From positions 2,034,001 through 2,098,000 of the forward strand of contig NC_046360.1 in NCBI RefSeq assembly GCF_004027225.2: a stretch of 64,000 nt of DNA. The letters are read 5' to 3'. Below are positions 1 through 64,000 of this stretch, in pieces. Within the stretch, counting starts at the first letter, position 1. Each line of letters begins with the position of its first letter. The notes below the pieces were generated by a model. It worked only from the letters and a program-made list of their open reading frames with translations. It was not told where the DNA came from and searched no databases. This stretch comes from Strigops habroptila. Taxonomy: Eukaryota; Chordata; Aves; Psittaciformes; Psittacidae. A program made the translations under genes and the position numbers.

Positions 1-457
1 CGTAGTAGTCAGTAAAATACTCCCTGCATTGCAGGCTAAACAAACACTTCACATACCTCATGACCAAAATCTCTCCTTGGAGCTGTTTCATTCCTCCCAC
101 CTGGCTAAACAGTGTGGCACCACCATCACTGTAACCTGAGTGTTGCTCCTGATGTGTTGCTGCAAGATGAGAGATTCCTCATACAGTTCTTCCCATCAAA
201 CCCGTCATCCCCATTTCTCTATATAGCCTTTTTCTTCCCCGGACGTTTGCTGTGCACAGCAAACTGTGTATCCCAGATATTCTCCTTATTTTGGGAGCAG
301 CAGGCTGGACAGATCAGTTTGTATTTCAAGGGCTCTTGTCCATAGCGTTTGGGTCCACTTGTAGGACTGGTTTCCTTCTTGCTGGACTCCCATTCAAAAC
401 ACACCACCTTCCATCATTCCCCACCACTATAGCTGTGCCCACGTTGTTTTCTTGTAG
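1..457. other. TMEM116 upstream intron or unresolved 5' part
   Basis: I see no convincing exon here. Upstream TMEM116 exons, which in mammals encode the first transmembrane helices, could not be matched in any frame and probably lie left of the window. The stretch ends in a plausible splice acceptor just before 458. No repeat was recognised. Confidence 0.4.
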
Positions 458-3225
<2,768 letters not shown>

Positions 3226-3900
3226 TGAATCCCTACATCCTAACAAAGCCTCATTATGGTTTAGTAACATCAGCCAGGCTCGGCATCGGACTGTCTGCTG
3301 CGAACTGTTGTGCCAGCAGCAAAGTTAGCTGTAGTGCTGGAGGAGCCTGGGCTCAGAGACAGACCCTTCAGTGAAGAGAGTTATTTATTTTACAGGTTTG
3401 TATGGACTGTAAATGGGTTCTTTAAACGTGGTAAATCTTTAGTATGGACTTTGTCCGTATAGAAATATGTCTAGAAATGCAGCAAATTGTATGTAACAGC
3501 TCAGAGATCAGGTACAGCGCCTGTGAGGGGAGGTGGTCAAAGGATGTTGCACTTCTCTAAGTCTTTGCCATCACAAATTAACAGTAAAGCAAAAGTGAAT
3601 ATTTTCGATCTCTAACTTTTAATTCACTATGTAAGAACATATACCATGCCAACAGCCAACTGCAAGGAATGAAGAATTGCAAAGAAGCATAAAAAAATCA
3701 GTGCTCACTTCCGTGCCTTGACTTTTTGCACATTTCCCTTGTGTTCTCATGCAACTCCTGCTCAGCTCCAGTACTCAGAAAAATAAGCCTGTGGTGGAGC
3801 ATCACTTATGAACCAGGTGAGCAGGACATTGCGTGAATCTATCTGTACTCTTCTAAATGCTCAAGTGAATTATTTACGAAGGTTCCACCCCTCTGTAGAA

Positions 3901-3906
3901 AATAAA
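3901..3906 (+). terminator. Candidate poly(A) signal, TMEM116
   Basis: Canonical AATAAA on the plus strand, about 675 bases after the TMEM116 stop codon. It is the only canonical hexamer I noticed in this 3' UTR. Confidence 0.55.
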
Positions 3907-3953
3907 ACAGATCTTTAGCTGCATTGAAAACAACTCTCTTAACTTTTACACTC

Positions 3954-3959
3954 TTTATT
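3954..3959 (-). terminator. Candidate poly(A) signal, first ADAM gene
   Basis: TTTATT on the plus strand (AATAAA on minus), about 230 bases beyond the stop codon of the ADAM gene. A second TTTATT lies near 3993. Confidence 0.5.
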
Positions 3960-4188
3960 TTCTAAGAGCTTCACTTTTTGGGCCCAACCCAGATTTATTT
4001 ACATAGTAGGTAATACAAGAAGAGGAAATACTAAAGTTTTATGTAATCAACTTTTGTACAGTTTACACAGTTACATTGTGTAAATCACTTTGTGGAAAAT
4101 CTCCCGGGACTAGCAGTCCAGCTGCAGGGGCATACACACAGGGCCTGTAGCCCTTTCCAAACCTCAGCTGGTGGGTTTCCCACTGCTT

Positions 4189-6612
4189 TCAGGGTTTTTT
4201 AAACATACTCTCTTCTCCTCCTCTTTCTCCCTCTCCTCCTCCTTCTTCTTCTTCTCCTTCTTTCTCTCCTTCTCCCCCTTCTTCTCCTCCTCCTTCATCT
4301 CCTTTTCCCCCTTCTCCTCCTTCACCTTCTTTTCCTTCTCCTCCTTTTTCTTCCCCTTCTTCTTTTTCTTCTCTTCCTTCTTCTGTATCCTGCTCCTCAT
4401 CTGCAGGAGTCTCACTTCTTTCTGCAATTGCAGCTTTTGCCTTTCTGTATTTGGTTGCAGCAATGCCAACAGCAATCCCAATGATGGTAAGGGGAACTGT
4501 GATCCCCATTGCTATCTTAAACACTTTAGTTCGCACAACCTCCCCCATGGTCATCATGAGAGCTGGTGGAGGGCCACTCTCCATGCTCCCTCCCAGGCCA
4601 TGGAACTGGCAGTTCGGAGGAGCCCAGCCAGCTTCACAATGACAGTGTTCAAGGTTGTTGCAAACCCCTTTCCCCCCACACTTCACCTTCCCATCGCACT
4701 TCATCTTGACTGTGGCATCTACGCATGTCCTGTTAATACAGATCTTTTTTGGCCCACATCTGGTGCCATCAGTCCCTCCTCCGACATCAGGTATATCAAT
4801 GCTGGCATGGTAGGCTGTGCCCCAGCACCAGTCGTTCGGCCCTGGCGTCTGAATGATGGCTTTCGACCTCTGCAGAACGGGTATCTTCTTCACATTGACA
4901 CACTGCAGCCTTCCACACAGAACATTTTGGGGTTTACATCCCACAAAAGCAACTTTGGACCCATCACCGCCACAGTTGCCAAATCGATCCCCTCTCATGT
5001 TCTGCTTTTGGAAGCAACTTTTTGGAGCACCCCGAGCTTGCTTCCCAAAGACTTTTCTGCACAGGTTGTCATAGGTCGCGCATTTGCCATAGTAGCAGTA
5101 GCCGTTGTTGCTGCAGGGTGTCCCATCGTGCACGTACAAATCCTTTGGGCACCATGCCGAAGTCCCATTGCAATATTCAGGCAAGTCACACTCATCCGCC
5201 TCCGACCTGCACTTGTGTCCTGCAGCATGAAAACGGCATTTATGACAGCACTGCCCAATGGAGCAGACAGCCCCAGGCTTCAGCCTGCAGTTGGGGTGAC
5301 AGCACGGGTTGCCTTGGCAGTCCTTCGGCCCCCCGCAGTCACACTGCTCTCCCTCATCAATCACCTTGTTGCCGCAGTGTTTAAAATGGAAGAGTCTGTA
5401 GGGCTCGGGGATGTTGCACAAGCAGTGGCCATGTCCTCTGTTCATCAGGTCTAAGTAGTACTGCATGCTGCAGTTACTGAAACCCTTGGCACCAGTAAGC
5501 GAGTCGCCCGTCATGTAGCACTTGGTGGCTGTTCCGCACACACAGTTCTTCTTGTCGTGCTCCATCCCCAGGTTGTGACCCAGCTCATGAGCAAAAATAA
5601 GTGAGAAGGCTGTGAAATCTCTCCGTATATGTGAGATAATACTCGACCGATACCCGGGGAAGCAGATGGTGCCTACATATGCCAGCCCAACGATTAGTCC
5701 GAAGTCCATGTAAGTAAATAGATGTGCAGTGTCATATGCCATCCTCTGAGAAAGATCCGTATTTGCCCAGTTGTTAAAACTTCTAAGAACGTCTTCTATG
5801 TCCTGGCTGTACCTGATGAAGTTGCTGTGTGTCCAGATCTCCATCCCGATCAGGCAGATGCGAATCTTCAGACTATAGAAGTACGTTTCAGCTAAATTGA
5901 TCGTATCTGTAACCAGAAGCATCACAGAGGTTTCATTGCTCCCTTGAAAGGAAAACAGCGAGTAGTCCACCACGACAAATATCTCAACGTAGGTGGTGTG
6001 CTTCAGCCCCCGACAGAAAACATGCTTTCTTAAGGTTACTTGAGGTCCCATCTCACCCAGCTGCTTTTGCATCACCTCATTTGTCAATCCACACAGCAAG
6101 GGCTTGCTCTGGGTCGCCTCTCGCTGATAGAGAAGGTGCTGGAAGGTGAGGGACCCCGGCACAGGCTCGATGCCGTAGCTCAGGTTCCCTATTTCCAGCT
6201 GCCCCCTCAGCCCCCAGCAGATGCTCAGTGTGGCAAGGGAGCCGGGGCTGTCCTCCACGTACCCCCGGTAGAAACACTCCTCAGGGATATGGGGCTGCTC
6301 CACCACCCTGTTCCCCCGGGGGCTGTACGTGATGACCGGCAGGTTTTTCACCAGAAACCCTCTCTTTTGTGTGAGGTGGATGATGTGGTTCTTCCCCTCC
6401 ACCCTCAGCACATAGGACACTTCTCCCCCTGTGGCTTTCTCTGCCTTCGGGGCCAGTTTCCTCGGGTGGACTATCTCATAGACAGCATAGCCTGGTGGTG
6501 GATGATGGCTGCCCGCCCCAGGGAGGAGAAATGCCACCAACACTGCCCAGACCCCCAGCCTGAGGAGAAGGGCTTCCCCCCAGCCGCCATGATGTGCCTG
6601 GAGCCATCTCAT
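4189..6612 (-). CDS. Intronless ADAM metalloprotease, catalytic type (ADAM1/20/21-like)
   Basis: Membrane-anchored disintegrin-metalloprotease of the ADAM1/ADAM20/ADAM21 group, typically testis-expressed; mammalian ADAM1 is fertilin alpha. The 807-codon frame has no intron. I chose the ATG at 6612 because it precedes a hydrophobic signal peptide (LLRLGVWAVLVAFLLPGAG); the frame stays open 501 bases further upstream. Domains in order: prodomain with a cysteine-switch candidate (KPLLCG, Cys174), catalytic domain from about 205, the complete zinc site HELGHNLGMEHD (His342, Glu343, His346, His352) followed by a Met-turn, disintegrin domain (about 416-485, loop ECD), Cys-rich region, EGF-like module (about 639-668), one transmembrane helix (about 697-720) and a Glu/Gly/Lys-rich cytoplasmic tail. 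The position between MAPKAPK5 and TMEM116 is that of mammalian ADAM1. Catalysis is predicted from the motif only; expression is inferred. Confidence 0.9.
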   Translation of the reverse strand: MRWLQAHHGGWGEALLLRLGVWAVLVAFLLPGAGSHHPPPGYAVYEIVHPRKLAPKAEKATGGEVSYVLRVEGKNHIIHLTQKRGFLVKNLPVITYSPRGNRVVEQPHIPEECFYRGYVEDSPGSLATLSICWGLRGQLEIGNLSYGIEPVPGSLTFQHLLYQREATQSKPLLCGLTNEVMQKQLGEMGPQVTLRKHVFCRGLKHTTYVEIFVVVDYSLFSFQGSNETSVMLLVTDTINLAETYFYSLKIRICLIGMEIWTHSNFIRYSQDIEDVLRSFNNWANTDLSQRMAYDTAHLFTYMDFGLIVGLAYVGTICFPGYRSSIISHIRRDFTAFSLIFAHELGHNLGMEHDKKNCVCGTATKCYMTGDSLTGAKGFSNCSMQYYLDLMNRGHGHCLCNIPEPYRLFHFKHCGNKVIDEGEQCDCGGPKDCQGNPCCHPNCRLKPGAVCSIGQCCHKCRFHAAGHKCRSEADECDLPEYCNGTSAWCPKDLYVHDGTPCSNNGYCYYGKCATYDNLCRKVFGKQARGAPKSCFQKQNMRGDRFGNCGGDGSKVAFVGCKPQNVLCGRLQCVNVKKIPVLQRSKAIIQTPGPNDWCWGTAYHASIDIPDVGGGTDGTRCGPKKICINRTCVDATVKMKCDGKVKCGGKGVCNNLEHCHCEAGWAPPNCQFHGLGGSMESGPPPALMMTMGEVVRTKVFKIAMGITVPLTIIGIAVGIAATKYRKAKAAIAERSETPADEEQDTEEGREEKEEGEEKGGEGKEGEGGEGGKGDEGGGEEGGEGEKEGEEEEGGGEGERGGEESMFKKP
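4207..4384. repeat. Polypyrimidine/polypurine tract inside the ADAM coding sequence
   Basis: The plus strand is almost purely C and T for about 180 bases; the minus strand is purine-only and encodes the acidic tail of the ADAM protein. A second minus-strand frame also stays open through the tract and reads Lys/Glu-rich. Such tracts are prone to slippage and can form triplex structures. Confidence 0.85.
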
Positions 6613-6639
6613 CGCCAGCGCCTTCAAAATGGCGGCAAG

Positions 6640-6805
6640 ACGCCTCAGGGAGGGTCCTGCCAACCCTTGCACGGGCATATGGACCCTCTCTGCCCTGAGG
6701 CGCTGAGGTGGCGGCCAGGATGGGGCTGTCCCCTCAGGGCTGCCACAGACAAAGGTACGTGACGCTATGCTGCCCTGAGGGGCAGCCATTCCCCTCAGGG
6801 CCCCT
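6640..6805. promoter_or_regulatory. Cluster of CCCTGAGGG-like palindromes upstream of the ADAM start
   Basis: Within about 165 bases the core CCTCAGGG or CCCTGAGG occurs five times, near 6645, 6693, 6733, 6771 and 6793. It resembles the AP-2 (TFAP2) palindrome. The cluster is immediately upstream of the chosen ATG at 6612, next to a YY1-like AAAATGGCGGC at 6626-6636. The regulatory role is inference. Confidence 0.3.
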
Positions 6806-7113
6806 TGGGAAGGTTGCGCAAGTGCTGCTGCCTCTCCCAGCTGCCATGATGCGGCCGGGGTCTGCAGCATGGCGGCCACAGGCACGCCTGTGAGGTGACA
6901 GGGATGAAAAGCACCCGTCCCCGCTGTGCTTCCCTCGCCGGGGGTGGCTGTCATGGCCAGGGAGCTGCGGCTGGTGTTTATAGCTACTCCCCTGTCACTC
7001 AGTGAGATATGGGAGCCACATGTCCTCCTCCTCCTCCTCCACAAGTGGAAATCCCAGCTAAAGCTTGTCTGAGGATCACGAATCCGAGAATTAACCACAA
7101 TAACACCCCTCAC

Positions 7114-8834
7114 AGCAAATTAACTTTGCAAACATTGATGCCTCCTGGTCACTGCCTCGCCTCCTTCACCAGTCTGTAAAGCAGTGAGCTCCAGATAGTT
7201 CTGTTGATCACACACACCCAGCAGTAAAAAACAGAATCCCAGAATGGTTTGGGTTGGAGGGACCTTAAAGCTCATCCAGTTCCAACCCCCTGCCATGGGC
7301 AGGGACACCTTCCACTAGAGCAGGTTGCTCCAAGCCCCTGTGTCCAACCTGGCCTTGAACACTGCCAGGGATGGGGCAGCCACAGCTTCTCTGGGCACCC
7401 TGTGCCAGCGCCTCAGCACCCTCACAGGGAAGAGCTTCTGCCTTATATATAACCTAAATCTCCCCTCTTTAAGTTTAAACCCATTACCTATTGCTACAGT
7501 CCCTGATAAAGAGTCCCTCTCCAGCACCCAAATATTCTGAGCATGTCCCCCCAATATCCCCATATTTAGTTATTTATAAATCATATGCCGTTTTAGTGTT
7601 TTCTTTGGGGAATCCTGCTATAAACACCACCTCCAGGGCATCAGTCGGTGATTACCCCCACACGCCTGTCAGACATCAGGCACAGCTTTTTATACACAAA
7701 ACCCCCCACGTTTCATACAAACACATGCCAACCACCAGCTGCCCATGAGCACCAGCAGGCAGCAATGTCTGCAGTGCTGAATTTAGCATTAACCAGGTGA
7801 AAAATACCTCTTCTAGCACGAAGCGCTCCTGCTCCCCAGTGTTCAGCTGGGAAGTGCTGAAATGATGTCTTAATTAGGTTTTTTTATACCTGTTCTGCTC
7901 CAGTGCTGCTCCTGCTGTTCCCAGCCTCCATGGACACCTCCACATCAGCCTGGCTTTTTTGTCAGCTCAGTCTGGCACGGATGGGATGCTGCTGACAGCT
8001 TCTTTACCTGCTCAAAGCCTTCCTGCAAGCTCCTGTCTAAATGATGCTACCAGCTTTGTACTTCTCACAGAGGCAACTGATGTGAGTACTAATGATTGCC
8101 CCCCTTTTCTTTCCTTATTTCCTTTCAGATAGATTCCCCACCTTTTTCTCCTGTAACCAAGCCTCAGAGCCCTTTCTTCCCTTCTCCTGTCTCCTGCTGC
8201 TTTCAGCAGCTCATGTTTGTTCCTGGGCTGCAATGCCACAAAGGAAGAGCTCAGGTACATCCAGGATGGGCTCAAAGGTGGGCACTCTGCCTGGGATTCG
8301 AGCTCAGGAGGTGGTGTGAAGTTAAGGGTCTATAGTTAAGACTATAGGATGTGAAGTTAAGGTTCTATACAGTGGTGTGGGCAGTTTGAACCCCTTCCTC
8401 TGAGCCATAGTAGAAGGTCTGTGACCCAGAAGTTTCTTTACTCAGAGGGAAGAGCAGATGTCCTTGAGGATGGCATATTTAGTGGAGAGGGGGGCTCACT
8501 GCTGCAGACCCTCATGCTCTGGGCTGGGAGACAACTGTCACTCTTGCCTTGCAAAAGGCTTTGCATCAGCCATCCCCGCGTTTATCTTGCTCAGCCTGTG
8601 TCTGTCAGTGTAAACCAGCAGGCAGACTTTTAATCTGAGCTCCCCTGTCATTTTTGTCAATGACTTGTCCTACAGAGCGAGGTCAAGCAAAACAATTTCA
8701 TTTTGATATTGTACAGAATAAAAGCCAGCTCCCCTAACTACACTTGCATCTAAATCAATTTTAAATGTGTCCACCGCAGCTGGAATCTGAATCTGGTGAC
8801 TGAGCCCAGCTTTCCACTGCTGCCATGTGAGCTC
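7114..8834. other. Spacer between the two ADAM genes
   Basis: No coding exon was recognised apart from the CR1 remnant listed separately. The right part is the 3' UTR of the second ADAM gene and holds a minus-strand ATTAAA (TTTAAT at 8628-8633), a possible poly(A) signal. The left part is the 5' flank of the first ADAM gene. Confidence 0.5.
7231..7530 (-). mobile_element. CR1 LINE fragment (3' end)
   Basis: Reverse complement of the avian CR1 3' end: the right-hand part reads back to the conserved terminal block around AGAATGGTTTGGGTTGGA and includes CCACTAGAGCAGGTTGCTCC and CTGGCCTTGAACACTGCC. It is 5'-truncated like most CR1 copies. The outer boundary is approximate. Confidence 0.9.
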
Positions 8835-11093
8835 CTACACAGTACTTTCAGCCAGTTTTGAGCCATCTTCTTCCACCTCGTCACTAACATTGCCCTTAGA
8901 AGCCCATTTTTTAGCCCAAAAGGATCCAACATATGTCTGTAACGCTTGGGTTACTCCGAACTTTCTCGCATTCACAATGGCAACTGCTGCGAGCACCAGA
9001 ACAGCAATAGTCATTCCAGTAATCCCCGAGAGCAACCTCCAAAGCCCGTGTTTAGTGACGGGTGCAGGCCCACTGTCAATGCTTCCTCCAAATCCAAGGT
9101 ACTGGCAGTAGGGAGGTGCCCAGCCGTTGTCACAGTGGCAGTTCCCGTTAGTGTTGCAGACGCCTTTTCCTCTGCACGTTCTCTTGGCAGAACAGCGGGA
9201 TGTCAAGTAGTTCCCCTCGGGCACACACGTCCGGTTAATGCAGATCTTCTTCTCACCGCACTGCATGCCATCCTTAACAAGTCCAGGATCCAGAATGTCC
9301 ACACCCAAGTGGTAGTCTGTGCCCCAGCACCAGGTATCACCCACCGGGGTTTGGATGACGGTTGTGTGATCTTCCAGCCGAGGCAGACGTCTCACGTTCA
9401 CACACTGCATCCTCCCACACAGGACATTCTCTAGCTTGCATTTCTGAAAGCTGACATCTGCCCCATCTCCCCGGCAATTGCCAAACCGATCCCCTTTCAT
9501 GTTCAGCTCCTGGAAGCATGACAGCGGAGCAGGCTTTGCTTCCTTACCGAAGATACTCATACACTGTAACGTGGGAGATTGGCATTTGCCTGAGTAACAG
9601 TACCCGTCCTCAGCACACACAGTCCCGTCTTGCTTGGCCACATCTGCTGGGCAATGCTCAGATGTCCCGTTGCAATACTCAGGCAAGTCACACGGTCCAA
9701 CACTCTCCCTACACACTTCTCCTTCTGGAAGAGGTTTGCAATTCCTACAGCAGCGTCCAGAAGTGCAAAGGGCTCCCTTTCTCTGACAGGCAATGTCACA
9801 ACAAGGGTCTGATTTACACATTTCCCCAGGCCTCAGGACACGATTCTTGCAGCGCCTCAGTGCAGATGTCATTACTGATTCTGGGACGTTATTAAGGCAG
9901 AATCCTCGCCCTGATGATATGAAATCAAAATAGTGCCTTTTGCTGCAGTTGCTGAATTGATAGTTCACCGTGCCGTTCACGCTCATGATGCATTTAGAGC
10001 TGTTTCCACACGTGCAGTATCTGTGGTCATGCGCCATGCCAAGGGCATACCCTAACGCACGAGCGACGCTGACCGCAGTGTCCATGTAGGGCTGTTTGGC
10101 AAATGACACAACAGCAGAGGCCCGTTTTTTATCACAAGCACTGCCGAGGTTGGACTTGCCACTCACATGCAATCCGCCTGTACCGTGACCAAAGTCCATC
10201 GAGGCAAACAGACACCCCACGTCATGCGTGGCGTACTTAAGACTTTGCTTCCGCCAATGATTAAAGTCATAAAGGACCTTGTTTATGCTTTTGGTAATAC
10301 TGATAGGGTTCTTCTCCACCCAAATCTCTAGCGCAGTTATCGTAACACGAAGGTGGAAAGAATTAAACATCCCATCCACCAGATTGATTATTTCAATAAC
10401 TTCCAGTGTCACATTAGTTATACTTCTGCCAAAGGCATCAAAACCTTCCTTGTCCACCACAATGAAGAGCTCCATATACCGTACGTGTGTCCGGAGCTGG
10501 AACTGCCCTTCTGCCTCCGTGCTAGGACGTGGAAACCGTTGACGTTCAATGGGCGTATCGTATATGTACATGGTTCCAGGAACCGCCGTGTCCCTCCGCA
10601 GCAGAAGATGCTGACCCTTGGTGGCACCTGGCAGGGGCTCAATGCTGTAGCTTGAGTTTCCAAACTGCAGCAGTCCTCTGAGGCCAGAGCAGACAGTGAC
10701 AGTCACCCCAGAGTTCGGGATGCCTTCCACGTAGCCATCGTAATAGCAGTGCTCTGGCACATGGGGCTGCCTGGCCTTCATTTTCCCGTGGGAGTCACGA
10801 GCGAATACAGGGAAGTTTTTTATTATCAAGTCTTTCTGCCTGAGGCGAATCGTGTAAGTTATCCCCTGAATGTTGATGACATAGGACACTTCCTCCTGGC
10901 TGCCTTTCCCTGCATTGGGAGCAACTTTCCTTGGAATGACTATCTCGTAGACTGCGTAGTCCCAGGTGCTCTGGGGGTTGCAGTCTGCGCAGGGCAGCAG
11001 GAGCCCCTGCAGCAGGAAGGAGAGGCCCAGGCCGAGGAGGAGAACGCCTCTGCCCATTGGGGTGCAACTTGGCTGTGTCCAGCTTGGAGCCAT
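8835..11093 (-). CDS. Intronless ADAM-like protein lacking the zinc site
   Basis: Tandem paralogue of the neighbouring ADAM gene, 752 codons without introns. I chose the ATG at 11093 for its strong Kozak context (A at -3, G at +4); it precedes the hydrophobic stretch GVLLLGLGLSFLLQGLLLP. An in-frame ATG lies 54 bases upstream. The order is prodomain, catalytic-like domain (RYMELFIVVD), disintegrin, Cys-rich, EGF-like, one transmembrane helix (about 684-707) and a short tail. Where ADAM proteases have HEXXHXXGXXH it reads RALGYALGMAH: Arg345, Ala346 and Tyr349 replace His, Glu and His, and only the third His (355) remains. The prodomain has no cysteine-switch Cys, and the disintegrin domain is about 9 residues short with two Cys missing. 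It is predicted to be catalytically dead but otherwise intact, so an adhesive or chaperone-like role as in non-catalytic sperm ADAMs is plausible (inference). Confidence 0.9.
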   Translation of the reverse strand: MAPSWTQPSCTPMGRGVLLLGLGLSFLLQGLLLPCADCNPQSTWDYAVYEIVIPRKVAPNAGKGSQEEVSYVINIQGITYTIRLRQKDLIIKNFPVFARDSHGKMKARQPHVPEHCYYDGYVEGIPNSGVTVTVCSGLRGLLQFGNSSYSIEPLPGATKGQHLLLRRDTAVPGTMYIYDTPIERQRFPRPSTEAEGQFQLRTHVRYMELFIVVDKEGFDAFGRSITNVTLEVIEIINLVDGMFNSFHLRVTITALEIWVEKNPISITKSINKVLYDFNHWRKQSLKYATHDVGCLFASMDFGHGTGGLHVSGKSNLGSACDKKRASAVVSFAKQPYMDTAVSVARALGYALGMAHDHRYCTCGNSSKCIMSVNGTVNYQFSNCSKRHYFDFISSGRGFCLNNVPESVMTSALRRCKNRVLRPGEMCKSDPCCDIACQRKGALCTSGRCCRNCKPLPEGEVCRESVGPCDLPEYCNGTSEHCPADVAKQDGTVCAEDGYCYSGKCQSPTLQCMSIFGKEAKPAPLSCFQELNMKGDRFGNCRGDGADVSFQKCKLENVLCGRMQCVNVRRLPRLEDHTTVIQTPVGDTWCWGTDYHLGVDILDPGLVKDGMQCGEKKICINRTCVPEGNYLTSRCSAKRTCRGKGVCNTNGNCHCDNGWAPPYCQYLGFGGSIDSGPAPVTKHGLWRLLSGITGMTIAVLVLAAVAIVNARKFGVTQALQTYVGSFWAKKWASKGNVSDEVEEDGSKLAESTV

Positions 11094-13538
11094 GGTCACT
11101 CCCTCCCTGGCTGGAGGAAAGGGTAGAAAATACAGATGATGAGACATCAGAAAAGCTGCTTTTAACTCAGCAACAAAGATCCCTTCTCACCACCTTCCCT
11201 CAGGATCTGTTCTCTTCTCCCCGCTCAGCCCGCAGCCAGGCTCAAGCCCTTCATCCAACGTGTCTTTTCTTAGCTCTTCCTCAGCTATCTGTCCACCAGA
11301 GAGGTAGGACACAGCGGGAGGCAGCCAGCCTGCCATCCAACTGCAACAGAGTGAAGCAGCATAGGGAAAGACCTGGCACAGGGTGGGAAGCCAGGGGAGA
11401 GCTGCCCTTGGGGCCGGAATGGAAGGGCCAGGGGAGCAACCGTTTCTGCAGCCCCCTTCAAACACAAACATTCCATGGGGAGGGTGGCACCTGCGCCCTG
11501 GTACAGGCAGGAGCACCAGGACACTAAATATGCCCTGTCTTATCACTAAGAGCCTGCTGCACCCTACTTGGGCTGACCCCATTTGCTGAGAGCAAGATGA
11601 GCCAGTGCTGCTACAGCAATTTGTTTAAAAGGGGATTAAGGCTTCCTTAGTGGAAAGTGATGGGAGATTACCAGGGAAACAATGATCTGGTTGCTAATGG
11701 GACCTTCAGCTGCAGCAGCGAGAGCCTTCAGTGGCTGCTGACAGATACCCTTGCAGGGCTCCTCACTCGGCTGAACGCACCACTGAGTGTTTTAATTATT
11801 GAGGGGAGTTTTGTTGCTGGAAAAGGAGCAGCATTCTTTGGGGGTAAGGGAGTCTTTCTTGTGCCACTTCTACAGAGCTCGTGCAGCTGGTTTGGCTGCC
11901 TTAAGTATTCCCAGGAAATTGCTCTTTGACTCCCCTTCCCAAAGCTACAGATGCTCTGAGGGTCACTGACTCTCCAAGGCACTATTAACTCCTTAAAGGT
12001 ACCAAGCAGGCGGATGTTAACTCCTACAAGGAAGGGGCACTCACAGCTGTCCCACTGCCTCTTTTCTGTGCCACTTTTGTTCCAAAATGTTCATGTGACA
12101 AAGGACTGTCTGGTTGCTGCCAACAAGCCAGCCAAACCATGCTTGAGAGGAATAGAAGTATTCCCAGAGCCAGGAAGCATATAGTGCCATGCTTGGTGGC
12201 ACAAGTCTGACTGCCTAAGAGGTGAGGAGAACCCCAGCACTCTCCAGCAAAGTGCACCGCCAGCCTGAGCAAAGGCCAACCCATTTCTCACCTCCTGGTG
12301 ACTCCCCAGCTGCTGCTCCTGCCCCAAGTCCCTGCAGGGCTCCTGCTTCAGCCACCTGCAGTGAAACCAGCACCCTGCAATGATATTCATCCTGAAGAAA
12401 TAGGTTCCTGGCTCCTGCCCCAAAGAACACGCTGGGCAGGATGGAGGAGCTGTTATACCTGACAGGGGAAATGTCACGGAACACAGAACAAGTCATCCCT
12501 CCCTTCCCTGGCTGCCCAAAGTCATCACTACAAGATAAATCCTACAGACCTGGCGGGGTTCACTGCTAGCACTGGGCATGTACTGCTGCCATCTAATGGA
12601 AAACAGTGTGGAAAAAGAGGCATTTCAGGTTATGTTGCCAGGCAGAGAACACTATTTCTAGGGCTTTTTCCAACTCATGCTGTCAGTCATTCTTTCATCT
12701 GAAAGCCTCACAGCAACTCCTGCAAAATACAAAGGAAAATGCTTATTCACATTAGTAAGGCAGGAGGGATGGGGAACTAGAAGGTGCTGTTCCCTCCAGG
12801 CCATGGCTCTCCTTCCCCTTCTGTACCACAGGGACTTGGGAACCAAACAAAAGCAGCCAGTAACTTTTAAGTTTAGTAAAATCATTTATATACACCGATG
12901 CGTAATATTTACAATATAATACTGATCCAAAATAAACTAACATATTACAGATAACACTGAAAAGGAGAAATGAAAACATTTTAACACACGGAAGTTCAAC
13001 ATGGCGGACGAGGACAGACTCGGGTTTCCAAATTAAAACCTGTAGTGACAGCAAAACTTTGACATGTTGCTATTTCCAATCGAAAACTTTCACCTAGTCA
13101 AGTTCTTCTAACTCTTTAATACATACATATAGCTTCAAATAATCAAGTCACAGGAGAAGTCAGATATACAGAAAATTTTGGAAAGGTCAAATGATTTCAG
13201 AGATTTTTCTTTTAAATTAAATGCTAAACCCAACCAAAACCAACCCAACCTACAGCTTTCCCATACCCTTTTAGTGTCTGTACAAAGAATGTCTTCTTTG
13301 ATCCCACACAACCCTTCCATCTCAAGATATTTACAATATTCACAGTCTGCTATAAAGGATCAGTAGATTTATCACCAGGTAAAACCTCACGGAATCAGGA
13401 CAAGGTATCTTGCATTTATGTCAACTGAAAAACAAACACCACCACGGGAAGGAGAAAGTAAAATCCTACTTTCAAATATATAAAAGAATCCATTAAAGTG
13501 TAATTTTGAAATGTAAAACCAGAACTTTTTAAAGAGGG

Positions 13539-13543
<5 letters not shown>

Positions 13544-13570
<27 letters not shown>
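13544..13570. repeat. Poly(A) run
   Basis: Twenty-seven consecutive A residues on the plus strand (poly-T on minus). No target-site duplication or element body was identified beside it. Confidence 0.95.
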
Positions 13571-13572
<2 letters not shown>

Positions 13573-15575
13573 AACCTTATCATAAAAATAAAACCATTTG
13601 ACCTTGACTCTTCAAACTGATTTCTTGATCTGTCCCTCCCTACCTCCATTTTCAACCAGGCCGTTCTTATTCACCACAGACAATAGAATCTATAGTAAAT
13701 CCATGAAAAGCAGTTCCTTATCACAGAAGCCCTTAGAAACTTGACTTCCCTCCAGACACCAGAACGCTTTGCAGTCAGTCACAAACGCACCCACCTCACT
13801 ATCAGCAGCTTGGAATGATCCTGTTGTGTCAGTTAAGGGACCATGAGGAGGAGGGACCCTCTAATGCAGTCGGATCCCACCTTCTCCGCCTGGATGTCAG
13901 CGAGCTGCAGTCACTCCAACGTGCTCCCTGCTGAAGGAGCCATCTCCTACAGACACAACAGCATTCAAGCATCTTTAACACTAAAGAACCCTGCAAGAGG
14001 TCCCAGTGTGTTACACCCGTGTCACAAGGTACTTGGATTGTATCCCTAGTCTCTGCTGACTGCACTGTGCAATGACCAGGAGAGCAGCTACAATCTGATC
14101 CATTTTTTCTGCTAACAAACAAGTTCTGGCTCCCAAGAAACTGCCCGAGTATTTTCCTCCTCGGAGGGCAGAGTTGAAGAGTGCTTTTGTAGGGAATTTT
14201 TTGCACTTCCATTCAAATGAAGATGATTTCCTTGTTCATTTCTCCATTTGCCATACTTAAAAGTTCCAATAGAATAAGATTTCTCAGAACAAACCCCATG
14301 GATTTCAAGTTAAAAAGGAAATTACCTATTGCATTTAAAGATTGTGTGGATGTTGACATGACCTAGAATTTAGGGCAAGGACAGAAATGCATATAATAGG
14401 GCCTGCAAACTTGCTGATACCACTAAGAACTGGCAAATACTCTTGTCTCTTGCTACTTCTCTACAGTTGTCATCGATATATATCAGTGCACAAATATTCC
14501 ATGTAGTGTCAGAGGTACAATTGTGGCTTACACAAGAACTCCCTGTTTCCATCAGAGAAAAGTGATGGTTACATAGGGACTGTGGTTCTTACTCTGCAAT
14601 AAATCAGGCATTGGAAAACTGTCAACAAGATTAAAAGAAAGCTGACACGGTGCTGACAAAGAACAGTGAATGAACTATCTATATCTCCTTCATGTAGAAA
14701 AACTAAGTTACTGCTTAGAAAATTTCATAGAAAGAGTCAGACACTGGTTTGCCATCCAAGCTAAAGGTTGCAAGGAAGTCTGGTATAGAAAAAAGACAAC
14801 AAAGAACAAGGCTGGACTGCCATAAGAGCAAGGTGGGAGATTCATGGCTCAGGTTTGTAAACGTAAACCCAAAATTAATGAGCTATGAAATATAACAATA
14901 ATGTTCAAGAGTCATTACTTAATAGCCCTGAATTGGCACTTCAGTCTGCAGACCAAACTCATTCAACGTCTGCACAGGTTTAGTACCAAAATATCTCTAT
15001 AAAAAGCCTTCGACCGGTCTCAAAGGAAAGAAAAGCATCAGAAGGTAGAAAACTAGAAATATGTACAGATTCTTTTCATTTGTTTGTTTCATCAAGATTA
15101 AAAAAGCAGCTTTTGGAGCCAATGTTCCAGACTGGTGTAAGAATCTGCCCTGGTGGTCCAGGCAGCAAACGGATGTGTGCCAAGGAACAGCCCTGCATCT
15201 ATTGCTCCCCAGGAGGAGCTCGAAGGCATCAAAGAGACGGGGAGCTTGGACTCCAGAGGGTGACACAGAGAAGGATCACCAGTGGATTCACACAGCAGCA
15301 CTAAGACCCTTGCCAGGATGATCTCTTTCAAACGAGAGGACAAGGCTGAAACCAAGTGTTGGATCTTCTAGAAAGGAAAGAATGGAGTACACAGGTGGAA
15401 CACAGACAATGTCTGATCTGGGGGTGAAGCAAATGAACCCCATACTTGGTTTTGTTTGTAGAAGATCCCTCCATGAAAATAAAAGTAACTTGTATGTAAG
15501 TAACTAGAACATTCTTCCGTTCTGCTGTTGAACAACATGATAAAAAGAGGAGTCTTGAGCTGAGTGGCCAATTCA

Positions 15576-15673
15576 GCCTTAAAAAAGGTCTGAGGAAGAT
15601 GGAGAAGAAGAAAAAGTGGGCTAAGCCTTAAAGACGGTCTGAGGAAGATGAGGAAGAAGAAAAAGAGAGGGCT
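15576..15673. repeat. Imperfect 49-base tandem duplication
   Basis: Two adjacent copies (15576-15624 and 15625-15673) of a unit starting GCCTTAAA and containing GGTCTGAGGAAGATG and a purine-rich GAAGAAGAAAAAG block. The copies differ by a few substitutions and small indels. Confidence 0.85.
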
Positions 15674-16156
15674 ACTGATCAGAACTGAAATACAGCAAGC
15701 ACACGGACTGAGGTGCCCTTGGCAAGGCCGAGCGCGGCTCTAGGGTCAGCTAGTGAAACAGGCGGCTATTTAGTTGCCTCTACAGAAAGACTTGGGATTT
15801 CGGTGCAAAGGGCAGCTATGAGGTTTGTGTTCTGCAGCACTTGCTTCAAGTACTTACTGAGCAGGGTGTTGAGAAACTGTGGCTGTCTCATTCACATACA
15901 TAGTCATTGCAGCTGGCTGGACGTATAGCAGGTGGAAGGCAGCTTCTGCAACTGGCTATTAAGAAAAAGAATGGTCTTTAACAATATAATTTGCCCCGTT
16001 TGAAGGGGCCTCATGATTAACAGTACATAAGTGATTCATATATACCTCAAGGAACTGAGTTTTAAAAAAATATTACAGTACCAATGATTTTCTTTTTTGT
16101 ATCTACAACTATACAGCATTTTCAAGCAGTATGGAAATTTAATGAAATAATTATGA

Positions 16157-16162
16157 TTTATT
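16157..16162 (-). terminator. Candidate poly(A) signal, MAPKAPK5
   Basis: TTTATT on plus (AATAAA on minus), about 80 bases beyond the MAPKAPK5 stop codon. It would give a short 3' UTR; longer forms cannot be excluded. Confidence 0.45.
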
Positions 16163-16238
16163 AATTTACATAAAAATACTTTTTACAGTTAAAGAATAAA
16201 TCTTAAATGGTAAAAAAAATAAGATTAAGAAGCTCCAG

Positions 16239-19200
16239 CTATTGAGAGTCATGGGAGTTTGTCTGCTCTTCGATAACTTGTTTTACTATTTCTGCCAGTT
16301 TTAGTCGATCCACTTTGTCTGTGAATCCTCTGCCTGCAAGGAAGAAGAACAGGACATCAGCTGGTGCTGCGTACAAGGAGGAAAGCAATTGTGGCTGGAG
16401 TTACACACTGACTGAACACAAAACTGCTTCACACAGAAAATTAGGAGAACATTTGCAAGGGAACGAGAATGAGTTATGATCTCTAGTTCCACTGAAAGAA
16501 TTGAGCACTTAAAAACCTGAATTAAACCCAACCAAAACAGAATGAGGGAAAGGCACAACCAAGCCCTCATGAACCTGGCTGATGCCCCTGTTTCCTTTAT
16601 ATTCATCAGCATCTGCTCCCGGGGCTGACACCTTTGCCCCCCTGGCTTTGTCAGCACTCCCAAGGCAGCTGGCCTAGTTTAATTCCATTTCCCATCCAAA
16701 GCAAGCAGATGTGCTGACACAGATGAGGGCAGCAGCCTCCAGCAGAAAGAGGGTAATAAACAGCTGGAAGGAAACCAGCTGAAAAGTGCTAACGCAGTTT
16801 CTAAAGTGATGATCCACTTCTGCTGTTATGTTCCTACATGATTTGGTGCCTTTGAAAACTCTACCCTGAACCTCAAATAGAAATGTTACAGCAGAACTTT
16901 CTACCTCATTTCTAGAACACATGAGCTGGCTGAAAAAGAAAGAATGTCAAAATCTAAACCAGTCTGGCACAAGTTCAAGACATTTGGGGTTATTTCCATA
17001 TAAGAAGGTTACTGCTGCCCCTCTTTCACCCAGCATCATCACCATTCTCCATGAAGAGGAGGAGTTCCTCACCGTTCCAGCTGAAGCTCTGAAGAGTGTC
17101 TCGCAGCAACTTACACTCTCGATTATACTTCCATGCCTCCTGCATCACTTCATTCAGCTTCTCATCTTCATTCTCTCCTATTGAGGAGACCAGAGATAAA
17201 CAGGTTTGTCATTCTGCCTGTAAACACTTTGTGCAGTTATCCCTCCTCGCCTCACACAAACTAGGAAATCAGTTTGAAAGCAGACACTCCTGTTTGGAAG
17301 TTATTTTAACAGCTCTGCACGTCACTTTTGACACTAATATTATGCATGCACCAAAATTACAGTCCACAGACACCACTTTCCCCTCCAGACTGGCTAGGAC
17401 AACAGGAATTCTATTTATCCTTCCTCACCACTGACACAAACTGATCTCGAGGCACAGCAAAATGTGTTAGGAATGTAACTTTTAAGATAAAAGTGGCAAC
17501 CTTTACCAGCCTGTGGTAGAATGCACTGAGCAATCACATCTCTCAGCTTTTCCAGAGCCACATTGGAATCATTACTTCCATTCTCCGGGTCATGGATATA
17601 AACACCATCCTTTGGCTTAGTGCTGCAAAAGAACAAGGAGGAAACAATTACAATTTGAATGCATCTCAAGTCTGTTACTCATTGCATAACTGCACCAGTA
17701 TAATGGTCTCTTTCACTCTCTGGAAAGCTGGGAATGGGAGCTAGATACAGTATTTATTATAACAATGTCCTATATTATGAGACCCCTTTAAATACAAAGA
17801 AAAATAAATATTCCTTTAAATTAACACAAGTAAGGGTAACCCTAATTGCATTATTCTATTTTTCAGATAAGTAACTCAAAGAGAAAGATTACCTGGCTTT
17901 TTCAGTAAATAAATGCCAGGATCAGTAAAAACTCTTGGAATTTTCTCCCAGTTTGCCTTACCTTACTCAATGTGACCCATCTTCCCATAAAGGATCTGTT
18001 TTGCTACCTGTATAACACAATAACACTATCCAACTCCTCACTGGCGTATCTTGGAAGACACACCACCTTGTGCAAGTATTACCTCACTCCAACTACCCAC
18101 TTCAGCAGAAAGAGTGTGTCAACCAGATCAGGAATTCAGCAGCACGGTTACAATTACCCCAGTAATTTCCTTTTGCGCAGGATTGGGTTGTTGACGGAGT
18201 GAAGGGGTTTGAGACTGACTTTCAGGTCCTGGATCCTCATGTTCGCAAGCTGCTCTGCATGAGCCTGTTGTATCCCTGCAACCATTGCCTGCAATGAGGA
18301 GAGTAGCACTTAATGTTTTAATGAGCTTCTTTGTGAATGAAAGAATCCTATTTATTTCGGAGATGCACAACCACCATCAGGTTTACATTACGCAGATTTA
18401 TAGCCCAAATTTCAAATGGAACCTTTCTGTTTTCTTACAGAGATCTCAGGCTCTCATTAAGGCAGAAGGGGAGCTCCTTATCTGCGTAACACCACACGAA
18501 AGGAAACACTCAAACCACCTCAGGGTTATCCAGCTCTTCTAACCAACATTCTTGATAAAATAAAATGTTGTTTAGACCTTGTCCATCATCATCTGGGCAG
18601 AGGGGAGGATGTTATCAAGTGCCTCAGTGGAGTTCAGCCAGGGATGGTCCAGCACACCTTCGATGGTCAGCCGTTCCTCAGGTTTGACCTTCAGTAGCCT
18701 GGGAGAGGAATCAGTCAGTCCATAAGGAGGTCTTTGATGATTTACAATGTGCTGCTCTGTCTGGAGTCAGAGCACTCAGCAATCTCTAAGAGTTAGAGGG
18801 GCTAAACAAGAAGCTCCTCCTAACAACTAAAACACTAAGCTGGCCCAAAAGCAGTCTGACTTTCCACCAACTTCACTGCCCCTTGCTGTGGTGATATTTT
18901 AACGCTATCACAGCTCATTCAGTTATATTGAGCAACTCAGTGTAAAGGAAAGGCACTGAGGGCCACTTTAGTAATACCTGTGTACTGCTGAACTCTACAT
19001 TCATATCCTCCCAGATGGGCAAATTATCTCCCAGGTGAACTAGAAAAGATCCAGACCAAGACTCTCTGGAAATGCCCATCTAGAGCTCATCCATGTAACA
19101 GGCTATACTCACACCACAGACCCTGGGCGTGAAGTAAGGCAGAGTATCAAAGTTGGAAATGCATTTACTGAATTAACAGCTTTTACCATGCAACTCCTTA

Positions 19201-22200
19201 GCTTTTCTCCCCCTGCAAAACCATCAAGTAATGGCCACTTCGGCAGGCTACAGCACCTCAGAATAAGAAGGAACTTTGAGATCTCTGAAAACTCCATGGA
19301 ATTAAATTTTACTAGAATAAAACCCTGCACAGAGATTTTGCTGATAAACTGATGTTCTCGTGATAATCACAACTGCTTAATAAAACCAGTAAAATCTCCC
19401 ACAGAGTGCTGACAAGTTATCCCACCAGTTCAAATTAGAAACAGAACAACTTGATGAGTTCATCAGACAATATTCGAAATCAGCTTCCTGGCTGCAGAGC
19501 AGAGTTGTTCAATGTACCAAGAAAGTGGAAATAACTTGCACCAAATGTCAGCAGGACCACAGGCTAGCTCAGAAACCTCACTAGCAAGGCCATGCTGCCA
19601 AATAGGTCAGTTTTGATCCAAGGCACAAGACACATGCATTCCTTTCCTATAGGTTTTCAAAGTCCTAACCTATTATCAAAAGCACTCCAGCTTGTAAAGC
19701 TTGAGGTCAGAAATCAGCTCGACGTGCTTGAAAGGAAGCAGCTGCTTGAATGCCAAATATGACCTCCAGAAGCAAGACTCCATATGACTAGCAGCCTACA
19801 TAAATAAAATGTAAATGTATCCAGAATTGTATGAAGTCTAAATGTATTCCTGCACCACAAACACAGATTCAGACTCACTGGCTGGAAAAGACAAGCAGGA
19901 AAGGGAGTCCTGATAACATTAGTGAGAGAATTAAGTGAACTGAATCCAAACAACATCATTCTGTGAGCTGAGTTTCATGGCCATTTTAAAAGACAATGAA
20001 ACCTATTGAGTGTGGAGCTTCTGAGTGAGAATAAAGAGTTGACCTTGGTATAAATGGAAGTTTCACTGCAATGTAATCTGCAGTTTATTTGGTGAAAGGT
20101 TGTGGGCTCTCCTGCGCTGCCTGAAACAGGTCCCACCTCCCTTTCCAAACAATGTCAAGTCCTTGCAGATTTTACACTATGTCAGAGGAGACAGTGACAG
20201 TTTAAACGTATTTAACAGATTGATTTTTTTCCATTTATGTTGCTTTTATCCTTCCACTTCCTCTGCTGATCCAAGCAAAAGCAGAAAGTCCCTTGCCCAT
20301 TTTAAAAAACAAGTGAGGTCAAGACCTAATCAGTGCCACATTCTCGCCTTCAAACAGGACCATGGGATCAGTCTTTGAAACACTTGCAACCCAGAGATGT
20401 GCATTGCATGATAAACAGTTCCCATCAGCATTTAGAGTAAAATACCAACGCAAAACCTTATCTCATATTCTGACACCTTGTGACAGAGCTTAACCTCCCT
20501 TTCCATGCCTCTCTCCTGACTCCTTTCTGACTGTGTATTACATGCACAGGGTTTTACAGGACAGATCTACCAGATCCTATTACACCACCTAAATGCTTCC
20601 TGAGTCTAACAGGAGTATAAGCATTATCATTGGAGATACGTGCCTAGAGAGCACTTGCAGATGTGGCAACCAGTTGCCTATATTGTTCTGAATCAAGGTC
20701 GTGTACTCATTCCCCTGAAAGACTAAACACACAATCGCACTCTAGCAGCTTCAGAGACAGGAGACAGCAAAAACCGAACACAACAATTAGGGAGGAAAAA
20801 GAGAGGGAAAGAAAAATATTTACCAGACTTCATTTGTGCTGAATATGACAGAAGGTTTTTGAGCTGCACGTGCTGCAGACAATCCCCCCGCCTTTGGAAA
20901 AATAAGCCCTTTGTGATAACTCAATTCCAAGTGATTTTCCAGTTTAATATAAGAGCAATACAACATTTTCCTCAACTGACTCACTTTCGCACAATGTCTT
21001 TCGCCATTTCTGAGATCTGGCTCCACTCTTCCTCTGGAAATTCAAAACTTCCTGTCATGATCTTTTTCCGCATGTCCTTTGGAATTGTCCGACTGTGGTG
21101 TTTGGAGTAAAACGGAGGGTATCCACACAGCATCACGTAAATAATGACACCCAGGGACCACAAGTCACAGCTCTGAAAGCAAGGAAATGATCACTTTGGG
21201 GCACAGTTTGCAGCAAGCAGTGGTGTAGCTACATTAAAAGCTCTATGTGATACCCTAAGAAAACAGAAACACAGCTCAGCCTCCTCCTGAAGGTCCATCT
21301 GAGGACCTTCATGGGTAAATACAGCAAACAGGTAAGCACAAGCTAACTCCACGCTGCCAAGCTAAACTACTTCCAGCACCCAAAAGTAGCTTGTTTACAG
21401 AACTCCTGTAACGCTGTGCTGTGCAATGGCAAATTGCATGGAAACAGCCAGTGCGTCAGCAAGCTGCACATTTAGTACCTCTCTCAGGATCCTTCAATCC
21501 TACTCTCTCAATATCAGCACATAAACCAGAATACAGACATTTCTGAGAATGTGAGACTAAAAAAAGAAACACCACCAAACAAATGAGCTAGCAGAGCTGT
21601 CTGTAGTGAAAAACACACATCCTGGAAGCCAGGATGTGGATAAGCTTCAGAAAGGCAGGAGCAGTATTTCAGGCTGTGCTCCCCCCTGTCCTCCCACTCC
21701 AGCCTGGAGCTTCCTCCCCTGCCCTTGCAATAGTGCTCCTGCTGGTGTGATACACACCAAGTTCATCCAGGAGGTGGATCCAGCCAAACACAGCCCAGTG
21801 AAGAAGCTGAAAGCCACATCTATTCCCCATCTGGATCACGTGTGGATGCTGATAACAAAAGAAACTCCAAGGAGTTACCCCCATACATATGCTTTTCAGG
21901 AAGTTAAGCCAATCTCAGATGGCTCCAGAAGTCTGAATTTCTATTTAGGTACCTAAATTCTCATCATTTTTCCACTGACCAGAAATAAGTTCTAATTAAA
22001 TCAATGGGACTTAAGGCATGTAAGTAGGAAACATATGTCTAAATACTTCATGGATATGGTTCTCAGATTCTATCTCTCAAGAGTCAAACCCCTCCAGCCA
22101 TGACATACACACTCAAATTTGATCCAATACACACACAACGTAATAAAAACACTCAGGAATCAAAGATGGGGGTTATTTTTCCTCCAATTTAAATCTATGG

Positions 22201-25200
22201 GAGAACATTTCTGGTCATGAAGGTGGATCACAGGCATTTCCACCCAGGCTCAGAGTGGCTGTGGAAGGACAGTGTACCTGGAGTTTAGCACAGTCTATTT
22301 TGGGGAACCAGAGTTTGCCAGATGCTGCCTTTGCAGTGAGTCACACTTGGCAAGGTAAGAATGAGGCCACTTCTTCCAGCAGCCTGTCCAGTTAGTGCCA
22401 CCATGGCCGAAAGCAGTTCAGAGTAACTGATCAATTCTTTAAATGAAACATGAAAACAAAATCACTGTATCATATTATACATTCCAGACCCTCCTCAGTA
22501 TGTGAGTCAACTCCAGTAACTGTTTTCAAGGTTCTTCTATTCTGTACAAGAACATGACCCATATTTTGCTTCAGGTGCCATGGCCAGAGCTCTTTGGTTC
22601 ATTAAAAGAACAAAACAGCTGCCGAACTGTTACCAAAAAGAACAATGACCAACCACTTCGAGGTGTCTCTGGAACTGCATCTACTTCCTTGGAGAGGGCT
22701 GTTACTGGAGAGTAAATCTGCTTCAATCTCCAATTCTTGACCCTGCCTCGAGACTTTCAATATCTATAAAAACAACTTTCCCTGTGACTGGGGTTCACAC
22801 AAGAGAGAGCAGAAGAAACTCTGCATTGAGAAGACTACCGGAACCTGCCTGAGAACTCTTCTCATAAGAAGTGTCTGGCTTCAATTATCAATCAGTTCCT
22901 CCACTACCATAACCCTGAAGAAGGCAGATTCATGAATAGGAAACCCTAAACAACAGGTCTTTGCTTTAGCTCTCTTCAGAAGGCTACTACTAAAACATAA
23001 CACTATATATCAAACTACCGCCTATAGCACGTGGTGGGTTAAACAACCATTCCTGGAAGCAGTGTAGATACTTAGCCCTGCAATCAGAAACCAGCTAACT
23101 TTAACCAAAACTGACACTCTGGAACAACACTCAGTGGTTCAAACACTGCTCAGCCAGCAGGGGACAGGGATGATAAGATGGAGGAAAATGTTTTGGGATG
23201 ACCAGAAAGGAGTACAGCCTTTCAGGACACTTTCTGTCATAGCTCTGCCAAGATTATTGCAGCATTTGTTATTGCCCATGGCCACTGCTACAGACAACAC
23301 AGCACACTACTGGTCAGTTTACACAAGATCCCTAATACAGACAAGGTACCACCAGAGCTGCCTGAACAAGATACCCCAAAATAGTGCTTTGCACATCCAG
23401 AAACTCTGGCTGACAGCAGGGAAGAGGTTTCCTTTGAGCCAACCTCTTGTGGAGGTGAAAGAACTTCCCTCGCGGTCACACTCCAGCAGAATCATTCTGC
23501 TCTCTCCAAAATCTTGTTAATACGTAGCGCTCCTTTAACAGCGCTTGTGGATTTCCCTTTAATTAAAGGAACATTAATTAAGCTGGGACCAAGTGTGCCT
23601 TTCATTATTCACTCTATCAGAAGGAACACAGAGCTAGCAGCGCCTTGTAGCGTGTCACTTCTAAACAGAGAAAGACAACTGCACGGACCATTATCTTCTA
23701 ATTTGCCCATTCAAGTGAATGAAACCTGGTCTGAACCTAACACACTGAAGGAAGAAATACCACTGTCTGCCTGGTCACTCCTTTTAGGAAAGCCAAAGGA
23801 ACCACACTTCTGAGAAATACAACCCTAAAGATACTACTTCCTAAGACATGTACACAAAGCAGCAAGCAACATGACATCTCCCTACTGTTCCCTGCAGATC
23901 ATGCTTTTTACTCCATGTGAGGCTAGTTAGATGTATTCCTGAGATCAGAACAACTTTATTGCTCCTGCCCATTAGTGTGCAATTTTAGAGCAATAAAGTT
24001 TATTGCCTTAGGTGATAAACCATGTCTATAGACTGCTCCTACAGCAGAAACATTGGTGGGGCTGGGAAGACATTGTGCTTTAAAGACATTGACTTGTGGC
24101 CAGTTTCACAGCTTACCTTGTTGTAAGTGTAAGGTGTTGGAGAGGTGGGGATAATACCAGATTTTTCTTTCTGATGCCGTCTTTGTGCCTCCAATACCTG
24201 TTGCCATGAGAGGAAAAACAGAAAAAATCCAAAATACATCTCATCTACAGGCACCACAAACAGCAATGCCTATGCCAAAGATGCTCGATGCTTCTTCATT
24301 CAATGGACTTCTTCCAGCTACTGAAGACTCTGCCAAAATCAAGCTGTTCTTCCTAAGAAAGACTGGAACTTTCTACATGGGGAAAATCTCAGCTAAAATA
24401 TTTTGCTGCTTTGGATGAAAACTCCAGTTTTCTGAATTAAAGCAAGTGCTCAGACCTCATTTGTTCAAAACCTCTAACACCTCCGTGCTTTGCGACTAGA
24501 ACCTAAGGTCTGTTTGGAGGGTAACCTTAGCTCTAGAGATGTCCCTTTTTGCCTCTCCCATGAACAAATCACATCGAATTTGTCCCTTGCTGATCAAATC
24601 TGTGTTTCTACAAAAATCTCAGTTTAAATACACTTGGGAAAAGCTTTCTGAGGGTTTGGTAGTTCACTTGTTTTCTAAACCCTGTCTGTGGCACACATGG
24701 CCCCTCACCAGCGGGCTCCAGCTGAGGAGGCATTTTCAGGGCACTCAGCTGTGGCCGCATGGTCTGATCTCTGCGATCTCCCTCCCTTGTCATTAAAGGC
24801 TGCCGACATGCCCAGTATTGCAGTTAGACATTTAACTGCAGTTTTCCTTTCATTTTCTTCAGGACTCCAACACAAAGCACAAAAGAGAGTGGGGAAAACA
24901 GCACTGCAAAACCCAGCCTGCTGTAATGATAGATTATGTCTCAATGCACACTGACAAAGGGGGCAAGCCAAGGTGAACAGGTAACCCTCTGGCACTGCCC
25001 TCTCGAGCAATTGCCTTTACAGAACCTTTTTGTTTCAGTGTAGTCTCTTTTAATGTCATCTTAAACAGGCCTGAGCTGGAAGAAGGATTGCAAAGCAGGG
25101 ACTTCTCCAAACCAGCTGCTTTAATGCAGTTAAAGGCTAATTGTCCTAATCCTGGAGCAGTCTCACTAGTGGGATTCGGGCCTGGGCAAGTTAGGAGGCA

Positions 25201-28200
25201 CCAGCAATCAGTCAGTGCTAAGAACACAGTCTGGGAAATCTGCCTCACAATCTCCTGCTGCAATCAATAGATCACTGTGACACTCCACCTTTGAAGGTGG
25301 CTACTATACAATTACTCAAGATTCCTGTGCCCAGAAGCCCTTAAGAGGACAGCAAAGGCTTTTAAAATGACATGGTTATGGAGACACAGGCAATAAAGAT
25401 CATGATTCCCTTTTAGCCTAGAACTGTAATCGTTTGTTACCTGAGGTGCTACGTAATACGGAGTGAACTGTGGTGTCATCAAGTCACCTTGGTCTACTTT
25501 GGCAAATCCAAAGTCACATAATTTAACAGGAGCATCCTGAAACAAGAAGAGGCTTCATTACAAAAATCTCATTGTATCAGCTTTTCTAATACATATTTCT
25601 CACCCTGTACTCACCTTACCTTTGCCACGTGTACTCCTCTATTGTATTTATACCCTCACCATTCCACAGAGCAGCTAAAAGATCATGAACTGATCTTTGA
25701 AACAATCATTTTTGTTTTCCTGGGTGCTCTGGGTCCAAAGCTGGGTCCAATACTTAAATACTCTCAGATTTGGAAAGCACATTGTAGGGGGGTCACTGCC
25801 TACGCGGGGTGGTTATGAGCAGAAGAATGAAAAGGGCAAGAGCTTGGATATGTTGAAGCGTCTAAAAAGTATGTCAGAACATCCTGACAGCACCCAGGGA
25901 GCAAATGTGGCAGAGTGGATCTTCTCCTCAGCAAAACAGGATTCTATGTTGGGGTGGAGAACCTGAGCCGTATTTAACAGCAGCAGCAGCACAGACTGTA
26001 CTCCAAACAGATCAGAGTACGGAAAAGCACAAAGCCAAAAAAGCTCCTTAATTTTTGTCACCAAAACATTGCACTGATGTCATTTTGCAACTATTCTGAA
26101 AATCACCATGGAGCCATTTTACAGAATTCAGCAGGAAAAAAGAACACCAAGTCTTCATCTTACCAGAGAGTTATCCTTGAAGAGGAGATTCTCAGGCTTG
26201 AGGTCTCTATGTGCAATGTTTAGTGAGTGGCAATGCTGCAAAGCCAAAGCTATCTGAAAAAGGGCACAATAAATCAACCACAATTACAGAACTCCTCCTT
26301 TAGCCTGGACAGTCATTTTAGCTTTAAAAAAGGACATTGCAAACATAGCTTAGAAGCCAAATGTTTCTCACTCCACTTGGGTACAATTCTGAGTTAAGAC
26401 AAGCCTGGCTATACTGCACAACGGTGCAGGAGAGCCATGACTGGGAAATGAAACCCACCACTCAAAGCAAACAGAAAATAAAAGCTAAGTTGTACTGGGC
26501 TTCCCAACCATCTCAGTTGGACTAACTCTGGGTATTATTAACCCCCCAGAAGTGAAACAGATCATGACAGTGTCCTTTCATATCCTGTGCTCGGCCTACA
26601 AGGTCACTACACTTGCCCACACGCTCTCCAGCAATTACATCTGTTTGACAGTGAGCAGCAAGTTCTTGCTTCAACATCTCAGTGAGTATTTTATCACATT
26701 TGTTAGTGACTTAAGTCAACATTCAGGCAGTTTTAATCTTTAATTCCTGATGGCACTGCCTGGAATCTGCTCATTTCATGGGATATCACACAGAAATGCA
26801 TTACTTGATTCTTTCAAAGACAGCTTCTTACACTGCTGTGGTTTAGGAACCTGTAACCCAGCCAGGAAAGCTCTACAGACTGTACATTTAAAGTGCAATT
26901 CATTTAAAGACAAAGCATAAATACTTAAACAGCATTACTGAAAGTAAGGCAAAGCCACACAACCCTTATTTGAAAGTGTTCCCGTTTGCTTCTGTAGGAT
27001 CCTACCCAAACACAGAGCCCTGAGTGAAGTGCTGAGTCCTTAGACTGCAAATTACCATGAGATGAGAACTTCACTGTTCACTTAGCTCAGAACCAAACAC
27101 AAATACCTCCCCAGAGAAAAGGAGGTAGCTTTGAAACAAGTTTTTAAACTATTACTTGGTAAAAGAAACTAAGACCCAGTTCAAGACAATGATGAACCAC
27201 CATTAGATGAAAGAATAAGACTTTAACATTGCTTTCAAACTTCATTTGTATAAACATTAAAGCAAAGAGTTACTTGGGATGTGAATAACCCAAGTGTACA
27301 CACAGTCAGAATTCAAGTCAAAGTCTTGCCTTTTGGTATAGTTATAGAAGATTTTCCCAACATGTTAATCCTGGAGACTGCATTGCCAAAATCAAACAAC
27401 CCAAATGACATGAAAACAAACTGTCAAGAGTAATTCTGCACTTCCACCTTATTTCTTTGTTGGATGACACCAAAAAGGGAACAGCACAATTAGCATTTCA
27501 TTAGAAACCAGTCAAAGCACAAGACAGAAAAGTGAGATTAAATACTTTAGCTCTCTTTTTTTGCCTCAGTACCAAAGATTATCTCCCCAGCTTAGGGAGA
27601 AGCAAGCGATCAGGATGTGGATATATTCATAGAGCCATGTCAATTTACAACAAATGCTATAATATCTTGTCTCACATTTTCTTTCCTTTATTCACTGCAG
27701 TGATCACTGGTGTGGGAGCGAGACATTTACTGATTGGTATCTCCAGGATAGCTTCTCACCTACAGTTCATGCATCTTGCGTTTGGAATGCCAATGTAACC
27801 TCTGCAAGGAGCAAACAACGGCAACTCCAGCCCTCAGCTTCATGCCTGGTGCCAATTCCCATGCAGAAGAGCTCAGCCATTTTCATAGCTACATCCTTCT
27901 GCCTTGTGGTTCCTTACAGCAACCTGCTGGTCCTCTGCTGTAGCTCCCTAGAAAGGCTACCACAACACAGAGCCATCTTTCCTGCAACCCTCCCCCTAAT
28001 CCAAGCTTTCTGACTGCACACCACAAGTCATCCAACAGCTTGGAAGTGAAAGGGAATGAGTTCACTCCAAACTGACACTTGGGATGAACCTCACGGAGGC
28101 CCTTCTGCTTCATCATCCTGCCTACTCTAGCAGGATATAATCTAGTCACACCAGACACACTGCTAAGCAAGAAAGAGCCTGATGGACACCAAAATCTCTA

Positions 28201-31200
28201 GTAATAAATCCCATGGAGGCTATAAAATACAACATTCAAGAGTGAGTTGTGTAGAGAAACGGAGAGGGAAAAATGACATTGGAACAAAGAGCACAGAAAA
28301 CATGCACTAAAGCGGTACATTCCTCTTGTCATCTTCCATAAAACCAAATACAGAACCCAGCTTGAAAACCACTGGCCCAGGACACATGGATGTTATTGTC
28401 TGCTGCCCAGGAGGTGAGAGAAACACCAGGTCTGTGTCATGGCCAAGAGCGATTCTCAAACTGGAGCTCAGGAGCCGCACGGGGTCTGTGAGAGCTGTTG
28501 GAGGTAACACCTTCAAAACAACAGTGAGGGATACAGCAGGAAGGTTGTGCACGAGAAGAACCTTCTCAGGTGAAGGGTTCTGTAGACCAGGTTAGGAAAA
28601 CCACTCCTAAAGACAGCAGAGACCCCAGGGTCCCAACCCAGAACAACCAGCCCACACCTTCAAATCCTTTGTTTCTATTAAAGCTTTGGCATTGTCAGGT
28701 TATAACAAAGCAGGCAATGATCATCGGATCAGAACTGAGGATTATTTTAGCTTCCTTTTTCCCCACCACCCCTCCTCACCCAAAAATTGTTAAATACTTT
28801 AGCCATTATCATTCATGGATTTGCTTATACATGGGGGTTGACTTGCCTGCTTTGTTACTTGGCTTGCTTGCTTCTCAGTAAAGTGCCGGTGCTGGCTGAT
28901 TCTGTGAAATAGCTCTCCCCCTTCCATCATCTCCATTACAATTAGGAGCCGAGCCCTGTTCAAAAGCATTTCATTTTGTTATATTAAAAATAATCAAAAA
29001 AATAACAGAGTTGCTAAGCTAATAATGCATACTTCATATCTACTGACGCAGGCCGAAAGAGACACGTATACTCACTTCTCCTACAGTTGTTAGGGCTATT
29101 CTGGTTCTGTAATTTTGCCTTTAAGCATATAAGCTGCAGGATTTTCTAGCTCCTTGCACAATCTGACTCACTGATTGTCAGCCAGGAATCTACAGCTCCC
29201 TCTCCATGATGGGCTCCCACATCCAGCTGGAACAAACACCACGGACATGTCTACATGGATGCATTCAGACAGATACGTGCACGCTCCAACCATGCTTTCC
29301 ACCAGCGAGCCAGTTTGGACCTGGAAGCCATTTAGACACATCTAAAGAATAATCCAGCAGGTAGAGTCTTGCATTAAACAGGCTGAACAGCTTCCAGGCT
29401 GGAGCTGGCTTAGAGCACAGCAGATACCTGCCTGCACCCATCCTTGCAGACGTGCCGACCTGCCACACTGTCTGCCTGGGCGCTGGAGACGGTCACGGCA
29501 ACTTTGAAGCAAAAGGTTGAGGAATTATCTTTAATGCTTTTGAGTCTGGATACTCCGCTGTACCTCCCGATTTTAATTTACAGTTTTATTGCCATAATTA
29601 GGAAGGATAACGAATAGAAAGCGTGGAGATCAGGGCTGCTAGATCCTCAAGAAACTAACCCCTTGTTCTTCTTGCCACACAGCAAAATCAGATACATCAG
29701 AGACTAAGACAGGTCTCAGCTCTTTAATTCTCCCAGCTCTGATTTTTTTTTCTTCTCAACTAACACCCAATTAGAAGACAGTATTTTTACCCCAAATGAT
29801 ATTAAAGTATGAAAAATAATAAGCCTGCTTCATGTTTTGCTGTGTTCACTTTAAGGAGGACAATGTATTGAGAGTTTACAAGGCAGAACCTGGCATTTTT
29901 AGAAACAAGTCTTTCTTTATGTTTTTAATGAAGACTGGCACTCTGAGTTTCCCAGTGGTTCACAGGCATCACCATCATGTAAAAGGATCTCACTTGCTCT
30001 AGGTAGCAACAGAAGTCACAGCTCCAGTCCTGCTTTAACAGTGTTTTGAAAGCAGAAGGAGGCGCAAAGGTTACAATTCAATTCAGTTCAAGCTCCTAAA
30101 GCAGCATCAAAGCAGGACAGAAGCTAGAAGCTAATATACTGTCTCTGACAACGCAGGTATCACAGACTGAATCAATGAAACACCTAAAAAATGAAGATGT
30201 ATTCAAAACCAGCAGTGAAGGATGCAAATTCATTTAAACACGCAAAGGTCTGGGCATTGAAAGGGTGAAAAGCAAGTGGTGCTTAGTCTGAAGTACAATA
30301 TCATATCTGGAACCCACCAGAAACGTTCATTTTGGTCAAACAAAAACCAACCAGGCTCCACTATACCTTGGCCTAAACATGGAAAGCAAGCTGTGGGGAT
30401 GAATCACCCTATGTAATCTTACCTTGGGCTGGATTCATGTGGGAACTGCACACTGTTAGCATAAACTTCAATAATTTGAACAATATTGGGATGTGTTGCA
30501 CACATCATGTGCAGACGTACCTTGAAGAGAAGGGAAGAAACGTTACTGTACACAGAGACATGCACTTGGCCAGTTCTGCTCCTCCCTCTGCCCCCAAGAC
30601 TGCAGCACACACGGGCCTGTGCGCTGCTACCCGTGCTCAGCACCACTCGCACCCAGTTTAAAGCTATTTACACCATAAGAAATGCCTACAAGAGTTTATA
30701 GCAATGGCCAACAGCCTTTATGCTGCTTAGACCGAGTAAGGCAGAAAGATCATAGATTGCCAACCTATTTGTTACAGACTATGGAACCAAACCCAGCAGA
30801 GCTCCAGAAAAAGCCCAATCTTTGATTTCTTTGGGGTTTGAAAATAAATATAAGGCTAGAACTGGTTTTAAAGTAGCAATAGAGATATGATTGAAACAAA
30901 AAAAATCAGGAGTAAAGCCTGAAATTCCATAATCTGGCTTCCTTTACGGAGCGATGACCTAGCACTTGCAACACATGAAACCTCATCTCCTGTTCCAACA
31001 TTCTGAAACAGGAGATTTCCCCAGTTTAAAGCTACCTGGAACTGCTAAATCAAGCTGAGGTTTGATGCTCTTTGGAAACAGTGGGAATTTTAAATGAGAA
31101 TTTGCTCAGTAACAAGAAATGGAAGTTGCCTAAACCTTGAGGACAATTAATGCTTCTTTCCTTTTCATGACAACTTGAATGACTGTCACGTCAATGTCAT

Positions 31201-34200
31201 GTCACGTCATGCCAACTGACTGACAGTTTGGTACCTTGGCACGCCTCTTGCCAGCCACAGTAAGTCACAAAAAGCGTCAATGAGCTTCTTTAGGTTCTCA
31301 TACACGGATAAACCCACACCATTTAGAGCACAACTTGAAGCATTCTTGGCAGTTCTTAGAGTAGTGACATCCAGGAGTGAGATGTACAGAAACAGAATTC
31401 ATTCTGAACTATTCATATTACAAGGAACGTAGGGAGAACACCAGCTTAATACGCAGCTCTAAAAATGACACTGGTACCTACACAGCTAACACCTCCAGCA
31501 AACTCAGAGTTAGGAAAATCCCCTTGTTTCACCCACTACCTCATCCTACAGGAGCTGAGCTCAGTGAGGCCAGAGGACCAAACCCAGGGAATCTTGCACA
31601 GCAAGATCTGCAGATCAATGGGGCTTTTCCTTTCTTAAACCATTGCAACAATTCAGCAAAAGGGCAAGATTTGTGGTGTGTGAGAAGCAGACAGTATAAA
31701 CAGGAACTATACCTCATTTCTAGCTTTTGGACGATCAAGAAGGATTTTCAGTGCAAAGCGTTCTTGAGAGGATTTTTTCATGCAGACTCTGGTATTGTAG
31801 CAATAAAATCATTCAGTCAGCAAGAATGTTAAAAAGACACTTCAAGCAATTGATCTGTAGTTATGAGTTTGCTCTCCACATGGGAACGAGCAGGAATGCC
31901 CACAATCTGGAACGTACAGGGCACGTGTCACCACGTCCCAGCTCGAGAGCCTCAGTTTTCAGCCTCCCACAACAATCAGATACGTTACGGAGAAACACCT
32001 CACACAAAGTTCCATTTTCAGCGGTGCAGAAAAAGGACTTCAGAGCAGTGGGGAACTGCAGACAAGCAGAACACACGCTGTACACCCAGCCTGAGGAGAC
32101 ACCCTTGATGAAAAACCCCAATCCCCAGTGGAGGGTGCAGTCTGCAGTAAGTAGAGTGTTTCTGAATGGAAACCCTCACTTTGGCAAGGCCACCAACTGT
32201 GTCGCACACGGGTTTTGCTCTCTTTCCCCCATTTAACATTAACAATTGAACTGTGTCAAAGGGAAGGGCCCACATGTTACCAGGCAGCTAAAGGAATGAA
32301 GCACAAAGGGATATTTTAATAAAGATCAGAGGCAACACAGCAACACAAAATGGATGAGGAGAATAAACCAATTGCCTGGACAGGGAGATAAATGGTGGCG
32401 AGAGACAATCGCCCTGTCAAGCACCCAGAAACAGAGGTGCAGGCAGTTGTGCACAAAGTCCTGCTCCCAAAGGTGCTTGTTGAAAAGGGGATGTATGTTT
32501 TGCTTTATAGAAAGCATCCAGTTCCTGCAGGGGCTAGAAATTCACGCTGGCCAAGCCTGGTTGGAGATGCAGAGCTCACGGCACTATCTGCTTTGGCCTC
32601 ACATGAGGATCTGAATATACAGCTGGTAAAAATAGCTAAGGGCACACAGTGCCAATGCCCCAAGTGATGACACCTTAGATGGGAGCAGAGACCTTTGCAC
32701 CACACTGACGCTGGTACCAAAGGGACAAAGGTGTTTGAGCAGCATTTTCTGCTGTCACCATTTCACAACCGACTCCTGTTCCCGCTTTGCTTCAGGAATA
32801 CAGCAGTGAGACAGGAGGAGAGATTGCACTTGAAACACACCCAGAAAAGACAATAGCACATCAGCTATAACCCATATGGGGTAGACACATTCATCTGTCT
32901 ATAATGAGAGTCTTCCACATACCACATCTGCTGTCAGCACACTTACAATACATACTCACTTCTCCACAGCTAATGAAACAGGCTGAGATTACACACAAAT
33001 CCGAGGTGTATGGTCTTACCTAACAGGACCACTGATCCCAGCTCCCAGCTTCTGAGTCCAGTTAATGTTGTACTCCTCTAAAATGGAGGTTTCCTATCCA
33101 AGAAGGAGCAGGGGGAGGGGAAAGAGAGTAAAGAAAATACATTAAAATAAATGAATTACTACATGCCTTCCAAAAGAACCCAGCTCAGCAGACCTGATCT
33201 GCAAGATCTGAGCGGAGAAAGAGCCTGCTTTGGAGTTTTGCTTCACACCAGGAAAATGAAACATAAATACAAATGCTCACCTAATAATCTATCACAGTTT
33301 AAAGTTATTTCTGTGCAGCTGAGACTGCTCACTTAGCATTCTGAAAATGGATTATTGGGAACAGTAAATGAGATCTTGCACCTTTAATACAGGAAGCGTA
33401 TCCAGAGCGATTCCCACCCCAGCTCTTAAATCCAGCTTCCTATCTATAAATCATCAATCACAATTGAACACAAAGGCCCAATTTTAGCATTATTAAGTAT
33501 TTTTTGGTCATAGAAATAACGCAAATAATTATGGAACAATGGAAAATGATTTTTCTTTGGGTTTCCAACCCTTTGGAATCATCATCCTGTAAATTAAACC
33601 CTGCATGACTAGTTTTAGCTTGTCTGATAATGAACCAGGCTCATGTTTGTAATCCTTTTGTCCAAATCCATATAAACAGGGTTTGGTTTCATTATGACAA
33701 GGGCTATCATGCTTAAACATGTCACAAGGCAGGATGTAAACGTAGCTTCAGTGTGGAACATTTTGATTAATGCTGCTGCCATGTGCTGTTACACAGATGG
33801 TGATCCGACAACAGAGCGGGGCTGATGCTGGAAGTGTGTGCAAACTCGAGTCACCAAATAAAACACACACAACAAAGAAATCTGATGAGCTGCAAGAAAC
33901 TGCCCAGAGAAGCCGTGGCTGCCCCATCCCTGGCAGTGTTCAAGGCCAGGTTGGACACAGGGGCTTGGAGCAACCTGCTCTAGTGGAAGGTGTCCCTGCC
34001 CGTGGCAGGGGGCTGGAACTGGATGAGCTTTGAGGTCCCCTCCAACCCAAACCATTCTATATTCACTCATAGAATGGTTTGGGTTGGAAGGGACCATAAA
34101 GATCATCTGCTTCCAACCCCCTGCCACAGGCAGGGACAGCTTCCACTAACCTACAGACAAGGGAACTGAGAACACTCCTGCTCTTGACTAATTGGGAATG

Positions 34201-37200
34201 GCAGTCCCTGACCTGGGATCATCGGCCTCCACCACAATAGTTGTGGATTAACACTATTGCCAGGCTGGAGCCAGGACTCAAGCCACATGGCTTGAAAAAC
34301 AAAGCAAGTGAGGAAAGCTGATATTTAAGGCGAGATTTGAAGAGATTAGAGAGTGCAAAAGACAGATATGAAAGGAAAAATTGTCTGTTATCGCGGTCTG
34401 GAGTATTACACAAATCACACATGACTATTGTGAATGGTGTAGAGGGAAAAGTTTAAGTTAACTGGAGGTTTTATAAAGGGTTTTAAAAGAAAGGGGAAGG
34501 AAAGGATAGTGGATCACACATGGTTTGTTGTTTTCAAGTAGAAACACACAGAATTTCTTATGAATTCAACTAACATAAATGTCGCTTGTGAGAAGCTATT
34601 GGGGAAGAGCTGATTTCATTTTCCTGATATTCAGATACAGAGAATTGAAGGTGGAATAAAACCACAATTCTAGAAGAGCATTAACAAGAGGAGAAAGGGT
34701 TTCTCTGGACTGGGAGTACATCCTCAGCACATGCTTTCAAGATAAGTTTTGAAGAAAGCCCAACCACTGAGCTGGAGAAGCAAATGCCAAAGGACTCCAG
34801 AGCAACGCTGTGATTGAGTGATACTAATTCTGCATTATCTGTATATAGGGCTTTGAAATGTGCTGCTCCTCTTCCAAAACCAAAGGACCTGCCTGCCCCC
34901 AAACCTCCCCAGCCCTTTCAACTGCACTGGCTGGGCTAAATGGAGGTACTGTCTCCACGCACAAGCCCAGTCTTGACTAAACAGTTTCTGCTGCCTCATG
35001 CCACTTCTGCGAGGCCACGGAGACTGCTTGCTTCATCCCAGCTGAATAAGTGGAACAGAGAACCTGGTTGGGAATTGGAAAGCCTGAGATCTATGAATCA
35101 AATGAAGTGAGAATAAGATCTGATAGTTCTCAATTCCCAAAGGACAAGTTTGACCACTAGAAGTTAAGTCCATTTTTAATAAAAATTCATTTATTTCCTC
35201 TTTCATATTCTGCATATTTGCCATTGTTTTAAATAAAAAGCCAACATTTTTGCTTTCTGCATTTTTATTTGGATTCCAACCTTCATTCCAAAGCAGCTTT
35301 ACAACTCAGAAGTAAAAATGAATAATCTACTGATCGAGAAACACTATTCACCATTTCCTAATGATCCGAAATACAGTACTTGAGACCTTTGATGCCCATC
35401 AAGGCACAGAACTGCTCACATCTCCTAGCTCAGCAACAGCAGCTCCAAACGTAGCACCAAGACTACACGGCTGCAAATCAACACAAGTTCATAACACTCA
35501 AACAGGGTGAAATACTTAAAATGTACAGATATAAAACTGCCTGGGAAAATACCAAAAGCTGTTCCAACTGGTCATCCGGAATGCTTTGTCTCTTCATTTA
35601 GATTAATGTCCTGTGGATGCCGGCAGCAGAGGGAATGGTATCCCGCACTGAACTCCACATCTGGAGAACAAAACGCCTTACAGTAGCACTGCTGCACGGC
35701 ACTGAACTTGTGTTCAGACCGGCTGACAGGTCAGCTGGAACTAATCTGCTGCTGCTGGGAATGGAGGAGGCAGAACAGTGCCAGAGAGAGCACTTTCCAA
35801 AAGAAAATCCGCACTATTTCTTACAGGAAACCTTTTTCTCCTACTGGGAAAGGAACTTTAAACTTCTGAGCGGGCAAAGGGAATAAACTGATTTGAAGTG
35901 TATTGAATCACACAAATTTCATACAGAGCTCTCTCCAATAGCACAGTTCTCTTTCAGCAAGCTCAGGGTACCTAAACCAACAAGGTTCTAGCATCCTCCC
36001 ATGCAGAGTCAGCAGTCTGGGATGCTAACAGGCTGGAAAGGGCTTGGAGACTTCTCCCAGCCTGATCTGCTTTCAGACAGGGTTGGACACGCATCAGGAC
36101 TGCTCAGGGGAATGTGCAGGTGCTTCCCAGCCTCCACTGAATCCCAATGGGAAAAGGTTTGAAATAAGGTACTTCGAGAGTAACGTGTACCCACTCCAGG
36201 CAATAAAAGTCCACAGACTGCTGCTTGGACAAGCTCCACGCATTCAACAAGTGAAATGCCAACAGCAGCGTAACTCCACCTGCACTGCTCCAACACGCAG
36301 CCTTGCAACTGCCCTGCCTCCAACAGCGATCGCCTCTGAAATCACAGACCTTAAACCTGCAGACGCAGGTGGAAATCAATCAAACTGAACAATAACTAAG
36401 TATGAGAGAAGTAGAAAAACCAGCATAATACATAAAAGTACTAAATTATGGTTTAGATTCAGACAAACCCAAAAGATTTGCCCAGAATCTGTTCTTGGTC
36501 AGAAACGCTCCACTGAGAGGGGCAGGAGATGGATACAGGATTGTCCCTGCACTTACACAACCACTTCAGCTCATTTGGCTTGTTTTTAACCTCAAGAGCT
36601 CAGATGCAAATCTTTACTTTCACATGAAACACCACAGAAATACTTGAAAAACCTTCTTTTTGAAAGCCCTCAGGGCAGCTGCTTCACCTGCACTGGGCCA
36701 AGCTGCACAATAAAGCAGGAAGAGACAATAGATCATTTCAACGCTTTATCTCGTAGTTTAATTACAATCTGGGTTGGCAGAACACAGCGCTTGGACTTCT
36801 TTCTACTTTGAGCTTTTTTAGTTCAAAAGGCAAAACCCACACGTTTTAAATCAACCAGATTCCAAGAATACAAGCGTGTGTTGACACATCTCTTGCATTG
36901 ATTATTGCCCCCAGTGAGCAAAAAGACAAATCCCACCGTGGCAGATAGCCGAGGGCTAAGGAAAGGTGGTAAATCATAGAATCACAGACAGGTTTGTGTT
37001 GCAAGAGACCTTAAAGACCATCTAATTCCAACCCCCTGCCACGGGCAGGGACACCTTCCACTAGAGCAGGTTGCTCCAAGCCCCTTTGTCCAACCTGGCC
37101 TTGAACACTGCCAGGGATGTGCCATCCATCCAAATACCAATCTACAGGGTCTTTTCACCTACATCCTTAAGGAATTTATATACCTTATTAAAACAAGCAC

Positions 37201-37794
37201 ACATGAAGGCATCCAGACAGTGACAGCGCATGCTTTCCACAAGGTAAAGAGCCTGCAGAGAGTCTTTAAACATTGTTTTATTGTCCCTTTATCTCAAAAG
37301 GGCTTCCCCAGCTGCTTCAGGGGACCCGCTCAGCCACTCCATGAGGAAGCACCGAACTCACGCACTGATCCTCGCTGTAAGAACAGGAACCCTGGCTCCG
37401 CTCCACACACAAACATCCCACACACCACGTTTGTTTTCACGGCAGCATCCCAACAGGAACTCGGAGATGAACTGAGGCAACAGCGCTGCCCCTGCACGGC
37501 CGGGGCACACCCCGGGGACCCCGCTTCTGCTCCCCGCAGCCTCAGCACCGACCCCGGGGCAGCCTCTGCCGGCAGCCCCTATCTCCTTGCCCGGTGTCCG
37601 GCGCTGCGGGTGAGCAGCCTGAGCGCAGCCGGGCCCCGCTAGAGCCGCAGCCCTACGAGAAGCGGGGAGCGGGACCCGCCGGGCCGGAGACGAGCCGGGG
37701 TGGGGGGGGGACGGGACCGGTGTCGGGGAGCCCCCGAGCGCCGCTGCCTCCCGCCTACCTTGATCGTCTTGTCCATGTCGTGATCCTCCGACAT
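16239..37794 (-). CDS. MAPKAPK5: MAP kinase-activated protein kinase 5 (PRAK/MK5)
   Basis: Ser/Thr kinase acting downstream of p38 and ERK3/ERK4 and shuttling between nucleus and cytoplasm. Fourteen coding exons: 37759-37794, 33020-33093, 31713-31788, 30423-30520, 28847-28955, 26164-26253, 25441-25536, 24117-24197, 20985-21172, 18578-18698, 18158-18288, 17507-17622, 17073-17177, 16239-16333. They sum to 1416 bases (471 aa plus stop), the length of the shorter human isoform. Visible motifs are the glycine loop LGAGISGPVRVC, the catalytic Lys in FALKILLD, HRDLKPEN, DFGFAK, the activation-loop LMTPQFTPYYVAPQ with the Thr that p38 phosphorylates, the nuclear localisation signal LRKRKLL and a C-terminal coiled region. 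Exon 1 starts in a CpG island. Odd points: the intron after exon 5 has a GC donor, the exon 10 donor is weak (GTCTAA), and exon 12 has two donors 6 bases apart (alternative 17501) that would insert Lys-Gly as in human isoform 1. Confidence 0.97.
33898..34064 (+). mobile_element. CR1 LINE fragment, forward
   Basis: Forward copy of the CR1 3' end inside MAPKAPK5 intron 1: GCCCAGAGAAGCCGTGGCTG through CAAGGCCAGGTTGGACACAG to CCCAAACCATTCTAT. It is 5'-truncated and faces the next copy tail to tail. Confidence 0.9.
34067..34150 (-). mobile_element. CR1 LINE fragment, reverse
   Basis: Reverse copy starting TCATAGAATGGTTTGGGTTG, only a few bases after the end of the forward copy. About 84 bases remain. 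The two together make an inverted repeat. Confidence 0.85.
36973..37130 (-). mobile_element. CR1 LINE fragment
   Basis: Reverse CR1 3' end in MAPKAPK5 intron 1, beginning ATCATAGAATCACAGACAGG and containing the CCACTAGAGCAGGTTGCTCC block. It is more diverged at its terminus than the other copies. The outer limit is approximate. Confidence 0.85.
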
Positions 37795-38480
37795 CCTCCC
37801 GCGGGGCTGCGGGCGGCTGCGGGGGCCGAGGGCCGGCGAGGCACAAGCAGGGAGGCGGCGGGGCCGGCCCGGGGAGGGGGGTGCCGCTGAGCCGCGTCAG
37901 GCAACGGGCAGCCCCGGAGGAGCTTTTGTGCCAGCTCCGCAGCGCCTCATCCCCGCCCGGGCGGGCCGGGACCTCGCGGGGAGGCGGGGGGGGGCCCAGA
38001 GCCGCCGCTCAGCGCGGGAGCCGCCGCCGCCGCGGAGCCGCCGCCGCCGCCGCCCGGCAGCCAGGCATTGCCGGCACCCTGAAGCGGGCAGTCCCGCCGG
38101 GCGGCGCGCCCCGCCGCAGCGCTGCCGGCCCCGCCGCGCCCCGCACGGGAGCACGGCCCGCGGCCCCCGCCGCCTCCCCGTTCACACCGCGGAGTTTTAG
38201 GAGCCTCCGCTACGGCGGTGCCGCGGCTTACAGGCGGCAGCGGGCACCCTTTAAACGCGCGACGGAGACAACAAAGCCCCCAGCGGGGCTTTCGAGGCGA
38301 TGGGTGCTTTCTAATGACGTAACGACTAGAGGGGCGGGCCACGGCCGGCTTAAGGGGCGGGGAGAAGCGGGGCGCGAAGCCCCGCCCCCTGCGGGGAGGG
38401 CGCGAAGCCTCGCGAGATCTCGCTGAGGGGCGATGGCGGGACGCTGAGGGGAGCCCCGCGGCGGCCATGGCGGGCCCCGA
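37480..38480. promoter_or_regulatory. CpG island and promoter of MAPKAPK5
   Basis: Very GC- and CpG-rich kilobase with G-runs, GC boxes (GGGGCGGG near 38331 and 38355) and GCC/GCG repeats, centred on MAPKAPK5 exon 1. It contains a CRE-like TGACGTAA at 38315-38322 and a near-palindrome CTCGCGAGA at 38409-38417. The matching human promoter is bidirectional with a non-coding transcript; whether that holds here is not visible. The long GC-rich open frames here are compositional artefacts. Confidence 0.8.
38315..38322. promoter_or_regulatory. CRE-like element
   Basis: TGACGTAA, a one-base variant of the CREB/ATF palindrome, about 520 bases upstream of the MAPKAPK5 ATG. Only the motif is seen. Confidence 0.4.
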
Positions 38481-39138
38481 CCACAGCCCCTCACAGCGCA
38501 GCCCTCACTGTAACCAATACACGATAAACGTGTCCCTCACTGCAGGCTTCCGTTAACGTTAAAGCAATGTGGGGAAAACAGCGCAAAAAGCGAGCAAAAC
38601 CCTTTAAAACTGAGGTAAAGACAAGTTGTGTGTGCGCTGGAGGTCCTGCGCCACAAACCGCTCCGATAAAAGTCAGGTTAACTTCGCTAAGAGGTGTTTA
38701 TTGTGAGTAGATATAACAAGAGCAGCGAGAACAACCTTTTAGCACAGGTTCAGGCTCTGCTCGGTCACACAGCTCTCAGGTCAGGACGTACATTAGTGCA
38801 CAGGACATGGATAGAGCTGTGTAAGCCCATAAAGAATTACTATAAAACCTACTGCAGACAAGCACTGATATGATTCTTGGAAAGAAAACCATCTCCATCA
38901 GATACTGATGCACCAAGAGTACACCCATGTAATGCATTAGTACTCCAGTGGCCGTATTTGGTACTTTAAAAAGATAAAGCCAAGTAGCGTTTATAACAAA
39001 AGCTCCTTCAGGCACCTTCTAAAGAGACAATTCTTAACGCAGAGTTACAGATTTCCACCTAAGTTGTGTGTGTGTGTTAAGAGGTTTCTTTGCTTTGCAG
39101 CCTGTGAAGCAGCACAGGCATTCCCAAACGCTGTCCTT
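38481..39138 (-). other. ALDH2 3' UTR and short ALDH2-MAPKAPK5 spacer
   Basis: No coding exon was seen. The stretch from 39138 down to about 38690 is the likely ALDH2 3' UTR. It includes a short (GT)n run near 39066. The MAPKAPK5 CpG island begins about 200 bases further on, so the two same-strand genes are closely packed. Confidence 0.6.
38697..38702 (-). terminator. Candidate poly(A) signal, ALDH2
   Basis: TTTATT on plus (AATAAA on minus), about 440 bases beyond the ALDH2 stop codon and before the MAPKAPK5 CpG island. Confidence 0.55.
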
Positions 39139-42100
39139 TAGGAGTTTTTCTGTGGAATTTTGATTGTCACCTGGAAAGAGAAAACACACAAGTTTTATTT
39201 TCCTGGAGAGGCAGCGTTCAGTTATATTCATCACAGTTATAGTTGTCAGCCTGTGGTGGTGAGATTGCCTAACACTGGGAATAGTGGTATTGACTCAGAG
39301 TGTGGCATTAAGCACTGGTCATTGCCCAAATTCCTGCTCTTGGGTGATGAGTGTCCAGTGTTCATCTGCCTGTTCATGGCTGCAGAAGCTTCTATGCATC
39401 AGGCACGTGCTCTTCCCATTCCCCACAAAATAAACTCATGGAGAAGTCCACACTTGCATTCTTTACAGTGGAAGCAGCTAAACAAGTGGTGCCCAGCTGG
39501 TAATCTATTAGGTTACACACCCTTGTTTTCCTCAGCTTATAGAATATAGAATGGTTTGGGTTGAAGGGACCTTAAAGCTCACCCAGTTCCAACCCCCTGC
39601 CACGGGCAGGGACACCTTCCACTAGAGCAGGTTGCTCCAAGCCCCTGTGCCCAACCTGGCCTTGAACACTGCCAGGGACGGGGCTTTCTGGTTTAAATGC
39701 AGTTACATGCAGTTGTGTCTGTGGTTACTTCACAAGTGCAGCTCCAATTTTGTTTCAACCATTAGAAGGACAAACTGCAACCAACGCTCAGACCAGCCTA
39801 TACCAACAGGCACAAAACCAATTTGGAGCTATGGCAGAGGGTTGGGAAGTCCTTGGATACAGGGATACTCACGTTTTTCACCTCTACGTATGCCTCCAGG
39901 CCGTATTCTCCCAGCTCTCGCCCGTTACCAGAAGCTTTGTAGCCACCAAACGGGGCTTGGGCACCAAACACATCATAGCAGTTCACCCTGCAATGGAAAC
40001 CAAGCACCTATAGCTTCAGACCTGTTTAATGGAAGAGCCTTTTGCAGTAAATGGGTGTTTACAGCAGAGGGATGGCTGAATTTCCAGGCAGGATTTCCGT
40101 GTTTGTCCATTCTCTCAGACAACAGAGTTAATAAATACTGACACTTTATCCCAATCAACCAGGAAACAACATCAAACCCATTCACGTCTCTCATTATCAC
40201 AAGACCAAGCGTCCAGGTTGCCACCCACACCTCCCTCAGAGCACAGATACCAGAAACACCTCCTTGTTCACTCAGTACCATTGAAAACCAAACAGATAGT
40301 GAGATAGTGACTCTCCAAAACCTCCTGCTGCAGCAGTAAGCTGGTGTTGGAGGTAGTGACTTTGGCGCAGTCTGCTGCATGGCCTCAAAACACAAAGCAA
40401 CATCAACTGCAGCAGAAGGCCACAGAGATGTGCTCTGTGGTCTCATCACTGCTGGCCCTCACAGCCCTGCAGCCATTGCTCTCGTTCCCGGCTGCAGCAC
40501 TGGATTTCTTTCTCCCCCCATCCCATTCATTAATTCCCAGCAGGAGCACGGAACCTTCATATACCCAATTTTTACCAACAGCTGAAGGCCTGACATTACA
40601 TTCAGTGAAGTACTGTACCCAAAGAAGAGACAGGCTATTAAGGAACAAGCTTACAGAGAAATGGCAGCACACAGGAAAGCTTCCAGCAGCTCAGGGAGAA
40701 GGAAGTGTGGATGCTCACCAAACTGTTCCAGCTCGCAGGCCGTGTGACACATAGTTTGCTTTGTCAAGATCCTTTGTAAAGACTGCTGCTGCTAGGCCGT
40801 ACTTGGAGTCATTTGCTCTCTCAATGACTTCCTCAATGGTTTTGAATTTCAGAATCTGCATGACCGGCCCAAATATCTGCCAAATCCAAAGAGAGCATGT
40901 GAAAACCTGGGGGCATTGAGCGTGGAGGCGGGCTGTGGTTGATGCTGGAGTTACGTATGGATGTGGGAGTCATGGACATCAAAGCGTCACGTCCCATATT
41001 ACAAAGAGCCCAACATGTAACCTGGAGGGAATTTAATGCGGTCGCTTTCTAAGCAGCATCTTGTTCTGTGGTTCATGACTGCCTAGTGCTTGCAGACCCG
41101 TGGGGTTTCACATCAGAGGGGGCAAAATGAGCAAGAAGAGAGAAGCTGACAGACAGAAAGGTGCTGCGGGTCTCACCTCCTCTCTGGCAATCGTCATGTT
41201 GTCCTGCACATCACCAAAGACAGTTGGCTGGATGAAATAGCCTCTGTCTGCAGCGGGGTTGCCACCACACAGCAGTTTGGCTCCTTCCCGCTTCCCAGTA
41301 TTAATGTACCCGAGGATCTTCTTAAACTGCTCTTCATCTACCTAAGGGCCACAAGGACAGACAGATCAGCTTCACCTTTCCTGGCAGTAAAAGATTTGAC
41401 TACAAACTGCTGTGCATGTGACTGTGCTCCAGCAATTCCTCATTTCAACAGCCTGCTGAGCCAGCTTCAACGGGAGATGGTAATTTTTAAGTGCCAGCAT
41501 CAAGTGGAGGGTTTGGAACCACCAGAGTGGTTAACTGACCTCTCCCTCCTGCACAAGCAAGGAGATACCAGCCACAGTTCAAAGGAGATTAATCAAGAGA
41601 CTCGTGGATACCTTTCGTTCCGATCTGCTGAGGCACAATGATTCGAGATTGGGGCTATTTCAAGAGATGACGGTCCTGGACACTTCTTACTCTTACCTGA
41701 GGCCCCTGTTCAGTTTTAAAGTCAAAGGGGTTTCCAACCACCCTGTTCTTGGCCTTCTCAACACTCCTCTCCACAAACTCCTGATAAATATCTTCCTGGA
41801 CATACGTCCGGGATCCGGCACAGCAGCATTGCCCTTGGTTGAAGAAGAGGGCGAAGTGGGCTTGATCCACAGCCCAGTCCACTAGGATTGGGGAGAGGGG
41901 AGAAAACAAATCAGCAAAGAAACCCAAGCAGAGTCTTTTGAGCAATTAGCATGCAGTATCAGTGACACAAAGTCCTTTCAGTTGACGGGTGTTTTCCATG
42001 CTTTGGTAGGGCAGAAGTTACAGATTGCATTATCGTGAGGGTCTATTGAAGCAGCTCATACTAGAGAAAACCAACCTAATCTGAGGCAGAACACAGTTCT

Positions 42101-45100
42101 CGTTTGACATTATCAGGTATTCAGGACAAGTTGGTTTAGAATTTCCTCCCTTACTGCCCTATAAAAGTACGTGTGTTGGCTCATCAAGACCAAAAATGAG
42201 TCTGTATGCAAGACATGAGTCAGAGTAGAAAAGAGTGGTACACACCAAGAGAAAGAAATGAAACCAAATGGAACTAAGAATGAAGGAAGATACTGAACCA
42301 ATTCTCATTTGCTGATAACTGAACTTCACAGCACTGGGAAAGAAGTGGGAGTGAAGAAGTGCTGATACACAAATACAGCAGCTACAGCAAGAGGCACTTC
42401 ACTGCGTGAGAACATCCAGATGTGGTCAGAGCTGGAGACTCGCACCCACAGGAGAGGTTTCCTCTCCCCCCCAGCTCTGCTTGCAGAAAGCCAATGCAAA
42501 AGGGACAGACCAAGTACTACACTAAATAAGTGCTTACTGTCTGCGTCAGACATGATTATGTTTGGACTCTTTCCTCCGAGCTCCAGTGTCACCCTCTTTA
42601 GGTTACTCTCTGCGGCAGCCTTCTGGATCAGGTGCCCAACCTGCATGGTGAGGAGAACAGGTATTAGGAATTAACTCCTACGTCCAGCAACACCGGGCAG
42701 GGCGGCTGGTTTCAGGTCTCAGCCAGCACTTTAACAATAATCCCTTCGGTGTCAGGGCCCTCAGGGGACACCTGAAGCCTGCACAGAGTTTCACCTCTTC
42801 TGAAGCAGCTCAAGGGAAGCACAAGGAAGTATTCTAAAGGTGGCACCTAAGAAGAGTCTTATGTAAAGTAAAAATAAATGTTACACCCTGAAGTCAGCTC
42901 TATTTTCTAAAAAGAAGTGCAGAAGGCAAAGCACCTCCCGTGTTTCAGACAGAAAAGGTATTGCAGCAATAAGGCACTCTCTGTATCTCAAGGGCTTGCA
43001 GGTTAAGGAGCTCCCTTACCTCCGTGGAGCCGGTGAAGGCCACTTTATCTATATCCATGTGGGTGGAGATGGCAGCCCCTGCCGTGGGCCCGTAGCCAGG
43101 GATGATGTTCACCACGCCTGGTGGGAATCCAGCCTGCCGGTTCACAGCAGGGGAGAGCAGCGTCAGTCCTTTACAAACCAAGGATTTCCCCTTCCCTCCC
43201 CGGCAGTAACACTTCAACAGGCCTCCACAAAGAACAGAGCCTTTGCTGCCTCACTTAACTACCTACCGCTACAATACCCCAAAAAATCCACTCTTTCTTC
43301 AGACCAAACAGCCCCTCTGTGTTCGTGCCACACACGCTCTGCAGCTCACCAGTGTGGCTGTACCACAGCGGCGATGGAAGCCCAGCCTTTCGCTCACCTC
43401 TTTGATCAGACTGGCCACGTAGAGAGCACTCAGGGGGGTTTGCTCCGCCACCTTCATCACCACCACGTTCCCAGTGGCCAGGGCAGGCCCAAGTTTCCAT
43501 GCTTGCATCAACAGCGGGAAGTTCCACTGGAAAACAAGGAGGTATTTGCTGGTCTGAGCTTGAGGGTTCCCAACTAATCAGTGAGGAACCAGCGAGCTCC
43601 ATCCAAACCAGTGCAGAGCCTATGGAAGCAGCCTTTGATCCTTCCCCTTGCTGCTCTCCAGTGCCTGGCTCCTTGTCAAGCACTGCCTTCTGCTTGTCCA
43701 AGGAAACTCCACTCTGAGGTGTGAAGTCTCAGCACCACTGCAAAACCCATGTAAATTCATCTTTACTGTCAGTGTAGCCATCAAACCCTCTTGTGAGGCA
43801 TTCTGAAAGCAAGCCTGTTTGCAGTGGCAGCACATACACCGGCGAGGCGTTCACCTTCAGCTCTTGCTCAATGCAAACACGAAAACCATGCGAATACAGC
43901 ACCCAGCAATCAGAATGAGGCTACTCCTAGAAAGAGATAACACTATCCACACGGCACTGTGTAACGATGGCTTTGTTGTTGGCCAACCACCTCCCTATGC
44001 TTACTACTAGTTACCGAAATAAGATCACGTACATAAAGCTGAATTTTGCAGCTATTTCCTCATCACACAGCATTTTAAACACTAGTTTAAATTAATAGTT
44101 TTAATTGTGGTTCTGAGCCAGATAACTCCTCTAAAGGGGTTTAAATTCTTTAAATCAGCAGATACAAAGTAAGTCTTACTCAGAGCCCATGAAATCAATA
44201 GATAGTTCTCCACCGCCAGAGCAACATAACAGCCCTCCCAGCTGGTGCAAGCATAACTTTACCACTGGAAGGACGCAGTGCTGAGCAACAAATAGTAACT
44301 TCACGGCTTTTAAGACAACTCATCATGATAACATCGAATTCTTGGAATGCTGCAGGAAGTAATGATACATTTTACTCACCGGGATTATCTGTCCACAAAC
44401 TCCCACTGGCTCGTGTCTTGTGTAACAGAAGAAGTCTCCATCTAAGGGGATGGTTTTGCCGTGGAATTTATCTGACCAGCCTGCAAAGTATCTACCAACA
44501 GTAACATTTTGGTCAGTGAATTTAGAATAACAACTCTCCCATCAACAGAAAAGAAGAGAGACTTCCTCCAGCTATTTGTTTTCTCCCTTCTTCAGTCACT
44601 TGGTAAAACAGTTACCAACACAAGTATTTCCCAAACAGGATTTTAAGAGTGGACAGTAAATAGAAACATTCCTCTCTCCTGCCTTTGCATAACATAAATC
44701 CTGCCATCCCTGTGCTGTAACATAGATCACCTCCAATAGCACAAGTCCTGTATGTAGCAAGGGACGTACATGCAACAAAAATCCTTTGGGAAGTCAGAAT
44801 TACAGCCTCATTCTTAGCAAAAAGTAAAAATAGAGGAAAATGGGTGTCTGATCTGCTATGGGCCACATGGGACCAGCAGGTCAGATGAGCCCTGTCACCC
44901 ACAGCACTGGAATTGGAGGCATCTGGTCCCTGCACATGTAGAGGTTTGGCTTCCTCAGGCCAGCTAAGCACAAGCGTGGCGCATGAGGAGTCACTGTGCT
45001 ATCACTGCAGGCTCCACACCTACCTGAGACATTTGACTACCATGTCCAAATCCACCAGGTAGGAGATGGAGTACGGCTTGCCATTATCCAGAGTTTCCAG

Positions 45101-47588
45101 CGCCTACAAAACACAATGAGGTTACCAGAAGGTGGGGACCGTCACACACATAGATTTAGATTCAACTCTCAGTTTGCAGTTTGGATCTGTTCTGTGCGTT
45201 GCTTTTTTTCCTTTCAGCTTCCCAAAACTACTTCCCATTTCTCCCCATCGCACCCTATGGCACAAACCAGCCCTCTCTGCCCCTCTCCCTCCCTGATCAC
45301 AGCAGAGAGCGCAGCCCAAGCACAACACGCACCGCCAGGTACGCCCGGTCCCTCTCGATCAGGTCAGCGAGACGGTTCAGCAGCTTCCCCCGGTGAGAAG
45401 CATCCATCCTCCTCCAGGGCGAGCCCAGCTGGAAAGCTGCCTTGGCTGCCTTAACGGCCTTGTCCACATCTGCCTGCAGGGGAGGGAAGGCAAGAGGGTG
45501 AGAAAGGCACAGCCAGCCCCCACTCACTCTTTCAAAACACCACTGAAGCTCTCCCTGGTCTCCAGAAGAAAACAGCCCCTGGCACATGTGGCCGCTCACA
45601 CAGGCCTTGTTGGGGCAAGAACTTGCAGCCTTGACTTGCCCCACCGCAAGACACCTGCATCCCCTGGGCCACTCACCCCATAAGCATCAACCTGAACAGT
45701 CGCTGTTATTTCAGCTAAGCACAGTGCAAATCCCACCAAGTTATCTCCCCCATGTCATCTGCTGGGTTAATATTGGCATCCCAGAACAAGGCAAAGCTCC
45801 ACAAGTGTGCTTCTCACACTCGCTCAGGTTTTGATTGCACCAGTAGTGTCTAAAGGAGTTTTGTCCTTGATTAGACACCTCTAATCCATCATTTTGTCCT
45901 GTCAGGGCATTAACTGGTTCCTCGTTGGTTCTCTGTCCTGGCTTGCTGCAATGGTCTTGCCAGGACAAGCCAGTCTACCAGGGACAAGCAAATAACAAAG
46001 TTTCCCTCCCTAACCCCTCCCATGGGGAACACAAACAAGCTTCCAGACTATAGAAAGAACCCAGAATTGCTGGGAAACACCAGCTCAGCTCTGCCACAGC
46101 CTCCTGGGAGGGCCTTCCATAAGGAATGATTACATGACTCTATTCCCCACCACCTCTTTTTCTGGTTTCCTAGGGCTGGGGACAGTCTCCCTCTCCATGT
46201 GTACAGCAGGAAGGGGCTGTGCAGGGGACTCTTGACCTTCTGTCTCCTCTGCTACCATGACTCTGGGTCATGCTGCCAGCACAGCACCCACAGGACCACA
46301 GAGCGTCTGCCTTCATCCCTGCCTGCCCCACAACCTCCAACCGTGACTGTGCCCAGACCTCCCAACTCATCTATTCCTCTCCATCCTTCCCAGTCCCAGC
46401 ATGGCAATGGTGAGAAGCAAAGCCAGAGGGTTTCTGCTGAAAGCAACAGTTGAGGAAGAGCACAAGCAGCTCTTGACATGGTGTTTGTAGAGGTCAGACG
46501 CTGCAGAGCTGTGTTGGTGTCTTCCCCTGCAATCCCCGTGTACCTGCTCACACTGAAAACAAACAGATCCCACCAAGAGAACCTTACCTTATCGCCCTCT
46601 GCAACCTGGCAGATGACTTCTCCGGTTGCTGGGTTGATCGAAGGGAAGGTTTTCTTACTGACTGCATCATGCCACTCGTTATTGATGAAAATCTGCAACA
46701 AAACAAGCAAAGCCTCAGCACCAGACCCGGGGGAAACCACTGAGAGCATCTGACAGCACCTTACCAGGCTGTTTAATTAAGAGACTGAACTTGTGCGGGC
46801 TCCAGATCTGCACCAATATGAAGGAGATATTTTAGCCTAAAACTACACAACAAAAGACACACCCTCAACTTCATAACAAGAATTCACCTCTCAGCAAACA
46901 GCACTTCAACGGGAAGCAGCTCCCGTCTCAGTAGGTCCCTGCAAGCCCGGGATGCCCGGCTGGAGCTGCGCAGGGACAGCGGGAGGCTCCGGGGCAGATC
47001 TGCTCCTCCAGGTCCATGCTGACAGTGTCAGCACCGTGGTGCTCACCGAGAACTTCCCGAGCGCTGGGCCAAGAGCCAACAGCCCGGTCATGGCCGCTGG
47101 GAGCGAAGGGAGCAGCGGGGCCGGTGGGGAACGGAGCGTTCACCCCGCACGGGCCCGGCTCTGCCCCCAGCACCGAGCCGCGCACCTTCCCATGTCCCCT
47201 CGTGTAGTTTTCTCCGCAGAGAACCGGTGGTAGCGATTTGCGCTGACGGGACGCACCCCCCGCGCCCCACACCCGCTGCCGCGCCCAGGCTTGCGCTTCC
47301 CAAAAGGATTTCCCGGAATTCCCGGGTTTGGGCCCAACCGCCCGCCCGCCGCACCGTGAACCGGGGTGTCCCCAGCCCGGACCCCGACCGCGCATCCCCT
47401 CGGGCCGCGGCTCCGGGCCCAGCTCGCCCCTGGGGAAGCCCCCGGCGCGGCCCTACCTTGTTACAGGCGATGTCGGGGCGCGGGTTGGGCGCCGGGATGG
47501 GGGAAGCGGCGGCGGCGGCCGAGAAGGGCGCACGGAGCGCGGCCGGGCCGCGGCAGAGCCGGGACACACACACCGCTGCCCGCAACAT
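39139..47588 (-). CDS. ALDH2: Mitochondrial aldehyde dehydrogenase 2
   Basis: NAD-dependent oxidation of acetaldehyde and lipid-derived aldehydes in the mitochondrial matrix, as a tetramer. Thirteen coding exons: 47457-47588, 46588-46692, 45333-45473, 45024-45103, 44380-44491, 43398-43526, 43020-43133, 42538-42640, 41697-41881, 41177-41341, 40719-40876, 39873-39987, 39139-39171. They total 1572 bases (523 aa plus stop), slightly longer than human because exon 1 is longer. Exon 1 gives an Arg/Ala-rich transit peptide. Key residues are present: GQIIPWNFPLLM, FTGSTE of the NAD fold, the general base Glu in LELGGK, the catalytic Cys in [11 protein letters not shown], and [12 protein letters not shown]. 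The Glu that is Lys in the human ALDH2*2 allele is kept in YVEVKN. The C terminus ends in PQKNS. All joints keep phase, so the gene looks fully functional. Confidence 0.98.
39540..39686 (-). mobile_element. CR1 LINE fragment in the last ALDH2 intron
   Basis: Reverse CR1 3' end between ALDH2 exons 12 and 13. It starts ATAGAATGGTTTGGGTTGAA and contains CTTCCACTAGAGCAGGTTGC and CTGGCCTTGAACACTGCCAG. It is 5'-truncated. Confidence 0.9.
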
Positions 47589-47750
47589 GCTGCGCTGCGC
47601 TGCCCGCTGCACCGGCGGCGGGGCCCGCTCCTCCGGGACCGCCCCGTTCCACCGGGACCGCCCCGCTCCACAGGGACCGCCCAGCTGGGCTCGGAACGGC
47701 GGGGTCCTCCGGGCTTCATCCGGCACGGCCGGGCTGGGTTCCGTCCCCAT
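46930..47750. promoter_or_regulatory. CpG island and promoter of ALDH2
   Basis: GC- and CpG-dense block covering ALDH2 exon 1 and the start of intron 1. There is no TATA box at a convincing distance from the ATG at 47588, in keeping with a housekeeping promoter. The long open frames on the plus strand here are compositional artefacts. Confidence 0.75.
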
Positions 47751-47756
47751 CAGCGT

Positions 47757-47911
47757 GGCTCGGTTCGGATGGAATGGGCTCGGTTTGGCTCAGCTGGGCC
47801 CCGTTCAGATCGGCTTGGCATGGTTCGGCTGGGCACAGCTCAGGTCAGCCCCATTCGGGTCGGTTCAGCCCGGCTCAGTTCAGATCACAGCGGCACAGCT
47901 CGGTTTGGTGC
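47757..47911. repeat. Degenerate minisatellite of CGGTTCGG/GGCTCAG units
   Basis: Irregular tandem array upstream of ALDH2 in which variants of GGCTCGGTTCGG, CGGTTTGGCTCAG and CGTTCAGATCGG recur roughly every 10-20 bases for about 155 bases. Units are imperfect, so copy number is only estimated. Confidence 0.65.
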
Positions 47912-49216
47912 TCCGGGGATGCCTCATTGGTGTCCAGCACAGGCTGCCCCTGTCCCTGGTTAGTTCTGTGGGGAAGGTGTTGCAGTGAAGTAACTGGTCA
48001 GGGATCCCTTGTTATCTCAGTGTGCACATGGGAATCTCATAAAGAAACCTCTGTGTGTAGGGGAAGTGGAACAAAACCAGCAGAAAGCAGAGCCTCTCAC
48101 AACAGGAACATCTGCGGGTGCATGCAAATGAGAGGCTTTGTAAAATTGCTCCCAACAACAGCTAAAGGCCTTTTCTGCACAAGAAGCCCTGCGCAAGTTC
48201 AGCGTGTCCAAGTGCAGATGCACATGCAGGGAAGAGAGACGTTCTCAAGTTATCGTCACTGTCACTAAGGAAGCCACAGACCAAACCCGTGCAGTTTTTA
48301 ACCTCCAAAATAACCCTGTGTCTGACAGCACCTCTGGCTCCCTTAGTGAGGGGCTGGTGAAGGGTAACTGGGGGTGGATAGCTCTTAAAGGGGCCAGAAA
48401 AAATGTGGAATATGTCAATTCAGAAGTAGTTTAATGCACTGTGCAGGAAGGCACAGCTAGCACAGTGCCAGTGCCTGGGCATTTCGCTCCGGAGGGGAAT
48501 ACCAGCCCCGTTTTACAGGAAGGAGCCATGAGGCCTGGAGAAGCAAAGCAACTGCCCAAGGTTATCCAGCAGGACTCGGATTAGGCTGCGTTTCCTCCAT
48601 CAGCAGAAAGAAATCCTCTTGAGTTAGACCTCTCATCCGCCCATATCCCCTGCAGGGTGACTGGGTCCCCTTTGTCGCCCCAGACAGTGGGTCCTGGGCA
48701 GCTCTTTAAGAGGTAGCCCTCAGGAGAAATACCTGTTCCAACATGTTCTCCCTTTTGTTACAGGCCCGCACGTGTTAAACCACTTTCAGGTGCCAGAAAG
48801 ACCTGTTTTACCCGTGGAGACCTGCCTGTGTGCACCGTGTGTGCCAGAGGGACCGGGTCAGGCGGCGTATCCACAGCGCGCATCTCAGCACTGAGCTCCA
48901 GCTGAGCCTTGCCCAGGGCTGAGCCCCATACACCATCACCCTGCGTGTCTTCTGCTGATACCCGGATTCAACAGGTGACAAGGAGCATTAGCCCTGTGTT
49001 AATGCTTTTGCTCCTCTTGAGCAGGACCCTTCCCTTCCCTGGGGCTCAGCAGGCAAACCCAGCAGCACTAAAAACACATGTAGTGGAGGAAACACCTTCA
49101 CAGCAGACCCAGTGCTCAGCCCTGCAATAGCTGGCTGGGATTGAGCCTGCCTGAGAGGGTGGGAGGTGCCAAGGCCAGGTGCCTGCTAGGAAATCATCCC
49201 AACTGTGGACAGGGTA

Positions 49217-49252
49217 GATCCAGGCTCGGATCCAGGCTCAGATCCAGGCTCC
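49217..49252. repeat. Three 12-base tandem repeats
   Basis: GATCCAGGCTCG, GATCCAGGCTCA and GATCCAGGCTCC in direct succession, differing only in the last base. Confidence 0.95.
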
Positions 49253-49420
49253 CTCCCCCTTCTGCAGCAGAGCCAAGTGCCTGAAATTCTACTGAGGCAG
49301 AATTTCACCCTGGAGCCTGGGAGAAACTGGAGTTCAGGTTACAAGGATTGCCTACAGCCCCGTGGTCCTGGTGCTGAGCAGCCAGCGCGGCTCCTCCGCA
49401 GCACCCCTTGTGCCCCCCTG

Positions 49421-49458
49421 GGAGCAGGGATGTGCTCTGGGAGCAGGGATGTGCTCTG
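49421..49458. repeat. Exact 19-base tandem duplication
   Basis: GGAGCAGGGATGTGCTCTG appears twice without a gap, suggesting recent replication slippage. Confidence 0.95.
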
Positions 49459-52400
49459 GGGACCCTGGGCGGATGGAGGTGGCTGTGTGAAAGTGGGCTC
49501 TGAGGCTGTGCCCGCGCTGGAGAAACTGGAGAAGAATTCAGAGTGTTTCCATCACTTTAATATTGCATTAATATTGTGCCCATCACTTTAATATTAATAA
49601 TAGATTATACATAGCCCAGGAAATGCCACAATTGTTCCCACAGTTCTCCCCTAGCTGTTGGCCTCTGTGGAGCACTGAAAGCCCTCACTGGTCCAGTCTG
49701 CATCCTCTGTGGTCCCCAAAGGAACCCAGAGAGATCCTCTGCAGTCATGGCCCCATGGAGTACTCCCAGGTCCTCCCAGCTCCAGAGTCCTCAAGGACCT
49801 GATTCAGTTCCCTCCATCCCCAAGGTCTCTTGTAGTGTCTGCAGGTTGATGGAGGTGTGCTGGAGGAGGAGAGACACCCTACTCCATTCTTTTTATTCCC
49901 AACACCAAGTCTTGCACCCCTAGCCTGGTCATTCCTGCCCTGCAAGCCTCATGATCCAAGGATGGATTTTGCTGCCTACCTCCTGAGCCTGGAAATGAAG
50001 ATACAGATATGGGATAACAGCAAACACCACTGAATTCAGCAGCTCCCAGGCTGCTTTAGTCTCAGGTCCGAGGTGGTGGCTCAGCTCTGGTTTGCAGAGT
50101 GCTGTGAACCATGTGGGACCTTCAGCGAGACGTGGAGCTCAGGCCTGAGCAAAGCACCGGGCTGGGGGCTGCACTGCTGAGATGCTCTGCTCCAGAGACC
50201 TGTGTGAGAGCAAGATCAAAAGCCCACATGGGGCATGTGAGGGGCTGCAGGACCAGGGAAGGATGGCAGTAGATGTCCCAGCCCCTTCCAAATGCCCTGG
50301 GGAACACATTGCTGGGGAAACGGCCCCACAGGGCGTCCCACAAAAGACAGGACAAGTCACCCCTCACACTCAAGGGCCCCAGATTCATTCTTGGTGTGGA
50401 GCAGACCCAGAACAGACAGGGAGGTGTCCCTGTGCTGCTTTATTTGGGCCAGAGAAGGGTCAAATATTAGGTGCATGAGCCTGCCCACCTGGCTATGCTG
50501 ATCCATGGCCTGAAGAGTCATTGTCAGAGCCACTGCTTGGGTCCTGGTGCTCTGTGCCTGGTGGAAGAGGATGAGACATCACATCTTCCTACATCCCTCT
50601 ACCGTGGTGCTGCCCCTCTCCAACAGCCAGCCCCGGCTCCCTCCCAGGCTCAGTGCTGTGCCCAGTGCTTTGGCCAAACACGCTTATGCTCGCTCTGAAA
50701 GAGAAACTGAGCTTTCCTGCTCCTCTGGAGCGGATCTCCTGGAAAACTGTGGGGATGGGCGGCCTCCAGGACCAACAGGCAAAGTCTGCTGGCTCCTTGT
50801 GCGGGCTGGGGCAGGATTAGCCGAGATGCTGCCCTGTTCAATGGAGTGAATGTGCTGGGGTGAACCTCTGCCCTGCAGAGCCAGCTGGCATGAGGAGAGC
50901 TCACCCTTCCCCTTGGCCCTTGCCCAGCTGAGAGTCCCAGCCTGGGTCTATTTGGCTGTTTAACACTCACTGTGTTATCTTTCTGCTGCAGGTAGCAAGG
51001 CTCCTCCCCTGGCTTTCACAACAAGGACAAAGTGGGACAGCCGGGAAGGTGGCAGGGCCGAGGGGGCTCTGTGGCCCCCGGACAAGCCCAAGGCATGGAG
51101 CAGAGAGCACGGGAGTCCTGCTGCTTGGAGACTTGGGGGCTCTCTCCCAGCTCTGAAGGTGAGTGTTTCTAAGGAGGATGAGGAGATCTGCTCTTCTCAG
51201 CACTTCCAAACTCCCCAGAGCTGCTGCTTCCCCTCCCTGTCCACGTTCTCGGTGGATCAGCTGCTAAGCTCCCTGAAGTGCTGGGATTTGCTGGTTTCTG
51301 CCAGAGCGCAAGGAAATGCTTCCAAAGGGCTGAAACAACAGATGGGTTTTTTTTTTTCTGGCAGCTAAAAGGTGGTTAAGTAACTCACTAGAATTTGGTA
51401 ACGTCACTCAAATACACTAAGAGTATAATCTGGGTAGCAGCTCAAGGATAGGGAAGTTTGCTCTCATGACACACTGAGTGATTACTCATGGCACAGCTCC
51501 CAGCAAGTGTTTGCAACACCAGCCAGCCCAGAGCCACGAGCTCCTGAGCCACAGCCACCAGCACTGGGAAGTGGAAGCACAGAGAAACCAGAGCCTGGGC
51601 AGGGGACTCAGGGGTCCTGGTCCCTGTGTATTGACCTGCCTTGCACTGGCAGAGGGAGAGACACATGATGAAAACTCTCCAGTTCGAGAACTGATGCTAC
51701 TCCCATCTCTGCCACTGACCCACTGCATTGGCAAGTCCCTTTGGTAGCTGGTTTCTGCTTCCTCCCCACCATGCCAGGAATGACCCATGTCCCTCCATTT
51801 GAGGGTTCAGGGCTGCAGCAGCACCTGCTCTGCACAGGAGAGCCCAGGAGGGTAGCAGGGCCAAAGTCTAAGTGGTGTCCCAGAGCTGATCACCCTCAGC
51901 TTATCACCTGATGGGGTGATAGGTCGTGGGCAGGCAACTGTTTGCTGATGGGGATGTCTGCAGGGACAGCCCCTGCCATGGAGAGGAGCATAACAAAACA
52001 CAAAGGAGGAAATGAAGCTGTGGAGGTGCAAGCAGCAACCTGCTCTATCTCAGGGACCTTCTAAAGAAGCACTGGGAGGGACTCTTACAAAGAGAATTAA
52101 GTTAGCCTGTCCCACAGAGAGGCTTCCCCCTGACAGGGGAAGGGAATGAGCAAGTGATGGACTGGCAGATGTTGAAATGCCCAAGATCACAAGCTCTGGG
52201 GACGGATTCTTATCATCACTGATAGCAGGGCCTTGGCGGAACAGCACCAGCGATTGCAGCCGGGCTGGTTCCATCTGCTCACCTCAGAAGGGAGTGCCAG
52301 CTTCTGAAATTGCTGTTTCACAGAACATGAACTCTGTTACTCCAATGTAGCAGCAACAGGAACCCCACTCCCCTTTCTCCAGGCCACTGGACTCTATGAA

Positions 52401-52488
52401 TGCCACGTGCCTGATGTGATCAGGAAAGCAAGGACACTCAGAGGCATGCCACAATCCCCCACCCTCGCGCAGGTGCAGCAAAGCAACT

Positions 52489-55400
52489 TTAGGAAGGAAG
52501 ATGTCTCACCTTCAGTTCTAGAACAGGACGTGGAGTCCATCCAGGGAGGGAAATCAGAAAACCCCACTGGATGCCCATCATCTTTTCCAGCTTGCAATAA
52601 AGACTCTGGGCCATTCCCAAGAGGCTGGAGGTGGGAGTGATGAAGGGGGCTTTGGGCACAGGAGCTGCCCCAGGACATGACCAGGTACCATAGCTCCTGC
52701 TGAGGAAAGGCCCTCGCCTGGCCCAGGTGCTGTAACGTCGTGTGAGAAGCTGTGTGGTGGGGAGGCTGTCAAACACACGGAATCCTTCTTTGATGGCAAA
52801 ATCCCAAGCCAGGTCAGCCACAAACTCTACATCCTCCGGGCTGCTTTCACCTGGGGCTGGCTTCCCTGGGGATGAGAGCACAGGACACTTTTGTTTGGAA
52901 GAGCCCATGTTTTGTAGTCACATCCCAAACAGCACCATGTGCCCTTGTCTGGGCCAGCCCAGCAGGACTTGGGGCAACTCCTCACTAAGGAATATGAACA
53001 TAACATCTTGGTTTTCTCTGATAAAGGCTCCCAGGCCAGGCCTGATGTGTGCAGATAACCAGAGAGCTCACATCACCCCCCTGCTTCCGAGTGTCTCTGG
53101 TGCTTAGTTTGAAGGTCTGGGAGCTCCACCTGTGGGACACAGCTCCGAGCTCTGCTCAGTTCCCCCACGATAGAAAAGAGACCACACAGCAACCTCTGAC
53201 AGCACAGACAGCAGCAAACAGGCATCCAGCAAAAGCAGCTGCTGGGGAATGCCCTGTGTGTGCTCCCTTTGGCCCTTCCTTCTGTTTGCAGGACACAACA
53301 GCCAGCCTGAGAGGTTAGAGCAGCGCTGTGTGAGCTCTGTGCAGAACAGAGCTGCTGTGGAGCGTTCCTCACCTGCCACAGGGTGCTTGTAGAGTCCCTG
53401 CAGCGCTGCCGCCAGCCGGAAAGAGGCAAAAGCCATGTAGAAATTCCAGTTCTCCGGCCGCTCCACCCCCATGTGGCCACAGTACATCTGGGAATACTCC
53501 TCTGCTGTGGGGACTCCCAGGTGCCCCAAATCACACTTCCTCAAGCCTGGAAAGTGTGAAGAGGCAACAGTGAGCCAGCAGACGGTGAGGAGCTCAGAGG
53601 TTTCTAGGGATGGCATGAGGCTGGTGGCAGAGCCATGTGGAGCAGCAGACTCCTGCCCCATCCAACACCTCCACTGCTGCCCTGGTTCCATACATACAAT
53701 GGGTTTAGCACCAGCCCATGGAGGTGAAGTGCACATGGGGCAGTTTTGTGACTGGCAGATGTTCCTCCTAAACGCTGGAATAATTTTCCTCTGGGTTTAA
53801 CCTTATATTTTTAACAAGTGTATAACTTTGGGAACAAACCCCTTCTGGGCTGCCCTGGGTCACAGCTTTCCCACCCAGAAAAGCTCCCCAGCTTCACAGC
53901 TGAAGTGAGAGGGAAAAGAATCCAAACTGATCTCTAAATGCAGTCGTGTGAGCTGGGAAGCAGGGCCCTGACATGACCACAAACAAAGGTCCATGCCCAT
54001 GAACAGGGTGACAGCACCAACCAGGACAAATGGGTGGCAGATATGAAACAAACTGGGGATGGGGTGTCCATGGTACAGTGATTACTGGATGTGCAGAAAC
54101 ATGTTTCCACCCTGGAGGGATGGAGGGCTTTTTAGGGAAGGGAGAAAGGGCAGAGCAGGGAATATTGTACGAGACCCACTGCCCTTTCCAGCTGCAATGA
54201 ACCCAACTATCAGCTGAGCTCTCTGGGCAGGAGCTAATCTGTTTCCGAACTCTAGTTCCTCTCTGTGTGTCAGATGTGGCTTTGCCCCTCTCTGTACCTC
54301 TCAGTGCACTAAAGTGAGGTGGCAGGAAGTAGGCCATACAGTTATTCGCCAAATCAGAGATGGGATCTCCTAGAGTTGCAAGCTTCCAGCCAAGGACAGC
54401 AAGGACTTCTGGCCTGTCTGGATGAAAGACCAGGTTGTCCATCCTGTGTGAGAGGGAAAATGAGATCAGAAAAGTCTCAAGACAGGGAAAAAATATCCCA
54501 GTGCTCAGCAGCAGTGGGTGCTTTCAGTGCTCTTCACTCTCTTCAAAATTTGCTGAGTCCTTCAGGAGGCTGCACCAGTGAAACATTAATTTCTGCAGGC
54601 ACAGGTCAGGGAGGACGGAGATTACTCAATAGTGAACTCCCTGATTAATGATGAACTGAACTGAACTGTAAAGAATGAAACCAAGTTATTCAGAGCCTCA
54701 GATCATCAGCAGATGTTACAGGACAGGCCAGCCAAAAAGCGAAGCAGGCAAATCACTGTCCAAGGGGATCTCCTGGTCATTTCCAAGGCACACAATAACT
54801 CCAGGCCCTGCGCTGACATGTGCACGACGATGTGTAGCAAAGCCTTCACCAGTCTGAGCCCCAGGAGAGGGCAGCAGCCTACTGAGGAGGAAACAGAGAG
54901 GGCACCATCCTGCCGGGGTGCAGAGAGCTCAGACTGTGTGTGCTAACCTTTGTGGGATGGCCCAGAACTGGCACATGCCCACAGCAGCAGCCTCACAGCC
55001 CTGGCATCCAGGCGCTGACAACACAGAAGCAGCTCTCAGCATCCCTCACCTCTGTCCCCAGCCACCACCACGCTCTGCACGGCTTCACCTGTAACACTGG
55101 CAGGTTTTACCATGTACCCCACAGCACCTCACCAGCCACCAAAGCACCAAATACAATGAGCAAGATGCACCAAGAGTATTTCTGAGTATTGCACAAACTG
55201 CTGCTGAAACAGAAGAGTTGATCCTCCCGTGTTAGAGCAGTGTTTGCAGTGGTTGGGTGAAGAAACTGTAACACCAATGAGGCAGTAAGATTGGGGTCAG
55301 ACACCAGGAGTCCAAGATTTCAGTTCCTGCCCCCAGTTTCCCTGCTCTGGAATGGGTGCTGCTTTAAACTGCCATAGAGCAGTAGGAAGATGAACACTGG

Positions 55401-58400
55401 GGTAAATATGAGGTCCCTGGGTGCAAGGCAGCCCCAGGCAGAGCCCTGGGGTATGTTTCTCATGACACATGTGACAGGTTTGTGTCTCTTTAGATCTCAT
55501 TACCTGAAGGATGCTGAGCTTGACCCAGAGCCCAGCTTTTGGACTGCTCTGAAGCTGCTGTGCCAGCCCAACTCAGCACCTCTCTGGTGTTTATATATTG
55601 CTTTACACCCTCTCTGGTGCCTGGGATGTGCTCCAGGGCAGTGCTGGCAGCCAAGCAGTACCTGAAATCACCGTGCACAACTGTTGTCTTCTGAGACTCA
55701 GGGAAATGCAGAGGCAGCCACTTGATGAGTCTTTCCATGGCTGGGATAACATGAGTTTCTGTAGCTCGGTACTGCTTTGTCCAGGTCTCAACTTGCTGCT
55801 GAATGTAATTACCTGTAACAGAGGAATGAAGGCTCTGAGGGAAAGGGACTGGCACAAAGAGGCTTCAAAAGAGAGGCATAAAAAACGCATGAAGAAAAAG
55901 TCAAACAGCCAAACAGATCCAGCACCCTGAGACAAGCTCCAAGAGTGTAACTGTGAGCTCTGGGGGTCTCATACATTCTTAACTGGGCATTGGATTTGAT
56001 ATTCTGGTGGAAATCATCAGATCCTGGACAGAAACGTTAACTTCACCAACTCCGAGAAGCTGCGATAGCTCTGCAGAGACTGGAGGAGCTGAGGAAGTTT
56101 GCTCAGAGACGGCAGCAAAGAAGTTACTCCTGCACCCACACGTAGCTCTTGCTCATGGCAGGAAGCTCTGGGGACTACTGACAGGAAACACAGACCTGGA
56201 GGGTCTAAAGCAGCTCTCCCACCACGCCTGAGCATTCGGACACCCTGCTGCCCATCTGCACTCTCCCGGCTGCCCTCAAGTCTGGCTCAAGCCCTGTACC
56301 CAAGCTGATCCCTTGAAATGCTGATACACAGGGGAAGAAAACAGCGATAGAGGACACACAGGCTTCTCTCACCGTGCTCCCCGAGCTCCTCCAGCTTGGC
56401 TGCTCTGAGGTCTACGCTGTGGATCTTGGAGAGGACTTGGCTCATGGCAGCATAAATAGCTCTCCGCTGGCAGGGCTGCAGCGCAGGGAGGGAGACGTCG
56501 CTGTAGATGCGGCCGGCACGGTGCTCCATCAGGTAGAAAGGTGTGCCGAGGGTGCTGGGAGGCAAAGGGGAAGCCGTGGGGCTGAGGTGAATCCTGCTAC
56601 CTGCCAGCCCTCAGCCTCACCTGCAGCTGGAACAAGCCCCCTTCATGGCAAGGTGAAGAGCAGCCTCTGGAGCACTCACACCTGGCCATGGCCTGGGCTC
56701 GGGCTGCGCTGGGCTCTGGAGCTGGGCTGTCAGGCTGCACACAGACACCATGAGTGATGGGCACACATTTCTCTGCAGTGCAGAGGCTTTAGCACTGCAG
56801 GCAGCAGGGATGTGAGTGTGGCTGTGCTGATTGCAGGCTGCACGAGGCGTCCTGGCTGCAGGCTTGCTGCTGTCATGGCTGGAGATCTTGGGGCAAGCCT
56901 GAGGGCTGGCAGGCAGAAATACCACCTCTTTATTGGAACCCTGAGTGTACTGAGCCAGTGGGAAGCCCTAAATATTGCTTCAGAGCTGCCTTTCAAAGAC
57001 AGTGCTTTGATTAACTGCTAAAATAGGACACACCTGACCCAAGCCAAATAAAAGTGTTGCTGTTCTTTGAACTTCTAGAGGCTCCTCCAGCCTGAGACCG
57101 GGCAAACATTAATGAGACCAGTGCACTTTGCGAGGGCTGGCTCCTTTTTCTCCTCTCTCCTCATCACTGGGGGAATCTGGTTGAAGTTTTCAAGCACAGA
57201 GTGAAAGGTGAGGGACAAGATTACCTTCTGTCCTCACAGAGAGCAAGTACAGTGGGAACAGGAACACCGGCTTCAGCAAGGGCCTTCAGTAACCTGCCAG
57301 GGCGAGTCAGAGAGCTGTGTCAGCACAGAAAGGCATTAGGGAATCAATACTAGAGCTGCAGTGTTGCCAGGCAGACACACAGGATTGGAGTCCTGTGCTC
57401 GCTTTTAAATACACTAAAATAACATGGTTGGAGGTAGGCAAAAGAAGCAAACCAATATCTACATGTGGCCCAGAGCCCCCAGACCTATCCAGCATGCTCT
57501 GGAAAACCAAGGAGAGGTCACAACTGCTCCCCCACAAGTGTCCTGCTGCTGAGATCACAGACTGGGATACAGAGCTGTGTGAAACACAGGGGAGGCAGGT
57601 GGGTGAGCTGAGTGTCTGATGTGGAACAGGCTGGAATAGAGCCTTGTCCCTAGGATGGGGTGGTTTGGGATCCACAGGAGTCCTTCCCGCTCAGCTGGCA
57701 TGAGGAATAGAGCTGCCTTCTCACCTGTATTCCCTTCTGACAGCAGGGCCAGAGGGATGTGGGCTGTCAGGGGGCTCCTTCTTTAGCACTAGCAAGTGAT
57801 CTCCAAACCTGACAGCATAGGTCCGGGTGGAGTGTCCGTGGCCAAACTGCCGTAACACTAATGGGCCTGCAGAGAGAGAGCAGGGGTCAGCAGACAGAGC
57901 CATGCCTGGGGCTGTTCCTCACCACTTCCCCAGGTTTTACATCTCCTTCCTGCAATCAGGAACCTGCACCTTGCTCCGTGTCCCAAATCCCTGGGGAGAA
58001 TGGCACCAGCTCATAGATGCCTCACAGGCCAGGAATATTCCTGGCATCAATTTGGTAACTTGGGCTAAACCCCAAATGAGGAAATCCTAAACTGTTGTTT
58101 CCCATTTCTGGGATACAGTGACAGATCACTGAGCAGCTGTGCTGTTTGCTTGGAGATTAGGAGCCTTCCACTGATATGATTTTTCAATCCATCTGTTGCA
58201 TGAAGGGAAGAGCCAATGGCTCCAGAGTATGTGAGCTTTGAGACTAAAGAGCAAGAAGCACTGTGATACCTGTGGTGTGGTCACCGAGAACATTCTCAAG
58301 GTACTTTTGCAGCTTGTCTTTTGGGATTTCCATGCTTGGTCTCACTGCACGAGTATATGGAACAAACCCTTGTAAAGGGAATCCCAGACATGCTTCCAGC

Positions 58401-61400
58401 TCTTTGAATGCTGCTTCTGGATCATCGACCTGAAAGAAGGAGGGAGAGAGTAACATCAGGTGATAGTAGAAGATAAAATTGCCTGGGAAAGAAAGAGCTC
58501 TGCACACTTGCAGTGTGTTTATTTATGAGTTCCATGGCTCTGATCCACTAAGACACACAAGGATTCATGGGTCATTCCCTGCCAACACGGAGTGCTGTTG
58601 CCAATACTCGCTGAGCCTCCACCTTGGTCTCTGTCCTGGAGACATACCGGTTATGGTGGTACAGGCACTGTGGGCTTGGGCTGGGTTAAGAGCTGGAATT
58701 CCCTGTGTGCAGTCCAGGGGAGCAGAGTACACTCTTCCCATCAGTTCCATGCTTGTCCTTCCCCCAGTGGGAAGTGAAAACCCCCCATGCTCACCCTCTC
58801 CAAACCTGGGGGTTAAGCAGTCAGTCCCCAGCTGACAGATCCATGAAGCCTCAGAGCTTCTAGAAATCCATTAAATATGTCTTATTTTCTCACATCTAGT
58901 TGCCTTAACCATATGGATAGGGCTGTTTCTCTAATAGGGAACTGAGATCCATAAAGGAGAAGTGACTTCTCCAAGGTTACACTGTCGATAGGGTTTAGAG
59001 CTGTGAATGAAACAGTGCAGCCTGCCAGGAATCCTCCCCTTTAACCCCACCACATCCTGCAGGAATAAGTACAGGCTGAAACAAAAGGCTTGGCAACACG
59101 AGTCTGCCACTGCCAGTTGAAAATCCTGAGCCAGTCAAGTCACACACAGCGTCTGGGCTTAAAAACCATAACCAAAGCCCACCCTGGTTGCATTGCTTTG
59201 TACCTTCACTGTTTTAATGCCAAGCTGGGCTGCTGCTTTTAGGTTCTGGCTGCTGTTGTCGAGGAAGATGGATTCCTGGGGCTGAACATCCAAGCGCTCC
59301 AAGCACAGCTTGTAAATCCGAGGGTCTGCCTTGCCCATCCCTTCCCGATAGGATTCAACCATCTACAGCAACAACAAATGGATTATGCATGAGCCTGTGT
59401 GACCACAATCATCTGCAGGGTTGGAAATGGAGGATGGGAGGGTGGGAAAGGGACTGACAGTCTAATTAGCATGTGAAATAAAGGACATGGAGGGCTGAGA
59501 GAGCTGCATAGGGCATAATTTAAGTGACAGCATGGGTGCCAAGTCCTTGGCTGTGGCTCTTCCAGCTCAAATCAGCTAAACAGGATGAGCCAGTCCTCAG
59601 ATGGAAGATACCCAGTGAGATACCCAAAGATATCCAAAGATATCTGGATATCCCAGACCATGCTGAACCAATTGCTCAATGCTGTCCAGGAAAGCCTTGG
59701 ATTGCACCACCTTCCAAATCATCTGGAGAAGTGATGTCCTGATCGACCACACAGCAGCAGAGACATTGACCATAATCACCTGCTCAAATTGGGACTAAAG
59801 TATTGAGTCAGTCTCTGACTACTCACACTGCCCTCCCAACCATAACAAATTCAAGCAGTATTTCACTCTGGCAGTGACAGACACTCCAGGAATAGAAATG
59901 AATCTATTAGGTAGATATAAAAGCCACTGCTAATGGAAATCCACATTCAATTAATTTTTTTCCCCCACTAATTACTGTGCAGTGCTGTTGCCTGCTGTTC
60001 TAGAAGAGCCACACCGCATGAGTGATGACACCAGATAGGTGATGGTTATTAAAGGGCTTTGAAACAGTCTGGGATGAAAAGAAGTACCACGGAGCATCAC
60101 AACAGAGCATCACTCTGCTACGAGAACTTCACAGGCATCAGTGTCACTGCTGAAATGCACAGAAAGCTGAGTCCATAATGATGCAATATTGACAAGGTGA
60201 CTCTTCTTTGCATATTTTGTTGTCTTAAAGCTAGAAACCAAACTCATGTCATGAATAAACTCCTGAAATTCAGAGATGTGAGTTGGGGCACACAAAAAAA
60301 GCCAATTTTCTGTCATGCAGAGCTGAGTCCTCATAGCTGCCTGTCAAAGTGAAGCCCCTTGAACCAGCCTCAAGGCTCACAGCTAATCTGCTTCATCTCT
60401 GCAGCAGGAAGCGTGCTGGGAGAGGGTCTCTGCCTGCTCGGCAGCTCAGACAGATTGGCATGTTGGAGTTGTGGGATTCCAAATTCTTTGGGATGAAACA
60501 AGCTTTAAAAGGACTAAATATAAAGCAGGCAGGTGCACTGGGGAATGACATTTATTGCTTGTATAGTGTTCCAGCTCCTAAGCCCTTTATCAACATCGCT
60601 CCCTACGCCTGTTACACAGATCCTTGTGGTTGTGTGGGCATTTTGCAATGAATTTTCACATACACAAGTACCTGCCCCTCGCTCAGACCCTCCTCAAGGC
60701 CCAGTCACTGCAATGAATTATGCCAGGAAACATCCTCACAGCCAGTTACATTTACATCTGCTAACACATGCTGCTGGCTGCCCTTCAGTTGGTACCTGCA
60801 TGTGAAGAATTCCAGTTGCTGCTTCCTATAGACCTACAGAAATACATTTCAGGATCCATCCAGCCTTACCACATCAAAGTGCTTTTGGTCTAGGGGCAGA
60901 AAGCTCTTCCTATTCAGCAGGCAGAAGTTGTCCATCAGAAGAGCTGTCTTGAGACCTTCTGCACGGATACACTGTACTGCTTCTGCCATTATGGGGAGCT
61001 GTTTTATCATCTCCTTTCTGATTAAGTCCGAGAGCAAAGAGTCCACTGGAACACGGACATTTGCCTAAGAAACCAGGGAAACACCAAGAATGATAATTAA
61101 CCACAGATTGTTTTTAAGCAGGGAGGAAAATCAGAGTGCTTGGGTAGGTAGATTGCCTGATCATCTTATCTTGGTGCCCTACTTCCTTTGGCAGCAGAAG
61201 GCAGGCAGTGAAGCTCCCAGCTAAATTGCTTAGACCAAATAAACCAGTGTTCTCACATTACTCATTCTACAGAAGCAGCAGCAGAGATCAAGGGCTGATT
61301 TGGGGAAAGAGAAATGCACCAGGACTGTGCCTGCTGTGGAATCAAGGCAGGTTATAGCGAAATCCTGCTTTCCATTCAGCAGGCAGGAAAGGAATCTGCA

Positions 61401-62669
61401 TTTTAGACTGAGCTCTTTCAAAAAGACTTAACTCAAAAGAGGATTTCTAGAGCTGTGATGAAGGGGCTTCTACTGATCTTAAGAACCATGGTCTCCATCC
61501 ACCGAGAGTGTCCACGTATGAACTAACAATAAAAGCCTTTCAGCTGGTTTCTGACTTTGACTTCTCATCTCCACTGATTCTAGAGGTGTTGTGAAATAAA
61601 AACATTATGAAATATGCAGGAAGAGGCTGATGGAAGTCAAGGCAAATTCAGCTGACCATCCTGCCTGGGTACCAGAGTGATGATGGCAGTGAAAAGACTG
61701 CCCTGATCAGACAGCAATGCTTCCTAGATGCTAAATCCAGACCCTTCCATCAAAAGATTGCTTTTAAAACCTCCTCTTTCCTCCCTTCTGGATCCCGTTT
61801 CCCTGCCATCAGGAAGCACAAAGAGAGGAGGGGGATTTTGGCTTACAATCTCAAAGCACTGCCGTCCCAATTCCTGCAAAAACTCCACAGTTGTCAGCTC
61901 TCCTCTTGTGTACTTCAGAGAGAGACTATTTTCCCCTCCAGAGAGTACAGCTTGCTGGATGGTGCCGGCTGGAATACAATTCCGGGCCTCCCAGTCTACA
62001 CGGAGAACAGGAAGAAAGCCAGGAAAGAGCATGTATGGCATCATCAGAACTGGGAAATCAGCTTGAAATCCCTCTGAGGTCTGATACATTGACCAGCACT
62101 CATGAGAACTGACGTGCTGGACTGGTGTAATTTACCCATACACAGAGAGAAGGTTTGGACATTCCCCCAGCTGAAGCACCTCACCTCTGTTTTCGGTGTG
62201 GTACCTTGGGGTGAAAGCATGGAGTTCTTAAAGCGTGCTGAAGGGCTGTACCAACACTGGGTGCTATCAGTGTTGCTACAGGACAATTTCATCACCAGAT
62301 GGCTTCAGGCGCTGACCTGGAGCTGTCAACACTGTTGCCGGTCGCTGTTTGTTCTAGTACTTCTGATGACACAACAGGTACCACCATCACCAAGGCAAGT
62401 TCTCAAGCATCTTACCAGAACCAGCGGCAACTGACGGGGTCACCTGAAATCTACTTTCCCTCCATGCCTGGAAACAACAGGAGCAAATGAGAATACACAC
62501 CCGCGGCCGTCTTGTAAGGGGATGGGAGGAGCACTCCGCCGGCGTCGAAGATCACGGCTCTATAATGGCACCATCCAGATCGGGTCCAACAGGCTGACCC
62601 CTGGGGGTGCTGCTGCATCCCAGCACGCAGCAGGTAAGGGGCAGCGCGGGCGATGCTCCACAGGTACAT
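52489..62669 (-). CDS. ACAD10: ACAD10-like HAD/kinase-fold fusion, dehydrogenase half not found
   Basis: Orthologue of ACAD10, in mammals a three-part protein: HAD-like, aminoglycoside-phosphotransferase-like kinase, acyl-CoA dehydrogenase. Twelve exons: 62501-62669, 61847-61995, 60870-61064, 59204-59362, 58270-58429, 57725-57866, 57225-57293, 56373-56554, 55662-55812, 54298-54443, 53373-53546, 52489-52865; 690 codons in phase. The HAD part shows [26 protein letters not shown] and ESIFLDN. The kinase part shows [16 protein letters not shown], the catalytic VVHGDFRMDN, and [14 protein letters not shown] where mammals have LDWE, so the metal-binding Asp is missing. The last exon continues past [14 protein letters not shown] into a short stretch resembling the start of the dehydrogenase part ([20 protein letters not shown]), then either stops at TAA (52489) or splices at a GTGAGA donor (exon low end 52510) to exons I cannot find. 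The human protein is about 1059 aa. The start ATG is inferred. Confidence 0.85.
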
Positions 62670-63350
62670 CCTATGATGAGGGCGTTAGGAAAAGTACAAC
62701 TGGCCTGTATGGACCAAGGACAGAGGATACAGGATACAGAGAATTGAATTACAGGGGTAAATATTTATTCATGTGCATGAAGTGTCCACCAAATGTGGTT
62801 TTACACGGGGTCCTTATACCCTTCAAATGTACAGGTACAACACAATTTGACTGTCACTAACATGGTACCAACTACTAATCACAGCAAACCTTTGCAAAGT
62901 GGCTATTTCTGCTGCTCATCTATTGATCCAGCTGTCCATGTAGTCAGTGCTGCTCAAGTTAATTACCTACGATGCCAGATGATGCTGGGAGGGTTCCAAA
63001 GACATAGAAGCTATAGGACGCTGCTGTTATCTTGATCATCCAGGGTACGCCTTATCCTTCATGAACACCTCCATGCCAGGAAGCAAAGTCCTTATTTCCA
63101 CAGCTTGGCTGTCTTTTAGCTTATTTTACTTAACCATGAACCACAGCACAGCCCAGCACAGCCCTGAGCTGCAACACAGCAGTGTAGTGGGTACGAGGGG
63201 AAAGGAAGAAGGGTGGTTTTTTTACGTTTTAACTAATTTTGGGGGTGTTTTTTGGCCCTAAGAGGATGAGGCCTGAGCGCTCCATCTTGGCTGCGTTTCC
63301 ATGGTAACGGGCCCTCTGGCCCCCTCGCCAGCTAACCTCACCCCCCTCGA

Positions 63351-63360
63351 TCTCGCGAGA
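63351..63360. promoter_or_regulatory. TCTCGCGAGA element 1
   Basis: Perfect palindrome TCTCGCGAGA, the sequence bound by BANP and earlier linked to Kaiso. It is found in CpG-island housekeeping promoters and lies about 200 bases upstream of the BRAP ATG. Confidence 0.75.
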
Positions 63361-63373
63361 ACTCACCTCCAAC

Positions 63374-63383
63374 TCTCGCGAGA
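63374..63383. promoter_or_regulatory. TCTCGCGAGA element 2
   Basis: Second perfect copy, 23 bases from the first (start to start), about two helical turns apart. Confidence 0.75.
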
Positions 63384-63429
63384 AGCAGCGGGGCACTGCT
63401 TATAGCCCCCTCTGCGCCCTACTCCTCCT

Positions 63430-63470
63430 TCCGCCGCCGCCGCCGCCGCTACTAGCGCCGCCGCCGCCGT
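63430..63470. repeat. GCC trinucleotide repeats in the BRAP promoter or 5' UTR
   Basis: Two short GCC/CCG runs separated by CTACTAGCG. Such repeats are common near transcription starts and variable in length. Confidence 0.85.
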
Positions 63471-63471
63471 C

Positions 63472-63479
63472 TTACGTCA
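63472..63479. promoter_or_regulatory. CRE-like element
   Basis: TTACGTCA, reverse complement TGACGTAA. It is the same one-base CRE variant as in the MAPKAPK5 promoter and lies about 80 bases before the BRAP ATG. Confidence 0.45.
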
Positions 63480-63558
63480 GCGCGCCGCCGCGGCGGGGTC
63501 AGAGGGGAGCGGCGCGGGAGGCGGCAGCGGCGGAGGCGGCCCCGCGGAGCCCGGGCCC

Positions 63559-63972
63559 ATGAGCGTGTCGCTGGTGGTGATCCGGCTGGAGCTGGCCGAG
63601 CACTCGCCGCTGCCCGCGGCCTTCGCGTACAGCGCGGCTGGTGAGTCGCTCCGGTTCCCCCCCACACCGGCGCTGCCCGCCGTGGCGGGGGAGGGAGCAG
63701 CGCCGCCGCGGCCCGCGGGCGCCTGGGGAGGGGGTCGCGGTGCTGCCAGTGGGTCCCGGTGCTGGGGCTCCGCGCTCACCGCCCTGTCCCAACGCCGGCT
63801 GTTTGGTGCGCAGCTCCGGAGATGGCGGCGGAGGGCACCGGCGCGGCCCCGGCTGCTGTGCCGGCCTGTCTGGAGGGGAAGGGCCCCGGGGAGCGGGCGG
63901 CCATCCTGCACCAGCACCTCGGCCGCAGGGAGATGACCGATGTGATCATCGAGACCATCCAGACGCGGCCAG
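63559..63972 (+). CDS. BRAP: BRCA1-associated protein (BRAP/IMP), first two exons
   Basis: RING-type E3 ubiquitin ligase that retains nuclear-localisation-signal proteins in the cytoplasm and modulates Ras-MAPK signalling. Only exons 63559-63640 and 63814-63972 fall in the window. Exon 1 reads MSVSLVVIRLELAEHSPLPA, nearly identical to mammalian BRAP, and ends in phase 1 with a GTGAGT donor. Exon 2 contains LEGKGPGERAAILHQHLGRR followed by EMTDVIIETIQ and ends before GTACCA. The RING, UBP zinc finger and coiled coil lie beyond the right edge. The ATG sits in a CpG island. The Ala/Gly-rich start of exon 2 differs from mammals, which have a DEEIKK-type segment. Confidence 0.95.
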
Positions 63973-64000
63973 GTACCAGCCTCGGGGGCTGCGGGTCGGT

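Follow-up and report, generated by a model that had tools for sequence, protein, structure and literature searches.

Apparent loss of the dehydrogenase half of ACAD10 in Strigops habroptila, leaving a probable HAD-pseudokinase

We analysed a window of 64,000 nucleotides from contig NC_046360.1 of Strigops habroptila. The evidence on balance favours a reading in which ACAD10 lost all of its ACAD-domain exons and the remnant is a mitochondrial HAD-pseudokinase, probably retained, with ACAD11 left as the sole apparently complete enzyme. Judged from its sequence, the locus is a true ACAD10 orthologue that has been truncated, and not an ACAD enzyme. It is placed between a BRAP-like start on the plus strand near 63.5 kb of the window and a minus-strand neighbour, which we take to be BRAP and ALDH2, respectively. 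The human gene order is BRAP-ACAD10-ALDH2, as given in PMC12898128. Gene order and genome size are in keeping with a bird; a search of the assembly for cytochrome b returned only three fragments, 45-63% identical to the query and carrying stops under the standard code, too little for a species call. No paper treating ACAD10 truncation in birds was found among open-access papers judged by title or the start of the abstract.

Twelve ACAD10 exons on the minus strand (62669-52510) encode the HAD and kinase domains. All of the 11 introns are GT-AG and the exon phases are consistent throughout, which confirms the twelve in-phase exons proposed in a sequence-only reading of this DNA. The features, in window coordinates, are as follows.

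62501..62669, minus strand: ACAD10 exon 1; holds the start codon, a presequence-like N-terminus and HAD motif I FDAGG
61847..61995, minus strand: ACAD10 exon 2; HAD
60870..61064, minus strand: ACAD10 exon 3; HAD, MDNF where human has SNNF
59204..59362, minus strand: ACAD10 exon 4; HAD, FLDN where human has FLDD
58270..58429, minus strand: ACAD10 exon 5; last part of HAD, first part of kinase
57725..57866, minus strand: ACAD10 exon 6; kinase N-lobe, GHSTRT in place of GQSNPT
57225..57293, minus strand: ACAD10 exon 7; kinase
56373..56554, minus strand: ACAD10 exon 8; kinase
55662..55812, minus strand: ACAD10 exon 9; kinase, HGDFR catalytic loop retained, Gln in place of the CoA-contacting Arg at residue 414
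54298..54443, minus strand: ACAD10 exon 10; kinase, GWK in place of metal-binding DWE (codon of Gly477 at 54391-54389)
53373..53546, minus strand: ACAD10 exon 11; kinase C-lobe
52510..52865, minus strand: ACAD10 exon 12; end of kinase, linker, degenerate start of ACAD domain, donor CTGAAG/gtgaga
47600..52509, minus strand: gap from ACAD10 exon 12 to ALDH2, about 4.9 kb; dehydrogenase exon not found, AATAAA at 50444 and 49897
47457..47588, minus strand: ALDH2 exon 1, coding part; ATG at 47588, ends in phase 0
46588..46692, minus strand: ALDH2 exon 2; starts in phase 0

The encoded protein matched PF00702 (HAD) at 54.5 bits, TIGR02247 at 187.6 bits (above its cut-off) and PF01636, the APH-type kinase profile, at 155.7 bits; an Rfam scan of the window at gathering scores gave zero matches. 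Its N-terminal HAD domain has one Asp of the DxD motif (D42, equivalent to human D48), with zero acidic residues ahead of it. The exon 12 donor is in phase 0 and fits the consensus at 8/9 positions, which is equalled but not exceeded elsewhere in the gene. Most simply, the transcript would read through this donor, adding VRHLPS and a stop to the 684 exon-coded residues; the resulting open frame of 690 residues agrees with the product of about that length anticipated earlier. The sequence-only reading had also described divergence and a stop after a ten-residue stretch resembling the mammalian ACAD start; the stop is there, but the sequence leading to it is intron past the donor rather than exon. 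The intact donor leaves room for a further downstream exon.

Searches for the dehydrogenase half returned noise in the gap. With human ACAD10 and mouse ACAD11 (residues from PDB 8v3v) as tblastn queries, dehydrogenase matches in the gap stayed at noise level at E up to 50, and the best across the window had an E of 0.58; the same run recovered the HAD and kinase exons of ACAD10. A dehydrogenase profile HMM, built from two sequences and run at full sensitivity, reached 1.3 bits at best in the gap, below the 4.1 bits of the highest-scoring of 20 base shuffles, and as a positive control it found ten ACAD11 pieces at 24.0-82.7 bits that jointly span the full profile. Dehydrogenase relics in the 4.9 kb gap were thus rejected, bearing out the earlier observation that no DNA for dehydrogenase motifs could be found in this interval. 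Across the whole genome (89 contigs), two dehydrogenase queries gave a clear match only at ACAD11, with all other places at or below 20.4 bits, while a kinase query matched both ACAD10 and ACAD11. PF00441 matched 12 places in the genome, ACAD11 (C1:143638657) among them. Relocation of the dehydrogenase half elsewhere was not supported, clear matches being confined to ACAD11. An ACAD10 lacking this half, as first proposed, is supported both at the locus and in the rest of the assembly.

ACAD11 (PDB 8v3u/8v3v), whose copy in this genome lies at C1:143.61-143.64 Mb, shares with ACAD10 a paralogous kinase and linker, and the two genes have a common exon boundary where the ACAD domain begins. The exon 12 donor of ACAD10 sits exactly where ACAD11 splices (CTGAAG/gtatga) into its dehydrogenase exons, at LLERLK/EMAKAEG. 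Unlike ACAD10, this ACAD11 has ACAD exons that span the profile from end to end, and its DWE, HCMR and catalytic Asp are intact. A HAD domain is not reported for ACAD11.

Loss in ACAD10 extends to the kinase active site. The metal-binding Asp (DWE) is Gly (GWK); Asp stands there in human ACAD10, mouse ACAD11, the same-genome ACAD11 and 80/80 bacterial relatives, taken as the best 80 of 505. At the position of the CoA-contacting Arg (R176 of mouse ACAD11), this ACAD10 has Gln and all 80 of these relatives have Arg, and the nucleotide loop is altered from GQSNPT to GHSTRT. The relatives are LvaA-type kinases of the same APH type, and among these best 80 of 505 loci the best segments are 46-55% identical to the human ACAD10 kinase. 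At near-invariant columns, defined as having 60 or more bacterial letters with 95% or more of them in agreement, this ACAD10 departs at 16/66, compared with 2/67 for human ACAD10, 7/67 for mouse ACAD11 and 3/55 for the same-genome ACAD11 fragment (Fisher p 0.0003, 0.04 and 0.005, respectively). Taken over the whole kinase, identity to the mammalian counterpart is unremarkable (209/344 for ACAD10, 178/281 for ACAD11, p 0.56). The changed metal-binding Asp, CoA-contacting Arg and nucleotide loop suggest that the ACAD10 kinase should not phosphorylate 4-hydroxyacyl-CoA. Counting against this, the catalytic Asp and the Asn of HGDxxxxN (HGDFRMDN) and the alpha-C Glu are kept, and because the HGD Asp and this Glu persist the death of the kinase is not proven. 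Since the metal-binding Asp and other near-invariant ligand residues are lost, what is left of the protein probably has no enzymatic activity. The change of function proposed earlier understates this, as the kinase ligand residues have gone too.

Conservation of the remaining protein falls abruptly just past the second cleavage site. Identity to human ACAD10 is 331/553 over HAD and kinase, the alignment being gap-free across the 209 HAD residues and having 2 gap columns in the kinase, and exon 12 carries counterparts of both mammalian cleavage sites (LTRR/Y and SRSY/G). The linker up to the second site is 22/35 identical with 4 gap columns. Past that site identity falls from about 60% to 14/59 (24%, 9 gap columns), and the ACAD-domain part of the tail alone is 11/36 identical (p 0.0008). 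A control with ACAD11 against mouse gave no significant drop from kinase to ACAD start (178/281 vs 31/56, p 0.29), although it is small and partly built of overlapping tblastn pieces: six for the kinase, some overlapping by 1-6 residues and with a 16-residue piece left out, and two overlapping ones for the ACAD start. In mammals part of the tail beyond this site is disordered linker, and the tail may evolve fast regardless.

The open frame, the intact splice sites, an alignment with hardly any gaps and the conservation drop beyond the former cleavage site are suggestive of continued constraint on the mature HAD-pseudokinase, which may have a non-catalytic role. An intact frame could alternatively reflect recent losses. 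We consider it unlikely, yet still a serious contender, that the gene is decaying, having lost its dehydrogenase half and kinase active site and now drifting without function, intact because the loss is recent. Missing kinase active-site residues and altered HAD motifs (FLDN for FLDD, for example) would fit such decay, as would simulation at a neutral distance of 0.01 or less, where intactness is not improbable (at 0.01, P 0.285 without indels and 0.034 once a frameshift rate is assumed). The probability of no stop with ATG and splice sites intact is 0.0025 at 0.05 substitutions per site. Decay is also opposed by the integrity of 12/12 exons, all splice sites and the frame, by the scarcity of gaps in HAD and kinase, and by the confinement of the sharp conservation drop to sequence beyond the old cleavage site.

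Read-through fusion, with exon 12 spliced in frame to ALDH2 exon 2 to give a HAD-pseudokinase-ALDH2 protein in some transcripts, appears improbable. The two genes lie on the same strand about 4.9 kb apart, and the near-consensus phase-0 donor could join the phase-0 start of ALDH2 exon 2 at 46692; however, phases agree one time in three by chance, ALDH2 retains its own exon 1, AATAAA signals lie between the genes, and the ALDH2 exons that an old zebra finch assembly placed within ACAD10 were shown in PMC9516828 to be an assembly error. Omission of real dehydrogenase exons from the assembly is hardly credible, as the window contains zero N, neither a second copy of the gap (in a search skipping simple repeats and very common words) nor a clear ACAD10 dehydrogenase match away from ACAD11 was found in the 89 contigs, and a dropped segment would not explain the lost kinase active-site residues.

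The favoured reading, a HAD-pseudokinase left by loss of the ACAD exons, can be set against mammalian ACAD10 as presented in PMC11342911 and PMC12440821. Likenesses are the HAD-kinase order, the BRAP and ALDH2 neighbours, the 331/553 identity and the cleavage-type sites in the linker. The mammalian protein is mitochondrial and joins HAD, kinase and ACAD domains; here the ACAD domain was not found, and the kinase is missing the metal-binding Asp, the CoA-contacting Arg and the GQSNP loop of the mammalian one. Bacterial LvaA-type kinases also retain the Asp lost here (80/80 among the best 80 of 505). According to PMC11342911, mammalian ACAD10 yields a mature N-terminal fragment, cleaved likely by the mitochondrial processing peptidase. 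That fragment has the same extent as the present protein, HAD plus kinase ending at linker arginines, but here the gene itself is without the other half and the kinase is predicted dead.

ACAD10 and ACAD11 admit 4-hydroxy fatty acids to beta-oxidation, the ACAD10 HAD domain is reported to restrain its kinase, and in 3T3L1 cells the phosphorylated intermediate rose fourfold when the ACAD domain was inactive (PMC11342911). In the proposed course of events, all exons for the ACAD domain, which processes 4-phosphoacyl-CoA, would have been lost between BRAP and ALDH2, and the twelve remaining exons would give a protein like the mammalian N-terminal cleavage product. The kinase would also have lost its metal-binding Asp, much of its nucleotide loop and its CoA-contacting Arg, and with them 4-hydroxyacyl-CoA phosphorylation. 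Because an inactive ACAD domain raises the phosphorylated intermediate, kinase loss, if it came after that of the ACAD half, would prevent build-up of a dead-end product. The apparently complete ACAD11 would carry the remaining breakdown of 4-hydroxy fatty acids.

More tentatively, and with somewhat less than even confidence, we suggest that in this lineage, perhaps in many birds, ACAD10 went from a two-step 4-hydroxy fatty acid enzyme to a constrained mitochondrial HAD-pseudokinase: loss would have removed what mammals split off by proteolysis, the orphan kinase would have been inactivated, and what was left, though non-catalytic, would have persisted in a regulatory or binding role. Annotation by gene name would wrongly assign dehydrogenase activity to this ACAD10. 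If our reading is true, a natural HAD-pseudokinase without an ACAD half would separate the regulatory part from both activities, and the animal is predicted to clear short 4-hydroxy acids via ACAD11 alone, or poorly in mitochondria.

ACAD10 was rebuilt as twelve exons (62669 to 52510, minus strand) with 11 of 11 introns GT-AG and phases consistent throughout, confirming an earlier sequence-only reading that had placed HAD and kinase halves on twelve exons. They encode 684 residues, and read-through of the exon 12 donor adds VRHLPS and then a stop (690 residues in total). The protein matched HAD families (Pfam PF00702, 54.5 bits; NCBIfam TIGR02247, 187.6 bits, exceeding the cut-off) and an APH-type kinase (Pfam PF01636, 155.7 bits), and an ACAD family was absent from its Pfam and NCBIfam matches. 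Ahead of the HAD Asp, the N-terminus as read from the sequence has arginines and no acidic residues, and would therefore be compatible with a mitochondrial presequence. What is presumably the start of BRAP lies upstream on the opposite strand, and ALDH2 follows:

47588-47457, minus strand, ALDH2 exon 1, after ACAD10
46692-46588, minus strand, ALDH2 exon 2, after ACAD10

The human gene order has been described as BRAP-ACAD10-ALDH2 (PMC12898128).

The dehydrogenase half is missing from ACAD10. The window is free of N. Queries for tblastn at very loose settings were what we take to be human ACAD10 (11 of 11 residue numbers match print) and mouse ACAD11 (PDB 8v3v); both matched the HAD and kinase exons, and the best dehydrogenase match in the whole window reached only E 0.58. 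A profile built from the dehydrogenase domains of these two proteins gave a maximum of 1.3 bits in the gap between exon 12 and ALDH2, whereas 20 shuffled versions of that sequence reached up to 4.1 bits. As a positive control, it matched ten ACAD11 pieces of this genome (24.0 to 82.7 bits) that jointly span the entire profile. The claim that no dehydrogenase half precedes ALDH2 is upheld. Run against the whole genome, the mouse ACAD11 and human ACAD10 dehydrogenase queries gave clear matches only at the ACAD11 locus (contig C1:143.62-143.64 Mb); all other places scored at most 20.4 bits, a level at which a few ACAD11 pieces are equally weak. A control search of the genome with the human ACAD10 kinase recovered ACAD10 exons at up to 73.7 bits and ACAD11 at up to 49.6 bits. 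Used as a genome query, the gap matched itself only, revealing no second copy. Short tandem repeats occur immediately upstream of ALDH2 and within the gap (47624-47686, 49216-49251 and 49418-49460). Three cytochrome b-like fragments on contigs C2 and C7, with stops under the standard code, are probably nuclear copies of mitochondrial DNA; if the stops are all TGA, the mitochondrial code would accommodate them as well.

Exon 12 ends ...[10 protein letters not shown] at CTGAAG/gtgaga, a donor matching 8 of 9 consensus positions and joint best among the twelve. ACAD11 of this genome splices at the same position and phase (...LLERLK, CTGAAG/gtatga ... cag/GAAATG, EMAKAEG), indicating that the surviving ACAD10 donor is homologous; it has been kept, yet no exon was found behind it. 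The divergence and stop previously noted in the final exon represent the start of the old intron. AATAAA occurs at 50444 and 49897, 2.1 and 2.6 kb beyond exon 12. The exon 12 donor (52510, minus strand) and the ALDH2 exon 2 acceptor (46692, minus strand) are both phase 0, so that a read-through splice would yield an in-frame HAD-pseudokinase-ALDH2 fusion.

The kinase was aligned with human ACAD10, mouse ACAD11, an ACAD11 fragment of this genome and the 80 top-ranked of at least 505 confirmed bacterial relatives. The metal-binding Asp of DWE, present in 80/80 bacterial relatives and all three other references, is Gly here, and the next Glu is Lys. The loop GQSNPT has become GHSTRT (Q, N and P are each 80/80 in the bacterial relatives), and the Arg equivalent to mouse ACAD11 R176, Arg in 80/80, is Gln. 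R176 has been modelled as a CoA contact (PMC12440821, whose residue numbering is the PDB chain numbering +1); R86 of that paper was dropped as a marker, the position being Phe under the same offset. Two of the three 4-hydroxyacyl-CoA kinase features tested were not found. At near-invariant columns (at least 95% conserved among bacterial relatives), ACAD10 departs in 16/66, compared with 2/67 in human ACAD10 (p 0.0003), 7/67 in mouse ACAD11 (p 0.04) and 3/55 in the ACAD11 fragment (p 0.005). Compared with the mammalian counterpart, overall kinase identity (209/344) does not fall significantly short of that seen for ACAD11 (178/281, p 0.56). The damage therefore sits at functional sites and is not general. 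We infer that the kinase is also disabled and would lack activity; the retained catalytic HGDFRMDN loop and alpha-C Glu speak against this. In the HAD domain, FLDD has become FLDN (59204-59362, minus strand) and SNNF has become MDNF (60870-61064, minus strand) relative to human, and the remaining DxD Asp is kept. Mutation of the HAD Asp was reported to raise ACAD10 kinase output, suggesting that it restrains the kinase (PMC11342911).

Three indirect signs suggest that the remnant may still be under constraint. In a neutral simulation, whose last column uses an assumed frameshift rate, the start, splice sites and stop-free frame were all kept with P 0.0025 at 0.05 substitutions/site, and less beyond. 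Identity to human is 331/553 over HAD and kinase; the alignment has 2 gap columns, both within the kinase, and the 209 HAD residues align without any. Reported cleavage of ACAD10 in cells follows S617 and precedes S637, next to R616 and R634, and the sites are consistent with mitochondrial processing peptidase (PMC11342911); the equivalents here are LTRR/Y and SRSY/G. Identity is 22/35 from the kinase end to the second site and 14/59 with 9 gap columns past it (step p 1.3e-7), and the ACAD-domain part of the tail is on its own 11/36 identical (p 0.0008). No significant step was seen in the ACAD11 control (178/281 versus 31/56, p 0.29), which is small and drawn from partly overlapping pieces. 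The stretch corresponding to the mature N-terminal fragment is thus conserved, and the orphan tail appears to drift; a recent loss may still account for the intact frame.

The gene is a truncated orthologue of ACAD10, sharing its position, HAD and kinase fold but differing in that the ACAD domain was not found. No description of such a truncation was found in the open-access literature searched. Genes named ACAD10 are recorded in zebra finch, anole and alligator, in passages that give no domain detail (PMC9516828, PMC4232536, PMC6565670), and an older zebra finch annotation merging ALDH2 exons into ACAD10 was explained as false duplication (PMC9516828). A goose 'ACAD11-like' gene, LOC106049048, is reported as altered in liver and muscle (PMC12071005); it could be ACAD11 or truncated ACAD10.

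ACAD11 of this genome has intact DWE, HCMR and catalytic Asp motifs, in a check that covered these motifs and some of its splice sites. Mammalian ACAD11 is reported to be peroxisomal; the frame here ends ...KKLTAKI (~C1:143641.98 kb) and so lacks a classical SKL-type peroxisome signal. An inactive ACAD domain reportedly raised the phosphorylated intermediate fourfold in 3T3L1 cells (PMC11342911). Beyond the exons, missing domain and residue changes of ACAD10, which are observed directly, it is plausible that the orphan kinase was switched off as a second step, because a kinase without its ACAD partner would produce a dead-end phospho-intermediate. The ACAD10 remnant would keep a non-catalytic role, and ACAD11 would be the sole route left.
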